Of a stretch of DNA of 64,000 nucleotides, positions 1 through 64,000 are shown in pieces. The stretch's first letter is position 1. The number at the start of each line of letters is the position of its first letter. The notes beneath the pieces were generated by a model. It saw nothing but the letters and a program-made list of their open reading frames with translations. It ran no database searches and had not been told where the DNA came from. Location of the stretch: assembly GCA_013696965.1 (NCBI GenBank), contig JACCXN010000005.1, forward strand, positions 8,016 to 72,015. The letters are read 5' to 3'. Source of the stretch: Bacteroidota bacterium (GTDB taxonomy: Bacteria > Bacteroidota > Bacteroidia > JACCXN01). The position numbers were made by a program, and so were the translations under genes.

Positions 1-2
1 AT

Positions 3-131
3 ATAATTGCCGTAATCCTGGTAATTTCTTGGGCAGTTGGGTTTTTCGCCTATGAAGCAGGAAACATAATTCATATTTTACTTATTATCGCTGTCATAGC
101 CGTATTACTAAGGTTGATAAGAGGAGCCTGA
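3..131 (+). CDS. Small hydrophobic membrane protein, lmo0937/DUF5670-like, 5' end missing
   Basis: The window opens inside a reading frame of 42 residues that ends at a TGA. It is almost entirely hydrophobic, with two membrane stretches separated by a short turn (AYEAGNIIHILL) and a basic tail ending LLRLIRGA. This matches the small two-helix proteins of the lmo0937/DUF5670 family, usually about 45-55 residues, which are common near stress genes in Bacteroidota. Only a few N-terminal residues, including the start, should be missing. The function of the family is unknown to me. Confidence 0.6.
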   Translation: MIAVILVISWAVGFFAYEAGNIIHILLIIAVIAVLLRLIRGA

Positions 132-408
132 TAAAAGGACTTTTCTTTTTGAAAATAAAATTTACAAACCTTATAATTCCCTCATGGATGAGCACTTATT
201 CATTGTCATAAGGCCAAAAGTTTGCATAAAGATAATAAACAAGCAAATGCTTTCCTGGGGAATTTAAATAGAAAAACCACTATGAATCACCATAAACTAA
301 TGTTGATTGTTGTTTTTTATTTATAAAAAATCAAGAGGATACAAGTTTAATAAAAAAAAGAAAATTTTTAGATTAATTAAAACCAAGAATAAATTCATAA
401 AATACAAT

Positions 409-993
409 ATGGAAAGTATAGACAAGCCAAGGGTTCAATCAAAAACGGAGAAAGCCATAAAGAAAACAGTAAACAAGTCATTGGAAAAGAGTAAAATTAA
501 TTCTGATAAACCTGAAGCAAACTCAAAGAAAAAGATTGCTACAACAAATGAATTCAGGAAGACTAAGATTAAAGTAGAAGCGCCAAAAATCCAAACCGTT
601 GATACAAATATTAAAAGTGGGAAAACAAGGTATTCTGATCTTGAATTACAAGAATTCAAGGAATTAATTACGCACAAACTTGCTGATGCCAAAATAGAAG
701 CTAAAGCTTTACACGATTTGTTAAAAAAAACCCATGATAATGGTACGGATGATACAGCAAGGGCATTTAAAAATCTTGAAGAATGCTCTGACACTCAGTC
801 AAAGGAAGAGTTGGGACAATTGGCAAGCAGGCAACAAAAATTTATTGAACAGCTCGAACATGCTTTAATACGGATAGAAACCAAATGCTATGGTGTTTGT
901 CATATTTCCGGAAAACTAATACCCAAAGAAAGATTAAGAATTGTTCCACACACAACTCAAACAATAGAGACTAAGCTAATAAGTGAACGCTAA
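409..993 (+). CDS. TraR/DksA-family zinc-finger-like protein
   Basis: The C-terminal third (CYGVCHISGKLIPKERL, then VPHTTQTIETK) resembles the C-terminal finger of DksA/TraR proteins, which bind RNA polymerase. Only one CxxxC pair is present, so the usual four-cysteine site is incomplete; other Bacteroidota members look similar. Before it lies a helical segment rich in Glu, Lys and Leu (about residues 75-160) and a basic, disordered N-terminus. I place the start at the ATG at 409 because the 34 codons upstream in the same frame, from an ATG at 307, are AT-driven low complexity (Lys, Asn, Phe, Ile). A role in transcription control is inferred from the family. Confidence 0.7.
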   Translation: MESIDKPRVQSKTEKAIKKTVNKSLEKSKINSDKPEANSKKKIATTNEFRKTKIKVEAPKIQTVDTNIKSGKTRYSDLELQEFKELITHKLADAKIEAKALHDLLKKTHDNGTDDTARAFKNLEECSDTQSKEELGQLASRQQKFIEQLEHALIRIETKCYGVCHISGKLIPKERLRIVPHTTQTIETKLISER

Positions 994-996
994 GAT

Positions 997-1038
997 ATTA
1001 ATACGCATTGGAGTGAAATTCTTAATTAATGTATTAAT
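997..1038 (+). terminator. Inverted repeat just after the DksA-like gene
   Basis: ATTAATAC (997-1004) pairs with GTATTAAT (1031-1038), and a few more pairs follow after a small bulge. It starts 3 bases after the stop codon. No clear T-run follows, so it is only a possible terminator. Confidence 0.3.
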
Positions 1039-1183
1039 TTAAACGAAAATTCAATTTATTGATTTTAGCCAAAATACACTTATTAAATTTCATGAAGCAA
1101 AAGATTCTAACAAAAATTTGATTACCAAATTAAATAGGATAAATGATTGAAACAATTCGATTATTATCAAGTCAATTTGAATT

Positions 1184-2755
1184 ATGGAAAAATTAAAAAT
1201 GTTAATTGTTGACAATGATTTTACTGTTGCTTCTAACTTAAATAAACAATTAAATAAAATGGGTTATGAGGTTTGTGGAGTAGCTGAAACAAGTGAGGAA
1301 ACAGCATTGAAAATTAATCAGTTTAGACCGGATTTGATTTTAATGAACTTGAATTTGAACGAAAAAGAAAACCGTAAAAACATTGAACCATATTTGGATA
1401 TATATATTAAAGACAATATTCCTGTAGTTTTTTTAAGCAATAAAATAGATAAAGCTTTGCTAAAAAAAACAAGAATAATAAACAACAGCACATTTATAAC
1501 CAAACCTGTAAATTCCAAGGAATTACGTACTACTATTGGTCTGCTTTTAAAATCATCTGGGCAACAAACTGATGAAAATTTAAAAAGTGAGGAAAACAAA
1601 GAACTTCAGAGGTTAAATGCCCTAAATAGATATGAAATAATTGATTCTCCCTCTGACAATTGCTTTGATCGAATTACATTAATTACTGCACGATTTTTCA
1701 ATGTTCCTGTCGCTGTAATAACACTTGTTGACAAAACTAAGATATGGTTCAAATCGCCTCAGGGACTAATCCTGGATTACATTGAAAGAACGAATATTGA
1801 CAATCATTCTATATTACCTTTAAATAGTTTTTTTGAGAACAGAGGGCAAAATAAAAAAAAATTTATTGCTGATTTTTTTTCTCCTTCTGATAAGTCCTAT
1901 TGTTTTTATGCAGCCGCGCCATTAATTACCCCTGAGGGCCATATACTTGGAACTTTAAGCATTATGGACAAAGAATCCAGAACAATAAATAAATCATCTG
2001 AAAAAATACTTACAGATCTGGCAGCAATTGTAATGGATGAGTTTGAACTCAGGCTGACATCGAAAATGGCTGTTAAATTTCAACATGAATTAATTAACAT
2101 AGCTACCACTTTTCAAAATGAAAAAATGGCTGGGGTTGAGCGTTTAAAAAACAATTCAAGTATAGATAATGAAATTAAAATACCTGCAGGAAAGATATCT
2201 TCAATGATTAAGGATTCAAGTAAACAAACGGATCAGATAATTGAAGAACTTTTTCATTCAGCAATTATCAATAGTGGAAAGATTATACTACAAACAGAAC
2301 CAGTTAATCTAACTGAAATTGCATTGGAGGTTATTAAAACTTATAGAAAAATTGCATCAAAAAAAGGACAAGTCCTTAAACTATTTATTGAAAGTAATCC
2401 TGTTGTTGAAGGGGATAGAATAAGACTTAAAGAGGTAATGGGAAATTTGATTGATAATGCAATTAAATATTCCGAACGTGATACCATTATTGATGTAAAT
2501 GTAATAGCTGGCGAAGGAAAAGCATATTTTGAAGTAAAAGATCAAGGCCAGGGACTCACTGAAGAGGATAAAGCTATATTGTTTACAAATATTGTAAGAT
2601 CAGGGGAAAGGCACTCTGAGAAGGAGTTATCCATTGGAATTGGACTATCAATCGTTAAAACTATTGTAGAAATGCACGGTGGAATAGTAAGGGCGGAAAG
2701 TGAAGGAAAGGATATGGGAAGTAGTTTTATAGTAGAATTGCCTAAAATAAATTAA
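1184..2755 (+). CDS. Receiver-GAF-kinase protein with both phospho-acceptor residues replaced
   Basis: The order is a receiver domain (about 4-122), a GAF domain (about 145-288) and a histidine-kinase-like core (about 300-523). In the receiver, the switch Ser85 and Lys107 are present, but the phospho-acceptor position is Asn55 (DLILMNLNL where DLILMD is usual). In the kinase part, the H-box position reads NEIKIPAG with Asn329 where His is expected. The ATP-binding part looks intact: N-box GNLIDNAIKYS, G1 KDQGQG and G2 SIGIGLSIV. It probably binds ATP and senses a ligand through GAF without ordinary phosphotransfer. It stands alone, with no adjacent regulator on either side. The domain assignment is firm; the loss of signalling chemistry is an inference from the two substitutions. 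Confidence 0.8.
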   Translation: MEKLKMLIVDNDFTVASNLNKQLNKMGYEVCGVAETSEETALKINQFRPDLILMNLNLNEKENRKNIEPYLDIYIKDNIPVVFLSNKIDKALLKKTRIINNSTFITKPVNSKELRTTIGLLLKSSGQQTDENLKSEENKELQRLNALNRYEIIDSPSDNCFDRITLITARFFNVPVAVITLVDKTKIWFKSPQGLILDYIERTNIDNHSILPLNSFFENRGQNKKKFIADFFSPSDKSYCFYAAAPLITPEGHILGTLSIMDKESRTINKSSEKILTDLAAIVMDEFELRLTSKMAVKFQHELINIATTFQNEKMAGVERLKNNSSIDNEIKIPAGKISSMIKDSSKQTDQIIEELFHSAIINSGKIILQTEPVNLTEIALEVIKTYRKIASKKGQVLKLFIESNPVVEGDRIRLKEVMGNLIDNAIKYSERDTIIDVNVIAGEGKAYFEVKDQGQGLTEEDKAILFTNIVRSGERHSEKELSIGIGLSIVKTIVEMHGGIVRAESEGKDMGSSFIVELPKIN

Positions 2756-2836
2756 GTATACAATTAAGTATTCATAGAGTAAATAAATCACTGCCTATTA
2801 AACAAACCAACCATTTAACAATTTAATTTACAAGAC

Positions 2837-3286
2837 ATGATAATTTTAAAGGTAAACCAGGTAATTAATTACATATTATGTGCATTATCAATCACAATAT
2901 TTTTGGCTTGTCAAACTGGTTATAATCCAGATCATCTTGAAAGCAAACAACAATCAACACAAGATAAAACTACTGGGCAAGCAGTAGAACAATTGGATCA
3001 AAGAATTGGAGAACTTAATGAAGAAATTACTTCTGTTGAAAGACATTTAATTCAGGAGGAAAAATTTAATCAAGAAGAAATAATGAGTTCATGGCTTGAT
3101 ATTGAAGCTAAAAGACTGGTATTAAATCAAACAATAGATAGTTATAATACGGCAGTTCAAGAAAACCAAGAAAATCAAGCTGATCTTTTAAAGAAAGAAA
3201 TAAATACATTACTTGATGAAATTCAATTAGATGTTACTAATCTTAAAGAGGATGCAAAAATAGATGGCAAAGGGGTCTTTGAATAA
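2837..3286 (+). CDS. Putative lipoprotein with coiled-coil
   Basis: The N-terminus has a hydrophobic stretch ending in a lipobox (IFLAC, Cys25), so it should be lipidated and held in the envelope. The rest, about 45-145, is charged and strongly helical, rich in Glu, Gln and Leu, which fits a coiled-coil. I do not recognise the family. It lies 81 bp after the receiver-GAF-kinase gene in the same direction and could be co-transcribed with it. Confidence 0.6.
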   Translation: MIILKVNQVINYILCALSITIFLACQTGYNPDHLESKQQSTQDKTTGQAVEQLDQRIGELNEEITSVERHLIQEEKFNQEEIMSSWLDIEAKRLVLNQTIDSYNTAVQENQENQADLLKKEINTLLDEIQLDVTNLKEDAKIDGKGVFE

Positions 3287-3382
3287 AAAAAATTAGCAAT
3301 AAAGTCTATAGTCTTCCTAAAAAAAGAATTCGTATCTAAAGTTTAACTTTTGTCTGATTTTATCTGCTGAATTCAAGTTATA

Positions 3383-3493
3383 ATGCAACTTCTTGCGGGG
3401 TAAAATAACTACTTTCCAAGGAAAAGAGAGGGAAATTTTATAATTTTCCTCCTGTTTTTATATTCGTTTTACCTCGCAATCTAAAAGTTGCAT
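3383..3493. repeat. Nested imperfect inverted repeat in a 374-bp gap
   Basis: The gap 3287-3660 separates two converging genes and holds no credible gene. Inside it, ATGCAACTT-TTGCGGGGTAAAA (from 3383) faces its imperfect complement TTTTACCTCGCAA-AAGTTGCAT (ending 3493). Between the arms lies a second small palindrome, GAGGGAAATT facing AATTTTCCTC (about 3429-3452). The shape fits a bidirectional terminator or the remains of a small non-coding mobile element. Confidence 0.45.
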
Positions 3494-3660
3494 TTGTTTA
3501 TTGAATCTAATTATTATTAAATCAGGATAGAGGAAAAATTCAGAAAGTTAAATTTCAGAAAAATGGAAATAATTATTGAAATAATTGTTTGAAAGCTTAT
3601 AAATCGGGCAAAGAAAATTAAGGACTAGTTTTCTATGAAAAAGAAAATCTGGTTTCTAAA

Positions 3661-5631
3661 TTACTTTCTTCCCAATTCTTTAAAACATTTTAAAATAATG
3701 CTCAAATCATTGCTTATCCTGTAATCCTTGGCATAAAGCAAATTCATTTTATTTATGCTTCCTTCATCAAGTTTTTTATGCCTTAGAGGATCAGCAGTAT
3801 GCAATATTCCACTCTTTATTTTAGGCAATTTAAAATTTTCAGCATTGTTTGTTTGAGCATAACTTACCCAGGATTTATTACCAGAAAGAACAATGAAAAT
3901 GTTTTTAAAGAAATTGTATGGTTTGTCGACCAAAAAAATATTGATTGGAAGAAATGTCAAGAGTGACAAGGATGTTGCAATATCAAATAATCGTTTGTTT
4001 CTTTTATTCGCACTTCTTGAAATTGAATTTATATTAATGCTATATAAATCACCTGAAGTATCCACAGAATTACTGCCAATAATGTACAAACTCTCAGGGG
4101 GAGCAATTTTATAATCAATATTGCGCAACTGTGCCATTTGATTAATAATAATATGTGAGGAAATGTCTCTTGCACAGAAAATAACTTCATCAATTTTATA
4201 TATTTCTAAAATATCCTCAAGCTTATCAAAAGTTCCTAAAAATTCAGGATGTTTTTTAATTTCATTTTGTTGTTCATCAGGAACAACATTCCCAATAAAT
4301 GAAGGATTAGCATCGGTTAATTTCAAAAGAGAAGATACCCTTGAAAATTCATCAAAATGCCCTACAATAAGGATCCGTTTTTTCTTTTCTGAATTAAGAT
4401 CAAAGCCTTTTATTTTAATCAAATGAAGAATATAACGAAAAAACACAAGAGAAAAAACAGCCCACATTGCTCCAAATACAATAAGCGCGCGGGAAAATCG
4501 ATATTGTTCACTCAATAAGCTGTAAACAATGAGAATAACGCCTGTACCTATTCCAATACCCTTAATAATTTTAAGCGGCTTTACGGGTTTGTCATATCCC
4601 CCACTATATAATACTGAAAGCAACCAGATAAAGGTGTAAAAAGGAAAAGCTACTGTTAGCAATTCTGTCTCAAAATGCAGGGCCTGTTCAACTTTTACTA
4701 CCTTTTCCCAATAATTTTTCAACAAAAACAATCCTATCAAAATAATTGATGCATCAAATAAAGGAAGCGCTGTTTTTTTCAGGAACCGACTAATTATTGC
4801 AGCACTGGCACGAAGGTATACTGCAAAATTAATAAGGAATGAAAAGGTTTTGGCATGTTGTTGGGAAAAATGTTTTTGAGCAAAAATAATCATCGCATTA
4901 TAAAAAACGAAAACATAATTCACGCTGCTTTTTTTTGTGCTTTCCCCCTTATAGTGAATAATGCGTGTCTTGGGAAAATAGTAATTTTTATATCCTGCTT
5001 TAATAATTCGGTAGGAAAGATCAATATCTTCACCATACATGAAAAAAGTTTCGTCCAAAAGGCCAGTTTTATCAAGTGTTTCTTTACGCAAAAGCATGAA
5101 GGCCCCTGATAATATCTCAACCTCATGAACTTTATTTTTATCTAAAAAACCCAAATGATACCTTCCAAAGCGCCTTGATTTTGGGAATAACCTGGAAAGC
5201 CCAAACACCTTATAAAATGCAACTTCCGGGGTGGGCAAACCTCTTTTTGATTCTGGAAGAAATTTTCCTTTTCCGTCAATCATATAAACCCCTAATCCTC
5301 CCGCAATGGAATTGTCATCCATGAAAGAAACAACTTTTTCAAAAGTATCCTCCTCAACAACAGTATCCGGATTTAATAACAATACATATTCTCCACAGGC
5401 AAGCTTAATTGCCTGGTTATTTGCAAAAGAAAACCCTGTGTTTTTTTTATTTTCTATGAGTTTTACCTCAGGAAATTTTGTTTTCACCATTTCCACAGAA
5501 CCATCAACAGAATTGTTATCCACTACAAACACCTCTGAAGAAACCCTGTGGATTGCCTTATATACTGAATGCAGACACTGCTCCAGAAAATATTCTACAT
5601 TATAATTTACAATGATAATAGTAAGCTTCAT
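3661..5631 (-). CDS. GT2 glycosyltransferase fused to a degenerate polyprenyl glycosylphosphotransferase-like region
   Basis: Residues 1-270 are a family 2 glycosyltransferase of the rhamnosyltransferase-like type: IIIVNYN at the start, DNNS (38-41), NPDT (87-90) for the metal-binding DxD-like site, and the acidic motif EDIDLSYR (201-208). Four or so membrane helices follow (about 290-405), then a Rossmann-like segment (RILIVGHFDEF, about 419-515). The end resembles fragments of WcaJ/CapD-type sugar-phosphate transferases (RLFDIATSLSLL at 547, GNKSWVSYA at 584, YAKDYRISNDLSIIL near the end), but most of that catalytic domain is missing. It probably adds a sugar to a surface polysaccharide or glycan at the inner membrane. 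It lies 21 bp after recR and is probably co-transcribed with it. Confidence 0.8.
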   Translation of the reverse strand: MKLTIIIVNYNVEYFLEQCLHSVYKAIHRVSSEVFVVDNNSVDGSVEMVKTKFPEVKLIENKKNTGFSFANNQAIKLACGEYVLLLNPDTVVEEDTFEKVVSFMDDNSIAGGLGVYMIDGKGKFLPESKRGLPTPEVAFYKVFGLSRLFPKSRRFGRYHLGFLDKNKVHEVEILSGAFMLLRKETLDKTGLLDETFFMYGEDIDLSYRIIKAGYKNYYFPKTRIIHYKGESTKKSSVNYVFVFYNAMIIFAQKHFSQQHAKTFSFLINFAVYLRASAAIISRFLKKTALPLFDASIILIGLFLLKNYWEKVVKVEQALHFETELLTVAFPFYTFIWLLSVLYSGGYDKPVKPLKIIKGIGIGTGVILIVYSLLSEQYRFSRALIVFGAMWAVFSLVFFRYILHLIKIKGFDLNSEKKKRILIVGHFDEFSRVSSLLKLTDANPSFIGNVVPDEQQNEIKKHPEFLGTFDKLEDILEIYKIDEVIFCARDISSHIIINQMAQLRNIDYKIAPPESLYIIGSNSVDTSGDLYSININSISRSANKRNKRLFDIATSLSLLTFLPINIFLVDKPYNFFKNIFIVLSGNKSWVSYAQTNNAENFKLPKIKSGILHTADPLRHKKLDEGSINKMNLLYAKDYRISNDLSIILKCFKELGRK

Positions 5632-5652
5632 TTATAAGAAATGCGGATTGTA

Positions 5653-6267
5653 TTAATGTAAAATATTTTCATAAGGTATTCTATTTACAATTGAGCGACC
5701 AAGAGTCACTTCATCAGCATACTCTATTTCATCGCCAAAAGCAATACCTCTTGCAATTACCGAAACTTTTATTCCATATTCTTTCAATCGTTTATAAATA
5801 TAAAAATTAGTGGTATCGCCCTCCATTGTTGTACTTAATGCAAGTACAATTTCTTTAACCTCACCTACTGAGGCCTTCCCTACCAATGTTTCAATATTCA
5901 AATCATTTGGGCCTATTCCATCCATGGGGGATATAATACCTCCTAAAACATGATATACTCCTCTATGTTGTCCTGTATTCTCAATTGCCATAACATCCCT
6001 TATGTCTTGAACAACACAAATTATTTCCTTATCACGATTTGGATTTGCACACAATTCACATAATTCCTTATCTGAAATATTATGACAGTTTGTACAGAAT
6101 TTAATTTCCCTCCGCATTCTAATTAGGCTATTTCCAAAGATATTTACAGTATCCATATCCTTTTTTAAAAGATGGAGTACCAACCTTAAAGCTGTTTTTT
6201 TTCCTATTCCCGGCAGGCTGGAAAATTGTTCTACTGCTTCTTCTATTAATTTAGATGAAAAATTCAT
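5653..6267 (-). CDS. recR: Recombination mediator RecR
   Basis: RecR loads RecA at gapped DNA in the RecFOR pathway, as a ring around DNA. The 204-residue length is standard. The helix-hairpin-helix region [13 protein letters not shown] (17-29) is followed by a four-cysteine zinc finger (Cys58, Cys61, Cys70, Cys73) and a Toprim domain (about 80-175) with the [11 protein letters not shown] stretch. The end [13 protein letters not shown] is typical. It heads a two-gene unit with the downstream glycosyltransferase. A candidate promoter lies just before the start. Confidence 0.96.
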
Positions 6268-6271
6268 TGCT

Positions 6272-6279
6272 CAAAAATA
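6272..6279 (-). promoter_or_regulatory. Candidate -7 box for recR
   Basis: Read on the minus strand this is TATTTTTG, a match to the Bacteroidota consensus TAnnTTTG, 4 bases upstream of the recR ATG. A nearly leaderless transcript would result. Confidence 0.4.
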
Positions 6280-6436
6280 ACAAATTACACAATTAAAAGT
6301 TTTTATTGCTGCGTTATTGTGCAGAATTAAATTTTTTCAAGTAAATAATAAATTTAATCTTTGCTACAATGAATCTTTTAATGAATCAGAAATTAAAAGC
6401 AACTATCTTATTGCCGAATAATTAAATAAGCCAAAA

Positions 6437-7930
6437 ATGTTACCACCAGTTCTTATCATTTCATTCATACTTGGTTATTTCCTATTGTTGATGGGAATTT
6501 CTTGGTATACAGGAAAAAAATCAGGTAATAATGATGACTTCTTTTTAGCAGGAAAAAAATCCCCCTGGTTTATTGTTGCATTTGGAATGATTGGGTCTTC
6601 TCTCTCTGGTGTTACCTTTGTTTCTATACCTGGCTGGGTTAAGGATAGTTCCTTTTCCTATATGCAGGTTGTATTGGGCTATATGGTGGGTTATTTTGTT
6701 ATTGCCACGATACTAATGCCGCTTTATTACAGGCTTAATCTTACTTCAATTTATACTTACCTTGAACAGCGTTTTGGATATTGGACATACAAAACAGGTG
6801 CGTCATTTTTTCTTTTATCCAGAACCTTAGGTTCAGCCTTGAGGCTTTTCCTTGTAGCAAATGTGCTTCAACTTACGGTTTTCAATCATTATAATATTCC
6901 TTTTGCAATAACTGTGCTCATCACCATCGCCTTTATTTGGTTATATACCTTTAAAGGAGGAATAAAAACCATAATCTGGACTGATACTTTACAAACTCTT
7001 TTTATGTTGACTGCCGTTGGGGTTAGTATCTGGATTATTTCTTCTGAACTTGGTTTAGGGCCAATGCAAATGGTAAGCTTGGTTTCAGATAGCGAATATT
7101 CTAGAATATTTTTTTTCGATGATATAAACAGTAAAAATTATTTCTGGAAGCAGTTTTTAAGTGGGACTTTTATTGCCATTGTAATGACGGGTCTTGATCA
7201 GGATATGATGCAGAAAAACCTTTCCTGTAAAAGCATAAAAGATGCTCAGAAAAATATGTTTTCTTTTAGTCTTGTTTTGCTATTCGTTAATTTGTTTTTC
7301 ATGGCCTTAGGTGCATTGTTGTATTTATTTGCAACTTCAAAGGGAATTGCTCTCCCCGCCAAGACTGATGACCTTTATCCCATGCTTGCTACTCAAGGCT
7401 ATTTAAGCGCTATTGCAGGAATATTTTTTATTGTTGGCTTAATTGCCGCGGCATATTCCAGTGCCGATTCTGCAATGACCGCTTTAACAACCTCAGTATG
7501 TATTGATTTTCTTGATTTAAATAAAAACGATAGCATTTCTGCCCAAAAGAAAACAGCTATCAGAAGAAGAGTTCATATCCTCATTTCAGTTATTATGGTT
7601 CTTGTAATTTTAACATTTAAAGCTATTGACCACCCCAATGTGATTAGTACCGTTTTTATTGTTGCAGGATATACTTATGGACCTTTATTGGGAATGTATG
7701 CTTTTGGCTTATTTAGTAAATATAAGGTAATGGATAATTATGTACCCTATATAGCTATTATTTCTCCTATTTTATGCTTTCTGCTGAGTATGTATTCCGA
7801 GCGTTTGTTCAATGGTTATCAATTTGGATTTGAACTGCTTATATTAAATGGATTATTTACCTTTATAGGCTTATTTGCAATTAAAATTAAACCAGAAACA
7901 AAAGAAACCTTAGCTGTAACAAAAGTTTAA
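6437..7930 (+). CDS. Sodium:solute symporter (SSS family)
   Basis: A 497-residue protein with about 13 hydrophobic helices, the size and pattern of the SSS family (Pfam SSF). The N-terminus carries the family features GKKSGNNDDFFLAGKKSPW (27-45) and the GSSLSGVTFVSIPGW stretch; the region AAYSSADSAMTALTT holds the Ser residues of the sodium-site helix. It should import a small solute with sodium across the inner membrane; the substrate (sugar, amino acid, vitamin or sialic acid) cannot be told from sequence. It is transcribed alone, away from recR. Confidence 0.88.
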   Translation: MLPPVLIISFILGYFLLLMGISWYTGKKSGNNDDFFLAGKKSPWFIVAFGMIGSSLSGVTFVSIPGWVKDSSFSYMQVVLGYMVGYFVIATILMPLYYRLNLTSIYTYLEQRFGYWTYKTGASFFLLSRTLGSALRLFLVANVLQLTVFNHYNIPFAITVLITIAFIWLYTFKGGIKTIIWTDTLQTLFMLTAVGVSIWIISSELGLGPMQMVSLVSDSEYSRIFFFDDINSKNYFWKQFLSGTFIAIVMTGLDQDMMQKNLSCKSIKDAQKNMFSFSLVLLFVNLFFMALGALLYLFATSKGIALPAKTDDLYPMLATQGYLSAIAGIFFIVGLIAAAYSSADSAMTALTTSVCIDFLDLNKNDSISAQKKTAIRRRVHILISVIMVLVILTFKAIDHPNVISTVFIVAGYTYGPLLGMYAFGLFSKYKVMDNYVPYIAIISPILCFLLSMYSERLFNGYQFGFELLILNGLFTFIGLFAIKIKPETKETLAVTKV

Positions 7931-8013
7931 TTTTACTAAGAATTCAATTATTTATTTTAGATTCCACTTTTTGCATTTATGTAATTAGCGGTTGTCCTTA
8001 ATAAAATGCTTTT

Positions 8014-9375
8014 TTAGATTTTTTTTACTACCAGTTGAGCAGATTCATATTTTAATACTTTAACGGCAGCACCTTTTTCAATAAATCCTGTTAATGCAGT
8101 TGCATCATGAGTTTCACCTTCAACTTCAACTTTTCCCGATGGGCGAAGCATTGTAAGGGCTGTTCCTTCTCTTCCAATTAAAGTATGGCTATAAGCTGAA
8201 GCGCTGCTGTAACCTGTTGAAGTTTCCTGTGATGAATGAAGGATTATTTTATTAAAGGCGGATGAATAAAGAAGCCTTGCCCCCAAATAAATAGAAAGTA
8301 TAACAGCCATAACCGCGGAAATAGAAACCATTAAAAAAGCGCGTACAAGTTTTTGGGGATCAACAAAAGTAAAGTCAAATCCATCATTATGTACAAGACT
8401 TAAGGTTAAACCTGCAACCACTAATGCTACACCTAAAATACCTGCCACTCCAAAACCTGGGATTACAAAGATTTCAACTCCTAAAAGGATTAGTCCAAGC
8501 ACGAAAAGGACGATTTCAAAATTGGATGCAAGGCCTTCCAGGTAAAGCGGAGCGAAATATAGAATAGCAGCTGTAATTGCAGTTATGAGTGGAAATCCTA
8601 TTCCCGGGGTTTGTAATTCAAAATATATCCCCCCTATTATTAGCATTATTAATATTCCACTAATAAATGGATTTATTAAAATACTTATAATTTGCTCAGT
8701 TAGGGTAAGTTCATGTTCAATTACACGATATTCTGAAATACCAATCCTTGATAGAACATCCTCCATTGAAGATATTTGTGCTTCACAAAACCCATATTTG
8801 ATAGCCTCAGTGGTTGTAAAGGTTATCACTTTGCCAGAATCAATCACTCCAGGAATATAGATATCTGGATCAACCATTGCTTCGGCAATGTCAGGATTTC
8901 GTCCTCTTATTTCTGCTGTACTCCTCATTTTTTTCCGCATATAAGACTGGTACTTATCAGGAACCTGCTGTCCTGTTTGATCTACAACCGTAGCTGCTCC
9001 AATAGTACTTCCCGGTTGCATATATATACTATCACAAGCAATGGCAATTAAAGCTCCGGCAGAGGCCGCGTTATTCTGAATTAAAACATATACAGGAATC
9101 TTTGAATTCAAAATTCTGGTACGAATGGAATCTGCTGCATCAACAAGTCCTCCATATGTATTCATTTCAATGAAAATAATATCCGCCTTAATTTCATGTG
9201 CAAATGTTATTGCATTGGATGTTAACCTTTGAACCGGAGGAGCAATTTGATCTTTAATTTCAAAACGGTAGATTAATTTCTCACCCGGAATTTTAATTAT
9301 AGAATCCTGAGCAATTAATTTTCCGTAGAAGGAAAACAGAATGGAAAGCAATAAGCTTAATTTTAACCTGCTCAT
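8014..9375 (-). CDS. NfeD-type membrane serine protease (ClpP class)
   Basis: A signal peptide or anchor (about 1-22) is followed by a ClpP/crotonase-like protease domain (about 30-215), four membrane helices (about 230-365) and a small C-terminal NfeD OB-fold domain (about 390-453). The nucleophile is Ser105 in NNAASAGALIA, and Lys148 or Lys149 (YMRKKMR) sits at the place of the catalytic lysine in the known archaeal homologue. Related proteases cleave stomatin-like membrane proteins, but no stomatin gene lies nearby. It starts 5 bp after the inositol monophosphatase gene, so the two are co-transcribed. Confidence 0.9.
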   Translation of the reverse strand: MSRLKLSLLLSILFSFYGKLIAQDSIIKIPGEKLIYRFEIKDQIAPPVQRLTSNAITFAHEIKADIIFIEMNTYGGLVDAADSIRTRILNSKIPVYVLIQNNAASAGALIAIACDSIYMQPGSTIGAATVVDQTGQQVPDKYQSYMRKKMRSTAEIRGRNPDIAEAMVDPDIYIPGVIDSGKVITFTTTEAIKYGFCEAQISSMEDVLSRIGISEYRVIEHELTLTEQIISILINPFISGILIMLIIGGIYFELQTPGIGFPLITAITAAILYFAPLYLEGLASNFEIVLFVLGLILLGVEIFVIPGFGVAGILGVALVVAGLTLSLVHNDGFDFTFVDPQKLVRAFLMVSISAVMAVILSIYLGARLLYSSAFNKIILHSSQETSTGYSSASAYSHTLIGREGTALTMLRPSGKVEVEGETHDATALTGFIEKGAAVKVLKYESAQLVVKKI

Positions 9376-9380
9376 ATATT

Positions 9381-10172
9381 TTAATTAAAATGATGTTTGA
9401 TCTTTTTTATAAATTCCTCATAAATCCCTGGACTACATGCCATGATATCCTCTCCAAAAACATAATTTTTTCCACCTTTAAAATCCTTAATAATACCTCC
9501 GGCTTGTTGAATTATAAAAGCACCGGCTGCAACATCCCATGAATTTAACCCATATTCGTAAAATCCATCAAATCTACCACATGCAACATATGCTAAATCC
9601 GTTGCCGCAGACCCTAAACGCCTTACCCCCCGGGTTTCTCGCATAAAAACCTTTAATAACTCAATGTATTGATCCATCTTATTGTAATCGTAATAGGGGA
9701 AGCCTGTGGCCAGTAAGGAGTTTTTTAATTCAGTAGTTGAGGAAATTTTAATTTCCTTGCCATTTAAATAGGCCTTGCTCCCCTCCCATGCATAAAATTT
9801 TTCCCTTTGATTTAACTCATTAATCACACCTAAAATTAAAGTGTCATTTCTCATAAGAGCTATACTGATGCAATAACAAGGAATACCATGGATAAAGTTA
9901 GTTGTACCATCCAAAGGATCGATTATCCAATTGTATACATCCCCTTTTTTTGAAATGGTTTTCTCTTCTGTTATAAAGCCACTTTCTGGAATTAATTTTC
10001 CAAGTGCTTTTACAAGTTGCATTTCTGCAGTTTTATCCACATAAGTTACTAAACTATTAAGGCTTTTTTCTTCTACTGACTCCTCATTTATTTTACCTCC
10101 TTGTTCCTTAATAAATAGCCCAACAGATTCGGTTATTTCACAAACTTTATAACACAATTCTTCTAAATTCAT
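9381..10172 (-). CDS. Inositol monophosphatase family protein (SuhB-like)
   Basis: The protein has the metal-dependent phosphatase signatures: the Glu pair at 69-70, DPLDGTTNFIHG (85-96, with Asp85 and Asp88 binding metal) and the C-terminal NSWDVAAGAFIIQQAGG. Its length, 263 residues, is usual. It hydrolyses inositol phosphates or related sugar phosphates in the cytoplasm; some members act on 3'-phosphoadenosine phosphates or bind the transcription machinery, and sequence alone does not decide which. It is the first gene of the unit with the NfeD protease. Confidence 0.9.
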   Translation of the reverse strand: MNLEELCYKVCEITESVGLFIKEQGGKINEESVEEKSLNSLVTYVDKTAEMQLVKALGKLIPESGFITEEKTISKKGDVYNWIIDPLDGTTNFIHGIPCYCISIALMRNDTLILGVINELNQREKFYAWEGSKAYLNGKEIKISSTTELKNSLLATGFPYYDYNKMDQYIELLKVFMRETRGVRRLGSAATDLAYVACGRFDGFYEYGLNSWDVAAGAFIIQQAGGIIKDFKGGKNYVFGEDIMACSPGIYEEFIKKIKHHFN

Positions 10173-10558
10173 TTCTATTGTTGTTTGTTTTGATAAACAT
10201 AAAGAAAATTATTATTTCCTCAAAGGAATACAATTCTTTTCTACAGTTTCAAAATTTCAAAAAAATTAAACCATAATAAGTAAGCTGGTTAGGCTTGAAT
10301 TAAAAAATTACGAGATGGATTACTCTAAAAAGGAAACAAATGCTTGCAAAAACCCCAACAGGACTCATGGAAATTTAAACAAAAGAGAGAAATCGAACAA
10401 ATGAAATTTTATGAGGAAGAATACAAAACATTCATTAAGGAAAATGGAAATATTGCAACAAATGCAAATTTCACATTCAAAAGAAAATTTCAACTATAAT
10501 TATATATTCAGGTAAAACGTCCTTTCATAAAATGAAAGTTGTTTTTCAATAAAAAGAT
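10173..10558. other. 386-bp intergenic stretch without a recognised gene
   Basis: Very A-rich on the plus strand. It contains two overlapping short frames, one from the ATG at 10315 (29 codons) and one running to the stop near 10499, but both are explained by AAA/GAA-rich sequence. I see no repeat or RNA gene in it. Confidence 0.4.
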
Positions 10559-11719
10559 TTATTTCGCTAAATTATCCTTGTATTTTTTATTGAAATAAAA
10601 CATTCCTGCAATTCCCAACAGAATTAAGCCAACAGAAATAATTTCTGCCTGTGTGGGATGAAATCCAAGGATGTTATAAACTTCGTTTACCCTTATTTTT
10701 TCAATAAAAAATCTTTCGAAACCATTTAGAACAAGATAAATTGAAAATAGCATGCCCGGAATTGTGATTTTTTTACGGATGCTCCAAAGAAAACCAAACA
10801 ACATAATGCTTAATGCAGCTTCATAAAAGGCTGTAGGCCAAACCGGTTCAGGTAAAACAAAGCAATGTGAACCAATACAATCTGGAATAGGTATTCCTTC
10901 CTTAATAACATTGTTTGGATAATCATAAGCCCAAATCCAATCAGGTAAAAAACTCATCCAATTTGGTTTTGGCGCATTGTTAACCACGCCCCAATCACCA
11001 TCTCCTGAAATATGGCATCCAATACGCCCAACACCATAGGCTAGCATTAATCCCGGAGCTCCAGCATCAAATAGCCTTGTAACTGTAAGATTGTTTTTTC
11101 TTGCATACCAAATAATTGCAAACGCTCCACAAATTAATCCTCCATACATTGTCAGTCCACTAAAGGAAAGCAAGGCCCCAATTGGATCGGCAATAAATTC
11201 TCCTGGGTTTTCCAAATTGTGAAAAATCTTTGCTCCTAATATCCCTACAAAAGCAGAAATCAGGGTGATGTTTCCAACATGTTGGTGAGGATGAATTACT
11301 TCTGTCTGCCAAAAAGGTTTATCTGCTTTTTCCTTGTTTTTTTCGGTATATTTGAGGTAAATACCCGCTGCAGCTCCAATTAAAGCTCCGAAGATGTTTC
11401 CCTTAAAAGAAAGTATAAAAAACTGGGGATCAAGAACAAAATCAGAATAATTTAAAATAATATCCAGCAATTTAAAACCTATTACAAATCCGATTATTCC
11501 TGAAATAGCCATTTCAGTTGTTGTAGCCTTTGCTCCCTTTAATACTTTTTTTGTAATTGGTTGTAAAAAACCTTCCTCTTCTTTTCTTTTTAATTCTTTC
11601 GCAAGAAGCCAGCTTGCAAGCAAAAAAGCTATGGCAACAAAAAAGCCGAAGCTCTGAATAGGAAGTGGTATATGAATACCAAATAGATCCCTTATAAGAT
11701 CTGAAATTGTTGGGTACAT
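10559..11719 (-). CDS. lgt: Prolipoprotein diacylglyceryl transferase
   Basis: Lgt attaches diacylglycerol to the lipobox cysteine of prelipoproteins in the inner membrane, the first step of lipoprotein maturation. The family signature is clear: GLMLAYGVGRIGCHISGDGDWG lies in the middle, with the conserved Arg and His of the active site, and H-P-T-Q-A near the end is typical (FHPTQAEI). At 386 residues it is longer than the roughly 280 of proteobacterial enzymes because of an extended N-terminal and loop region, which is common in Bacteroidota. It starts 19 bp after mtaB and is probably in its operon. Confidence 0.93.
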   Translation of the reverse strand: MYPTISDLIRDLFGIHIPLPIQSFGFFVAIAFLLASWLLAKELKRKEEEGFLQPITKKVLKGAKATTTEMAISGIIGFVIGFKLLDIILNYSDFVLDPQFFILSFKGNIFGALIGAAAGIYLKYTEKNKEKADKPFWQTEVIHPHQHVGNITLISAFVGILGAKIFHNLENPGEFIADPIGALLSFSGLTMYGGLICGAFAIIWYARKNNLTVTRLFDAGAPGLMLAYGVGRIGCHISGDGDWGVVNNAPKPNWMSFLPDWIWAYDYPNNVIKEGIPIPDCIGSHCFVLPEPVWPTAFYEAALSIMLFGFLWSIRKKITIPGMLFSIYLVLNGFERFFIEKIRVNEVYNILGFHPTQAEIISVGLILLGIAGMFYFNKKYKDNLAK

Positions 11720-11738
11720 TTATTCTATTTTTTATTAA

Positions 11739-13070
11739 TTAATTTCTGATACTATTTCCTGAAAATAATTCTGAGGTGTATGATCCATCAGAGTCAATTT
11801 CCAACAAGTTTACATTTACTATTTCATTGATAAGAGAGGCATCAAAGGCATGTTTGACTTTAATGTAATTTTCTGAAAATCCATGCATAAATCCATCTTT
11901 GTTCTCCCCTTCAAACAAAACCTGCTGTTTACTTCCCTTGAATTTTTCGTAAAAACTCCTGCTTTTCTTTACAGAAAGTATTCTAAGCATTTTATTCCTT
12001 TGCTTTCTTATATTTAACGGAATAACCTGTTCAATATTTAAAGCATCAGTGTTGTCTCTTTCAGAATAGGTGAAAACATGAAGGTATGAAATGTCTAAAT
12101 TGTTCAAATAATTGTAGGTTTCAAGAAAATCCTGTTCTGTCTCCCCTGGGAAACCGGTAATAACATCCACTCCAATGCAGCAATCAGGCATTAAAGTTCT
12201 GATTTTTTTCACCCTTTCGGTATAAAGTTTTGTTAAGTACCTCCTGCGCATTGCTTTAAGAATCTTGTCTGATCCTGATTGTAAAGGAATATGAAAATGG
12301 GGTACAAATTTTTGTGATGTGGAAACAAATTCAATTACTTCATCCTTAAGCAGGTTTGGTTCTATGGAAGAAACCCTGAATCTATCAATGCCCTGAACAT
12401 TATCAAGTTCTTTAATCAAAGAAAGAAAATCTTCCTCATTCTTTTTATCTCCTTGCTTGCCGAAATCTCCAAGGTTAACCCCTGTAAGCACAATTTCCTT
12501 TACGCCTTTACCGGCAATTTCATTGGCATTTTTTACTGCATTTTGAATGCTATCACTTCTGCTTTTCCCCCGGGCAAGAGGAATTGTACAAAAAGAACAA
12601 GTATAATCGCATCCATCCTGAACTTTTAAAAACACTCTTGTTCTATCCCCAAAGGAATAAGCATCCACAAAAAAATCAGCTTGCTCAATTTCACAGGAAT
12701 AAACCTCTGTTTTGGTTTTTTTGGATAAATCGCTAATATATTCTGCAAGACGAAATTTTTCTGAAGCACCCAAAACTAAATCCACTCCCTCAATGGAAGC
12801 AATTTCATTTGGTTTAAGTTGGGCATAACAACCAATTACAACTATAAAAGCATCAGGAGAAAGTTTAAGGGCTGACCTTACAATTGTTTTACACTCCTTG
12901 TCAGCATTTACTGTTACAGAGCAGGTATTAATTACATAAATATCAGCGGGAGAAGAAAAATCAACCTTTTCAAAGCCCTTATTTTCAAAAATTCTGGCAA
13001 TACTTGAGGTTTCTGAAAAATTCAATTTGCATCCCAATGTATGAAATGCTATTTTCTTAGGTGTTTCCAT
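11739..13070 (-). CDS. mtaB: tRNA threonylcarbamoyladenosine methylthiotransferase MtaB
   Basis: A MiaB-type methylthiotransferase that makes ms2t6A at position 37 of tRNAs. From the chosen start the N-terminal UPF0004 domain has Cys14 (HTLGCKLNFSE, the MtaB-type GCKLN), Cys50 and Cys81; the radical SAM motif CDYTCSFC supplies Cys154, Cys158 and Cys161; a TRAM-like tail follows. The frame is open upstream to an ATG at 13175, but I choose 13070 because METPKKIAFHTLGCKLN is the normal family start and a good -7 box (13079-13086) lies between the two ATGs. lgt follows 19 bp downstream. Confidence 0.92.
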   Translation of the reverse strand: METPKKIAFHTLGCKLNFSETSSIARIFENKGFEKVDFSSPADIYVINTCSVTVNADKECKTIVRSALKLSPDAFIVVIGCYAQLKPNEIASIEGVDLVLGASEKFRLAEYISDLSKKTKTEVYSCEIEQADFFVDAYSFGDRTRVFLKVQDGCDYTCSFCTIPLARGKSRSDSIQNAVKNANEIAGKGVKEIVLTGVNLGDFGKQGDKKNEEDFLSLIKELDNVQGIDRFRVSSIEPNLLKDEVIEFVSTSQKFVPHFHIPLQSGSDKILKAMRRRYLTKLYTERVKKIRTLMPDCCIGVDVITGFPGETEQDFLETYNYLNNLDISYLHVFTYSERDNTDALNIEQVIPLNIRKQRNKMLRILSVKKSRSFYEKFKGSKQQVLFEGENKDGFMHGFSENYIKVKHAFDASLINEIVNVNLLEIDSDGSYTSELFSGNSIRN

Positions 13071-13078
13071 TTTGTCTG

Positions 13079-13086
13079 CAAAAGTA
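13079..13086 (-). promoter_or_regulatory. Candidate -7 box for mtaB-lgt
   Basis: On the minus strand it reads TACTTTTG (TAnnTTTG), 8 bases before the ATG at 13070. It supports the shorter mtaB start because the longer frame would begin upstream of this promoter. Confidence 0.45.
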
Positions 13087-13217
13087 GATATTTTCGCAAA
13101 CCTCTGAAATATTATTTTGTTGTGTTGAAAAAGATGTTGAAAATAAAAGCGTTCAGCATCATTGTTACGCCTCAATTATGCTTAGAATTACACTTTAATT
13201 AAATTTTAAAGATTCCT

Positions 13218-14867
13218 ATGAACAAATTATTGATTTTAACCTTGGTTCTTTTAACTGTAATTAGCTGTAAACAAGCTTCAGTTCAAGAAGGTGAAACAGA
13301 TGGAAGAGTTGTTTTCAAATACAATGAATCTGCAGGAATAACCTCTCTTGATCCTGCTTTTGCAAGAAGTTTTGAAAATATTGCAGTCGTTAATCAACTT
13401 TTCAATGGCCTGTTGCAGATGAATGATAAGTTGGAAATACAACCTGCAATAGCAAAAAATTGGGATATCTCAAAAGATGGTTTGATTTATACTTTTCATT
13501 TAAGAAACAATGTTTTTTTCCATGATCATCACGTATTTGAAGGTGGAATTGGTAGAAAAGTTACTGCTTTTGATTTTGTTCATAGTTTTTTTCGGATAAT
13601 TGATTCTAAAGTGGCCTCACCAGGTGCCTGGATTTTTAACGAAGTCGATTTTTCTGAAACAAGTGATTACAAGGGCTTTATAGCTGAAAATGACAGTACG
13701 CTTTCTATATACCTAAAAAGACCTTTCCCCCCTTTCCTGGGAATTCTTACCATGCAATATTGCTCAGTTGTGCCTTATGAAATTGTTGGCCATTATGGAG
13801 ATGATTTTAGAAACAACCCTGTTGGAACAGGACCTTTTATGTTCAAAGCATGGAAAGAAGCAGTTAAGCTCGTTTTGGTAAAAAACCCTACTTATTTTGA
13901 AATGGATGGCCCAAACAGACTTCCTTATCTTGATGCAATTTCAGTTTCGTTTATTAAAGAAAGACAAACTGAGTTTATGGGATTTATCAATGGGGATTTT
14001 GATTTATTATCTGGAATTGACGGTTTACATAAAAATGAACTCATTACACCTTCAGGTGAACTGGAATCAAAATACAGTGAGAAATTCATAATGAAAAACG
14101 AACCATTTTTAAAAACTGATTACATGGGTTTTTATATTGATAGCAATTCTCCTTTAGTGAAAGATCACCCATTAAATAAAAAAGAGGTTCGTCAAGCTAT
14201 TAATTATGGCATAAACAGAAGTGAAATGGTAAAATATTTGCGTAATGGCATTGGAACACCAGCAAATGCAGGTATTATTCCGGCAGGTATGCCATCTTAT
14301 AATCCTGAAGAAGTAAAGGGATATTCTTTTGATCAGGAAAAAGCCAGGGATTTATTAGCAAAAGCAGGATATCCTGAAGGTAAAAATTTACCTGAAATTG
14401 TTTTAAGTACTACTTCTATTTACCAGGATATGGCTGAATTTGTACAAAATCAGTTAGCAACTTTAGGAATTAAAATCAAAATTGATATTTTACCCACAGC
14501 AATTCATACTGAACAGGTGGCTCGATCGAGTTTAAATTTCTTTAGAAAATCATGGGTTGCTGATTATCCTGATGGTGAGAATTTTTTAACATTATTTTAC
14601 AGCAAGAATTTTTCTCCCCTAGGTCCAAATTATACACATTTTAAAAATTCCGATTTTGACAGATTATATGAATTAGCAAAATCAGAAACGGATGATCAAA
14701 AGAGATTTAAGCTTTACAGGGAGATGGAGAACCTGGTTATTGAAGAAGCTCCCGTATTATTATTGTTCTATGACAGGGCAGTAAGATTTTATCCAAAAAC
14801 CATTTCTGGGTTAGAAGTAAATCCAATGAATTTATTAACCTTAAAGAGAGTTAAGAAAACCCATTAA
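13218..14867 (+). CDS. ABC transporter substrate-binding lipoprotein (family 5, peptide type)
   Basis: The signal peptide ends in a lipobox with Cys17 (LLTVISC), so the protein is a lipoprotein. The body is the SBP_bac_5 fold: SLDPAFARSFENIAVVNQLFNGL near the N-terminus, LRNNVFFHD, NPVGTGPFMFKAW, and the REVRQAINYGINRSEMV-like stretch (KEVRQAINYGINRSEM). The 549 residues fit OppA/DppA proteins, which capture peptides, nickel or other solutes. No permease or ATPase genes are adjacent, so its transporter must be elsewhere. A MITE-like element is inserted almost directly after its stop codon. Confidence 0.88.
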   Translation: MNKLLILTLVLLTVISCKQASVQEGETDGRVVFKYNESAGITSLDPAFARSFENIAVVNQLFNGLLQMNDKLEIQPAIAKNWDISKDGLIYTFHLRNNVFFHDHHVFEGGIGRKVTAFDFVHSFFRIIDSKVASPGAWIFNEVDFSETSDYKGFIAENDSTLSIYLKRPFPPFLGILTMQYCSVVPYEIVGHYGDDFRNNPVGTGPFMFKAWKEAVKLVLVKNPTYFEMDGPNRLPYLDAISVSFIKERQTEFMGFINGDFDLLSGIDGLHKNELITPSGELESKYSEKFIMKNEPFLKTDYMGFYIDSNSPLVKDHPLNKKEVRQAINYGINRSEMVKYLRNGIGTPANAGIIPAGMPSYNPEEVKGYSFDQEKARDLLAKAGYPEGKNLPEIVLSTTSIYQDMAEFVQNQLATLGIKIKIDILPTAIHTEQVARSSLNFFRKSWVADYPDGENFLTLFYSKNFSPLGPNYTHFKNSDFDRLYELAKSETDDQKRFKLYREMENLVIEEAPVLLLFYDRAVRFYPKTISGLEVNPMNLLTLKRVKKTH

Positions 14868-14868
14868 A

Positions 14869-15117
14869 TAATTTTATTGGTATAGGCACTTAGATCGCAC
14901 ATTAGTTTGTTGATTTTATTAGTAAATACTGCTGTAATTCTAAGGTTTACAAGGGACAAAATGTAATGTACTCCTTTTTTAATCACTTTTTTATGATGCT
15001 TTATTTATTTTTAATAAAATTTAAAATGACATTAATCTCAGTATTTACAGTGATTTCAGCCCATTATGAAAATAAATTTCAATTTTTGCGACCTAAGTGC
15101 CTATACCAATAATTTTA
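14869..15117. mobile_element. MITE-like element, 233 bp, with 23-bp terminal inverted repeats and 8-bp target duplication
   Basis: The element runs from 14877 to 15109. Its ends are inverted copies, TTGGTATAGGCACTTAG then A or G then TCGCA, 22 of 23 positions alike. It is flanked on both sides by the same 8 bases, TAATTTTA (14869-14876 and 15110-15117), the mark of a transposition event. Inner arms also pair in part (AGTAAATACTG at 14921 with CAGTATTTAC at 15049). It has no transposase gene, so it must have been moved by an enzyme encoded elsewhere; 8-bp duplications occur for example in IS1595 and IS66 families, but I cannot assign it. The left duplication begins 1 bp after the stop codon of the substrate-binding protein, so it may now supply that gene's terminator. 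The rest of the gap, to 15309, holds nothing else I recognise. Confidence 0.85.
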
Positions 15118-15309
15118 ATTACGCAAACTTTTTTAGTCCAAATTCATTTGCATTTGTATGTAAATTAAAACAAGAACTTCTAATTTATTCCAGGGATTAG
15201 CCATTTTAATGTCCTTTGTTGCATTATTTAGACAGAAGTGGGAAATTTATTCCAGGCAGAATCAAAAATATCCAATTAAAGGAAAATGTTTTATTCTGAA
15301 TTGTTTTTT

Positions 15310-15795
15310 TCATGCAATGGGTTGGCTGGGTTGATCTGGTTTAGTAGGATGTTCTGGTGGTGTGGGTGTATCGGGTCTATTTGGCAAGAAGGGCTTATCC
15401 GGTCTTTCTGGTGGACCAGGTTTGGGTTCGTTGGGTTTGCCAGGCAATTCAGGAGGTATTGGTTTGCCGGGCTGATCAGGTACTTTAGGCTCTGGTTTTG
15501 GTTCTGGTTCCCTTCTTTCAGGTGGATGCTTTGGCTTTTGATTTAATATCATTTCTGAGAAAAATTCGTTTCTGTTTACATTCAATATCCTTATGAACGC
15601 TTTTTCATAAGGTCCTGTTCTATTGGGCAAATAAGGTTGATGCTGTATTCTTTTTGGAATAATTATACGAATTGTTTTCCTGTATGGTTTGAGATGAATC
15701 GGTTTTGTTGAATGTGAATTAATATCAGGCGATTTATTAAAATGACATTTTGAAATTAAAAATGTTTCAGCCTTTAGACTTCCAATATTTATCAT
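15310..15795 (-). CDS. Proline-rich hypothetical protein
   Basis: A 161-residue frame whose second half (about 87-160) is dominated by Pro, Glu, Lys and Asp in PxxP and PEPKPEPK patterns and should be unstructured. The first half is basic with no clear domain; I see no signal peptide. A shorter start at Met82 would keep only the proline-rich part. The strong G richness of the plus strand here also opens a glycine-rich frame on that strand, but it is interrupted by a stop. Family and function are unknown; the local composition differs from the AT-rich surroundings. Confidence 0.5.
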   Translation of the reverse strand: MINIGSLKAETFLISKCHFNKSPDINSHSTKPIHLKPYRKTIRIIIPKRIQHQPYLPNRTGPYEKAFIRILNVNRNEFFSEMILNQKPKHPPERREPEPKPEPKVPDQPGKPIPPELPGKPNEPKPGPPERPDKPFLPNRPDTPTPPEHPTKPDQPSQPIA

Positions 15796-15808
15796 AGCAT
15801 TTCTTTTT

Positions 15809-16024
15809 TTACAGTAATTTCTTTCTATTAAATATTATTGAAATTTTCCTGCCACTATTTTTTATACTTTTTATTACTTTGGCTAAGCTTTTTTTTAAAT
15901 TTTTGAGGCCATAACAGTACTTTGAGTATAATATTCCCTTGATGTGTACCTTTTTCCTCACTATTTCCCCAAATATTGATAAATAGGTATACGAAGGGAT
16001 GCTGTTTTTACTTTTTATAGGCAT
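15809..16024 (-). CDS. Doubtful small basic protein
   Basis: A 71-codon frame ending 13 bp before the proline-rich gene on the same strand. It is rich in Lys, Ile and Ser (17 or so lysines) and has no domain that I recognise. Position and strand would suit a leader gene for the proline-rich protein, but AT-rich DNA makes such frames by chance. Confidence 0.22.
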   Translation of the reverse strand: MPIKSKNSIPSYTYLSIFGEIVRKKVHIKGILYSKYCYGLKNLKKSLAKVIKSIKNSGRKISIIFNRKKLL

Positions 16025-16439
16025 ATTATCAGGATGTTTAGTTTAAAATTGAAAAAAAATTAAAAAAAATAAAATAAAGGCATAATATTTTAGATTGGAC
16101 AGTTTATATTTTTCTTTTTAAACTGAAAAATCAAATGACATGAATTCAATAATACTAGCAAAAACTCTTTTTAATTTTATTCAGTTTCGTGATTGTCTGG
16201 TTATTGAAATTTGGATAAATGATGTTGAAGATGAGTTTTTTCATGGGGAAATGGTGCTCTCAATGAATTAAGGCAGATAAAATTTTTAAATGGAAATCAA
16301 AAAAACTGTTGTGTTATCTTTCAATAAAAAGTGGCAATGAAAGGCGAAAGTTGGAATATAAAGGCAAGAAGTTAGTATAAATTTAATAAAACAGGGTATG
16401 GATATTCGTAACATGAAAATTAATTTTAATTAAAATATC
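16025..16439. other. 415-bp stretch without a sure gene
   Basis: It holds one short frame, 16140-16271 on the plus strand (43 codons, MNSIILAKTL... ending VLSMN), with fairly ordinary amino-acid composition but no recognisable family. No repeat or RNA gene was seen. It should contain the promoter of the following small stress-like genes. Confidence 0.3.
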
Positions 16440-16607
16440 ATGAAAAACAACAATAAAAAAAGCCCCAGAACGGCAACAAAAAATCAAGGTAAGGAAAGGC
16501 CTTTAATAAAGGAGGATTTGAAAAATACAGGCAAAGGAACTATTTCTTCAAAAGGTGGTTTTAAATCAGCTAATGACCTAAAAGGTCATTCAGTAAAAAA
16601 GAAATAA
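16440..16607 (+). CDS. 55-residue basic hydrophilic protein
   Basis: ATG at 16440, 55 codons, stop at 16605. The product is rich in Lys, Asn, Gly and Ser, without hydrophobic segments, and ends HSVKKK; it is predicted to be disordered. It lies 59 bp before the YciE-like gene in the same direction. Small Lys/Gly-rich hydrophilic proteins next to YciE and YghA-type genes suggest a stress (osmotic or drying) role, but that is inference from position only. Confidence 0.5.
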   Translation: MKNNNKKSPRTATKNQGKERPLIKEDLKNTGKGTISSKGGFKSANDLKGHSVKKK

Positions 16608-16666
16608 ACCTTAATTCAAAAAATCAAACAAAAGAAAATAATATTAATAAGACAAATTGTTCAATC

Positions 16667-17188
16667 ATGACAAATACAAACAACAACGGAAATGATTCTT
16701 TAAATTACAACAATAATACTGTTAAGGAATTATTCATTAATGAATTAGAAAAAGCTTTAAGCATGGAAACCATGCATGTAAAGATACTTTCAAAATTAAC
16801 TCAAGCTGCATCTAACAGTGAACTTCGTGAAATGTTTGATGATCATTTTGATATTACAGAAGTACATGTGAACAGAATAGAAGAAATATTCAGATTACTC
16901 GACAGAAAAGTTCAGACGCAAACCAATGAACCAATGGAAATGCTTTGTAAAGAAGCTGAACAAGCCATAGAGGAAGATAAGGAGGATTTTATGAAGGATT
17001 CCATTTTATTGAACATTGCCCAAAAGATGGAACATCTGGAAATTTCCTTTTATAAGGGCCTTTTCCAATTTTTAGAAAACATTCCAAATAAAGACGTTAG
17101 AGAACTTCTTCAGGTAACAATGGAGGAGGAGGAACACATTGAAAGGATATTCAATGGGATTTCTGAATCAACACTTGCCCATGTTTAA
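16667..17188 (+). CDS. YciE/YciF-type ferritin-like protein (DUF892)
   Basis: After a short Asn-rich lead, residues 14-168 form a four-helix bundle of the DUF892 family: VKELFINELEKALSMETMHV at the start, then repeated Glu and His positions that can bind two metals (ITEVHVNRIEE, IAQKMEHLEISFY, EEEEHIERIF). The length, 173 residues, is typical. Members are induced in stationary phase and under osmotic stress and may bind iron; no enzyme activity is established. It forms a small same-strand group with the 55-residue protein and the SDR. Confidence 0.85.
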   Translation: MTNTNNNGNDSLNYNNNTVKELFINELEKALSMETMHVKILSKLTQAASNSELREMFDDHFDITEVHVNRIEEIFRLLDRKVQTQTNEPMEMLCKEAEQAIEEDKEDFMKDSILLNIAQKMEHLEISFYKGLFQFLENIPNKDVRELLQVTMEEEEHIERIFNGISESTLAHV

Positions 17189-17292
17189 AAACAATTTTTC
17201 GTATGCCTTTTTAATTATTCTTAAATATATCTTTTTATGATTTGCATTAATAAGCTAACCAATTAATCAACACTGATTATTTATGCTATTTT

Positions 17293-18162
17293 ATGAGTAA
17301 AAAGGGAGAGAAAAAAAAAGTTAGGCCAGCTCAGGAACAGAAAAAACAACCTGGATTAGAAAATAAAATGATGCCTAAACCAGTGGTTGAGGATAGTCGT
17401 TATGTTGGTAGTAATAAACTCAAAAATAAAATTGCCGTTATAACTGGGGGAGATAGCGGAATTGGAAGTGCTGTTGCAATTGCTTTTGCCAAGGAAGGGG
17501 CTGATGTAGCAATTATCTATCTGGAAGAACATGATGATGCAAGGCAAACACAATTAAGAGTTGAGCAAGTAAACCGCAAATGTTTTTTAATTCCGGGAAA
17601 TATTGAAGATGAGGATTTTTGTAAAAATGCAATAAAAAAAATTATACATAATTTTGAAAAAATTGATGTTTTGGTAAATAATGCTGCAGTACAATTTCCC
17701 CAGGATGATTTTTTGAATATTACAGCAAAACAAATTGAACAAACATTCAGAACAAATATATTTTCCTTTTTTTATTTAACTCAGGCAGCATTACCATTTA
17801 TGGGAAATGGAACGGCAATAATAAATACTACCTCTGTAACAGCTTACAGGGGTAGTAAGCATTTAATCGATTATGCTTCAACAAAAGGTGCCATAGTTTC
17901 ATTTACCCGTTCACTTGCTCAAAATCTGGCCGAAAAAGGCATAAGGGTAAATGGAGTTGCCCCAGGACCAGTATGGACTCCCTTAATTCCTTCCTCTTTT
18001 GATAAAAAACAAGTTGCCCAATTCGGCTCAGATGTACCTTTAAAAAGGGCCGCACAACCCTTTGAAATTGCCCCAAGTTTTGTTTTCCTTGCAAGTGATG
18101 ATTCTTCCTATTACACAGGACAAATACTTCACCCCAATGGCGGGGAGATAATAAATGGTTAA
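17293..18162 (+). CDS. SDR oxidoreductase, YghA/YdaD stress type
   Basis: A classical short-chain dehydrogenase with an extra basic, disordered N-terminus (1-45) that is characteristic of the YghA/YdaD/YhdF group of general stress proteins. The cofactor motif TGGDSGIG is at 51-58, the NNAA motif at 129-132, and the catalytic Ser181, Tyr194 and Lys198 (DYASTKGA) are all present. It reduces or oxidises a small alcohol or aldehyde with NAD(P)H in the cytoplasm; the natural substrate is unknown. It follows the YciE-like gene at 104 bp. Confidence 0.88.
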   Translation: MSKKGEKKKVRPAQEQKKQPGLENKMMPKPVVEDSRYVGSNKLKNKIAVITGGDSGIGSAVAIAFAKEGADVAIIYLEEHDDARQTQLRVEQVNRKCFLIPGNIEDEDFCKNAIKKIIHNFEKIDVLVNNAAVQFPQDDFLNITAKQIEQTFRTNIFSFFYLTQAALPFMGNGTAIINTTSVTAYRGSKHLIDYASTKGAIVSFTRSLAQNLAEKGIRVNGVAPGPVWTPLIPSSFDKKQVAQFGSDVPLKRAAQPFEIAPSFVFLASDDSSYYTGQILHPNGGEIING

Positions 18163-18742
18163 TATTTAATTATTTAAGTATTATAGAAAAGAAGCTTAAC
18201 TTTTCTGTTGAAAACTCCCGCTAAAATTTATCTAAAACAGGTGTAATTAAATCTAAACTTTTTCCCTTTCCCAGCTTGCAGCCTTTGAGCTTTGAATACC
18301 TTAATACGCTAATTTTCATTTGGGAATGAAAGTAATTAGACTAAACCCTACATAGCATAAAAATTCCCCTGCTTCCTAACAGAGTGAGGAATCTTTGACA
18401 AATTGCATGAAATATAATTACATGATTAATAACACTAAATTACCTAAAGTAAAAATGAATGGTTTTAGCAAATTATCAGCCATGAATAAAACTCTGGCTT
18501 ATATTAAGTGTTCATTGTTGATTTTTTGTAACAATTGTAGAAATAAATCCACAAAAATTATAAACAAAAGGAAGCATATTTTTAAATAAGCTGTTTTACT
18601 TTCTTTAAATTATCACGAATGAGAGTATAAACAATCTCTGTTATCAGCAATTAACCAAAGTTTAGCAAATTTCATTTATATATGTTCATTAACGGAATGA
18701 TTATTGAGTTTTAATGGTAAGTTTTAATTATAATTTACTGAA
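18163..18742. other. 580-bp gap; one dispersed repeat, no recognised gene
   Basis: The only long frame (18395-18589, 64 codons) is Lys/Asn-rich and overlaps the repeat unit described separately at 18378, so I do not call it. The rest is AT-rich, and I see no hairpin or RNA gene. It should hold the promoter of the receiver gene at 18743. Confidence 0.4.
18378..18410 (+). repeat. Dispersed repeat, copy 1
   Basis: AACAGAGTGAGGAATCTTTG followed by ACAAATTGCATGA. A second copy lies in inverted orientation at 44927-44959 (30 of 33 positions alike). The shared sequence extends some bases further into TATAATT. Both copies are intergenic. Confidence 0.5.
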
Positions 18743-19123
18743 ATGAAATACAAAACAGCCTTGCTGGTTGATGATGATGCCGACAGTAATTTTGTCAACA
18801 GCTGGATAGTGCGCAAAGAGTTTGCTGAAGAAGTAATTGTTAAACAATCTTCGGAGAGTGCCCTGGAATACTTAAAAACAAAAAGCAGGAATAAGTCTGA
18901 ACTTCCTGATGTGATTTTTTTGGATATCAGAATGCCAATTATGGATGGGTTCGACTTTCTGGATGAATACAACAAATTACCCGATGTAGTTAAAAGCAAG
19001 TGTAAAATAATTATGCTATCTTCTAGCTTTGACAAAAATGATTATCATAAAGCAATTGGGAATCAATTTGTATACAGGTATTTAAACAAACCTCTCACTG
19101 TTGAGGCTCTGGCAGATATCTAA
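18743..19123 (+). CDS. Single-domain response regulator (CheY-like)
   Basis: A 126-residue receiver domain with no output domain. All signalling residues are present: the acidic cluster VDDDAD (9-14), phospho-acceptor Asp61 in FLDIRMPIMDG, a Ser in MLSSS (92-94) and Lys116 in LNKPL. It probably relays phosphate to or from other proteins. The PAS kinase gene begins 93 bp downstream in the same direction and is its likely partner. Confidence 0.9.
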   Translation: MKYKTALLVDDDADSNFVNSWIVRKEFAEEVIVKQSSESALEYLKTKSRNKSELPDVIFLDIRMPIMDGFDFLDEYNKLPDVVKSKCKIIMLSSSFDKNDYHKAIGNQFVYRYLNKPLTVEALADI

Positions 19124-19216
19124 CACTGATTTTTATTCATTGAATTAAAAAGGTTACAATGAATAAAAAATCTAGGTTGCTGAGCTATTCATATTGATAT
19201 TACAAGTTAAAGAGTA

Positions 19217-22200
19217 ATGACCTATTTTAAACCGGAAAATCAGAAGGATGATCAAACTGCAGGTGCTGTTGAAAGACTGCAGGGGTTTTTCTTATTAATT
19301 TCTTCCGATTTAAAAATTATTTCGGTCAATAATACAGACGAAATTAATATCCCTGATTTAATACCAGGGTCTAATTTAATTGAATCTCTATCCAAAATAA
19401 ATATTGAAAAAAACAAGGAAACAATAAATGAAATTGAATCTGCTTTTTATCACGTTCTTAAACATAAAAAGACAGTGCTTCTTAAACAAAAACAATTTTT
19501 TTTTTATCAAAACAACCTTGAAAATCATTCTTCTTTAAACATTAACTTCATTCCACTTTTCAATAAAGAGATTGTTGAAAATGTGCTCATTTATTTGAAT
19601 CCTGTATCAAAAAGAGATGTTTCAGAGTCCCTGGAAAAAGTTTATTCGCTGCAAAAAAAACTATTTTCTGTGGCAAAAAAAGATTATTCCTTTGACACAA
19701 CATTGGATTATATAATTAAAATTATCGAAGAAAACAATCCCGAACTGCTCTGTTCCATTATAATACCAGAAAATGGAAAATTGCATCAAAAGGCTTCAGC
19801 TAATTTACCTCTGCAATTTTTTGATGAAATTAACGAAATGGTAATGGAAATAGTTAAAGACAGAAAAAAAATTGATCAAATAAATACAGAAGAAAAATGC
19901 ATCAATTTGAACAATATTGCGAATAAATATAATCTGCAAAACTATAACTGTTATATTTTAAGAGGTAAGGATAATTCATTTCTTGGCATGTTAAATGTTT
20001 TTTATAAAAAAGACGGTTATCTTACTTCGAAAGAACAGAAAATATTACAGATTGTAGTAGAATTTGCAGTTATTATTATTGAAAGAGAAAATTTCATACA
20101 ATCTAATATAATAAACAGTGAAATCCTAAATGAAATTAGCAATGCACTTCCTGTTGTTATCCTTCAATTTATAAGAGAAACAAATGGAAAATATAAATTC
20201 ACGTATTTAACAGAAAATATAAAATCATTTTATGATTTTTCATCAGAAGAAATATATAATAATCCTGAAAAACTTTTAAAAAAGGTTCATCCTGATGATT
20301 TTGATGGACTAATGAATAGTATTGAAAAATCTGCTCAGAGTCTTCAAGCCTGGGATTATTCTTTTAGGGTAATAAGCCGAAACAGTAATGAATACATTTG
20401 GTTAAAGGGAAATGCAGTTCCAGAAAAAAAACAAACTCACATAGTCTGGAATGGGTCTTTAATTGATATTACTGAAATACGGGAGGCTATTGAAAAAATT
20501 ACAGCTTCAGAAACAAGATATCATTTGCTCTTTGAAAAAAACCCTCTTGCGCTTATGGTAATTGAAAAAGAAAGTCTTAAGCTTCTTGATGTAAATTCAA
20601 AAGCAATAAATACTTTTGGATACACGGAAAAGGATTTGCTCCATCTTTCATTGAAAAACATACTACCAAAAGATGATTTAAAGAAATTACAGGATGAATT
20701 AAAAAACCTGCAGCCCGGAAAAGATATTATGCTAAATTTGAAAAACATTAAAAAAAACGGGAAATTAATTGATGTTGAATTTCTTATTACAGAATTCCAG
20801 TTTCAGGGTACAGACGCATACTTGAAAATAGTTACGGATGTAACAGCAAAATTAAAATCAGAGGATATTATCGAAAGGCAAAATTTGCTTTTTAAAGAAT
20901 TATTCAATGCCTCTCCTTTTGGAATTGTATTGTTTGATGATATGGAAAGGATAATAGAAGTAAATAATTCATTTGAAAAAATATTTCAATTCAATTTTGA
21001 GGAACTTAAAAACAGATTGACAAAGGATTTTATAGTCCCTACCGAAAAACAACATGAATCCGATGAAATATTTGAGGCAGCAAAAAAACTTGAGGCTGTT
21101 CAACTTGAAACATACAGAAAAAGAAAAGATGGACAAATTCTAGACATGCTGATTGTTTACTATCCAATAAAAAGCAATGATTTATTATTGGGCTTTTATG
21201 GAATTTATGTTGACATAAGCAAACAAAAAGAGGCGGAAAGAATACTGAAAAAAGAAAAGAACTTTACAGATTCAATGATAAATAGCCTTCCGGGAATATT
21301 ATATGTAATAAGTGTATTTGAAAAAGGATTAAGACTTACCTTATGGAATGAAAACCTAAGAAAAATTTCAGGTTATACAGATCAAGAAATAATAGATTTA
21401 AAAGTAGATGCTCTTTTTAAAGGCAATGACTTAATTAAGATCAGGGAACAACTTGATATGGTTTTAACGAGTGGAAAAGCAGAGGCTGAAGCCGTTATAG
21501 TTTCAAAAAGCGGGAAGGAAACTTTATATTATTTTACAGGCATTTTATCTAAAATTTCCAATCAAAAATATATTATTGGAATGGGACTGGATATAACCGA
21601 TCGAAGCAAAAATCAGCAAATGCTCGTTATTTTAAAAAGAGGGCTTGAGAGTGTGGCTGAAGGGGTAATTATTGTAAATAACACCATTCCTGATAAAGCC
21701 ATAATGTATGTAAATCCTGAATTTTGTAGAATAACAGGGTATTCCCAAGAGGAAGTAGAGGGTAAAAATATTTTCCTTTTGAGCGGACCAAAAACAAAAA
21801 AAAGGATGATTGGCCAAATGAAAGATGCCATTCAATATGAAAGAACATTTCGTGGAGAAGTTTTAAGTTATAGGAAAGACGGATCAACTTTTTGGAATTT
21901 ACTTATATTAACTCCTGTTTTTGGGGAGAACAAAGCAGCTACCCATTTTGTGGCTACGATAACCGACATTACAGATATTAAAAATTGGCAACAGAGGTTA
22001 GAAGAATACAACATGAATTTAATAAAAGCAAATCAGGAATTAGATCGATTTGTTTACAGTACTTCCCATGATTTAAGAGCTCCTTTAACATCAGTTCTAG
22101 GATTAATAAATATTGCACTAGCGGAAACTGACCCCGAACTTCTAAGGGAATTTCTTGAAAGAATGAGAAACAGTGTATTAAAACTGGATTCCTTTATACA

Positions 22201-22702
22201 AGATATTGTTAACTATTCACGCAATTCAAGACTTGAAGTCCTAAGAAATGAAGTGGACTTCAATAAAATACTCCATGAAATTATTGAGAAATTAGAATTC
22301 ATGGAAGGTACTAAATCTATTAATTTCAAAATTGATATACAAGATAGCCAAAAATTCTATTCAGATAAAAACAGATTAATTGTAATACTAAGCAATTTAG
22401 TTTCTAATGCAATTAAGTATCAAGACAGTAAAAAAGATTACAGGTATATTTATATTCAGGTTAAAACTTTAAGGGACAAGATATCTATTGAAATAGAAGA
22501 TAACGGAACTGGAATTCCAAGGGCCTATCAAAAGAAAGTTTTTGAAATGTTTTTCAGGGCTTCTGAACAATCAACAGGTTCAGGTCTTGGATTGTATATT
22601 GTAAAAGAAATGGTTGATAAATTGAAAGGGAAAATCAAAATGGAATCATCCTTAGGAGTTGGCACTAAATTTTTTATCGAGATACCTAATCTTAAAGAGT
22701 AA
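19217..22702 (+). CDS. Multi-PAS/GAF sensor histidine kinase
   Basis: A 1161-residue protein without obvious membrane helices. The order is a divergent PAS-like region (20-130), a GAF-like region (about 150-290), then five PAS domains (about 305-420, 430-545, 555-670, 680-795 and 805-920), a HisKA dimerisation domain with His951 (STSHDLRAPLTS) and an ATPase domain: N-box SNLVSNAIKY (1059-1068), G1 DNGTGIP (1095-1101), G2 GSGLGLYIV (1121-1129). The last PAS has the LOV-like pattern GKNIFLLSGPKT but lacks the photoactive cysteine. It probably phosphorylates the CheY-like protein encoded just upstream. Its last 51 codons have been copied downstream as decayed repeats. Confidence 0.9.
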   Translation: MTYFKPENQKDDQTAGAVERLQGFFLLISSDLKIISVNNTDEINIPDLIPGSNLIESLSKINIEKNKETINEIESAFYHVLKHKKTVLLKQKQFFFYQNNLENHSSLNINFIPLFNKEIVENVLIYLNPVSKRDVSESLEKVYSLQKKLFSVAKKDYSFDTTLDYIIKIIEENNPELLCSIIIPENGKLHQKASANLPLQFFDEINEMVMEIVKDRKKIDQINTEEKCINLNNIANKYNLQNYNCYILRGKDNSFLGMLNVFYKKDGYLTSKEQKILQIVVEFAVIIIERENFIQSNIINSEILNEISNALPVVILQFIRETNGKYKFTYLTENIKSFYDFSSEEIYNNPEKLLKKVHPDDFDGLMNSIEKSAQSLQAWDYSFRVISRNSNEYIWLKGNAVPEKKQTHIVWNGSLIDITEIREAIEKITASETRYHLLFEKNPLALMVIEKESLKLLDVNSKAINTFGYTEKDLLHLSLKNILPKDDLKKLQDELKNLQPGKDIMLNLKNIKKNGKLIDVEFLITEFQFQGTDAYLKIVTDVTAKLKSEDIIERQNLLFKELFNASPFGIVLFDDMERIIEVNNSFEKIFQFNFEELKNRLTKDFIVPTEKQHESDEIFEAAKKLEAVQLETYRKRKDGQILDMLIVYYPIKSNDLLLGFYGIYVDISKQKEAERILKKEKNFTDSMINSLPGILYVISVFEKGLRLTLWNENLRKISGYTDQEIIDLKVDALFKGNDLIKIREQLDMVLTSGKAEAEAVIVSKSGKETLYYFTGILSKISNQKYIIGMGLDITDRSKNQQMLVILKRGLESVAEGVIIVNNTIPDKAIMYVNPEFCRITGYSQEEVEGKNIFLLSGPKTKKRMIGQMKDAIQYERTFRGEVLSYRKDGSTFWNLLILTPVFGENKAATHFVATITDITDIKNWQQRLEEYNMNLIKANQELDRFVYSTSHDLRAPLTSVLGLINIALAETDPELLREFLERMRNSVLKLDSFIQDIVNYSRNSRLEVLRNEVDFNKILHEIIEKLEFMEGTKSINFKIDIQDSQKFYSDKNRLIVILSNLVSNAIKYQDSKKDYRYIYIQVKTLRDKISIEIEDNGTGIPRAYQKKVFEMFFRASEQSTGSGLGLYIVKEMVDKLKGKIKMESSLGVGTKFFIEIPNLKE

Positions 22703-23056
22703 ATACTTGAATTGAAAAATGTTTTTCAGGGCTTCTGAACAACAACAATTTCATGCCTTTAATTGTATTTTGTAAAAAAAGGGTTGATAAATTGAAAGTG
22801 AAAATAAGAATGGAATAATCCTTAGGAGTTGGCACTAAATTTTTTATCGAGATACCTAATCTTAATTAGTAAATACTAGAAATGAAAAATGTTTTCAGTG
22901 CTTCTGAACAATAACAGCTTAATGCCTTTAATTGTATTTTGTAAAAAAAGGATTGATAAATTGAAAGGGGAAAAAAGGATGGAATTATCCTTAGGAGTTG
23001 GAACTAAATTTTTTATAGAGATACCTAATCTTAATTAGTAAATACTAGAATTGAAA
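22547..23056 (+). repeat. Three tandem copies of the kinase 3' end (about 170 bp each)
   Basis: Unit 1 (22547-22718) is the end of the kinase gene itself, from Met1111 to 16 bp past the stop. Unit 2 (22719-22888) and unit 3 (22889-23056) are diverged copies of it. They keep long stretches such as CTTAGGAGTTGG and GATACCTAATCTTAA. Units 2 and 3 share changes that unit 1 lacks (TTAATTAG for TTAAAGAG; TTTAATTGTATTTTG), so unit 3 seems to derive from unit 2 after it had already diverged. Confidence 0.9.
22719..23056 (+). pseudogene. Two decayed copies of the kinase C-terminal ATPase segment
   Basis: Both copies begin like the kinase at MFFRASEQ, but small insertions and deletions shift the frame within 15 codons and stop codons appear (for example TAA within the copy of the sequence around NGTK/KMESS). 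The GSGLG motif is lost in both. They cannot encode the ATPase lobe and are relics of tandem duplication. Confidence 0.75.
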
Positions 23057-23260
23057 TTCGCATTTAAACGGTATTAAAAGTTTGGCCAAGCAATTACATT
23101 AATCCTTTAGATTTAAATAAAATTAATTAAAAAGCTCTATTTCAATTAATTCAATTTTTATAAGCTCTGCTTTTTGATCAAAAGTCTATCTTTGTTCCAT
23201 TACAAAATATTCCGGAACAGAATTTATCCAAAAAAAGATTTGTTCCCCCTCCCGCTTTTC

Positions 23261-23293
23261 TTGAAAATTTTTAATAAAATTTCATTATTTTTG
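23261..23293 (+). promoter_or_regulatory. Candidate promoter of the E2-gldLM unit
   Basis: TATTTTTG (23286-23293) matches the -7 consensus TAnnTTTG, with a TTG at 23261-23263 spaced 22 bases upstream as a possible -33 element. The ATG of the E2 gene follows at 23334, leaving a short leader. Confidence 0.45.
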
Positions 23294-23333
23294 CAAATTA
23301 AAGGAATTATGCATTACTAGAAATATACAAAGA

Positions 23334-24692
23334 ATGGCTCAAATTGAATTGATTTTACCTAAAATGGGTGAGAGTGTTGCTGAGGCAACCATTATAAAGT
23401 GGTTAAAAAATGAAGGGGAGCATATTGATGCAGACGAATCTGTTTTAGAAATTGCTACAGATAAAGTTGATTCTGAAGTGCCTTCCCCAACTCAGGGTAT
23501 TTTGATTAAAAGAATGTTCAATGAGGGTGATGTTGTACAAGTTGGTTCAGTAATAGCATTGATTGGCTCTAAAGAGGAGGTAAAAAACGAACCGGTAACA
23601 CAGCCGGAAAAAATGACTGCTTCGGCAGTTCAAAATTCGATTCCAGCTCCAAGACATGCAGAAATAAGTGTTAAGGAAATTGAAATTCCAAGAACCTCAG
23701 AAGGTGGAAAGTTCTACTCTCCTCTAGTACGAAATATAGCAAAAACAGAAGGTATTTCAACTACCGAACTTGAAAAGTTGCATGGAACGGGGTCTGATGG
23801 AAGGGTAACAAAAAATGATATTTTAGACTACCTATCCAAACGCTCCAATGGAACAAATATTTCTGAACCAGTTTTGGAGCAAAATGGAAAAACAAGTTCA
23901 AGTCAACAAGTAAGTAATGTTCAAACACCGCAAATACAACAAGCCACCACATCAATAAAGCACCCCGTTGTTAGCGCTGGAGAAAACGATGAGATAATTG
24001 AAATGGATAGGATGCGAAAGCTTATTGCAGACCATATGGTTATGTCCAAGCATGTTGCACCCCATGTTACATCATTCGTAGAAGTAGACGTTACCAACCT
24101 TGTGATGTGGAGGGAGAAAAACAAAAAGGAATTTGAAAAGCGCGAAGGAGAAAAAATAACTTATACCCCTATTTTTATCGAGGCTGTAACAAGGGCAATT
24201 AAAGAATTTCCAATGATCAACATTGCTGTTAGCGGAAGCAATATTATAAAAAGAAAAAACATAAACATAGGTATAGCAACTGCCCTGCCCACAGGAAATT
24301 TAATTGTTCCTGTAATAAAAAATGCTGATCAAATGAATTTGGTCGGATTAACAAAAACTGTAAATGATCTTGTTGCAAGGGCAAGAGTGAATAAGCTAAA
24401 ACCAGATGATATTCAAGGTGGTACATTCACAATTTCCAATGTAGGAACTTTTGGAAACGTGATGGGAACACCAATTATTAATCAGCCACAAGTTGCAATA
24501 CTTGCTGTTGGTGCAATACGTAAAAAACCAGTGGTAATTGAAACTCCACAAGGTGATACCATAGGAATCCGTCATATGATGTTCTTATCTATGTCTTATG
24601 ATCATAGGGTTGTAGATGGAATGTTAGGTGGAACTTTTATAAGGAGAGTTGGTGATTTACTTGAAAGTTTTGATTTAAACCATCAGTTCTGA
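23334..24692 (+). CDS. Dihydrolipoyl acyltransferase E2 of a 2-oxo acid dehydrogenase
   Basis: The E2 core of a pyruvate, 2-oxoglutarate or branched-chain oxo-acid dehydrogenase. One lipoyl domain (about 2-76) has the lipoylated Lys44 in EIATDKVDSEVP. A peripheral-subunit-binding domain follows (about 125-162, SPLVRNIAKTEGIS, GSDGRVTKNDIL). The catalytic domain (about 215-448) ends with the active-site motif SYDHRVVDGMLGG. A Gln/Ser-rich linker lies between. The substrate cannot be fixed from sequence, and no E1 or E3 gene is nearby. It is followed at only 16 bp by gldL, an unexpected operon partner. Confidence 0.92.
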   Translation: MAQIELILPKMGESVAEATIIKWLKNEGEHIDADESVLEIATDKVDSEVPSPTQGILIKRMFNEGDVVQVGSVIALIGSKEEVKNEPVTQPEKMTASAVQNSIPAPRHAEISVKEIEIPRTSEGGKFYSPLVRNIAKTEGISTTELEKLHGTGSDGRVTKNDILDYLSKRSNGTNISEPVLEQNGKTSSSQQVSNVQTPQIQQATTSIKHPVVSAGENDEIIEMDRMRKLIADHMVMSKHVAPHVTSFVEVDVTNLVMWREKNKKEFEKREGEKITYTPIFIEAVTRAIKEFPMINIAVSGSNIIKRKNINIGIATALPTGNLIVPVIKNADQMNLVGLTKTVNDLVARARVNKLKPDDIQGGTFTISNVGTFGNVMGTPIINQPQVAILAVGAIRKKPVVIETPQGDTIGIRHMMFLSMSYDHRVVDGMLGGTFIRRVGDLLESFDLNHQF

Positions 24693-24708
24693 TCCAATTA
24701 ATCCACTT

Positions 24709-25635
24709 ATGAAAAACAAGGATACTTACTTTGATTTTATTAATTTCGCCTATGGAATAGGCGCTGCCATTGTAATCATTGGTGCTATGTTTAAATTCCT
24801 TGGTTGGGATTATGCCAATGAATTTTTCCTAGTTGGATTAACTACTGAGGCTGTTGTTTTTAGCATATCTGCTTTTGAATTTAAAAAAAAGAAAACGCCT
24901 GCATCAGCGGTAAAAGTTTATCATTGGGAAAATATTTTTCCACAACTTTTAACATCTGAACTACATAATCCGGATGTACTTTCCAAAGTTGCAGAGGAAC
25001 AAACTCTGAATACTGTTGCTATAACAAAATCTCTTGGAAATTTTAATCTAGCAATTGAAAAATTAAACGAAGTTAGCAACCAGTTGGTTCTTGGTATTAA
25101 CACCATGTCCAATGCTATTAAACAATTGGAAAAAACAACTGAAGATTATTCCATGGAAATGGGTTTGCTTAAAGAAAATGTACAGCAATTAAATTCTTTG
25201 CATAATTCCCATTTAAGAAGTCTAGCCTTAACTCTTCCTTGTTATGAAAAAGAATTTATCAATCTTTCCAAATCCCTTTGCTCTATAAATGAAAAATATA
25301 TTAATCACAATACCAGTTTTGATCATGCTTCCTTGGTTTATGATAAACAGTTTAAGGAGTTAAATGAAAACCTTCAAAAAACAAATTCTATTTACTTAAG
25401 GCAAATGAACCAATTGGAAGATTCATCCAGCGGATATGAAAAAGAATTCACTATGCTAAATGAAAACCTTTTGAAAATAAATTCCTTTTATACTGAACAT
25501 TTATCCAAAAACGGAAGAAATTCTGAGGATTTTGAAAAAGAATTTGCTAGCCTAGGGGCAAACATGTCAAAAGTAAATTCTTTTTATACTGATATGCTAG
25601 GAGCAGTAGGAAGAATTACTCGCCCTACTGTTTAA
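24709..25635 (+). CDS. gldL: GldL-family T9SS/gliding motor protein with expanded 32-residue repeats
   Basis: GldL and GldM form the proton-driven motor of type IX secretion and gliding. Two N-terminal helices are present (INFAYGIGAAIVIIGAMFKF, then FFLVGLTTEAVVFSISAF), with Lys29 and Glu47 at the positions known to matter in the Flavobacterium protein (Lys27, Glu49). Helix 1 has the family sequence NFAYGIGAA. After a helical linker come five repeats with a period of exactly 32 residues, starting near 147, 179, 211, 243 and 275 (pattern YEKEFxxLNENLxKINSFY). Usual GldL proteins have fewer such units. gldM follows at 19 bp; no gldK precedes it. Confidence 0.88.
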   Translation: MKNKDTYFDFINFAYGIGAAIVIIGAMFKFLGWDYANEFFLVGLTTEAVVFSISAFEFKKKKTPASAVKVYHWENIFPQLLTSELHNPDVLSKVAEEQTLNTVAITKSLGNFNLAIEKLNEVSNQLVLGINTMSNAIKQLEKTTEDYSMEMGLLKENVQQLNSLHNSHLRSLALTLPCYEKEFINLSKSLCSINEKYINHNTSFDHASLVYDKQFKELNENLQKTNSIYLRQMNQLEDSSSGYEKEFTMLNENLLKINSFYTEHLSKNGRNSEDFEKEFASLGANMSKVNSFYTDMLGAVGRITRPTV

Positions 25636-25654
25636 ACATACAGAAATAGCTTTA

Positions 25655-26980
25655 ATGGAAGATAACAACAACAGTGATCGTAAGGCACTCAGGAACAAAA
25701 TGGTAGGCTTTATGTACTTGATTTTTATAGTTCTTGCGTTCCTTTATATTCCTTCTGATTTTATTGACACAATTCGGGATGTAAATACTTCTTTTGAAAA
25801 ATCTTCAAAAGAAATGAATAGCATGAAAAATTACAATTTCCTGTTAATTAAAGCTGGATTAAAAGCTGATTCTACAATAAACAATAAGATAATTGCAATT
25901 GACTTTAAAAGAATTTCAGTATTATCCGACAGCATATGCAATCAGCTTGAATTTATTAAGCAAAGGGTTTTGGATGTTTCTGGGGGAATCAATAAGTATG
26001 GTTTTCTAAAAAATGCCAAGGACAACCAATTTACTGATGAAATAATGCTTGAGCAGGGAGTTGCAAAAAAAATTCATACCATGTTACATAATTTTAAAAC
26101 ACATATAAATAATGCAGGAACTTCTATCAATCCTGTTTTGCTTGATTCGATTTTACCAACAGATGAATTTGTAAACACCTCCACTGGGAAGAGTCAAACC
26201 TGGGAGAAATTTTATTTTTATAAAATGCCATTAACAGTTTCAATTGCCTTGATTGCAAAATTTCAAAATGATGTAAAACAAATTGAATTCATGGCAATGG
26301 AAGAATATCTTTTTAACCTTAAAGAGAATTATGAATTGACTTTGATTCCAAAAAACAAAAAAACAGAAGAAAACAAGACATTAAAAAACAACCCAAAAAT
26401 CCTTGATCCTGAAGCTTACATTAAAAATCCCGGATTTAATATTTTATATGTTGATGTTGACAATCCATTAAAAATTTATCATCCCGGATTTGGAAATTCT
26501 GATATTATTGCGGAGGTATCAAAGGGTGAAATATTTAAAAAGGACAGTCTTTTTTACCTGAGGGTAAATAATGAAGGAATTGTTGTTGTTACTGCATTTA
26601 GTAAAGAAAATAAAAAATTATTGGCGAAGCAGGAATTCCTTGTAAAGAATCTACCTGAACCCTCTGCCTTTATTGCTGAGAGAAAAGGGGGCAATATTTC
26701 TTCAAAAATATTCAAACTGCAAAAGCATATTGAGGTACAAAATGAAATTTCAGATAACAAGGATGGTTACATGGTCAAAAACTTTTCCTTAATAAGGATT
26801 AGTGCAAGTTCGGAAATGCAAAAATCCAAAAACAACCATGGATCTTTTTTCAACTCAAGCACACGTGATTTAATTGATGGAGCTCAAAGAGGAGATATAT
26901 TTATTTTTGACAACATCGAGGTAGAAATCCCAGGAGGAAGCATAAAAAAGGTTTCCTCAATTGTATTTACAGTTATTTAA
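25655..26980 (+). CDS. gldM: GldM-family T9SS/gliding motor protein, divergent
   Basis: Partner of GldL: one N-terminal membrane helix (about 17-34) and a long periplasmic part. Arg13 in RNKMVGFMYL lines up with the Arg of the classical RQKM start. The segment TWEKFYFYKMPLTVSIALIA followed by KFQNDVKQIE is the known GldM hallmark before the D1/D2 boundary, and the end (RDLIDGAQRGDIFIFDNIEV, then PGGSIKKV) fits the last GldM domain. At 441 residues it is shorter than the usual 510 or so. The family call is secure; whether it powers secretion, gliding or something else is not shown by sequence. Confidence 0.88.
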   Translation: MEDNNNSDRKALRNKMVGFMYLIFIVLAFLYIPSDFIDTIRDVNTSFEKSSKEMNSMKNYNFLLIKAGLKADSTINNKIIAIDFKRISVLSDSICNQLEFIKQRVLDVSGGINKYGFLKNAKDNQFTDEIMLEQGVAKKIHTMLHNFKTHINNAGTSINPVLLDSILPTDEFVNTSTGKSQTWEKFYFYKMPLTVSIALIAKFQNDVKQIEFMAMEEYLFNLKENYELTLIPKNKKTEENKTLKNNPKILDPEAYIKNPGFNILYVDVDNPLKIYHPGFGNSDIIAEVSKGEIFKKDSLFYLRVNNEGIVVVTAFSKENKKLLAKQEFLVKNLPEPSAFIAERKGGNISSKIFKLQKHIEVQNEISDNKDGYMVKNFSLIRISASSEMQKSKNNHGSFFNSSTRDLIDGAQRGDIFIFDNIEVEIPGGSIKKVSSIVFTVI

Positions 26981-26986
26981 ATATTT

Positions 26987-28336
26987 ATGGCTAAAATTAA
27001 TTTGTTTTTTATATTACTGACTGTGATTTCAACCTCAGTTACAAGCTCATTAATAGCAACCAATTCAGAAATAATCGTAACAAATTTCATTGAGAAAGAT
27101 CATACTTTGGAAAAAGGAATTTATATCATTGAAAACAATGTAAAAGTTAGCAAAAATGCAACTCTTACAGTAAAATCAGGATGTAAACTTTATTTTAGAA
27201 AAGGAGCTTCATTAAAAATTGACGGGGGCCTTATTCTTGAGGGAAAACCAAACAACCTAATTGAATTAACTAGTGAGGACAAGGAAAATGAAGGTTTTGG
27301 AATAGTAATATCAGGATCAACCAAGGATAAAGTAATCATTATCAATTACACCAAATTCAGTTATTTGTTAGTTCCATTGAATTTTGAAAAAAACTGGGTA
27401 AGAAAAAAAATAAATATCGAGGATAATGTGTTTGAAAACATTATAACAGGAGAAAAATCAATCATTATCAGATGTCCTGATGAAATTACCTCCAGGGATA
27501 CAATTGAATTTAATTTTTCAAAAAATAATTTCATTCAAAACAACAGCAGTATTTTCATTGAAAACATTGAATCGAATTTGTTAAATTTACAATTCAGGTA
27601 CAACCTTATAACCCAAAACTATTTTTTTGGATTTGAAGTAGGAAGCAGTTTAAACGCTCCTGTTTCTACAACTTACAATAAAAATGATCAAGCTTTTCTA
27701 GCAGATTTTTCCGGAAATTCTATTTTCAACAATTTTCTATTGCACTCCTCTAATGATACTGTAATTCAGGAAGTGAATTTTGGAATTCAAGGACGTGCAG
27801 AAAAGTATTCCCTGAATGATAATTATTTTGGAAATAAAAATATTCCACAAATTCAAAAAACTTTTGATCATTTCAGCAATCACCAGTTTTCGCCTTTTGT
27901 CTTTATTGATACTGCTTTACAAGTACCATCAGATTCTGTTCACGGACATATCTGGAAAATTTCGATTAACAATAATGAATTGGTTCCGAAAAATTTTCTG
28001 CCTTTATTAACAGAGCAAAAACTGGAAATTCAGATAAGTTACAATAGATCATTAATCGTTCGCGAAGGAATTAATTATATTACTTACTCATTTTTTGATA
28101 AAATTGACAATGAATTAAAAACTAAAAGTTTATCTTGTGCTTTAAAACTTAATAAAGAAAATAAATCTATCTCTTTTATTAGCAAAGATGAGGTATATAT
28201 TAAGAACCCCAATGGATATTTTTCTATTAATGGTTTAACGGATAATGATGGATTTAGAGTGCCAAAGGTTTATATTGGTAAAGAACAATTTAAAGTATTT
28301 TTAATTAATAACAACATCAAAATTAATCTTGAATGA
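26987..28336 (+). CDS. Exported beta-helix-like protein in the gldLM unit
   Basis: A signal peptide (about 1-24) is followed by sequence with the rhythm of a right-handed parallel beta-helix (about 35-290): short strands such as ENNVKVSKNATLTVKSGCK and GGLILEGKPNNLIEL, and Asn-rich turns. The final 150 residues look like beta-sandwich. I do not recognise a named family. It lies 6 bp after gldM and overlaps the next gene by 4 bp, so it is translationally coupled to the motor and the PorE-like protein. This is the place where gldN stands in the classical operon, but the protein has no GldN likeness. Confidence 0.65.
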   Translation: MAKINLFFILLTVISTSVTSSLIATNSEIIVTNFIEKDHTLEKGIYIIENNVKVSKNATLTVKSGCKLYFRKGASLKIDGGLILEGKPNNLIELTSEDKENEGFGIVISGSTKDKVIIINYTKFSYLLVPLNFEKNWVRKKINIEDNVFENIITGEKSIIIRCPDEITSRDTIEFNFSKNNFIQNNSSIFIENIESNLLNLQFRYNLITQNYFFGFEVGSSLNAPVSTTYNKNDQAFLADFSGNSIFNNFLLHSSNDTVIQEVNFGIQGRAEKYSLNDNYFGNKNIPQIQKTFDHFSNHQFSPFVFIDTALQVPSDSVHGHIWKISINNNELVPKNFLPLLTEQKLEIQISYNRSLIVREGINYITYSFFDKIDNELKTKSLSCALKLNKENKSISFISKDEVYIKNPNGYFSINGLTDNDGFRVPKVYIGKEQFKVFLINNNIKINLE

Positions 28337-30315
28337 CAACTAAAGTTAAAATCACACTTTCTGCAGTTTTAGTTTTTCTTATTTATTTTTCACCCCTAAC
28401 TGCATCCAATATTGAAGATGGTTATAAAAAAAGTTTTGAAAAGGCAAATTTTCAACTTTATAATCAAATGTATACTAAGGCCTTAGATTTGTTTTTAAAA
28501 ATAGATTCTCTTTATCCGGATAATTCCAACATTAATTTTAAGATTGGCCTTTGTTATTATAATTTACCAACAAATAAATTAAAATCGATTCCTTTTTTTG
28601 AAAAAGCTGTTAAAAATTTATCTGAAAAATACAACGAGAAAAAAGCTACAGAAAAAAATGCTCCATATATTACCCTTTATTATTTAGCACAGGTTTATCA
28701 TTTGAATTATAGTTTTGACAATGCATTAACCACATTTAACCAATTTAAAACCTTTATTGGAACAACTGATATTCAATTAAATAAGGAGGTTGACAATTAC
28801 ATAAAAATGTGTAATAATGGCAAAATGTTTGTAAACGCTCCAATCCAAATTGAGATTACAAACATAGGAGAGAAAATTAATTCTGTATATCCTGAATATG
28901 CTCCTGTGATATCTGCTGATGAATCAGTACTTATTTTTACTTCCAGAAGACCTGAGAGTGCTGGTGGTAAAAAGACTGAAGATGGTCAATACTTTGAGGA
29001 CATTTATATTTCAACTAAAGAGAACGGGGAATGGAGCACACCTGTTAGCATAAGCCCTAATATCAATACCGCGGCTCATGAAGCAAGTGTAGGACTCTCA
29101 GTTGATGGACAGTCTCTACTTTTATATAAGAGTGAAGGACCTGAGGGCAATATTTATATTAGTAAACTTATAGGAGATAAATGGGAAGTTCCAGTTAAGC
29201 TATCAGAAAACATTACAGGAAAATCCTGGGAACCAAGTGCAAGTATTTCAGCAGACGGAAACAGCCTGTACTTTACAAGCGATAGAAAAGGCGGTTTTGG
29301 AGGAAGAGATATTTACAAATCAAAAAAACTTCCCAATGGTGATTGGAGTTTACCAGTGAATATGGGTCCTGAAATTAACACTGAATTTGATGAGGACGGC
29401 CCTTTTATACACCCTGATGGAAAAACATTGTTTTTTAGTTCAAAAGGACATTCTACTATGGGCGGATTTGATGTATTCTTTAGCATTATGGATGAAAACG
29501 GAAAATTTCAGAAGCCATCAAATCTTGGATATCCGGTTAACACAACAGATGATGACATTTATTATTCCCTTTCTGCAGATGGTAAAAGAGCATATTATTC
29601 TTCTTCAAAAGAGGGTGGTTTTGGCGAAAAGGATCTTTATTTGCTTAATTTTATTGAACATAAAGAAACTCCTCTTGCACTTATAAAAGGTACAATTCTG
29701 GATGTTTATGGGAATGTACCCCTGGTTGATATTATTGTAACAGATAATGAAACAGAGGAAATTGTAGGTATTTATTACCCAAATACTAAAACAGGAAATT
29801 ATCTTTTTATTTTACCCCCGGGAGCAAATTATAATATCTCCTATGAGGCCGAAGGATATCTTTTTAAATCCGAAAACATTGATGTTCCTATAGATGCAAA
29901 CTATTATGTGATTAATCAATCAATCAATCTACAACTAATAGAGATAGGACAAAAAATAGTCCTTAACAATATTTTCTTTGACTTTGGTAAATCTACTTTA
30001 CGCAGTACATCAAAAGTAGAACTTCAAAAACTTTATACCCTACTAGAAAAGAATCCATCACTTACTGTTGAAATTTCTGGTCATACAGATCATATTGGTT
30101 CAAAAGAGATGAACGTTAAGCTTTCACAGGAAAGGGCCCAGGCTGTGGTAACATACATTACAGAAAAAGGAATGGGTGGTTCAAGATTGCTTGCTAAAGG
30201 TTTTGGAAGTGCGCAACCTCTAACAAATGGAAAGAATAATGATGGGTCTGACAATCCTGAAGGAATGCAGTTAAACAGAAGGGTTGAAATGAAAATTATA
30301 GGGATTAATAAATAA
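28333..30315 (+). CDS. PorE-like protein 1: TPR, beta-propeller, CRD, OmpA
   Basis: A signal peptide (about 1-25) is followed by TPR-like helices (30-150), a PD40/WD40-like propeller (187-440, repeats such as SADGNSLYFTSDRKGGFGGRD), a carboxypeptidase-regulatory-like domain (450-535) and a C-terminal OmpA domain (541-657). The OmpA domain has the peptidoglycan-binding Asp586 (GHTD) and Arg601 (SQERAQAVV). This is the PorE architecture; PorE anchors the T9SS trans-envelope ring to peptidoglycan. Its start overlaps the stop of the beta-helix gene (ATGA), tying it to gldLM. Confidence 0.87.
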   Translation: MTTKVKITLSAVLVFLIYFSPLTASNIEDGYKKSFEKANFQLYNQMYTKALDLFLKIDSLYPDNSNINFKIGLCYYNLPTNKLKSIPFFEKAVKNLSEKYNEKKATEKNAPYITLYYLAQVYHLNYSFDNALTTFNQFKTFIGTTDIQLNKEVDNYIKMCNNGKMFVNAPIQIEITNIGEKINSVYPEYAPVISADESVLIFTSRRPESAGGKKTEDGQYFEDIYISTKENGEWSTPVSISPNINTAAHEASVGLSVDGQSLLLYKSEGPEGNIYISKLIGDKWEVPVKLSENITGKSWEPSASISADGNSLYFTSDRKGGFGGRDIYKSKKLPNGDWSLPVNMGPEINTEFDEDGPFIHPDGKTLFFSSKGHSTMGGFDVFFSIMDENGKFQKPSNLGYPVNTTDDDIYYSLSADGKRAYYSSSKEGGFGEKDLYLLNFIEHKETPLALIKGTILDVYGNVPLVDIIVTDNETEEIVGIYYPNTKTGNYLFILPPGANYNISYEAEGYLFKSENIDVPIDANYYVINQSINLQLIEIGQKIVLNNIFFDFGKSTLRSTSKVELQKLYTLLEKNPSLTVEISGHTDHIGSKEMNVKLSQERAQAVVTYITEKGMGGSRLLAKGFGSAQPLTNGKNNDGSDNPEGMQLNRRVEMKIIGINK

Positions 30316-30345
30316 AGGACAAAAAAATATTTATTCAATAAATCA

Positions 30346-30353
30346 TATATTTG
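30346..30353 (+). promoter_or_regulatory. Candidate -7 box before PorE-like gene 2
   Basis: TATATTTG fits TAnnTTTG and lies in the 113-bp gap, 75 bp before the ATG at 30429. The second PorE-like gene may thus have its own promoter in addition to readthrough. Confidence 0.35.
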
Positions 30354-30428
30354 CTTTTAAACCAGCCATAACGGTTATTTTTTGAAAATTCAGTTGATGA
30401 AATTATTTCATGCAAAACCCACTTTAAA

Positions 30429-33335
30429 ATGAAAAAGCTTTTAATTTTCAACTTTCTTATTCTTTGTTCCACTGTGCTTTTTTCACAGAATTTTGACAAA
30501 GGACTATTCAAAGAAAAATTCATTGAAGCACAATATCATATTGAATTTGAAAACTATAAACTGGCTCTTCCTATTTTTATTGAACTAAATAAAATGGATC
30601 CTGAAAATTCAAATGTGAATTTCAAAGTTGGACTTTGCATGATTAAATCAAACATAAGAAAGGCAGAAGCTGTTGGTTTTCTTGAAAAAGCTGTATTAAA
30701 TGTTTCACCAAATTACGATGATCTGAATCCCTTTGAAAAAAGAGCCCCGGTTAATGCTCTTTATTACCTTGGATTTGCCTATCATATTGCCTATAAATTA
30801 GATGAGGCAATTGCAACTTTTGAAAAATTCAAAAGCGTAATCAGCAAAAAAAATTATATGGTTGCTGACGCAGAAAGGTCAATAGTCATGTGTTTAAACG
30901 CTAAGGAATTCATAGGTAACAAAAAAGAATATATAATTGATTGTTTAAGTGACTCCATTAACACTCCTTATCCTGAATACAGCCCTGTTGTTTCCCTGGA
31001 TGAATCAACCCTTATTTTTACAAGTAGAAGGGCTGAAGAATCAGGAAGCATCGCTGAATCCATGCATAATGAAGATATTTATATTTCTTATAAAGACAAT
31101 AATGGTATTTGGTCGGCAGCAAAATCAATAGGCACAAGCATTAACACCATGGATCATGAGGCAAGTATTGGACTTTCTGCTGATGGACAAAAATTGTTTA
31201 TCTATAAAAGTGATGATGGTGGTAGTATTTGGATGAGCGAACAGCTAAGTGAGAGCTGGTCTGTACCACAAAAGCTGGATTTTGATGTTAATTCCGAACA
31301 TTGGGAAACGCATGCAGTAATAACTGCTGAGCAGAAAACAATCTATTTTGCAAGCAACAGGCCAGGTGGCCAAGGTGGCAGGGATATTTGGATGTGTAAG
31401 AAATTGCCAAATGGAAAATGGGCAAAAGCACAAAATTTAGGAGCGCAGATAAACACAAAACATGATGAGGATGCTCCTTTTATACACCCCAATGGTAAAA
31501 CAATTTACTTTAGCTCTGACGGTCATAAAACCATGGGAGGATTTGATATATTTTATTCTGAAATACAGGAAGATGGAAAATGGAGCAGCCCAATAAACAT
31601 GGGTTATCCAATAAACACAACGGATGATGATATTTATTTTGTCACATCAGGTGATGGAAAAAGAGGTTATTTTTCTTCCCTTCGTGAGAACTGCATTGGA
31701 GAAAAAGATATTTTCATGGTTACAATTGATGATATTCAAGTGGAATCAATTACTGTACTGAAAGGAAAAATCACCATCGATGGAGATGAAAAACTTCCCT
31801 CCGGTGCCCTTATTTATGTAACTGATGTAGAAACAGGAATTGTGGTTAACGAATCAAGGCCTAACCCTAGAACAAGTGTTTATACACTTGCTTTATCTCC
31901 AGGCGAGCATGGCAAAACATACTCTATTAGTTATTCTGCCGAAGGATTTGAACCTATTACCGCAACCATTGAAATTGAAGCAGGAATGGGTTACCAGGAA
32001 ATTGAAAAAGAATTGTTCCTTCACCCAATTAATTTCGAAAGCAAAACCAAAGGTACAGTTGCACTTTCCGGAACAATTAAAAACAGGCAAGGAGAATTTA
32101 TTTCCGCCACAATTTCTGTAATTGATAACATTACTGGTGAAGAAATTTTTACAGCCCTAACAAAAGGTACTGAGGCACCCTATTATTTTGTTTTGCAATT
32201 GGGGAAAAATTACAATATATCCTATGAAGCTGAAGATTACCTGTTTCATTCAGAAAATCTAAACATTCCAAATAAACCAGAATATTCAGAAATTAAAAAG
32301 AATATTATTCTTGAAAAAATAGAAACAGGAACCAAAATTGTTTTAAATAATATTTTCTTTGATCATAATAAATCCATATTGCGAAAGGAATCTAATGTTG
32401 AATTGGAAAAATTGTATACTTTACTAAACAAAAGACCTGAATTAAAAATTGAAGTTGGCGGCCACACAGACAGTAAAGGAAACGCTGAGGTAAATATGGT
32501 TTTATCCAAAGCAAGAGCTCAGGCAGTTGTTGATTACCTGACAAAAAATGGAATAAACAGATCACGCCTTGTAGCAAAAGGTTATGGAAAAGATGCTCCT
32601 ATTGCTCCGAATAATTTAGCCAATGGAAAACCGGATTTAGATGGTATGCAATTAAACAGGCGTGTAGAGTTTAAAATTCTTGATTATACAAAAGCTGAAC
32701 TGGAAAAAGTTAGAGAAAATCAAACTAATACGGCAGAAGTTGAAACCATAATAATTGACAACAGAAGTGACCTGGTAACCAAACCAGTTAATTACACTAC
32801 TAAATCCCCGTTATATGGTGTTCAAATCGGAGCTTTTCAAACATCTTTACCGAACAACGATTTCCCAAATGTAAAAAACGTTCATAGTTTTATTGATAAT
32901 GATGGAATGATTCGATATGTCATTGGTAGTTTTAACATAAGGAGCCAGGCTGAAACCCTTAAAAAAGCTGTTGTTGAAGCGGGATACAAGGATGCTTTTA
33001 TTGTAGACGTGAATAAGGAAAAAAAGTTTACAAATGAAGTTGTTCATGAAAAAAAGCCGAAATCTCTGGAAAAAGTTGAATACATGGTTCAGGTTGGTGC
33101 ATACTCCACTACAATAACTGCCCAGGCAGCAAAGAGTATGGTAGAAATTGACGGTATTATTGAAAAACAAAACGGAGAGTTAATGCTCCTAACGGTTGGA
33201 TCTTTCTCTAACATAGAAAGTGCTGAAAAATTAAAAAACGAACTTGTTGCAAAAGGGGTTCAGGAAGCTTTTGTAATTGCTTTTTTAAATGATAAAAAAA
33301 TAACGCTACAGGCTGCAAAAGAATTTGCAAAATAA
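30429..33335 (+). CDS. PorE-like protein 2: TPR, beta-propeller, two CRDs, OmpA, two SPOR-like domains
   Basis: A paralogue of the preceding protein with extra parts. After a signal peptide (about 1-20) come TPR helices (25-155), a propeller (185-432), two carboxypeptidase-regulatory-like domains (443-530 and 543-630) and OmpA (637-752), with the expected Asp (GHTDSKG) and Arg (SKARAQAVV). Two SPOR-like domains follow, at about 795-862 (YGVQIGAF) and 884-952 (YMVQVGAY, LLTVGSF). SPOR domains bind glycan strands stripped of stem peptides. At 968 residues it is far longer than ordinary PorE. It should be periplasmic and grip peptidoglycan at two kinds of site. Confidence 0.85.
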   Translation: MKKLLIFNFLILCSTVLFSQNFDKGLFKEKFIEAQYHIEFENYKLALPIFIELNKMDPENSNVNFKVGLCMIKSNIRKAEAVGFLEKAVLNVSPNYDDLNPFEKRAPVNALYYLGFAYHIAYKLDEAIATFEKFKSVISKKNYMVADAERSIVMCLNAKEFIGNKKEYIIDCLSDSINTPYPEYSPVVSLDESTLIFTSRRAEESGSIAESMHNEDIYISYKDNNGIWSAAKSIGTSINTMDHEASIGLSADGQKLFIYKSDDGGSIWMSEQLSESWSVPQKLDFDVNSEHWETHAVITAEQKTIYFASNRPGGQGGRDIWMCKKLPNGKWAKAQNLGAQINTKHDEDAPFIHPNGKTIYFSSDGHKTMGGFDIFYSEIQEDGKWSSPINMGYPINTTDDDIYFVTSGDGKRGYFSSLRENCIGEKDIFMVTIDDIQVESITVLKGKITIDGDEKLPSGALIYVTDVETGIVVNESRPNPRTSVYTLALSPGEHGKTYSISYSAEGFEPITATIEIEAGMGYQEIEKELFLHPINFESKTKGTVALSGTIKNRQGEFISATISVIDNITGEEIFTALTKGTEAPYYFVLQLGKNYNISYEAEDYLFHSENLNIPNKPEYSEIKKNIILEKIETGTKIVLNNIFFDHNKSILRKESNVELEKLYTLLNKRPELKIEVGGHTDSKGNAEVNMVLSKARAQAVVDYLTKNGINRSRLVAKGYGKDAPIAPNNLANGKPDLDGMQLNRRVEFKILDYTKAELEKVRENQTNTAEVETIIIDNRSDLVTKPVNYTTKSPLYGVQIGAFQTSLPNNDFPNVKNVHSFIDNDGMIRYVIGSFNIRSQAETLKKAVVEAGYKDAFIVDVNKEKKFTNEVVHEKKPKSLEKVEYMVQVGAYSTTITAQAAKSMVEIDGIIEKQNGELMLLTVGSFSNIESAEKLKNELVAKGVQEAFVIAFLNDKKITLQAAKEFAK

Positions 33336-33475
33336 ATAGCAAAGCAATTTAACTTTGTGAACCTATGCTTTTCACACCTTTATTAAACGCATTTTACTTT
33401 TCGAGATGTGATTTTAAATAATATTAACATTTGTTGATATTATTTGCCGAAAATGCAGTAGAAATAATAGCAAAT

Positions 33476-33503
33476 TTTGTATTATTGGTAGTTGATATTT
33501 TTG
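33476..33503 (+). promoter_or_regulatory. Candidate promoter before PorE-like gene 3
   Basis: TATTTTTG (33496-33503) fits TAnnTTTG, with TTTG at 33476-33479, 16 bases upstream, as a possible -33 element. The ATG is 9 bases after the -7 box, so the transcript would be almost leaderless. Confidence 0.4.
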
Positions 33504-33512
33504 ATTTGAACC

Positions 33513-35087
33513 ATGCGCTATTCCTTTTCAATACTATTTTTAATTTCCATTTTATCTTTTTCTTACTTGGCGGCTTCAGCCCAAACTGATCCACGGGAAG
33601 CAAAAGAACATTATAATAAAAGAAATTATGTAGCTGCAGTGTTGGTTTTTGATAAACTTATTAAAGAAGAGCCAGGTAATTCGGATTACCTTCATAAAGC
33701 GGGCATTTGTTATCTTAAAACAAATATTGATAAAACCAAGGCCATCCCCTATCTTGAAAAAGCAGTGAAAATTGTAAAAGTAGACCCTGAAGCATTTTTT
33801 GATTTAGGGTTAGCCTATCAGTATGCTTATCGTTTTGATGATGCTATTAAAAGTTTTGAAAAATATAAAACTTTTATAGCAGGGAAAGACATTGAATTAA
33901 AAAAAGCTGCAAGACAAATAGAAACTTGCTACAATGCAAAGGAATTAATCAAATATCCATTGAATGTAACATTTGAAAATATGGGTCCAGAAATAAATAC
34001 TGAGTATCCTGATTACTATCCCTTTATTGCTCCGGATGAAACCTTCTTGATTTTCACTACGCGTAGAAAAGGAGCTCCTGCGGTAATGGAATTTGATGGG
34101 TTCTACTCTTCCGATATTTATATATCAAATGCATTGAATGGAGAATTCACAAAATCCAAGTCTATTGGTAATTCAATAAATTCCAGTTTTGATGAGCAAG
34201 CAGTAGGTATGTCTGGAGACGGAAATCAGCTTTTTGTATATATTGATAATATTAAGGAATTTGGAGATATTTATCTCTCTGAAAGAAAGCCAGGAGGTAC
34301 GTATAAGAAACCAGTAATAATAGGCGAAGCTGTAAATTCAAAGTCTTTAGAAACATCTGGCACCATTTCATACGATGATAACATTCTTTTTTATGCAAGC
34401 GATAAACCCGGAGGTTTTGGCGGCAGGGACATTTACATGACAAGAAAGTTACCAAATGGTAATTGGGCCCAGTCTCAAAATTTGGGTCCAAATGTTAATT
34501 CTGCTTATAATGAAGATTTTCCTAATATTCTTTCAGATGGAAAAACCCTTTATTTTGCATCTGAAGGGCATATGGGTATAGGAGGTTATGATATATTTCA
34601 TACTCAATGGAATGAAGAATCCAATACCTGGTCTACACCAAAAAATGCCGGCTACCCTTTAAATACTCCAGAGGACAATCATATGATAACATTTACCGAA
34701 GATGGAAAACATGGCTATACCTCTTTATTAAGAAAAGGTGGGTATGGAGATCTGGATATTTACAAAGTAACTTTTAATGAGGTAGAAGCTCAACAAACTG
34801 TAATTAGAGGGATATTATCCTCTCTTGATACACTTCAACCAGTTACTGCACCGTTAATAACATTGTTTGACTTAAATAATTCTGATGCAGAGCCCAATGT
34901 TTATTCAATAAATCCAAATAATAACAGTTGTACAATTATTGTTGTGCCCGGGAAATATGAGCTTGTAATAGAAGCAGATGGATTTGATGATTACAAGGAA
35001 AAACTAGTGATTTTTGATAAGGACGGTTGGCAAGCGCAAATTGAAAAATATTTAATAATGAAGCCAACAAATTACAAAATAAAATGA
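33513..35087 (+). CDS. PorE-like protein 3: TPR and beta-propeller, no OmpA domain
   Basis: The third paralogue has a signal peptide (about 1-23, LAASAQ), TPR helices (25-150), a propeller (about 170-430) with the same repeat signatures as its neighbours (ASDKPGGFGGRDIYMTRKLP), and one carboxypeptidase-regulatory-like domain (430-520). It stops there, without the OmpA peptidoglycan-binding domain. It therefore cannot anchor to the wall in the PorE manner and may be a partner or spacer of the other two. The end is a clean stop codon, with no sign of a frameshift. Confidence 0.82.
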   Translation: MRYSFSILFLISILSFSYLAASAQTDPREAKEHYNKRNYVAAVLVFDKLIKEEPGNSDYLHKAGICYLKTNIDKTKAIPYLEKAVKIVKVDPEAFFDLGLAYQYAYRFDDAIKSFEKYKTFIAGKDIELKKAARQIETCYNAKELIKYPLNVTFENMGPEINTEYPDYYPFIAPDETFLIFTTRRKGAPAVMEFDGFYSSDIYISNALNGEFTKSKSIGNSINSSFDEQAVGMSGDGNQLFVYIDNIKEFGDIYLSERKPGGTYKKPVIIGEAVNSKSLETSGTISYDDNILFYASDKPGGFGGRDIYMTRKLPNGNWAQSQNLGPNVNSAYNEDFPNILSDGKTLYFASEGHMGIGGYDIFHTQWNEESNTWSTPKNAGYPLNTPEDNHMITFTEDGKHGYTSLLRKGGYGDLDIYKVTFNEVEAQQTVIRGILSSLDTLQPVTAPLITLFDLNNSDAEPNVYSINPNNNSCTIIVVPGKYELVIEADGFDDYKEKLVIFDKDGWQAQIEKYLIMKPTNYKIK

Positions 35088-35141
35088 TATTCTTTTTGAA
35101 TCTTTAATATTACTTTAAAAGAATATAAAAACATATAGTGA

Positions 35142-35915
35142 ATGAAACTAAATTTAACACGCCCGCTTGCATTTTTTGATTTGGAAACTACAGGAATAAA
35201 TGTAGGAAGCGACCGAATTGTAGAGATTGCGATTTTAAAAGTACATCCAAACGGTGAAAAAGAAACCCTTACGCATAGAATTAACCCCACTATCCCTATT
35301 CCCGCTGGTGCCTCAGCAGTGCATGGGATATTTGACAAAGATCTTATTGGAAAACCAACCTTTAAAGAATTAGGAAGTAAATTGGCTGACTTTTTAGAGA
35401 ATTGCGACCTAGCTGGTTATAACTCCAACAAATTCGATGTTCCTTTGCTCGTTGAAGAGTTTTTAAGGGCAGGCATAGATTTTGAAATAAAGGGTAAAAA
35501 GCTTATCGATGTTCAAACCATATTCCATATACTTGAACCTAGAACTCTTGCCGGTGCCCTTCGTTTTTACTGCAACCAGGAACTTACCAATGCCCATCAG
35601 GCCGAGGCTGATATTCTTGCTACCTATGATGTATTAATGGCCCAATTGGAAAAATATGATCAGTTACAAAACGATGTTAATTTCCTCCATGATTTTTCTG
35701 CCAGAGGAAAAAATGCAGATTTAGCTGGAAGAATCACTTTTAACGCAAATGGAATAGAAGTCTTTAATTTCGGTAAGCATAAAGATAAAGTTGTAGAGGA
35801 AGTATTCAAGTTAGAGCCTTCTTATTATGATTGGATGATGAATGGAGACTTTCCTCTTTCAACAAAAAACGTAATTACTGCACTGAGATTAAAAAGCAAG
35901 AACAATAAGTTGTAA
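35142..35915 (+). CDS. DnaQ-family 3'-5' exonuclease
   Basis: The first 170 residues are a DEDD exonuclease of the DNA polymerase III epsilon type: FFDLETTG (Asp/Glu of Exo I), HNP-like RINPTIPIPAGASAVHGI, Exo II in LAGYNSNKFDVPLL and Exo III in NAHQAEADILATYDVL with His and Asp. A C-terminal piece (about 205-255, FNFGKHKDKVVEEV and YYDWMMNGDFP) is the small domain also seen in exonuclease X-like proteins. It removes mismatched or damaged 3' ends; no polymerase domain is attached. It is 54 bp from the PorE-like cluster in the same direction, probably by chance. Confidence 0.88.
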   Translation: MKLNLTRPLAFFDLETTGINVGSDRIVEIAILKVHPNGEKETLTHRINPTIPIPAGASAVHGIFDKDLIGKPTFKELGSKLADFLENCDLAGYNSNKFDVPLLVEEFLRAGIDFEIKGKKLIDVQTIFHILEPRTLAGALRFYCNQELTNAHQAEADILATYDVLMAQLEKYDQLQNDVNFLHDFSARGKNADLAGRITFNANGIEVFNFGKHKDKVVEEVFKLEPSYYDWMMNGDFPLSTKNVITALRLKSKNNKL

Positions 35916-35967
35916 TAAATACATTTTCCTCTAAAATTCTACTATTTTTAAAAAAATAAAGGAATGC

Positions 35968-37908
35968 TTATGCTTGTTTATCAAGAGAGAAACATACTAA
36001 AACAGTAGTTTCTTTATCTTTTATAAATTTAATTTCTCCGTTTAATTGCTCCACAAGGCTATGAACAAGGGTTAATCCCAGTGAATCTAAATTTTTAAAA
36101 TCTATTTCTCCTGGAAATCCAATTCCATTATCAACTACTCTTAAGCAATAAATTGAACCTGTTTTTTGAAATTCAACTCTGACCCTACCCTTAGGCTCTA
36201 CTGTAATTCCATGCTTTAATGAATTAGAAACAAGTTCATTTAAAATTAAGCCACAGGGAATCATTTTATCCAATGGAAGATCATGACTTTCAATATTAAA
36301 TTCCATTTCAGTCAATGGAGAATCAGACATTGATTTAATAAAATAACATAAATCAGAAAAATATTCTTTAACATTTAAGCTTTTAAAATCGGTTGCTGCA
36401 TATAATTTATCATGTATCATGGCCATGCATTTAATTTTATTGTTGAACTGTGCAACTACCTGAGGAGCAGACATGGTAGGATTGTAATGCAATTGGAGGT
36501 TGAGTAAACTTGAAATAAGTTGCAAATTATTTTTAACCCTATGGTGAATTTCCTTAAGCATCAATTCCTTTTCTAAATTTTGGTTTTCCAACCGAATCGT
36601 TCTATCTTTTACAGCCGTTTCAAGTTTTAAATTAATACCCTTCTTTTCTTTATTTCTTTTATATAACACAATTCCCCCTGCAAATAAAATAATTACACTT
36701 ACAGATAATGACAGGCTAGTTAACCTGCTTTTTTCTTCCGCTAAATTATGCTCGATGTTTATTAAATTCAGTTTGAAAATTTCTTTCTCGTTTTTTTCTG
36801 ATTCATATTTTTTTTCTAAGTCTGTTAATTTTTGCAAATTATCCTCTTCAATTATTTTTTCTTTGATGGAATCAAAATTCAAACGACAATTATACGCGGA
36901 TAAGTAATCCTTTTGGGAAGCATAAAGCTCAGCCAATTTCTTATTGGCCATCAAAATAATGTTTCTGTTACCTATTTCATTAGCCTTTTCGATGCTTTCA
37001 TAAAAGTAGGTAGCTGCCTCATCAAAGCGACTCTGATTAAAAAGCAGATTTCCAATATTATAATGGGAGAACGTAATAAATGTTTTTTCTCCTATTTCTT
37101 CAAAAATTTGTTTTGATTTTAAATAATACACCAATGCCTCGGAAAATTTTTTCTGATAATTATACACATTGGCTATATTCCCCAAATTAAAGGCCTGGCT
37201 TCGTTTATTGTTTACTTTTTGGTTAATATTTAAAGCTTTATTATAAAAAAAAAGAGATTTTTCAAAATTTTCCTCCTCCAGGTAAATACTGCCTAAATTA
37301 TTGTATCCCTGCACCAATTTTAAGGTATCGTGGATTTCACAAGCCATATCTATAGCCTGCACAAAGAATTTTTTAGCACTCCTGAAATTTTTATTTTTCA
37401 ATAAAATGCTTCCAATGCTAAGGTGTGCGTAACACAATCCTTCTTTATCCTTTAATTTTTCCAGATACTTTAAACTTAAAAGGTTGATTTGAACTCCTTG
37501 AATATACTTTTCCTGCTGACTATATATATTGCCTATATTGAGGTAAGAATCTACAATTCCTTGGTTATCGCTAATTTTTTTATAGTATTTTAATGCTTTC
37601 AGATTATTCTCAATGCCAAGTTCATAATCACTTTTCACAAAGCATATTCGTCCAAGCATAAGGTAAGAATTTGCAATTCCCAGTGTAAAGTTTTCTTTTT
37701 CGGAAATTGCAAGTGCTTCAAGTATATATGCTTTTGCTGAATCAGGATTTTGAGTATAGATGTTTTTTGAAACTTTATACAATAAGTTTACTCTTACTGT
37801 ATCTTGGGACGTATTTTTTAATTCGATTAAAAGTGAATCTAAAGTCTCTGAATATATATTTAGAGAAAAAATAGTGAATAATACTAAAACAAGGATTTTC
37901 TTTAACAT
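35968..37908 (-). CDS. TPR sensor histidine kinase (HisKA_2 type)
   Basis: A signal peptide, then seven or more TPRs (about 40-350), a coiled-coil, one membrane helix (about 397-415), a HisKA_2 domain with His456 in the motif EIHHRVKNNLQLISSLL, and an ATPase domain (N-box LVSNSLKHG, G1 DNGIGFP, then SLGLTLVHSLVEQL). The TPR part is periplasmic. I place the start at Met19 of the longest frame (ATG at 37908) because a clean signal peptide (MLKKILVLVLFTIFSLNIYS) follows. No response regulator lies next to it, so it is an orphan. Confidence 0.88.
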   Translation of the reverse strand: MLKKILVLVLFTIFSLNIYSETLDSLLIELKNTSQDTVRVNLLYKVSKNIYTQNPDSAKAYILEALAISEKENFTLGIANSYLMLGRICFVKSDYELGIENNLKALKYYKKISDNQGIVDSYLNIGNIYSQQEKYIQGVQINLLSLKYLEKLKDKEGLCYAHLSIGSILLKNKNFRSAKKFFVQAIDMACEIHDTLKLVQGYNNLGSIYLEEENFEKSLFFYNKALNINQKVNNKRSQAFNLGNIANVYNYQKKFSEALVYYLKSKQIFEEIGEKTFITFSHYNIGNLLFNQSRFDEAATYFYESIEKANEIGNRNIILMANKKLAELYASQKDYLSAYNCRLNFDSIKEKIIEEDNLQKLTDLEKKYESEKNEKEIFKLNLINIEHNLAEEKSRLTSLSLSVSVIILFAGGIVLYKRNKEKKGINLKLETAVKDRTIRLENQNLEKELMLKEIHHRVKNNLQLISSLLNLQLHYNPTMSAPQVVAQFNNKIKCMAMIHDKLYAATDFKSLNVKEYFSDLCYFIKSMSDSPLTEMEFNIESHDLPLDKMIPCGLILNELVSNSLKHGITVEPKGRVRVEFQKTGSIYCLRVVDNGIGFPGEIDFKNLDSLGLTLVHSLVEQLNGEIKFIKDKETTVLVCFSLDKQA

Positions 37909-38166
37909 GTGAAAAAGTATAAAATCGAAAAAATATAGAGTTAAATATGAATAAAAAAACAATTACTTCTGACGAAGGAAAAATAAATAAAAAATTCTGT
38001 ATTGTGTTTGTATTTTAATGAATTCCCCTGGAAAAAAGAAAATATTTTATTTAATATGTATAGATGAATCAAGACTGTTTTTCATTAAAAAGCAGGTCAA
38101 TAAAATTAAAATCTTCTGTATTACTAATAAAATCAATAAATTTAGCGCTTTATATTAAATGAAAAG

Positions 38167-39510
38167 ATGTTTTTTCAAATATTAAAAATAATTGTTCGAA
38201 TTGCTGTAGGTTTCTATTACCGTAGGACCTATGTAAAGGGAATGGAAAACATACCTATGGACAGGCCGGTTCTGCTTGCTTCCAATCATCCCAATGCCTT
38301 TATGGATGCAATTGTACTCACTTTGTTTTTCCCACGTAGGGTTTTTTCATTGGCACGTTCAGATGTTTTTGATACTGCTGTTAAAAGAAAAGTGATGCGT
38401 TATTTTCGGATTATGCCTGTATACCGTATCCAGGACGGGGCTGACCAATTGTATAAGAATACAGAAATCTTTGAAAAATGCCATACTTTATTAAATCAAA
38501 AATCAGGAATTCTTATTTTTCCGGAAGGTATTTGCATACAGGAAAGAAGGTTAAGAAAACTAAGAAAAGGGTTAGCCAGAATCGCCTTCGGCTCAATGGA
38601 GGTCGCTGATTTCAAAATGGATCTTTGCATTGTTCCTGTTGGTATCAATTATACCAAACCAGCCAGGCATGGAGGTGATCTTTTTTTAAATATAGATGCC
38701 CCCATAGAAGTTGAATCCTACCTTGATCAGTACAATACGGATAAAATAAGGACCATTAACAAATTAACAGCAGATGTTGAAAAGGCAATGTCTAAACTTA
38801 TTGTTGTAATAGAAGATTTCAAGGATGATGAATTGGTAGGCCAATTGGAATCATTATTAGAAAATGATCCAAAATTATTTGGAGATAATAAATTAAATCC
38901 GGTAGAAAAAGATTTTATTATAAGCCGTAAAATCACACATGGGTTAAGCGATTTTAAAAAGAATAGCCCTACTGGTTTTCAAGAACTAAAATTAAAAGTA
39001 AGAGAATTTTTTGCAATTCTTAATTTGCAGGGATTCAAGCTGGAATTATTGAACAGAGCTATTCTTGATAAAAGTATAATAAGCTTGATTGTTCCGAAAC
39101 TTTTTTTCGCTATTGCAACCCTGCCAATTTTTATGGTTGGTAGTATTCTAAATTATATACCCTACCGTTTTCCTTTTCTGCTAACAAAAAAAATTGTAAA
39201 AAGCAATGTTGAATTTTTCTCTTCCATTAATTTAACCATTGGCACACTCATTTTTATTTTTTACTATCTCTTAATCTCTGTACTAACTGTTGTTCTTTTC
39301 AATAGCAGCTTTGTTCCTTTATTATTAATTGCTGGACCATTTACAGGAAAATTTGCTCTTTATTATAGAAACAAATTAGTTCAAATAGTGGCCTTGTATA
39401 AAATGAAAAACGAGCATGAATTAGCTGGAAAACTAATCAAAAATAAAAATGATATTGTTGAAAAAATTGAAAATTTAATTCATTCCATGGAGAAAGAAAA
39501 AGTATATTGA
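38167..39510 (+). CDS. PlsC-type 1-acylglycerol-3-phosphate acyltransferase
   Basis: The acyltransferase domain (about 18-210) has the catalytic SNHPNAFMD block (NHx4D: His and Asp) and the substrate-binding FPEGICIQERRLRKLRKG. It transfers a fatty acyl group to lysophosphatidate or a similar lysolipid at the inner membrane. The C-terminal half (about 315-420) adds three or four membrane helices not found in short PlsC proteins; such long forms are common in Bacteroidota. It is transcribed alone, divergent from the TPR kinase. Confidence 0.87.
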   Translation: MFFQILKIIVRIAVGFYYRRTYVKGMENIPMDRPVLLASNHPNAFMDAIVLTLFFPRRVFSLARSDVFDTAVKRKVMRYFRIMPVYRIQDGADQLYKNTEIFEKCHTLLNQKSGILIFPEGICIQERRLRKLRKGLARIAFGSMEVADFKMDLCIVPVGINYTKPARHGGDLFLNIDAPIEVESYLDQYNTDKIRTINKLTADVEKAMSKLIVVIEDFKDDELVGQLESLLENDPKLFGDNKLNPVEKDFIISRKITHGLSDFKKNSPTGFQELKLKVREFFAILNLQGFKLELLNRAILDKSIISLIVPKLFFAIATLPIFMVGSILNYIPYRFPFLLTKKIVKSNVEFFSSINLTIGTLIFIFYYLLISVLTVVLFNSSFVPLLLIAGPFTGKFALYYRNKLVQIVALYKMKNEHELAGKLIKNKNDIVEKIENLIHSMEKEKVY

Positions 39511-39550
39511 ACATAATAGCATTCAAATAAAGACTTTATGTTTTTTTATA

Positions 39551-40609
39551 TCAATCCTTTACCCTACTAAAAGATAAAGCATTAAGAATCCATTTTGGCA
39601 ATGCTTTCCCAGTGTTTCTGTTCTTAACGTTCAGATACCATCCGAGCTTTTTCACAATCGGAATTTTATGTGTTTCTACAAATTCGATTAAAGTTCCATC
39701 AGGATCCTCAATATAACTAAAATGTCCTGCTGCTTCACCCATATCAAAAGTATTGGAGCTGTCTACTGTAAAAGGGAAACCTTTGTTTTCACATTCGCTT
39801 TTCAAACTGCTCATATCCTGAACATCAAAACATAAATGGATAAATCCCTGGTCGCCCCAATACCTGTTTTTGAAAATCTTATTGGGCTTTACTCCTGTTA
39901 TTTGTATAAGTTCAATTGATCCTGCACCCAATAATTCACTAAAAGTGCCCGTGTTAGCTTTTGTGCGTTTTAGCAATACTCTTCTGAATGTGGCATGTCC
40001 TCCCGGAAGTGCTTGTAAATCTTCAAAATTTCCTGTAACATCATAAACCACCTTATTGTAGTCGAGAATACCACTGTAAAGAGCCATTGATTTTTCTATA
40101 TCAGAAACACCAATCATGCAACCAGAAATACCACCAGTGGCATGTTTTCCGGTTCCAAACCATTCATCTCCTTTTGAAATCTGGAAAATCATTCCATAAG
40201 GATCCTTTAAAAAGAAATGTTCATTTCCTGCCGGATCTTTATTAATTTCACTTATTACCTGAGTTCCCTCCGATTTAAAAAAAATGAGTGCATCGTTTAT
40301 GTTTCTGGTTTTTACTTGAGCAACAAAAATCCCCAAATCCCCAAGCTGAATATCATAACCAACCTCTTCTGGTTTCCTGCTAGTATACTGCCAAATTTCA
40401 AGGCCACCGCCACCTTGCAGATTCAATGCTAATACTGCACTGCGAGAATGTACTTTCTCACCTGTATATTTTGTCATTAAAGCTGCTTCGGCACTTTCTT
40501 GAAAAATCGGAATATCCAAACCGAAATTTTTCCTATACCATTTCCAGGCTTTTTTTACATCTGGAATCCCTACTCCTATTTGTTGAATGCCGCTAATATT
40601 TTTAGCCAT
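39551..40609 (-). CDS. VOC-family protein with two glyoxalase-type domains
   Basis: Two vicinal-oxygen-chelate modules are visible: residues 1-135 (GIQQIGVGIPDVKKAWKWYRKNFG through NEHFFLKDPYGMIFQI) and 145-320 (GCMIGVSDIEKSMALYSGIL through HFSYIEDPDGTLIEFVET). These proteins bind a metal and act as glyoxalases, dioxygenases or resistance proteins; which reaction this one performs is unclear. The length of 352 fits the two-module dioxygenase-like group. It lies 26 bp after the SDR gene on the same strand, so they probably form a unit. Confidence 0.8.
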   Translation of the reverse strand: MAKNISGIQQIGVGIPDVKKAWKWYRKNFGLDIPIFQESAEAALMTKYTGEKVHSRSAVLALNLQGGGGLEIWQYTSRKPEEVGYDIQLGDLGIFVAQVKTRNINDALIFFKSEGTQVISEINKDPAGNEHFFLKDPYGMIFQISKGDEWFGTGKHATGGISGCMIGVSDIEKSMALYSGILDYNKVVYDVTGNFEDLQALPGGHATFRRVLLKRTKANTGTFSELLGAGSIELIQITGVKPNKIFKNRYWGDQGFIHLCFDVQDMSSLKSECENKGFPFTVDSSNTFDMGEAAGHFSYIEDPDGTLIEFVETHKIPIVKKLGWYLNVKNRNTGKALPKWILNALSFSRVKD

Positions 40610-40635
40610 TATCTATTTAAATTAATGAAAGTAAA

Positions 40636-41427
40636 TCAGGTAGTTTTAAATAGTCGAACCACTTTTAAATAAAGTGCGGGTAAATATCTTTTAAAATAAA
40701 CAGTAAAAGTTTCGTATCCGCCTATGTAAACCTCTGTTTTTCCTCTATTTATTGCTTTTATAATAAGATATGCACATTTTTTGGCTTCCATTCCCTTTGA
40801 TTGACCATCACCCATTAGGTTATATGGCTCACCGGTTTCTGTAATTGCATTTATTGTAACATTTGTTTTTATCCATCCAGGACAAGCCATTACAACCTTT
40901 ATATTGTTGTGTAAAACCTCCTCGCGTAAAGAATCAAAAAAACCATGAAGAGCATGCTTGGATGATGCATAAGCTGATCTTAAGGAAATTCCAATTTTTC
41001 CTAGAATACTGCTGGTTACAATTATATATCCATAGTTTTGTTTGATCATGTATGGTAAGATTGCTTTAGTTAATGCAACATAACTAAAAAAATTAACTTC
41101 CATTATTCTTCTGTCAATATCAAGTGGGGTATTAACAACAAGCGAGCGTTGGCTTATTCCCCCGTTATTGATTAACATATCAATTCTTCCAAAAAGTTTT
41201 ACAGCAATCTCTGCTTTCGATTCAAGAGAAGGTATATCCATTAAATCTAAAGGTAGTATATGAACATCTGCAGGATTTTTACACAAGTTTTTTACCCTGT
41301 TCAGCTCCTCCTCCCTTCTGGATGATAGTATTAATTTAGCACCACGGTTTGCCAGGTCAAGCGAAAGTGCTTCCCCAATTCCGGATGAAGCTCCCGTTAT
41401 CCATATTACCTTATTTCTGTAATCCAT
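40636..41427 (-). CDS. SDR family oxidoreductase
   Basis: A classical short-chain dehydrogenase of 263 residues: TGASSGIG at 11-18, NNGG at 87-90, catalytic Ser139/Ser140, Tyr153 and Lys157 (YASSK), and the PGWIKTN stretch after the active site. The C-terminus has a hydrophobic, basic tail (about 245-263), as in the DHRS7-like membrane-associated branch. The substrate is unknown. The VOC gene follows at 26 bp. Confidence 0.85.
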   Translation of the reverse strand: MDYRNKVIWITGASSGIGEALSLDLANRGAKLILSSRREEELNRVKNLCKNPADVHILPLDLMDIPSLESKAEIAVKLFGRIDMLINNGGISQRSLVVNTPLDIDRRIMEVNFFSYVALTKAILPYMIKQNYGYIIVTSSILGKIGISLRSAYASSKHALHGFFDSLREEVLHNNIKVVMACPGWIKTNVTINAITETGEPYNLMGDGQSKGMEAKKCAYLIIKAINRGKTEVYIGGYETFTVYFKRYLPALYLKVVRLFKTT

Positions 41428-41501
41428 TACTTCTTAATAATAAAATTTTATCAACCATTTTCATAAATATAATCTAGTGATTTTGGTAAGAACAGCTTAA
41501 A

Positions 41502-42317
41502 TTAGTTTAGAATAGATTTCCTGATTTTTATTAATTTGATTAACAATTCTTCAAGCTTGTCAAGTTGAAGCATATTTGCCCCGTCTGAAAGAGCTTTAGC
41601 GGGATTAGGATGGGTTTCAATAAAAATACCGTCTACTCCTACTGCAATGCCTGCTTTTGCAATTGTTTCAATCATTTCAGGACGGCCACCTGTTATTCCG
41701 GATTCCTGGTTTGGTTGCTGAAGGGAATGGGTTACATCAAGCACAACGGGAACATTGTTTTTCTGCATTTCTGGTATTCCTCTGTAATCTACAACAAGAT
41801 CATTGTAGCCAAAAGTTGTTCCTCTTTCAGTTAGCATTACATTGTTATTCCCGCTTTGCTTTATTTTATCTACAGCATGTTTCATTGCATTTGCGGATAA
41901 AAACTGGCCTTTTTTAACATTTACAAATTTTCCTGTATTGGCTGCTGCAACTAAAAGATCAGTTTGTCTACATAAAAAAGCAGGGATTTGAAGAACATCA
42001 ACATATTTTGCAGCCAGCAGTGCATCTTCTGGAGAGTGAATATCGGTAAGGGTAGGAATAGAATATTTTCCACCAACTTTTTTGATCATTTCAAGTCCTG
42101 CTTTATCACCAATTCCTGTAAAGGAATCAAGTCTTGATCTGTTGGCCTTTTTAAAAGATGCTTTGAAAATAAATGGAATTTCCAATTTATCGGTTATTCC
42201 AATTATACGTTCTGCAATTTCCATAACAACATCTTCCCCTTCAATAACACAGGGGCCGGCAATAAGAAAAAAATTCCCTTTAGCGGTGAATTTTATATTT
42301 GGTATTTTATCAATCAT
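41502..42317 (-). CDS. kdsA: 3-deoxy-8-phosphooctulonate synthase KdsA
   Basis: KdsA condenses arabinose 5-phosphate with phosphoenolpyruvate to make Kdo 8-phosphate for lipopolysaccharide. The protein has the family blocks FLIAGPCVIEGEDV, FKASFKKANRSRLDSFTG, FLCRQTDLLVAAA, and VVLDVTHSLQQPNQESG with the conserved His. The length, 271, is standard. Its ATG overlaps the stop codon of the DUF5723 gene by 1 base (TGATG), so translation of the two is coupled. Confidence 0.96.
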   Translation of the reverse strand: MIDKIPNIKFTAKGNFFLIAGPCVIEGEDVVMEIAERIIGITDKLEIPFIFKASFKKANRSRLDSFTGIGDKAGLEMIKKVGGKYSIPTLTDIHSPEDALLAAKYVDVLQIPAFLCRQTDLLVAAANTGKFVNVKKGQFLSANAMKHAVDKIKQSGNNNVMLTERGTTFGYNDLVVDYRGIPEMQKNNVPVVLDVTHSLQQPNQESGITGGRPEMIETIAKAGIAVGVDGIFIETHPNPAKALSDGANMLQLDKLEELLIKLIKIRKSILN

Positions 42318-43564
42318 CAGAATCTTCTATGAATAGCTATAAATGCACTGTTTCCTGAAGTTATTGCAGGAAACAGAAAACCTTCCAGGTTATCAGTGCC
42401 CAAAGTTAAGGTAAAATATTCTTTAATCAAGGCTCTAATTGCCAATCCTGAATTTAATCCTCCATATCCGCCAAAATCAAGCCGTGCTGAAATTTTAAAT
42501 ACTGGAGTTATTTGATAAATTCCACTTATATAATAATTAACATTGTAGTTAGCCAATACCCTGTATTTGATTCCCCCCATTACTGATAAATCCTCGTTGA
42601 TTGTGAAAATCTCTGCCAAATGAAAAAAGGCAGGCAGTACTGTTGTATAACTCTTTTTAACATCTGAAGCCTGTGAAACCAAACTACTATCAGAAAAACC
42701 AGAATCAAAAACAGAATCCCTCAGAATGAAAATGTCATCAAAAGAAAAATGATGGAAACGATAATTTGTATCAACAGTATATTGAGTTGCATTTTTGTTC
42801 CATCTTATTAATCCCAAATCCCTAACCTCAAGTAGTATGCGATGTTGCAGGGTATCTAAAGTCCCGAAATTTATGGTGGTGAAAAGATCAAGTGAAACCC
42901 CTACTCCATTAGTATATTGAAATCCAATTCTTTCTGGATCTGTTCGCCTGAGATTAAGCAATAAATCAACATCAACAAATTCTAATCCTGGTGCGGTGTA
43001 AACATTTGCTATGGGCATAGTTAAGCTTTGATGCTGATTTCCTCTTAAAACCGATAGGCCTATTCCGGATTTTCCCTGGTTAAAAATAATCCCTCCCTCA
43101 ATTTGTTGGTAACTAAGTAAATTAAATTCAAAACCGCTTAAATCTGCCGTTTTATCCTCAAAACGAGAGTTGCCAAAAAAACCTAAATTAAAAAAGTCTC
43201 GGCTAAATTCTCCATTGGTATGCTTGCGGCTTCTAAGGCCCATATACCAAGCCATGTTGGATTTACCAAAAAAAGAATCGGGTGAAACTATGAAATGTGC
43301 TCCTAAATTAATATCACCACCAAATTGGTTTAGGCTATCCAATTTATTGAATGACCTTTCTCTTGATTGATTATTAATTTCTTTTTTTAATAAAAATTTA
43401 CTTGTAAAATCATTGGTAAGGGAAGTTGAATTTAAGTCATAAGAGCCATCAATTCCTACTTGAAGCGCAACATTTGGAGAATAATAATCAAAAGGTGAAT
43501 TATTAGTCTGGGCATTCAGCATTAAGCTGAAAGCAAGCCAGAATAAGAGTAAAAGGATTTTCAT
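42317..43564 (-). CDS. DUF5723-type outer-membrane beta-barrel protein
   Basis: A signal peptide (about 1-18, ending LNAQ) is followed by alternating polar/hydrophobic beta-strand sequence to the end, with a final aromatic residue (HRRF), typical of an outer-membrane barrel. The N-terminal part and pattern fit the DUF5723 proteins of Bacteroidota. Role unknown; the coupling to kdsA suggests a link to outer-membrane assembly, but that is only an inference from position. Confidence 0.75.
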   Translation of the reverse strand: MKILLLLFWLAFSLMLNAQTNNSPFDYYSPNVALQVGIDGSYDLNSTSLTNDFTSKFLLKKEINNQSRERSFNKLDSLNQFGGDINLGAHFIVSPDSFFGKSNMAWYMGLRSRKHTNGEFSRDFFNLGFFGNSRFEDKTADLSGFEFNLLSYQQIEGGIIFNQGKSGIGLSVLRGNQHQSLTMPIANVYTAPGLEFVDVDLLLNLRRTDPERIGFQYTNGVGVSLDLFTTINFGTLDTLQHRILLEVRDLGLIRWNKNATQYTVDTNYRFHHFSFDDIFILRDSVFDSGFSDSSLVSQASDVKKSYTTVLPAFFHLAEIFTINEDLSVMGGIKYRVLANYNVNYYISGIYQITPVFKISARLDFGGYGGLNSGLAIRALIKEYFTLTLGTDNLEGFLFPAITSGNSAFIAIHRRF

Positions 43565-43619
43565 AGCTAAAAGTTATTTAGCTAAATTTAAGAAAATTTC
43601 AGGATAAGTTTTTTTCTTG

Positions 43620-44843
43620 TTAATTGAATTTCTTCAACTCCTGCTTTACAGCATCTTTATGAATAGTAAAGGACATTATCTTTAGTTTGATGTAATCTTC
43701 ATGATAAAAATAATATCCTTTGTTTTTACCATTAAAACCGCCACTTCCAGAGTCCTTTATCAGGAACCAATTCCCATTTGGTTTTTCAAGGTATCCAATA
43801 AGATGAATAGCATGATCATCGGTAGTAGTATTGTTTGAAAACCTAAGTTGTCTTGCATTTTCATCTATATATGCCGAAGGTATGTCATAGGTAGGAACCA
43901 TGGCAAGTTCAGAATGAGAGTCATAACCTGTTTCAGAAACATCTCCTCCAATAGCAATTGTAAAGCCTGATTTAGAGGCACTTTTAATGATGTTCATAAA
44001 ATCATCAAGAGGAACATTGTAATAATCCTTACTTCTCCACCAATTATCGGGTACATCGTAAAGGCTTTGTTTCCAGTATGGGTTCTCCATCAAGGACATA
44101 AAATCAACATAATCATCCGGATTAATTTTAGCTACATTTTTAAGGTATTCCTGTGGACTTATGTTTTTTCCGTTAACTGTCACTGTTGTAGGAGGAACAC
44201 CAATATAATAGTTCAGGATAGATTTAACTGTGGCAACAGCTTGTTCTTCATTCCAGTTAGAGGATGTTTTAATAAATTGCAGGTAATCGTTCATTTCCTT
44301 GAACATTAAATTGTGATCGTGAAATCTTCTCCCGTTTTTCAGCCCGTTATAAGCCTCAAGAGGAACAAGACCATGGGTTTTCATCATCCTTTTCACAGCA
44401 TTAGTTTCAGATCCTTCACCGAATTCTGATTTGCCTCTTGTTTTTACAAACTCACGTGCTTTTTCAATATACTCATAATACACAATATAAAGTTCGGAAA
44501 GCTTTATCTGCTGGCCTGTTTGCCTGAATATTTCAGATTCATAAAAAGAGGAGGTGGAAAAACACCAACAAGTACCTGTTTCACCTTGAGAAATAGGCTT
44601 ATTGCACCAGGAGGATTTAAATTCATCAACAGAAACGGGAACATCTAAGCCAGAAAAATCCATTTTAAAGGATTTTTTCTCTTCCTTTTTTGGGCTATTT
44701 GATTCTAAATTACTCTTTTGTATTTCTTCATAGAAACCTGGAACATATGGTTTATAAACACCTTTGTCTTTTTTTTGTTCTTGGGAAAACAATGTAAATG
44801 TTGAAAACAACCCCACCATTAGTAACAATATCTTTTGCTTCAT
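43620..44843 (-). CDS. Exported papain-like (C1) cysteine protease, bleomycin-hydrolase-like
   Basis: After a signal peptide (about 1-20), a 407-residue protein with the C1 fold: oxyanion Gln and catalytic Cys in QGETGTCWCFSTSSF, catalytic His in TDDHAIHLIGY, and the third block FLIKDSGSGG. In that third block the usual Asn of the Asn-Ser-Trp motif is replaced by Asp and the Trp by Gly. Similar blocks occur in Bacteroidota members of the bleomycin hydrolase/aminopeptidase C branch, so the enzyme may well be active. It would work in the periplasm or outside. A -7 box lies 16 bp upstream. Confidence 0.82.
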   Translation of the reverse strand: MKQKILLLMVGLFSTFTLFSQEQKKDKGVYKPYVPGFYEEIQKSNLESNSPKKEEKKSFKMDFSGLDVPVSVDEFKSSWCNKPISQGETGTCWCFSTSSFYESEIFRQTGQQIKLSELYIVYYEYIEKAREFVKTRGKSEFGEGSETNAVKRMMKTHGLVPLEAYNGLKNGRRFHDHNLMFKEMNDYLQFIKTSSNWNEEQAVATVKSILNYYIGVPPTTVTVNGKNISPQEYLKNVAKINPDDYVDFMSLMENPYWKQSLYDVPDNWWRSKDYYNVPLDDFMNIIKSASKSGFTIAIGGDVSETGYDSHSELAMVPTYDIPSAYIDENARQLRFSNNTTTDDHAIHLIGYLEKPNGNWFLIKDSGSGGFNGKNKGYYFYHEDYIKLKIMSFTIHKDAVKQELKKFN

Positions 44844-44859
44844 TTTTTTATATTTTTGA

Positions 44860-44867
44860 CAAATTTA
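44860..44867 (-). promoter_or_regulatory. Candidate -7 box for the C1 protease gene
   Basis: On the minus strand TAAATTTG, matching TAnnTTTG, 16 bases upstream of the ATG at 44843. Confidence 0.4.
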
Positions 44868-45154
44868 AGAGAATTTCAAAGACTTTATATGAAAATTATA
44901 ACCTGAGTTTCATTTAAAATTATAATTCATACAATTTGTCAGAGATTCCTCACCCTGTTCAGAATAAGGAATCAATGAAAGGTTACAGGAGTATCATTTG
45001 AAAATTGACCTTAGGTTAATAAGTTACTAACCAGATAAAATGCGATGAATTGTAAATTCCACTAATTAAAAAATCTCCCTTCAGTTAATCCTTGCATTTA
45101 TTACTGAATTAAGAATTTAATAAAAGTGTTTTTAAAAGTAATAAATATGGAATT
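44868..45154. other. Intergenic region between the C1 protease and the TonB receptor genes
   Basis: The full gap is 44844-45154. Apart from the promoter box at 44860 and the dispersed repeat at 44927-44959, I see only AT-rich sequence, with no frame or hairpin worth naming. Confidence 0.35.
44927..44959 (-). repeat. Dispersed repeat, copy 2
   Basis: Read on the minus strand: AACAGGGTGAGGAATCTCTG followed by ACAAATTGTATGA, 30 of 33 positions like the copy at 18378-18410. It lies between the C1 protease and the TonB receptor genes. Confidence 0.5.
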
Positions 45155-47356
45155 CTATTTTCCAAAACCAAACCTTAAACCAATAAAAAATCTTCGTCCT
45201 TGTAAAGGGCCATAGGCATAGGCGGTATCGAAATTTGGACCAAATGGGTTTTGTGGATCGATTAAAGGGCTATTTTGAGTATAGTTTAAAATATTCCTTA
45301 CACCAATGTAAACTTCGAAAAACTTCTTTATTTCTTTTGTCACTTGCAGGTTTTGTAAAGTGAACCATGGAGATATCTCATCGCGTTCAAAGGGATGGTC
45401 ATAAGTTGGCAATTCCATTGGGCCCATAACCTTACCAGTATAATCAATACTTGTTTTTAATTTTTTTATAGTGTAAGATAATGTAAATACACCCGATAAT
45501 TTGGGAACAAAGGCCTGATTTTCCCTTACACTATTTCCATCATTATCTTCTGTAACAGCAAATACATCAAGGAAAGTTCCACCTGCAGATAATTTAAAGG
45601 GGGAATTAAATCTATGGTTGTATGATAAAGAAAATCCTCTGGATATGGAATGTCCAAGTAGATTATCATAAACAATCAGATTTTTGTCAGTTTCATAATC
45701 AGGGATTATTTTATTTTCAAAATAGGTATAAAAGATGTCAGCATCAATGGTTCCTGAACTTTCTTTGATAGTAAAAACATGGTTTACATTTAAATTCATA
45801 TTATATGATTTTTCAGGGCTCAGTTCACCTTTAACCACTACCGTTCTTGCTCCAGTAAGTGCAGCATGCTCCTCGGTAAATAAATTTACAACCCTAAATC
45901 CTGTTCCTGCATTAAGTCTTAGGGTTGTATAGGTTGCAGGTTTGTACTTAAAGTTGATCCTGGGTGAAAAAATGCTTCCATGTTTTTCATGGTAATCAAA
46001 GCGTAAACCAGCAAGTATGCTAAGATTATCACTTAGTGCATACTCATCCTGTGCAAAAATTCCTGGTATAAAAACCCTGTCAGCCTGGTTTGTGGCAAAA
46101 GTATTGTCATCGTAAAAATTATAACGTAAACTTGATCCAAATATTAAATCATGCCTTGCTCCTATTGTTTTATCCCAAATTAAATTGGAAAAAACAGTAG
46201 TTTGAACAGCAGCATATTCAGTATCGCCATACCAGGAGTCCTGATTGTGATTATTAAAGGATAAATCCCATCTTAGCTTTTCGTTAAAAGGAAGTTGATA
46301 AGAGCTAATTAATTCATACCTTTTTGTGTAAATGGATTCGCCATAAATGGAATCACTGCCACGAAATTGAGGAGTCCACTGGCTAACCCCTCCGAAACGG
46401 TTTTCATCATAATATTTGGCCGAAATGTTGAATATTCTGCTGTTCTTTCTATCAAAAGAGAATTTAGAAAATAAGGAAACCCTATTAATAAGAGGAATGT
46501 CATTAAAATTATCTTCGTTTTCATCAATGAAATTATTCATGTTATAGTAATTTCCACTAAACAACATCTTGGATTTTTTCATTTTAGGGGCAAAATAAAA
46601 ATCGATGTTTTTTTCCAAATCAGATGTTCCGAATGCATTAAATCCAATCAAGGGAACATCCTGAGGCTTTTTTGTAATTACATTAATTACCCCTGCAACT
46701 GCTTCAGTTCCATACAATGTGGATGAAGGCCCTTTAATAATTTCTATTCTTTCAATTAAAGAGGTAGCTATTCCATTTAAACCATAAACTGTAGAAAGGG
46801 CGCTCATAATTGGCATTCCATCAATTAAAACCAGGGTGTATGGTCCTTCCATTCCATTTATATGTATATCAGAAGTCCCGCAAACACCACAACCAATTTG
46901 TTCTTGAACACCATTTATAGTTTCAATAGCTTGCATTATATTATTGGTAGGTGATTTTTGTAAAAAACTTGCAGTTATCACCTCTACTTTTACTGGTGAA
47001 TCACTTATGAAAGTCTCCTTCATTGTTCCTGTAACCACAATCTGGTTCAATTCCTGCAAGGAGGGTTTTATGGTTAAAATCACTTGAGTAGTTTTTCCAT
47101 TTTCAATTCTTACGCTATGTTTTTTCTTTTCATATCCTACAACCGAAACAATTAACTCAAGTTCTCCTTCAGGCACATTTTCAATGATGAAATTGCCTTG
47201 AATATCAGATGCTGCGCCAATATTAAGTCCTTTGAATCCAACATTGGCAAAAGGAACTGGTTTTCCCAAAGAAACAATATTCCCCTTTAGTGTTCCCTGG
47301 GAATAAACATTTACCCCAATTAGTGTAAAAAGGCTGAACGCGAAAAGTATTTTCAT
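45155..47356 (-). CDS. TonB-dependent outer-membrane receptor, probably for a metal
   Basis: The order is a signal peptide (1-19), a carboxypeptidase-regulatory-like domain (about 21-100), a plug (about 112-225, with PVKVEVITASFLQKSP, IDGMPIMSALSTVYGLNGI and GPSSTLYGTEAVAGVINVIT) and a 22-strand barrel ending in FIGLRFGFGK. The plug contains CGVCGT, a feature of a Bacteroidota receptor subgroup often found with metal genes. It is divergent from a DtxR-type regulator, and palindromes lie at its promoter, which points to metal-dependent control and uptake of a metal or metal complex. The substrate itself is not shown by the sequence. Confidence 0.88.
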   Translation of the reverse strand: MKILFAFSLFTLIGVNVYSQGTLKGNIVSLGKPVPFANVGFKGLNIGAASDIQGNFIIENVPEGELELIVSVVGYEKKKHSVRIENGKTTQVILTIKPSLQELNQIVVTGTMKETFISDSPVKVEVITASFLQKSPTNNIMQAIETINGVQEQIGCGVCGTSDIHINGMEGPYTLVLIDGMPIMSALSTVYGLNGIATSLIERIEIIKGPSSTLYGTEAVAGVINVITKKPQDVPLIGFNAFGTSDLEKNIDFYFAPKMKKSKMLFSGNYYNMNNFIDENEDNFNDIPLINRVSLFSKFSFDRKNSRIFNISAKYYDENRFGGVSQWTPQFRGSDSIYGESIYTKRYELISSYQLPFNEKLRWDLSFNNHNQDSWYGDTEYAAVQTTVFSNLIWDKTIGARHDLIFGSSLRYNFYDDNTFATNQADRVFIPGIFAQDEYALSDNLSILAGLRFDYHEKHGSIFSPRINFKYKPATYTTLRLNAGTGFRVVNLFTEEHAALTGARTVVVKGELSPEKSYNMNLNVNHVFTIKESSGTIDADIFYTYFENKIIPDYETDKNLIVYDNLLGHSISRGFSLSYNHRFNSPFKLSAGGTFLDVFAVTEDNDGNSVRENQAFVPKLSGVFTLSYTIKKLKTSIDYTGKVMGPMELPTYDHPFERDEISPWFTLQNLQVTKEIKKFFEVYIGVRNILNYTQNSPLIDPQNPFGPNFDTAYAYGPLQGRRFFIGLRFGFGK

Positions 47357-47381
47357 CTAATTATTTATTAAAACATTTAAG

Positions 47382-47389
47382 CAAATATA
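47382..47389 (-). promoter_or_regulatory. Candidate -7 box for the TonB receptor gene
   Basis: TATATTTG on the minus strand, 25 bases upstream of the receptor ATG. The palindrome at 47398-47413 lies immediately upstream, between the -7 and the expected -33 region. Confidence 0.45.
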
Positions 47390-47397
47390 AATATATT

Positions 47398-47413
47398 TTT
47401 AGACTAATCTAAA
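47398..47413. promoter_or_regulatory. Palindromic operator candidate for the DtxR-type regulator
   Basis: TTTAGACTAATCTAAA: arms TTTAGA and TCTAAA separated by 4 bases. It sits inside the receptor promoter. Its shape is similar to DtxR-family operators (TTAGG...CCTAA). Binding is inferred. Confidence 0.5.
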
Positions 47414-47432
47414 TTTATTATTTCAACATTGT

Positions 47433-47452
47433 AAATATTTAGTCTATATTTG
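47433..47452 (+). promoter_or_regulatory. Regulator promoter with overlapping second palindrome
   Basis: AAATATTTAGTCTATATTT (47433-47451) is a near-palindrome sharing TTTAG-n-CTA with the first operator. The -7 box of the regulator gene, TATATTTG (47445-47452), lies within it, 10 bases before the ATG. Autoregulation is a likely consequence. Confidence 0.45.
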
Positions 47453-47462
47453 TAACAGGAAA

Positions 47463-48131
47463 ATGAATACTTACACGGAAGAAAATTATTTAAAGGCTAT
47501 TTATAAGCTTTCCAAATCCCATGATGATGGGGTTAACACCAATGCCATTGCCGATTTGTTGAAGACTAAGGCAAGTTCGGTAACTGACATGATTAAGAAA
47601 TTAAATGAAAAAAATCTTCTCAACTATGTTAAATATCAAGGAGTAACACTAACACCTGAGGGTGAAAAAGTTGCTGTAAAGATTATCCGAAAACACCGGT
47701 TGTGGGAATATTTCCTAGTGAATTGTTTGAACTTCAAATGGGATGAAGTACATGATATAGCGGAAGAACTTGAGCATATTAATTCAGATAAATTAATTAA
47801 TAACCTCGATAAATTTTTAGACCATCCTAAATTCGATCCACATGGAGATCCCATTCCAGATAAGGATGGAAATATATATGAGCACAAAGAAGTTTCCCTT
47901 GCTGATTTAGAGGATAAGCGATCAGGAATAATTGTAGGGGTAAAAGATCACTCAACACAGTTTTTAAAATACCTGGAAGGAATTCATTTGCTTTTAGGAA
48001 CAAAAGTAAAGATTATTAAAAAATTCGAATACGATGATTCTATCCTGGTTTCCACCGGAGATAACAGGGAAATAATTGTTTCAAACAAAGTCAGCAGAAA
48101 TCTATACATAAAAAAATCAATACCTAAATAA
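47463..48131 (+). CDS. DtxR/MntR-family metal-dependent transcription regulator
   Basis: Residues 1-62 are a winged helix (TEENYLKAIYKLS, then TNAIADLLKTKASSVTDMIKKL), 65-125 the metal-binding dimerisation domain (EHIN, HPKFDPHGDPIP), and 145-220 a FeoA/SH3-like domain. These repressors bind DNA when loaded with iron or manganese. It has its own overlapping palindrome, faces a TonB receptor and is followed 2 bp later by a ZIP transporter, so it most likely controls both in response to metal. Confidence 0.92.
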   Translation: MNTYTEENYLKAIYKLSKSHDDGVNTNAIADLLKTKASSVTDMIKKLNEKNLLNYVKYQGVTLTPEGEKVAVKIIRKHRLWEYFLVNCLNFKWDEVHDIAEELEHINSDKLINNLDKFLDHPKFDPHGDPIPDKDGNIYEHKEVSLADLEDKRSGIIVGVKDHSTQFLKYLEGIHLLLGTKVKIIKKFEYDDSILVSTGDNREIIVSNKVSRNLYIKKSIPK

Positions 48132-48133
48132 GC

Positions 48134-48958
48134 ATGTTTGAAGCAGCCAAAATTTGGTTTATTGATCTTTCCCCTGTTTTCCAAGCACTTTTGGCAACCA
48201 TTTTCACCTGGTTGTTAACCGCTTTTGGAGCCTCTTTTGTTTTCTTTTTCAAAAGCATGAATCGCAAGTTCATGGATGGAATGCTTGGTTTTACTGGGGG
48301 GGTAATGGTCGCAGCAAGCTTTTGGTCCTTGCTCTCTCCTGCAATAGCAATGTCTGAGGATCTTTATGTGCCTACCTGGTTTCCTGCGGCAGCTGGTTTT
48401 TTAGCAGGTGCTTTGTTTATTTATTCATTGGATAAAGTACTTCCTCATTTACACATAAATTTTAAACCATCGGAAAGTGAGGGTATAAAAACGGACTGGC
48501 ACCGTTCAACGCTTCTTGTTCTTGCAATTACCCTGCACAATATTCCAGAAGGACTTGCTATTGGAATTGCTTTTGGCGCTGTTGCAGCAGGAATTCCGCA
48601 TGCTGAAATGGGTGCTGCTGTGGCCCTAGCACTTGGAATTGGCTTGCAAAACTTCCCGGAAGGCATGGCAGTTTCCATGCCCCTTAGAAGACAAGGCCTT
48701 TCTCGTTTTAAAAGTTTTTGGTTCGGTCAGCTTTCTGCCATTGTTGAACCCGTTGCAGGAGTATTGGGTGCAATTGCTGTAATTTATGCCCAGCCCATTT
48801 TACCTTATGCTCTTGCTTTTGCAGCAGGGGCAATGGTTTATGTGGTTGTGGAGGAAGTAATACCTGAATCACAAAGGGATAAATATACTGATACCTCTAC
48901 GCTGGGTTTTATTGGTGGTTTTATTATTATGATGATTCTTGATGTTGGATTGTCTTAA
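48134..48958 (+). CDS. ZIP-family metal transporter
   Basis: A 274-residue protein with eight membrane helices. The metal-binding motifs are clear: HNIPEGLAIGIAFG in helix 4 and NFPEGMAVSMPLRRQG in helix 5. A short His-bearing loop (LPHLHIN) lies before them. ZIP proteins carry zinc, iron or manganese into the cytoplasm. Its start codon is 2 bp beyond the stop of the DtxR-type regulator, a tight operon, which argues for iron or manganese as substrate. Confidence 0.92.
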   Translation: MFEAAKIWFIDLSPVFQALLATIFTWLLTAFGASFVFFFKSMNRKFMDGMLGFTGGVMVAASFWSLLSPAIAMSEDLYVPTWFPAAAGFLAGALFIYSLDKVLPHLHINFKPSESEGIKTDWHRSTLLVLAITLHNIPEGLAIGIAFGAVAAGIPHAEMGAAVALALGIGLQNFPEGMAVSMPLRRQGLSRFKSFWFGQLSAIVEPVAGVLGAIAVIYAQPILPYALAFAAGAMVYVVVEEVIPESQRDKYTDTSTLGFIGGFIIMMILDVGLS

Positions 48959-49248
48959 AAAACCAAAGAAGGATAATAGCAATTGGAGATTTTAAAGAAG
49001 TTTTTTAAGATTAAGCATTTAGTAATTCTTTTTGCCTTTTGTGTTTATTTTGATACTTTTTTATAGTTCTTTTTATTAAAATTGGGGCTTTTTAAAGGAT
49101 TCCAAATAAATGATTTCATATCAATCCTTGATTCCCGCTATTAATGTATTAGTTTTGCAAAAGGGAAACACACACTTCATTTTTCTCTGATACAGTTCAG
49201 CACTAAAATAAAACTTGTAACTTGTAATATTCAAATTGCAATATCAAA

Positions 49249-49713
49249 ATGGAAAAGGATAAGCATAAAACGATAATAAATATAAAAAACAGGAGAGCTT
49301 CTTTTGAATATGAGTTTTTGGATGTTTATGTAGCGGGTATTCAGTTAACAGGAACTGAAATTAAATCGATAAGAGATAGCAAAGCAAATATTACAGATGG
49401 TTTTTGCATTTTTTTAAAAGATGAACTTTGGGCAAGAAATATTCATATTGCAGAATATAAGGAAGGTTCATACAACAACCATGAACCCAAGCGCGACCGA
49501 AAGCTGCTTCTTAACAAGGGTGAACTAAAAAAACTAGCCAATAAAACAAAAGACAAGGGCTTAACCATTGTCCCTTTGAGGTTGTTTATAAACAATAAAG
49601 GTTTTGCCAAACTGGAAATTGCCCTTGCAAAAGGAAAAAAATTATTCGATAAACGTGAGAGTTTAAAAGAAAAGGATACCAAAAGGCAAATAGACAGACT
49701 ATTAAAGGAGTAG
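49249..49713 (+). CDS. smpB: SsrA-binding protein SmpB
   Basis: SmpB binds tmRNA and brings it to stalled ribosomes. The 154 residues contain the signature blocks [33 protein letters not shown] and [18 protein letters not shown], and a basic C-terminal tail (about 130-154) that enters the mRNA channel. No tmRNA gene (ssrA) was seen nearby. The preceding gap, 48959-49248, is AT-rich and has no clear feature. Confidence 0.96.
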
Positions 49714-49745
49714 ATACGCTTTGATTGACAGTAAAGCTTTTTTAC

Positions 49746-50915
49746 TTACCTAACAATTAGTTTTTTATTGTACAAATCATTATTCATTGAACCAGTAATA
49801 AGATAAACTCCACTTGGCAATCGATCATAGGGATCAATAGCAACAACAGTCTTATTATTATCAAGAACAATTACCTTTGAATAATATTCCCTACCAGACA
49901 TATCAACAACCACGATTAAAATCTCTTTATTTAATTCTCCTGCAATTAAAATATTTAGTGCTGATCCAATAGGGGCCGGATTAGGAAAAACACTAAAGGA
50001 GGCCATTTCTTTTTTATCAAAATTAACAGCAACTAAATCAGAAAAACTAAACTTTCCATCATAATCGGTTTGCTTGAGCCTATAATAAGACAAACCAGGG
50101 AAGGGATGCAAATCGTTTTGGGAATATGAAATTATTTGCCTGCTATTTCCAGCCGCTTTCAGCTTATGAACTTCTGTAAATTCTATTCCGTCTGTGGTTT
50201 TCTCAATGGTAAAAAAATCATTGTTTGTTTCGGAAGCAGTTACCCATTTAAGAACTATACTGTTATCATGGGAAAAAGCCTCAAAACTTAATAATTCAAT
50301 GGGTAATGTTATTGAAAAGGTACAAGGATTTCCTTCACAACAATTTGATCCTGAACAACCAAAAGTTGTTCCTGTATTGTTAATTGTTCCTTCAACTGAA
50401 AGTGAGCCATTACCAGAAATATCTCCCCCATTACCATTATTAAAATTTCCTGAAACGGAAATGGCTCCGTTAAAAGTAACATTCGAACTGTTGTTGTTAT
50501 TGGTCAAATTACCTGTTACAATCAACACACCAGTGCTCTCAACATTTATAATACTTCCATTTGCAAAGGAAATATTTCTTGTAGTGACTGTACCACCAAT
50601 GTTTAAAGTTCCTCCTGTTTTAATTTCAATATCACTTGTTCCATTTCCTGTTAAAAAAGATCCTGTATTAACAGTTAAGGAAGCCACATTGCCAGATCCA
50701 ATAATAATGAGTGTTGAAAAAGTAATGTTATTGCCATTTCCAATAATTACGATATCATTATTATTAGGGATACAGCTACAGGAAGGGCCTACATGAGAAA
50801 CTATTGACCAGGTTCCAGTGGTTCCATAAGGACCATTAGCTCTTGAGTAAAGAGTTGCAGAAAATACTGAAGGAATTAGTAAAATCAAGCAAAATGATAA
50901 ATATATATTTTTCAT
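49746..50915 (-). CDS. T9SS cargo protein with C-terminal sorting domain
   Basis: A signal peptide (about 1-19) is followed by a beta-solenoid-like Gly/Asn/Thr-rich region (about 45-190, repeated GNGxxxI patterns), a small Cys-rich patch (CSGSNCCEGNPC), a fibronectin-like region with LPIELLSFEAFSHDNSIVLKW (about 206-300) and a type A sorting tail (about 308-389: FSVFPNPAP, then GVYLITG and the basic end KKLIVR). It should cross the outer membrane through the T9SS and be attached to or released from the surface. Its leader resembles that of the TPR-SpoIIE phosphatase gene at 63798. Confidence 0.85.
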   Translation of the reverse strand: MKNIYLSFCLILLIPSVFSATLYSRANGPYGTTGTWSIVSHVGPSCSCIPNNNDIVIIGNGNNITFSTLIIIGSGNVASLTVNTGSFLTGNGTSDIEIKTGGTLNIGGTVTTRNISFANGSIINVESTGVLIVTGNLTNNNNSSNVTFNGAISVSGNFNNGNGGDISGNGSLSVEGTINNTGTTFGCSGSNCCEGNPCTFSITLPIELLSFEAFSHDNSIVLKWVTASETNNDFFTIEKTTDGIEFTEVHKLKAAGNSRQIISYSQNDLHPFPGLSYYRLKQTDYDGKFSFSDLVAVNFDKKEMASFSVFPNPAPIGSALNILIAGELNKEILIVVVDMSGREYYSKVIVLDNNKTVVAIDPYDRLPSGVYLITGSMNNDLYNKKLIVR

Positions 50916-51049
50916 ATGGATATAATTATTCGTTAATTAATTATTCCTCTAAGGAACTCATGAGTGCTAAAGCATTTTTATTTATTTGACATCCCAATTT
51001 ATTGTGAGTCATGTAATTATCATTAGTACTTGTGCATGACTATTCTCAT
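50910..51049 (-). promoter_or_regulatory. Leader shared with the TPR-SpoIIE gene
   Basis: Two blocks match the repeat at 63793-64000. The first is at the start codon, TTTCATATGGATATAATT (50910-50927; the other copy has T for G). The second is at 51017-51049: TTATCATTAGTACTTGTGCA then TGACTATTCTCAT. The second block is bounded by AGTCATG (51007-51013) and CATGACT (51035-51041), a perfect inverted repeat. The equivalent arms at the other locus are AGCCA/TGGCT, so the third pair changes from T-A to C-G while pairing is kept. Confidence 0.5.
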
Positions 51050-51137
51050 AAGCTGCAATTGTTGAATATTGCAAAAAAAGTGTAAGAATAAACTAATATA
51101 CCGCAAAATATAAAAAATGTTTGACAAAGGAAATTAT

Positions 51138-51173
51138 TTTTATCATATAAAAAAGTGTTTTTATATGATAAAA
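51138..51173 (-). terminator. Perfect 16-bp hairpin after the GT2 gene
   Basis: TTTTATCATATAAAAA (51138-51153) and TTTTTATATGATAAAA (51158-51173) are exact complements around a 4-base loop. It lies 22 bases after the stop of the GT2 gene transcribed on the minus strand. It is AT-only except for one pair, so it is a weak but very regular terminator or a processing site. Confidence 0.55.
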
Positions 51174-51194
51174 CTCCAATACCTTTTCATAGTC

Positions 51195-52433
51195 TCACTT
51201 TCCTTTAATATCCAATTTCCTGTATTTTATAATCATTTTTTCCAATTCCAATTTTGAAAACTCCTTTTTGTGAATTTGTTCAAGCAAGTTTTGGGAGGCT
51301 GCATGTAACTCTATATTGGAAAAATAATTATCTCGCATAAAGTGGACGAATTTCAAAGCTCTGAATCCATCAAACCAGGTATAAAACCTTTTTCTAAAGG
51401 AATTTAGGTCTTTACTATTTTCTCTGATTTCATAGACTTTATCTTTAAAGTTAGAATCCATAAGAAATGCAACAATGGGATCTGAAAATTCCTGAAAAGT
51501 GGTTGATGTATATAATCCATCCACATGCTCCAAAAAGAATTTCATCTCCTGGAATACTTTAGGGTTGTATGTGAGAAAATATTCAGTTTTATTTTCTATC
51601 CAACTGTTTATTGCCCTTCCTGTACCAAAGGGTACCCTTGTGGATGATCTGGGAGATGGAATTATTCTTGTTGCATTAAGTTCAGTGAATGCACCAAGAG
51701 GAATTATTTTATGTAAAAAATAAAAATCTTCTCCTGCTTTTCTTTTATTCATCCCTCCCTGCTTTTGATAAACATCAGTGCGTACTGCCATGGAAGAGCC
51801 AATTGTATGGTAGGCAAAAGGATGCCCTGCGAAACGTAATCCCGCTATATAATATCTTAAATGGAGTTCATAGTTTAGAATTCCTTCATATACTTCATGT
51901 GTAAATTCATCACCGGATAAGGGATGTTCAAAATAAATTGAACAAGCCATTGTTTTGGGATTTATCTTGAAATGGTATTCAATTGCGGTAAAATAATTGG
52001 TATCACAGGTTGAATCTGCATCAAAACAACAAATAATTCCTTTGTTATTCTTTGTAATAAGGAATCTTCTAACGGCTTCATCCATTCCAATTTTTCGAGC
52101 CAGGCCAACCCCTGCAAATTTTGAAGGTAAATCGCAGGCTATAATAATTTTAAAATCAAGCCTTTTATCCTGGTTTGTATCTATCCATTCCTTTACCTGA
52201 GTAATCATTTTCTGTGTTTCTTTCCTTATGGGCTCTTGTGCGTCAATGGAATGATTAACAACAACAATAACCTCAACAGAACATTGAGGTTTTATACAAT
52301 TCTTAAGGGAAATTAACGATTTTAGCAATTGTGGTTCGCAAAAAGCTGGAATTACAACAACAATTCCTAGATCGTGTTCAGGTTTTTTAACTATTTTTTT
52401 TGAATAAAAGGTATGTTTCTCCAGATAATCCAT
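51195..52433 (-). CDS. Family 2 glycosyltransferase
   Basis: A GT2 fold at the N-terminus: VVVIPAFCEPQLLKSLISLKN (about 25-45), the DxD-type motif CCFDADSTCDTNYF (about 133-146) and the acidic AGEDFYFLHK (about 234-243), where Asp is the catalytic base. The C-terminal 150 residues are helical and have no known domain; there are no membrane helices. At 412 residues it is longer than a simple GT2. The acceptor is unknown. It stands 109 bp after pdxH on the same strand and ends in a strong hairpin. Confidence 0.8.
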   Translation of the reverse strand: MDYLEKHTFYSKKIVKKPEHDLGIVVVIPAFCEPQLLKSLISLKNCIKPQCSVEVIVVVNHSIDAQEPIRKETQKMITQVKEWIDTNQDKRLDFKIIIACDLPSKFAGVGLARKIGMDEAVRRFLITKNNKGIICCFDADSTCDTNYFTAIEYHFKINPKTMACSIYFEHPLSGDEFTHEVYEGILNYELHLRYYIAGLRFAGHPFAYHTIGSSMAVRTDVYQKQGGMNKRKAGEDFYFLHKIIPLGAFTELNATRIIPSPRSSTRVPFGTGRAINSWIENKTEYFLTYNPKVFQEMKFFLEHVDGLYTSTTFQEFSDPIVAFLMDSNFKDKVYEIRENSKDLNSFRKRFYTWFDGFRALKFVHFMRDNYFSNIELHAASQNLLEQIHKKEFSKLELEKMIIKYRKLDIKGK

Positions 52434-52542
52434 GGAAGTAATGACAAAAAGTGATTTGAGGCTAAAATTTAAGGTCTGATTCAGTATTTATTTCAGGTTG
52501 CCTATACCTCAGTTTGTTAATGAAATTCAAAAGGAATACTAA

Positions 52543-53196
52543 TTAGGGTGCAATTCGCTCTATTTGCCATTGCTCATTTTCATTTATAAAATATCTTATA
52601 CGGTCGTGCAAACGGCTTGGTCGACCCTGCCAAAATTCAATTTTTTCAGGTTTAACAATATATCCACCCCAATGAGGAGGGCGTGGGATTTCTTTGTCCT
52701 GAAATTTATTCGTTATGTCCTGAACAAGTTTATCAAGTGCTTCTCTGTTTTCAACTACAGAGCTTTGAACAGAAGCCCATGCACCAATTTGAGAACCTTT
52801 TGGACGATTGTTAAAATACAAATCAGAATCCTCAGTTATTTGTTTTTGGGCAATACCTTGTATTCTTATTTGCCTTTCCATTTGAGGCCAAAAAAAATTC
52901 ATGCAAATTTTTGGATTTACTTCAATGTCTCTGCCCTTTTGGCTGTGGTAGTTGGTATAAAAAACAAAGCCATGCGTACTAAAATCGCGTAAGTATAAAA
53001 TCCTCAAAGAAGGCTGACCATGTTCAGAAACTGTGGCAAGGTCGAATGCATTAAATTCAGGAATCTGGGCTTGCATTGCTTCATTAAACCATTGTTCAAA
53101 CTGTATCACTGGGTTTTTATTCACTGATTGTTCATTTAATGACTGGAGAGAGAAATCCTTTCTTAGTTTATTAATGTGTTCTCTTAGATTATCCAT
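52543..53196 (-). CDS. pdxH: Pyridoxamine 5'-phosphate oxidase
   Basis: PdxH oxidises pyridoxamine or pyridoxine 5'-phosphate to pyridoxal 5'-phosphate with FMN. The 217-residue length is usual. Recognisable blocks are the start REHINKLRKDF, NAFDLATVSEHGQPSLRILYLRDF, FYTNYHSQKGRDIEVNP (FMN/PLP site), SQIGAWASVQSSVV and the C-terminal FWQGRPSRLHDRI(R)Y with WQIERIAP at the end. Confidence 0.96.
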   Translation of the reverse strand: MDNLREHINKLRKDFSLQSLNEQSVNKNPVIQFEQWFNEAMQAQIPEFNAFDLATVSEHGQPSLRILYLRDFSTHGFVFYTNYHSQKGRDIEVNPKICMNFFWPQMERQIRIQGIAQKQITEDSDLYFNNRPKGSQIGAWASVQSSVVENREALDKLVQDITNKFQDKEIPRPPHWGGYIVKPEKIEFWQGRPSRLHDRIRYFINENEQWQIERIAP

Positions 53197-53221
53197 TTTA
53201 AAATGTTTGGTGCTGAAGGTA

Positions 53222-53229
53222 CAAAGTTA
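53222..53229 (-). promoter_or_regulatory. Candidate -7 box for pdxH
   Basis: TAACTTTG on the minus strand (TAnnTTTG), 25 bases upstream of the pdxH ATG; a CAAA on the plus strand at 53255 may be the -33 element. Confidence 0.4.
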
Positions 53230-53360
53230 GTAGTTGTATGGAATGTTAAATAAACAAAAATTAAAAAAAAGATTAAAGCTGATCATAAAGTGCCCATTGG
53301 ATACTTAATTTTCCTGGTTCAAATTATAATAAAGCAAAGAATAAAAGTAAATATATCGCT

Positions 53361-53368
53361 TATATTTG
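53361..53368 (+). promoter_or_regulatory. Candidate -7 box for miaE
   Basis: TATATTTG, 44 bases upstream of the miaE ATG. Confidence 0.4.
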
Positions 53369-53412
53369 GCCAAAAAACGCATAACCATTCAGGTTAAAAA
53401 AAACAATCACTT

Positions 53413-53997
53413 ATGAAATTATCGCCAGAATTACAATTTAACACTTCCATGGAATGGGTAAAAGCAGTGCTTTCGGATTTAGAAGGATTTTTACAGGATC
53501 ATGCCGATTGTGAACGCAAGGCATCAGCCATGGCAATGAGTTTTGTTGCTAAATGTCCGGATAAGGTGGAAATAATTCCCGAATTAATAGAGACTGCTTT
53601 GGAGGAGATGGAACATTTTAAAATGGTATACCAGATTATGGAAAAACGTGGAATAAGGCTAAAGGCAGAAATACCAAAGGATTCCTATATACAACAGCTA
53701 TTGGCTCTTTGCAGAAATACTCCAGATGAAAGGCTAATGGACAGAATGTTACTGGCATCAATTATTGAATGCAGGGGAGCTGAAAGGTTCCGGCTGGTGG
53801 CAGAAAACATAATAGATGCAGAACTAAAAACATTTTATAAAATGCTTTGGATTTCGGAAGCAAAACACGGCAATATTTTTGTAAAAATGATATTAAACTA
53901 CCAGGATGAAAAGGAGGTTTATGAGCGCTTGGATTATCTGGTTGCAAAAGAAGCAGAAATTTGTAGGCTATTGCCAATAAGAGCTGCCCTTCATTGA
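53413..53997 (+). CDS. miaE: tRNA-(ms2io6A)-hydroxylase MiaE-like
   Basis: MiaE is a diiron enzyme that hydroxylates the isopentenyl group of ms2i6A37 in tRNA. The 194-residue protein is all helical and has the iron ligands in pairs: Glu in DHADCERKA, EEMEHFKMV (ExxH), ECRGAERF and SEAKHGNIF (ExxH). These spacings fit the MiaE family. The YqgE gene follows 29 bp downstream on the same strand. Confidence 0.88.
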   Translation: MKLSPELQFNTSMEWVKAVLSDLEGFLQDHADCERKASAMAMSFVAKCPDKVEIIPELIETALEEMEHFKMVYQIMEKRGIRLKAEIPKDSYIQQLLALCRNTPDERLMDRMLLASIIECRGAERFRLVAENIIDAELKTFYKMLWISEAKHGNIFVKMILNYQDEKEVYERLDYLVAKEAEICRLLPIRAALH

Positions 53998-54026
53998 AAA
54001 TATTTAAAAACTAAAAAACATTAGTT

Positions 54027-54593
54027 ATGGGGTTAAGTAATATAAATCCAGGTCAAGGAAAACTTCTTATTTCAGAACCATTTTTACACGATCCCTACTT
54101 TCAGCGTTCTGTAATTTTAATCACTGAATATAGTCCAGAAACCGGTGCCAGCGGTTTAATTTTAAATAAACCAATTGATTTATCTTTAAATGAGGGTTTA
54201 ACCGATTTTCCTCCCTATGATGGGCAGGTTTATCTTGGAGGACCAATTCACAAGGATAATTTGTTCTTTATTCATACCCTTGGGGAAAAAGTTGAAGATT
54301 GTGTGGAAATAATTCCAAACTTATATTGGGGAGGGAATTTTGAAATCATAAAGTCTTTAATTGCATCAAACCAAATAAGAGAAAATCAAATACGATTTTT
54401 TGCAGGCTATTCAGGCTGGGAACCAAGGCAATTAGAAAGGGAAATAGATGAGCAAGCATGGATAGTGACTAACGCTGATGTAAACCAAATTATGAATACC
54501 AGGAATGATTCCATGTGGTCAGAAGTACTTAAAAAAATGGGAACTGAATATGCTATTCTAGCCAATTTCCCAGTTGATCCCAGCCTTAATTAA
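54027..54593 (+). CDS. YqgE/AlgH family protein (UPF0301)
   Basis: The 188-residue protein shows the family blocks GKLLISEPFLHDPYFQRSVI, GASGLILNKP, VYLGGPIHKDNLFFIHT and the later FFAGYSGWEPRQLEREI. The biochemical function is not known; AlgH was first linked to alginate regulation in Pseudomonas. It follows miaE at 29 bp and probably shares its transcript. Confidence 0.92.
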   Translation: MGLSNINPGQGKLLISEPFLHDPYFQRSVILITEYSPETGASGLILNKPIDLSLNEGLTDFPPYDGQVYLGGPIHKDNLFFIHTLGEKVEDCVEIIPNLYWGGNFEIIKSLIASNQIRENQIRFFAGYSGWEPRQLEREIDEQAWIVTNADVNQIMNTRNDSMWSEVLKKMGTEYAILANFPVDPSLN

Positions 54594-54989
54594 GGAAAAA
54601 TGAATGGAGGCATTTAAAGCAAATCAAAGGAGGGCTTTTAAGCATTTTTATAATTGGGGAAATTAATTGCCTGAATTTAGATGCTTATGGCTAAGCCTTT
54701 TAATTAAAGCAAAAGTTGATTGACAAATTTAAGATTAATTGCTCTATTTTTCAACTGATATAATTTTGAAGGGAAGGGAAATTTAAAAACTAGAGTTTAT
54801 AGAGAATTAGGGTTTAATTGGGAAGTGGTAGGATAAAATAAATCTAAAAATTTCGAAAATTTTCATAAAGGAAAAAAAAAAGAAAAAAATCGTTTTATAT
54901 TAACCTTTTCCTTTATTTGCATTGGAATTAATATTTACCACTAGCATTTGAGCTCCTAAAGTAGGAAAAAGTAGGAAAGGAATTTCAAA
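54594..54989. other. 396-bp gap between converging genes, nothing recognised
   Basis: AT-rich with runs of A and T. GGCATTTAAAGC and GGGCTTTTAAGC near 54617-54655 form an imperfect inverted or direct repeat of little strength. There is no frame above 40 codons with plausible composition. Confidence 0.35.
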
Positions 54990-55832
54990 TTATGAGCTAA
55001 GGTTAATAAGCAGTTGATTTAATTTTGAAGCAACAGGATGGAAATACCTCTTTTTGCCGAATCCCGCAATCCAACTTATACCGTTTATTGCATTTGTAAG
55101 AAACAGTTCATCTGCATTTAATAAATCATCAGGAGAAATTGCACACTCATAGACCTTACGGCCCTGAGAAAGAGCAAGTTCAATAATTGTTTTACGCATT
55201 GTTCCGGCAACACACCCCTCTTCCAAGGAAGGGGTATATATTTTTCCGGATGAAACAAGAAAAAAATTAGAAGAAGTTGCTTCTGCGATGTTCCCTAATT
55301 CATTTAAAATTAAACAATCATCAAGGTTTTTTTCTATCTTATCCATTGAAGATAGCACAAAAAGCAAGGCATTGTTGGTTTTTAAATTAGAGAGCAAATT
55401 CAAGGGTTTTCTGAATTTTTCATAAATATCAATGATTAACCCTGTTTTGTTCAAATTAAAACCATCTGTATACAATGCATTTGCTTCAATTAAATATTCC
55501 ATTGAATTGTCAATGGGGGCGTAAAATCCTCCTTCTTTTCTAAAAAGTGTAACTCTAACCCTTGCATCGGCTAAAATTCCATTTTTTTTCAGTAACTCTT
55601 TAATTTGAATGCTTAAAAATTCTGCTGTAAAAAAAGCAGGTAATTGTATATTTAGAAAAGTCGCATCACGCATTAAACGCTCCACATGGTTGTTCAAAAA
55701 ACAGATGTTATTTTTAATTACACGAACAGATTCAAAAATCCCATCTCCATATCTGAATGATCTGTTTTTAACTGAAAAAACAGGTTTGTCAGCTGGAATA
55801 AGCTCACCATTATACAGGATAAACTGCTGCAT
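54990..55832 (-). CDS. PLP aminotransferase class IV, aminodeoxychorismate lyase-like
   Basis: A class IV fold of 280 residues: FRYGDGIFESVRV at the start, the HVERLMRDATFLNI helix, LSNLKTNNALLFV with the PLP lysine, and the substrate/PLP block NELGNIAEATSSNFFLV followed by CVAGTMRKTIIEL. This class contains PabC, branched-chain and D-amino-acid aminotransferases. The PabA-like glutaminase gene two positions upstream in the same operon favours a PabC role in folate synthesis, but the sequence does not prove it. Confidence 0.85.
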   Translation of the reverse strand: MQQFILYNGELIPADKPVFSVKNRSFRYGDGIFESVRVIKNNICFLNNHVERLMRDATFLNIQLPAFFTAEFLSIQIKELLKKNGILADARVRVTLFRKEGGFYAPIDNSMEYLIEANALYTDGFNLNKTGLIIDIYEKFRKPLNLLSNLKTNNALLFVLSSMDKIEKNLDDCLILNELGNIAEATSSNFFLVSSGKIYTPSLEEGCVAGTMRKTIIELALSQGRKVYECAISPDDLLNADELFLTNAINGISWIAGFGKKRYFHPVASKLNQLLINLSS

Positions 55833-55835
55833 AGG

Positions 55836-56444
55836 CTAAATGAAATTTGCAATTTTATCTAAAAATTCCACAGCAAAGGAAGGCCTTATTGCAATGGTGA
55901 AAACAATTCCAAAGATGGCTCCCCAAAAGTGTGCATCGTGGTTGATATTGTCTTTTCCCCTTCGTCCCATATAAAAAGAATATCCTAAATAAATTAATGC
56001 CCATATTATTCCAGGAAAACACAAAACTCCATAAAGACATAAATCCCTGACTGGATCAAGCAATACGCTTGAAAATAAAACTGCGGAAACAGCCCCAGAA
56101 GCACCAACTGAATTATAATAAATATCATTTTGATGTTTTCTGTAGGTTGGTAGTACTGCGAAAATAATTCCTCCAATATATAGAAGTAGAAAATAAAGTA
56201 TGCCTTTATCTCCAAAATAAAGATCAAAATAAGATTCTACCACACTTCCAAAAAAATAAAGGACAAGCATGTTAAAAATAAGATGCATCCAGTCTGCATG
56301 AAGCAGTGCGTGGGAGAAAAAACGAATCCATTCATTGTTATTCTTAACAAAATAGGGATTGAACTGGTATTTATACATTATATCATGCTTTTGAAAAGCA
56401 ATGATGGAAACAAGTGCGGTGATAATAATAATTATTAATGTCAT
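55836..56444 (-). CDS. Rhomboid-family intramembrane serine protease
   Basis: Six membrane helices, with the rhomboid markers: HADWMHLIFNMLVLYFFG (His and Asn of the second helix), catalytic Ser in GASGAVSAVL, and catalytic His in HDAHFWGAIFG. It cleaves other membrane proteins within the membrane. Two starts are possible, at 56477 and 56444. I prefer 56444 because MTLIIIIITALVSI is the usual family start and a TACCTTTG sequence lies just before it. It lies between the pabA-like and pabC-like genes, 3 bp before the latter. Confidence 0.88.
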   Translation of the reverse strand: MTLIIIIITALVSIIAFQKHDIMYKYQFNPYFVKNNNEWIRFFSHALLHADWMHLIFNMLVLYFFGSVVESYFDLYFGDKGILYFLLLYIGGIIFAVLPTYRKHQNDIYYNSVGASGAVSAVLFSSVLLDPVRDLCLYGVLCFPGIIWALIYLGYSFYMGRRGKDNINHDAHFWGAIFGIVFTIAIRPSFAVEFLDKIANFI

Positions 56445-56486
56445 GGGTACAAAGGTAAAAATTTGTTGCAGCAACATTAAGCAGTT

Positions 56487-57050
56487 TCAGGAATAAAGCC
56501 AGTTTTTTAATAATTTTTCTCCGAATTCGGTGAGCACAGATTCAGGATGAAATTGAACTCCTTTCACATCAAATTCCTTATGTCTTAGTGCCATAACATT
56601 TCCATTTTTATCCCTTGCAAGTACTTCAAGTGCATCCGGAATGTTTTTATCTACAACCCAGGAATGATATCTTCCTGTAAGAAAGGAATTTGGAATGCCA
56701 TCAAAAATCACATCCTTCTTTTGAACCACTACAGGCAATGAAACCCCGTGCAGGACTTCATCAAGATTAATTAAATTTCCTCCATAAACCTCAGCAATTG
56801 CTTGATGGCCAAGGCAAATACCTAATATACTTTTGGTTTTATAAAACCTTTGAATTAAAGGGATCAAAATACCTGCATCAGAGGGTAAACCAGGGCCCGG
56901 AGACAAAACAATTTTGTCATAATGCTCGATCTGTTCAAGTTTTATTTTATCATTTCTATGCACATGAACGGTACAATCTGAAATTTTTTCAATAATATGA
57001 ACAAGATTATAGGTAAAGGAATCATAATTATCTAAAATCAGGATATTCAT
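56487..57050 (-). CDS. Glutamine amidotransferase, PabA/TrpG type
   Basis: Class I glutaminase subunit of aminodeoxychorismate synthase or anthranilate synthase, 187 residues. The catalytic Cys79 is in GICLGHQAIAE, and the His-Glu pair is in QFHPESVLTEFG; the start ILDNYDSFTYNLVH is the family signature. Neither pabB nor trpE is in the window. The nearby class IV enzyme suggests folate (PabA); dual use in tryptophan synthesis is possible. Confidence 0.9.
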   Translation of the reverse strand: MNILILDNYDSFTYNLVHIIEKISDCTVHVHRNDKIKLEQIEHYDKIVLSPGPGLPSDAGILIPLIQRFYKTKSILGICLGHQAIAEVYGGNLINLDEVLHGVSLPVVVQKKDVIFDGIPNSFLTGRYHSWVVDKNIPDALEVLARDKNGNVMALRHKEFDVKGVQFHPESVLTEFGEKLLKNWLYS

Positions 57051-57077
57051 TAAATTTAGGGCTAAATCAGAAAAAAA

Positions 57078-59165
57078 TCACTTTGGATATTCTATCCTAA
57101 CATGGTAAATGGTAAGGAGCTTTTTCTTTAGAATTTTTTTTATCACAGTAATGTCTTTAAAAGTAATATCAGCATTTACAAATTGATTGTCGGCAATTTG
57201 TGAATTTATTACATTTTCAACAAGCTTATCAATAGATTCTGAATCATAGCTTTTAAGGCTTCTGGAGGCTGCTTCTACAGAATCGGCCATCATTAATACT
57301 GCTGTTTCCTTAGAGTAAGGCCTGGGACCGGGATAACGGAATTTTTTTTCATCAATTAATTTATCCGGAAATTGTTTCAAAAATGATTTATAGAAATATT
57401 GAACTGTGGAATCACCATGATGGGTTCTGATAAAATCAATGACTTTTTCGGGCAAATTATATTTTTTTGCCTTTTCCACTCCTTTAATCACATGACTGAT
57501 AATGATTTCAGCACTTTCATCAAAGTTAAGCTCATCATGAGGGTTAATTCCAGAGGTTTGATTCTCAATAAAGTATCTTGGCATATCCATTTTTCCAATA
57601 TCATGGTATAATGCCGCTGCCCTTACAAGCAATGTGTCCCCCCCAATTTCAAAAGTGGCTTCCTCGGCAAGATTTGCAACTTGAAGGGAATGTTGAAATG
57701 TACCGGGAGCACGCATAGCAAGTTCTCTCAAAAGAGGGCTGTTTGTGTCTGATAATTCTATTAAAGTAACATCTGAAATGAAACCAAAAACTTTTTCAAA
57801 AAGATAAATTAAAGGATAAGAAAACAAGGTAAGCATAGCACTTATACCGAAATAGCCAAAAAACACAGGATTTACGGTATGAATTTCTCCTTCTTCAATT
57901 ATTGCAAACCCTAAATAAGTTAAGGAGTAGGATGTGAAAATAATAAAGGAAGTGAAAAACAATTGTGATCGTTTGCTCATATTTACAATGCTAAATACAG
58001 CGAAAATACCTGCAAGCAACTGGATAAAGGCAAATTCAAAGCCATTGGGGGCTAAAAAGCCTAAAACAAGACAAGTAACAAGATGGGTAAATAATGCGAG
58101 TCGTGTATCATAAAATGCCCTTATTACAATGGGCAAAATCCCAAATGGTAGTGCATATATATTTACAAATTCAAATTTTAAGGATAATGAAGCCATAAAT
58201 ACCATTAGCACTGTAACAAAAAGCAAAAAACCTACTTTCAAATTATCTGCAAGAATATCTTTTCTAAATAAATAAATGAAAAAGTAAATAACCAGCAAAG
58301 CCAAGGAAACCAATAACAATTGACCCGATAAAATCAATAAGTAATTATACACTCCTCCTGTTTGAGCCAGATATTCGGTTCGAAAGGATTCAAGCATGAG
58401 AAATTTTTCACTATCAATTAATTCTCCCTTGGAAATTATCCGTTCACCCTGTTGTATTTTTCCTCTGATGAGTGAAATCTGCTCCAATTGTTGATTAAGC
58501 ACTGATTTGGTTGTGTGCTCATCGTAAATAATATTATGGGTAATGATGTTTTCAAGCAAAGAAGTTAATAAACTTCCGTCTATTTTATTTTCCTTTTCTA
58601 TTTCAAGATGTATAAAATCATAGGCTGTTTGCAGGGTGTGAAACTCCAGGATTTGCTTTTCTTCAGCAACATTATTATTTACAAGTGAAATGTATTCACT
58701 GCTTGATTTTCTCTCAATAAAATCATTTACCTCAATAATCCCCCTACTGAATACCTTTATTAAAATTTCATGCCCTTTTTTAAATGTTGCTTGTTTAATT
58801 CTCGCATCTTTTTTTTCGTCCTCAAGTGAATTGTAGTTGTATTTTTTATTCCAACTCACGGCAAAATCACGATCGAAAACACGGGAAAGGTTAATGAGTA
58901 CAGCTGTATCTTTTTGAAAAAACACCTGACTGTTTGCAGTTATTTCTACTTGTTCTTTTTTAATTTCCTCTTCCGTTTTTTTAATGGCAAAATCGAAAGA
59001 GGCAATCAAATCCTGGTGAAGCCATGGTTTACCCTTAGTGAACTCATATCTGAATTTACCTTCTTTTGGAAAAACCGAAACAATTAAAATTACTGAAATC
59101 AGGAAGATGAAGCCTTTGAAAATTTCATCGTGTTTGTCCCTGAAAAAGGCTAAAATATTTTTCAT
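57078..59165 (-). CDS. 7TM-HD phosphodiesterase (PgpH-like)
   Basis: An N-terminal extracellular 7TMR-HDED domain (about 40-265), seven membrane helices (about 270-480) and a cytoplasmic HD domain (about 485-680). The metal ligands are seen in FQHSLQVANLAEEA, LYHDIGKMDMP (HD) and DELNFDESAEIIISHV / RTHHGDS. Homologues such as PgpH hydrolyse cyclic di-AMP. Whether this organism makes c-di-AMP is not shown in the window. It is 27 bp before the pabA-like gene and shares its direction. Confidence 0.9.
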   Translation of the reverse strand: MKNILAFFRDKHDEIFKGFIFLISVILIVSVFPKEGKFRYEFTKGKPWLHQDLIASFDFAIKKTEEEIKKEQVEITANSQVFFQKDTAVLINLSRVFDRDFAVSWNKKYNYNSLEDEKKDARIKQATFKKGHEILIKVFSRGIIEVNDFIERKSSSEYISLVNNNVAEEKQILEFHTLQTAYDFIHLEIEKENKIDGSLLTSLLENIITHNIIYDEHTTKSVLNQQLEQISLIRGKIQQGERIISKGELIDSEKFLMLESFRTEYLAQTGGVYNYLLILSGQLLLVSLALLVIYFFIYLFRKDILADNLKVGFLLFVTVLMVFMASLSLKFEFVNIYALPFGILPIVIRAFYDTRLALFTHLVTCLVLGFLAPNGFEFAFIQLLAGIFAVFSIVNMSKRSQLFFTSFIIFTSYSLTYLGFAIIEEGEIHTVNPVFFGYFGISAMLTLFSYPLIYLFEKVFGFISDVTLIELSDTNSPLLRELAMRAPGTFQHSLQVANLAEEATFEIGGDTLLVRAAALYHDIGKMDMPRYFIENQTSGINPHDELNFDESAEIIISHVIKGVEKAKKYNLPEKVIDFIRTHHGDSTVQYFYKSFLKQFPDKLIDEKKFRYPGPRPYSKETAVLMMADSVEAASRSLKSYDSESIDKLVENVINSQIADNQFVNADITFKDITVIKKILKKKLLTIYHVRIEYPK

Positions 59166-59368
59166 TGATAGTGATAACGCTGCTAAATTACATAATATTT
59201 AATATTTAGCGGGGGATTAGTTAAAAGAAGTCGGATATAAAGGAAACAGAAATGCCAAATAAAATACCGAAAACTAAATTACAGGGAAAGATTGTAATAG
59301 TTTGTAATTTATTGTATAAACAATCAGGAATAGGAATAATTGTTCTGGTGTTAATAATAAATAATTGA

Positions 59369-59376
59369 TATTTTTG
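59369..59376 (+). promoter_or_regulatory. Candidate -7 box for the thiolase gene
   Basis: TATTTTTG, 42 bases before the ATG at 59419. It overlaps the first codons of the longer frame from 59365, supporting the shorter start. Confidence 0.4.
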
Positions 59377-59418
59377 CACGTTTTATATAAAGTAATTAAT
59401 CCTAAAATCAATTTGAAA

Positions 59419-60597
59419 ATGAAAGAAGTTTATATAGTTTCAGCAGTTAGGACTCCATTAGGAAGTTTCGGAGGTAGTTTAGCAGGAGTATCTGCAACAA
59501 AATTAGGTGCTGCAGCAATTAAAGGGGCTTTGGAAAAAGCAGGTTTAGATGCAAAGGAAGTTGATGAAGTTTTCATGGGTAATGTACTTCAGGCGAATTT
59601 AGGTCAGGCGCCAGCCCGACAGGCCGCAATTTTTGCTGGTTTAGGAAATAATGTACCGTGTACAACAATAAATAAAGTATGTGCTTCAGGAATGAAAGCT
59701 ATTATGTTAGGTGCTCAATCAATAATGACTTGCGACAATAAGGTGGTAATTGCAGGTGGAATGGAAAACATGTCACAGGTTCCTTATTACCTTGATAATG
59801 CACGTACGGGATATAGATTGGGGAATGGTTCTGTAATAGATGGGCTTGTGAAGGATGGTTTAACGGATGTTTACAACAATTACCACATGGGTAATGCTGC
59901 TGAACTTTGTGCTAAAGAATGCAATATTTCAAGGCAAGACCAGGATGAATATGCAATTGAATCCTACAAACGATCCGCTGCTGCATGGAAAGAAGGAAAA
60001 TTCAAGGATGAAATTGTTCCTGTTGAAATTCCACAAAAAAAGGGTGAACCCATTATTTTTGAAGAAGATGAAGAATATAAAAATGTTAAATTCGAAAAAA
60101 TTCCAGAATTAAAACCTGTATTTGTAAAAGATGGAACTGTAACGGCAGCTAATGCATCAACAATTAATGATGGCGCTGCAGCATTGGTTTTAATGAGCAA
60201 AGAAAGAGCTGAAGAATTAGGAATTAAACCTTTAGCTGTAATCAGAGGATTTGCTGATGCAGCACAAGCTCCCGAATGGTTTACAACTGCCCCGGCAAAG
60301 GCGCTTCCTATAGCAGTAAAAAAAGCAGGTATCAATATGAATGATATCAGTTATTTTGAGCTTAATGAAGCATTTTCGGTGGTAGGGCTTGTAAATGTAA
60401 AAGAGCTTAATTTGGATAAATCAAAAGTAAATGTGAATGGAGGAGCTGTTTCATTGGGACATCCACTTGGATGCTCTGGTGCAAGGATAATTGTTACTTT
60501 GATAAATGTATTGAAACAAAATAACGGAAAATATGGCGCAGCCGGAATATGCAATGGCGGTGGAGGAGCAAGTGCTATGGTTATTGAAAGATTATAA
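59419..60597 (+). CDS. Acetyl-CoA C-acetyltransferase (thiolase)
   Basis: A 392-residue thiolase, which condenses two acetyl-CoA or cleaves acetoacetyl-CoA. From the chosen start: VSAVRTPLGSFGG, active-site Cys88 (NKVCASGMKA), the NEAF motif, GGAVSLGHPLGCSGAR with the catalytic His and Cys, and the final GICNGGGGASAMVIE. I start at Met19 of the longest frame (59419) because MKEVYIVSAVRTP is the family norm and the upstream part is AT-driven. Confidence 0.94.
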   Translation: MKEVYIVSAVRTPLGSFGGSLAGVSATKLGAAAIKGALEKAGLDAKEVDEVFMGNVLQANLGQAPARQAAIFAGLGNNVPCTTINKVCASGMKAIMLGAQSIMTCDNKVVIAGGMENMSQVPYYLDNARTGYRLGNGSVIDGLVKDGLTDVYNNYHMGNAAELCAKECNISRQDQDEYAIESYKRSAAAWKEGKFKDEIVPVEIPQKKGEPIIFEEDEEYKNVKFEKIPELKPVFVKDGTVTAANASTINDGAAALVLMSKERAEELGIKPLAVIRGFADAAQAPEWFTTAPAKALPIAVKKAGINMNDISYFELNEAFSVVGLVNVKELNLDKSKVNVNGGAVSLGHPLGCSGARIIVTLINVLKQNNGKYGAAGICNGGGGASAMVIERL

Positions 60598-60642
60598 TTT
60601 TCAGTGCTTTTCTGTTAACACTTCAATTAATATTTCAAAAAA

Positions 60643-61425
60643 ATGAAATTCGGAATTTGCAATTTGGGTATTGTCCCTTGCCGGGCAGAACCATCTGATA
60701 AAAGTGAGATGGTTACCCAATTGCTTTTCGGTGAACATTTCCAAGTGATTTCTGAACATAAAAGCTGGTCGGAAATATCAATTGCTTTTGACAATTACAA
60801 GGCATGGATTGATAACAAACAGTTTCTGCCCATTTCAGAGGATACTTACAATGAATTGAATGAAATACCTCCTGCTCTTACCTTTGACCTTGTTCAGGTT
60901 GTGTTAAATACTCAAAGCGGTGCAATTACGCCTGTTGTAATTGGAAGCTCATTACCCTTGTTCAATGGTGAATCCTGTAACCTTCAGGGTTATGAGTATG
61001 CCTACGAAGGACAGCACATTCGCCCTTCACAATTAACAGGAAGGCTGAAATTAATTGAAATAGCCTATACCTACCTGAATTCCCCATATCTATGGGGCGG
61101 ACGCACTCCTTTTGGAATTGACTGTTCCGGCTTCACTCAGATTTGTTATAAATTAAGCGGTTTTTCAATTCCACGTGATGCTTTTCAACAGGCAGAAATG
61201 GGTGAAACCTTAAGCTTTGTTGAAGAATCTCAGCAAGGAGATCTGGCATTTTTTGATAATGCTGATGGTAAAATAGTTCATGTTGGTATTGTTTTAAATA
61301 ACAATCAAATCATACATGCTTCAGGCAGGGTTAGAATTGACAAGTTTGATCATTATGGAATTTACAATACCGAATCAGGAAGTTATAGCCATAACTTAAG
61401 ATTACTCAAAAGGCTAATAGAATAA
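60643..61425 (+). CDS. NlpC/P60 (C40) peptidase with SH3-like N-terminus
   Basis: The C-terminal part (about 130-255) is an NlpC/P60 domain: catalytic Cys in PFGIDCSGFTQ, His in GKIVHVGIV and a third polar residue, His, in QIIHASG. The N-terminal part (about 1-125) has two SH3-like segments that recognise wall peptides. No signal peptide is visible, so, as in related Bacteroidota enzymes, it may act on recycled wall peptides in the cytoplasm. It follows the thiolase gene at 45 bp; a functional link is not apparent. Confidence 0.88.
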   Translation: MKFGICNLGIVPCRAEPSDKSEMVTQLLFGEHFQVISEHKSWSEISIAFDNYKAWIDNKQFLPISEDTYNELNEIPPALTFDLVQVVLNTQSGAITPVVIGSSLPLFNGESCNLQGYEYAYEGQHIRPSQLTGRLKLIEIAYTYLNSPYLWGGRTPFGIDCSGFTQICYKLSGFSIPRDAFQQAEMGETLSFVEESQQGDLAFFDNADGKIVHVGIVLNNNQIIHASGRVRIDKFDHYGIYNTESGSYSHNLRLLKRLIE

Positions 61426-61437
61426 TAAATATTGATT

Positions 61438-63798
61438 TTAAATTCTCATGCCGATAATACAAATATCGTCCACTTGTTCTAATTCACCTTTCCAATCTTC
61501 AAAAACTTTATTGAGTTTTTCTTTTTGATCTTCCATTGATTTTGAATGAATTTTCAAAAGTAAATCCTTTAATTGGGATGGTTTAAACTTTTTTCCTTTG
61601 TCTCCACCGAATTGATCATGAAATCCATCTGTTATAAGATAGAAACTACTGTTCTTTTTGAGTTTGATAACATTATTGGTAAAGGGTATATAACCAGGAT
61701 GATAACCAATAGGTTGCTTGTTAGGCTTAATTTCTCTTAATTCAGTATTTGAATTATTGTTGATGATTGATCCTTCACTGTTCAGCTCTGCTGGTTTTTC
61801 ATTTATTATCCATATTGGATTGTTTGCTCCAGCCCACTGAAGTTCATGTGTTAAAAGGTTTAAACATACTATTGAAATGTCCATACCATCTTTATTTTCT
61901 CCTTCCTTTCCGGATTGTTTGAGTTCTTTTACTATCTTTTCTCTTAATTTGTCAAGTATTGATGCTGGCGATAAAAGTTTTTCAGAACTTGTAATTTCGT
62001 TTAAAAAGGCGATACCAAGCATGCTCATCATTGCACCTGGTACTCCATGTCCTGTACAATCAGCAACTGCAATATACAAACTCTCCTTCTTTTCCAATGA
62101 CCAGTAAAAATCGCCAGAAATAACATCTTTGGGTTTGTACAAAATAAAATGCGAAGGAAGCGCTTTTGATACATGTTCAGTTTCCTTAAGCAAGGCTTCC
62201 TGAATGCGTTTTGCATAATTTATACTATCTGTTATTTCCTTATGCCTGTGTTCAATTTCTTCTTTTTGAGAAGTAATTAATGAATTTGATTTCTGTTTTG
62301 ATCTGTAGCTTCTAAATAAAACCAATGCCAACACAAGCATAAAGGAAAAACCCAGTGCACCTGCAAAAGTATAAACCTCTTGTTTTTTAATTTCCTCCTG
62401 GTGTTTAATTTCATTAATACTGACTTGTTCACTATGTTGTAAGCTATCTTTCATTTTCATTTTATCATACTCATATTTTGCTTCATGTCGGTTGATGCTT
62501 TTCTGGGTTTCAGTATTTAATAAGGTATCTGACAAAGATTTGAAAAGTTCAAAATATTCAAGTGCTTCCTTATATCTGCCAAGTTCTTTGTAAGCATCTA
62601 CCAAATGTCCACTGACCTCCAAAATTTCAGTTTTTGAATTTATTTCATCCGCAATGACTTTAGCTTCCAGGAAATGATTTAATGCTTTTAATGGTTTATT
62701 TTCAAGGAGGTACACATTTCCCAAACCTGTGTGATTATAAATTAAACTTACTCTATCCCCTATTGATTTATGCATTTCATATGCCTTTAATTGATAGAAT
62801 TTTGCAGAATCAAGAATATCGTTTTTGGAAAATGTTTTGTTTTCTGGTTTATCCAAAAACAGTGCAGAATAATTCTTGTAATAACGAATATAGCATGCAC
62901 CTATATTGGTATAAAAAGAAGCTATATCTTTTTTATTTCCTGCTTTTTCTTCAATAATAAGGCCTTTATTGTAATATTCCATGGCCATTTCAAACTCCCC
63001 CTTGTCAATATAGGTTAAACCAATGTTATTTAAGGTTTTGCTAACGTTTTTAAAATCCTTTATTGACTCATAAATGTTTAAACTTTTCATATAATATTCC
63101 AAAGCCTGTTCACTATTTTTTTGGCCATGAAAAAGCAAACCAATGTTGTTGTATGTTCCGGCAACACCTTTTTGATTACCAGTTTCTTCACATATAGCCA
63201 GGCTCTTCATACTGAATTCTATAGCCAATTCCAATAGCCCCTGCTTTTTGTATATAATACTAATATTATTGTAAGATGCTGCCATGCCTTCTTTATCTTC
63301 AAGGGCTTCTTTAATTTGTATACTTTTTAAATTGTATTCTATGGCCTGTTCATACCTTCCCTGGTTTCTATGAATTAAAGCAATATTATTAAAAGAGCTT
63401 GCAATTCCTTTTTTATCCCCGTTTTCTTCTCGAATTTTCAAGCTTTTTAAGTAATATCCCAAAGCCTCATCCAGGTCTCCCTGGTAATGGAAGGTAGTAC
63501 CAATGCAATTTAAAGCCTCACCAATTCCTTTTTTATAGGTTATTTCATTGCTCTTATCAATGGCCAATAATGCCATTTTTTTTCCATTCTCATAGTCTCC
63601 TTTTTTAATGTATTCAATGGAAAGTTCATTCAAGGCATTAATTTTATTGGTATCTGAAAGGCAAGGTTTAGGACAATTATTAACACCATTATTGATTACC
63701 CGCTCCAGAGAATCTATTAAATTGTTTTGAGCAATTGTATTGGGAACCGTAATTGTGATTTGGAAAAGCAGAAGAAAATAAACAGGTATTAATTTCAT
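61438..63798 (-). CDS. TPR protein with SpoIIE-type serine phosphatase
   Basis: A signal peptide (about 1-23), then eight or more TPRs (about 50-430), a coiled-coil, one membrane helix (about 478-498) and a cytoplasmic PP2C/SpoIIE domain (about 540-786): VISGDFYWSLEKKESLYIAVADCTGHGVPGAMMSMLG with the metal-binding Asp residues, and FYLITDGFHDQFGG. It should dephosphorylate a serine, as in partner-switching anti-anti-sigma systems; no anti-sigma factor or antagonist gene is in the window. Its leader is a 90-bp tandem repeat with exact copies. Confidence 0.88.
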   Translation of the reverse strand: MKLIPVYFLLLFQITITVPNTIAQNNLIDSLERVINNGVNNCPKPCLSDTNKINALNELSIEYIKKGDYENGKKMALLAIDKSNEITYKKGIGEALNCIGTTFHYQGDLDEALGYYLKSLKIREENGDKKGIASSFNNIALIHRNQGRYEQAIEYNLKSIQIKEALEDKEGMAASYNNISIIYKKQGLLELAIEFSMKSLAICEETGNQKGVAGTYNNIGLLFHGQKNSEQALEYYMKSLNIYESIKDFKNVSKTLNNIGLTYIDKGEFEMAMEYYNKGLIIEEKAGNKKDIASFYTNIGACYIRYYKNYSALFLDKPENKTFSKNDILDSAKFYQLKAYEMHKSIGDRVSLIYNHTGLGNVYLLENKPLKALNHFLEAKVIADEINSKTEILEVSGHLVDAYKELGRYKEALEYFELFKSLSDTLLNTETQKSINRHEAKYEYDKMKMKDSLQHSEQVSINEIKHQEEIKKQEVYTFAGALGFSFMLVLALVLFRSYRSKQKSNSLITSQKEEIEHRHKEITDSINYAKRIQEALLKETEHVSKALPSHFILYKPKDVISGDFYWSLEKKESLYIAVADCTGHGVPGAMMSMLGIAFLNEITSSEKLLSPASILDKLREKIVKELKQSGKEGENKDGMDISIVCLNLLTHELQWAGANNPIWIINEKPAELNSEGSIINNNSNTELREIKPNKQPIGYHPGYIPFTNNVIKLKKNSSFYLITDGFHDQFGGDKGKKFKPSQLKDLLLKIHSKSMEDQKEKLNKVFEDWKGELEQVDDICIIGMRI

Positions 63799-64000
63799 AT
63801 GTATATAATTTGTTTTTTAATTGACATATGGTATAGCCAGGTTATCTTCATTAGTGTTTGTGCACTGTTCGGTGCATGGCTATTTCATATGTATATAATT
63901 TGTTTTTTAATTGACATATGGTATAGCCAGGTTATCTTCATTAGTGTTTGTGCACTGTTCGGTGCATGGCTATTTCATATGTATATAATTTGTTTTTTAA
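63793..64000 (-). repeat. 90-bp tandem repeat forming the TPR-SpoIIE leader, continuing past the window end
   Basis: The unit repeats exactly with a period of 90 bases: TTTCATATGTATATAATTTG starts at 63793, 63883 and 63973. Two full copies and a part of a third are identical. Each copy contains ATAGCCA (63833-63839) and TGGCTAT (63877-63883), an inverted repeat around CATTAGTGTTTGTGCAC and a second small palindrome TGCAC...GTGCA. The first copy includes the start codon of the phosphatase gene. Perfect identity means either a very recent expansion or an assembly effect. Confidence 0.9.

What the first reader, a model, noticed from the sequence alone, without database searches (positions are those of the whole stretch)
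23334..35087. A divergent gldLM unit joined to three PorE-like proteins, without gldK or gldN
Seen: gldL, gldM, a beta-helix-like exported protein and a PorE-like protein are packed with gaps of 19 and 6 bp and a 4-bp overlap, followed by two more PorE-like genes. Known: GldL and GldM form the proton-driven T9SS/gliding motor, and PorE ties the ring to peptidoglycan through OmpA. Classical operons are gldKLMN. Inference: this is an accessory or specialised motor with its own wall anchors, possibly driving a second secretion route or a different surface movement. An exported beta-helix protein takes the place of GldN.
Basis: partly seen in the sequence, partly recalled or inferred. Interest (0 to 1): 0.75.

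Follow-up and report, generated by a model that had tools for sequence, protein, structure and literature searches.

The report
Second, ring-less GldLM envelope motor
This bacterium has its ordinary type IX secretion motor and, elsewhere, a distinct second proton-driven motor of the same kind whose genes travel with a beta-helix/outer-membrane protein instead of the usual ring proteins; the same set recurs in at least 23 other Bacteroidota genomes and its job is unknown.

Summary
In detail: gldL, gldM, a beta-helix gene and a PorE-like gene are tightly packed (gaps 19 and 6 bp, overlap 4 bp), with two more PorE-like genes behind; 23334 itself starts a flanking E2 dehydrogenase gene. The genome also has a complete classical operon (porP-gldK-gldL-gldM-gldN-gldN') on another contig, so this is a true second motor. 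It falls in a separate GldL clade (99/97) and GldM clade (100/100). The same operon, gldL2-gldM2-(gldM2b)-beta-helix, occurs in 23 further genomes (14 of 395 sampled in the class, the window's own included), never with gldK, gldN or porP in the fetched flanks. In most relatives the beta-helix protein ends in a PorG-like outer-membrane barrel; the window's copy lacks it and is coupled to PorE-like genes, a pairing not seen in relatives. Proton-path residues are conserved; each genome has one SprA translocon, so a second complete T9SS is unlikely. About half the relatives have two different GldMs, one of which has nearly always lost an otherwise invariant arginine, suggesting a heterodimeric axle. 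Best reading: a GldLM-type motor acting on an outer-membrane beta-helix protein. Its biological function is not shown.

The parts
24709..25635 (+). gldL2: motor subunit with two TM helices, K29 and E47 kept, and a cytoplasmic tail extended to 308 aa by five copies of a motif spaced exactly 32 residues apart
   Evidence: TIGR03513 107 bits, above cut-off; PF22827 74.8 bits; separate clade 99/97; key residues; repeats
25655..26980 (+). gldM2: axle/periplasmic subunit, 441 aa, domains D1, D3, D4; the D2 region is missing; TM arginine R13 kept
   Evidence: Pfam PF12081, PF21602, PF12080 above cut-off, no PF21601; phmmer to PorM 7cmg 7e-20; clade 100/100; alignment A8 shows the D2 gap
26987..28336 (+). 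beta-helix protein: N-terminal signal-like helix, right-handed beta-helix, Ig-like domain; lacks the C-terminal PorG-like barrel of its relatives
   Evidence: AlphaFold2 model pLDDT 83.1, VIA-align Z 19.5 to a PL6 beta-helix chain; family in 23 other genomes
28333..30315 (+). PorE-like protein 1 (PD40 propeller, OmpA); overlaps the beta-helix gene by 4 bp; possible lineage-specific wall/outer-membrane anchor
   Evidence: OmpA 74.6 bits, PD40 86.2 bits; NF052230 284 of 600 bits
30429..33335 (+). PorE-like protein 2 (PD40, OmpA, two SPOR domains), 38% identical to PorE-like 1; link to the motor uncertain
33513..35087 (+). PorE-like protein 3 (TPR, PD40, no OmpA), 37% identical to PorE-like 1; link to the motor uncertain

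Best explanation
The unit encodes a second 5:2-type proton-driven motor, paralogous to but phylogenetically separate from the T9SS motor. Shown by computation: separate GldL and GldM clades; a conserved operon gldL2-gldM2(-gldM2b)-beta-helix; absence of gldK, gldN, porP and of a second sprA; conserved proton-path residues; a GldM with D1, D3 and D4; a PorG-like barrel fused to the beta-helix in most relatives. Inferred: proton flow through GldL2 turns or bends the GldM2 dimer, whose tip acts on the beta-helix/Ig arm of an outer-membrane-anchored protein instead of on a GldK-GldN ring. In the window's lineage the barrel is absent and PorE-like OmpA proteins, one of them overlapping the beta-helix gene, may supply the outer-membrane/wall anchor. 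What the force is used for (outer-membrane stabilisation, surface movement or a transport step) is not known; a non-secretory job at the outer membrane is my preferred guess.
For: Two GldMs in the genome and a complete classical operon elsewhere. Same gene order in 23 other genomes; of 80 GldL loci picked by similarity to GldL2, 14 are system 2 (no gldK/gldN/porP) and all 66 others are classical with gldK. Trees: GldL 99/97, GldM 100/100 without and SH-aLRT 99.8 with the f11-type GldMs. K29 and E47 in 20/20 system-2 and 36/36 classical GldLs; the E47 equivalent, E49, is needed for motor function in F. johnsoniae (PMC8986121). One SprA in each of 13 genomes tested (in G227 two adjacent pieces on one contig); GldK over cut-off once in each of 6 genomes and GldN only on other contigs in 14. 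PorG match at the C-terminus of relatives' beta-helix proteins, 96.8, 62.9 and 35 bits; predicted 8-stranded barrel resembling OmpA, TMt 0.79; beta-helix fold.
Against: No interaction, expression or phenotype data. The window's own version lacks the barrel and D2, so its mechanism may differ from the relatives'. PorE-like genes are abundant in this genome and their adjacency is not conserved. PorG matches lie below the family cut-off. All system-2 genomes tested also carry a classical T9SS and a GldJ relative, so cooperation with the T9SS cannot be excluded.
Confidence: 0.66

Rival explanations
1. An auxiliary T9SS motor: GldL2/GldM2 drive the same GldKN ring or SprA translocon as the classical motor, for special cargo, a special cell site or gliding.
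For: Homology of D1, D3 and D4; one shared SprA per genome; PorG-like barrel in relatives, PorG being part of the PorK-PorN-PorG ring (PMC9143113); a GldJ relative in all 14 genomes.
Against: Operon never associated with gldK, gldN or porP; a private beta-helix-barrel partner; strong divergence of GldM2 from classical GldM.
Confidence: 0.25
2. Ordinary T9SS motor in a rearranged order, with gldK and gldN elsewhere.
For: Recognisable GldL and GldM families.
Against: A complete classical gldKLMN-N' operon is present in the same genome.
Confidence: 0.02
3. A decaying paralogue without motor function in this lineage (D2 and barrel lost, GldL tail expanded).
For: GldM2 is 441 aa against 505-571 in classical and single-GldM relatives; barrel absent.
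Against: All ORFs intact and tightly packed; K29, E47 and R13 kept; confident beta-helix model.
Confidence: 0.06

Closest known systems
T9SS/gliding motor GldLM (PorLM), gldKLMN operon
   Same: GldL N-terminal domain with conserved TM Lys and Glu; GldM TM Arg, D1, D3, D4; adjacent gldL-gldM
   Different: Separate clade; no gldK, gldN or porP; beta-helix protein in their place; GldM2 of the window lacks D2; most GldL2 tails are short (161-192 aa in all), the window's long with 32-aa repeats
PorG (NF052316/DUF6089) of the PorK-PorN-PorG ring
   Same: Relatives of the window's beta-helix protein end in a PorG-like predicted 8-stranded barrel
   Different: Fused behind a beta-helix, Ig-like domain and, in the modelled relative, a long helical stretch; below the PorG cut-off; absent from the window's copy
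PorE / CHU_0125 TPR-PD40-OmpA proteins
   Same: Domain order in the first two of the three downstream proteins
   Different: Half the PorE cut-off or less; third lacks OmpA, second has SPOR domains; the genome's best PorE match is on contig C79
Tol-Pal (TolQR) and Ton (ExbBD) envelope motors
   Same: Comparable logic: inner-membrane proton motor acting on an outer-membrane partner
   Different: No sequence relation was tested or is claimed; comparison is by analogy only

Membership tests
GldL (TIGR03513) | Score over curated cut-off | tested here: met
   107 against 68.3 bits
GldL (TIGR03513) | Conserved TM lysine and glutamate of the proton path | tested here: met
   K29 and E47, invariant in 20/20 and 36/36; E49 role from PMC8986121
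GldM (TIGR03517) | Score over curated cut-off | tested here: not met
   129.7 against 180 bits
GldM domain architecture | D1, D2, D3 and D4 | tested here: not met
   D1, D3, D4 found, D2 absent
T9SS core locus | gldK and gldN next to gldLM | tested here: not met
   None adjacent; only at the classical locus
Second complete T9SS | Own SprA/Sov translocon | tested here: not met
   One SprA in the genome
System 2 (gldL2-gldM2-beta-helix) | GldL2 and GldM2 clades plus downstream beta-helix gene | tested here: met
System 2 (gldL2-gldM2-beta-helix) | PorG-like barrel at the end of the beta-helix protein | tested here: not met
   Window protein ends at 449 aa; most relatives are 675-775 aa; L053 and L054 (408-421 aa) also lack it in the same frame
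PorE (NF052230) | Score over curated cut-off | tested here: not met
   284, 303 and 170 against 600 bits
5:2 rotary motor | Five GldL around two GldM, rotation driven by protons | not testable with these tools
   Needs cryo-EM and single-molecule work

The most novel reading that the evidence does not exclude
A sister class of GldLM motors, independent of the T9SS, works on a beta-helix/PorG-type outer-membrane protein, and in about half of its known members runs with a heterodimeric axle (two different GldM chains) in which usually only one chain keeps the otherwise invariant TM arginine.
Probability: 0.5. Interest if true: 0.85.

Novelty: new variant of a known kind. Interest (0 to 1): 0.74.

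Why it matters
In the literature I could search, GldLM is described only as the engine of the T9SS and gliding. A second clade with its own conserved partner and no ring or translocon would show that this motor type has been recruited for another envelope job, and would put in doubt annotation that takes any gldLM as a sign of a T9SS. The paired GldMs, one without the otherwise invariant arginine, offer a natural test of how asymmetric the two axle chains of a 5:2 motor may be, an open mechanistic question.

Tried and rejected
Class search with the beta-helix-barrel alignment A1 was flooded by ordinary DUF6089/PorG barrels; only hits covering the beta-helix part were used. The A4 beta-helix alignment was too diverse for a collection scan. 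A phylum-wide beta-helix search gave, besides the window, only weak partial hits to generic beta-helix proteins, so no case outside the class was found; the sample is 395 genomes. Promoter and terminator scans were no better than shuffles. Lyase function of the beta-helix: PL6 lyases and AlgG are high in the fold list, but so are unrelated beta-helices, and what is conserved is mainly Gly, Asn and one W-x-R; not pursued. Foldseek alone gave no match under E 0.001 for the window protein; a viral-structure search gave only generic tailspike/lyase folds. Literature: none of seven searches turned up a second GldLM clade, a gldLM-beta-helix locus or a heterodimeric GldM, in an open-access library only; the main GldLM structure paper was not held. 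Contamination as source of one of the two operons was not tested beyond the listed 2.08%.

Full report
The observation. In the window, gldL (24709-25635), gldM (25655-26980), an exported protein (26987-28336) and a PorE-like protein (28333-30315) lie head to tail with gaps of 19 and 6 bp and a 4-bp overlap; two further PorE-like genes follow after 113 and 177 bp. The coordinate 23334 belongs to a 2-oxoacid dehydrogenase E2 gene that stands 16 bp upstream of gldL and is not part of the set in relatives. GldL passes its curated cut-off; GldM has D1, D3 and D4 above cut-off but no D2, and stays under the GldM equivalog cut-off. The alignment with other GldMs shows the D2 region missing.

A second motor, not a rearranged first one. 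The window's genome (3.86 Mb) holds two GldMs. The other lies in a textbook operon on contig C9: porP, gldK, gldL, gldM with all four domains, gldN and a second gldN. The only GldK above cut-off and both GldNs are there, and the single SprA is on the same contig.

A conserved operon. A search for the exported protein first found G035, where it follows another divergent gldL-gldM pair. In an even sample of 395 genomes of the class the unit occurs in 14, the window's own included: 12 recognised by GldL2 and two more, G227 and G308, by the beta-helix protein near contig ends; G385 was read. A scan of genome contigs with the GldL2 N-terminus kept 80 loci: 14 have gldL2, one or two gldM2 and the beta-helix gene, and no gldK, gldN or porP in the fetched flanks; all 66 others are classical, with gldK. 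Intergenic distances in the relatives are mostly -1 to 26 bp, with a few of 35 to 162 bp.

Trees. GldL2 (20 rows) and classical GldL (36 rows) are parted by one branch, bootstrap/SH-aLRT 99/97. GldM2 and classical GldM are parted by one branch, SH-aLRT 99.8 with all 31 GldM2 (quick tree) and 100/100 in a careful tree without the most divergent f11-type GldMs. The classical rows were chosen by similarity to GldL2 or come from the very genomes that carry both, so this is not a species effect. The root is unknown; which type is ancestral is open.

Motor residues. The TM lysine and glutamate (K29, E47 in the window) are invariant in 20/20 system-2 and 36/36 classical GldLs. The glutamate corresponds to E49 of F. 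johnsoniae, required for function; a second glutamate there, E59, is needed for gliding only (PMC8986121). That second position is E in 11 of 20 system-2 GldLs and D, Q or R in the others; the window keeps E57.

Paired GldMs. In the f11-type operons (L045, L046, L047, L049, L053-L057, L160) and in two Bacteroidales MAGs (L051, L052), two GldM-like genes stand between gldL2 and the beta-helix gene. Profile comparison confirms that both f11 types are full-length GldM relatives (98.7% and 99.4% probability). The TM arginine is R in 39/39 classical GldMs, 9/9 single GldM2s and 11/11 downstream copies, but N, S, T or Q in 10 of 11 upstream copies (L052 keeps R). The L051/L052 pairs and the f11 pairs lie apart in the tree, so pairing may have arisen more than once. 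A heterodimeric axle is the obvious inference; it is not shown.

The partner protein. The window protein is predicted with good confidence (pLDDT 83.1) as a beta-helix followed by an Ig-like domain (the Ig-like label is my reading of the strand pattern); VIA-align places the helix with right-handed beta-helix proteins such as PL6 lyases, AlgG and NosD at Z 17-19.5, a shared fold that says nothing about function. In most relatives the same protein continues into a barrel matching PorG (96.8, 62.9 and 35 bits in three tested; cut-off 130). The model of the L051 protein (pLDDT 70.8, linker poorly predicted) shows beta-helix, Ig-like domain, long helices and eight barrel strands resembling OmpA (TMt 0.79). 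With an even number of strands both ends should face the periplasm (general knowledge of such barrels), which would put the beta-helix within reach of GldM2; this is inference. The window's copy stops before the barrel.

The PorE-like genes. Their architecture is as stated, but the third lacks OmpA and all fall far below the PorE cut-off. They are three of more than a dozen TPR/PD40 paralogues in this genome, whose best PorE match is on contig C79 at 530 bits. No relative has them next to gldLM; G078 alone has a PorG-like barrel-OmpA fusion downstream. They may replace the missing barrel as anchor in this lineage, given the 4-bp overlap; I hold this as plausible, not shown.

What it probably does. 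Shown: a separate, conserved motor-plus-outer-membrane-protein unit without ring or translocon of its own. Inferred: proton-driven motion of GldM2 is passed to the beta-helix protein. The purpose is not known. One SprA per genome argues against a second T9SS; presence of a classical GldM and a GldJ relative in all carriers tested means an auxiliary T9SS or gliding role stays possible (about 0.25).

Known or new. The held literature describes GldLM only with the T9SS and gliding (for example PMC9389320, PMC13104615), and seven searches turned up no second clade. The library is open-access only, so absence there is weak evidence. I file it as a new variant of a known motor kind.

Noticed in passing
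window:25147-25587 (GldL residues 147-293): The window's GldL tail holds five copies of a 19-residue motif (such as YEKEFTMLNENLLKINSFY) at exactly 32-residue spacing (147, 179, 211, 243, 275); other system-2 GldLs are 117-192 aa and those checked have at most one.
   Followed up: partly
L045, L046, L047, L049, L051, L053-L057: Operons with two different GldM genes in which the upstream one has lost the otherwise invariant TM arginine.
   Followed up: yes
L096:10666 and 13244; G078 C10 (L130, L142); G349 C80 (L136, L143): Classical operons with a second gldM downstream, so gldM duplication also occurs within the ordinary T9SS locus.
   Followed up: no
L043:9911-11488: PorG-like barrel fused to an OmpA domain, 178 bp downstream of the beta-helix-barrel gene in G078.
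   Followed up: partly
L044:7991-10196 and L095 (same contig): In G191 the beta-helix and the barrel lie in two overlapping ORFs and not in one frame; its GldL2 ORF is also short (117 aa).
   Followed up: no
window:23334-24692; L056 and L057 downstream of the beta-helix gene: A 2-oxoacid dehydrogenase E2-type gene flanks the unit upstream in the window and downstream in two distant relatives; probably chance.
   Followed up: no
G000, whole genome (31 hit stretches of NF052230): Large expansion of TPR/PD40/OmpA (PorE-like) proteins in this genome.
   Followed up: no
L051 and L052, about 50-70 bp upstream of gldL2: Exported-looking proteins of 353 and 427 aa directly upstream of gldL2 in the two closest relatives; not compared with each other.
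   Followed up: no
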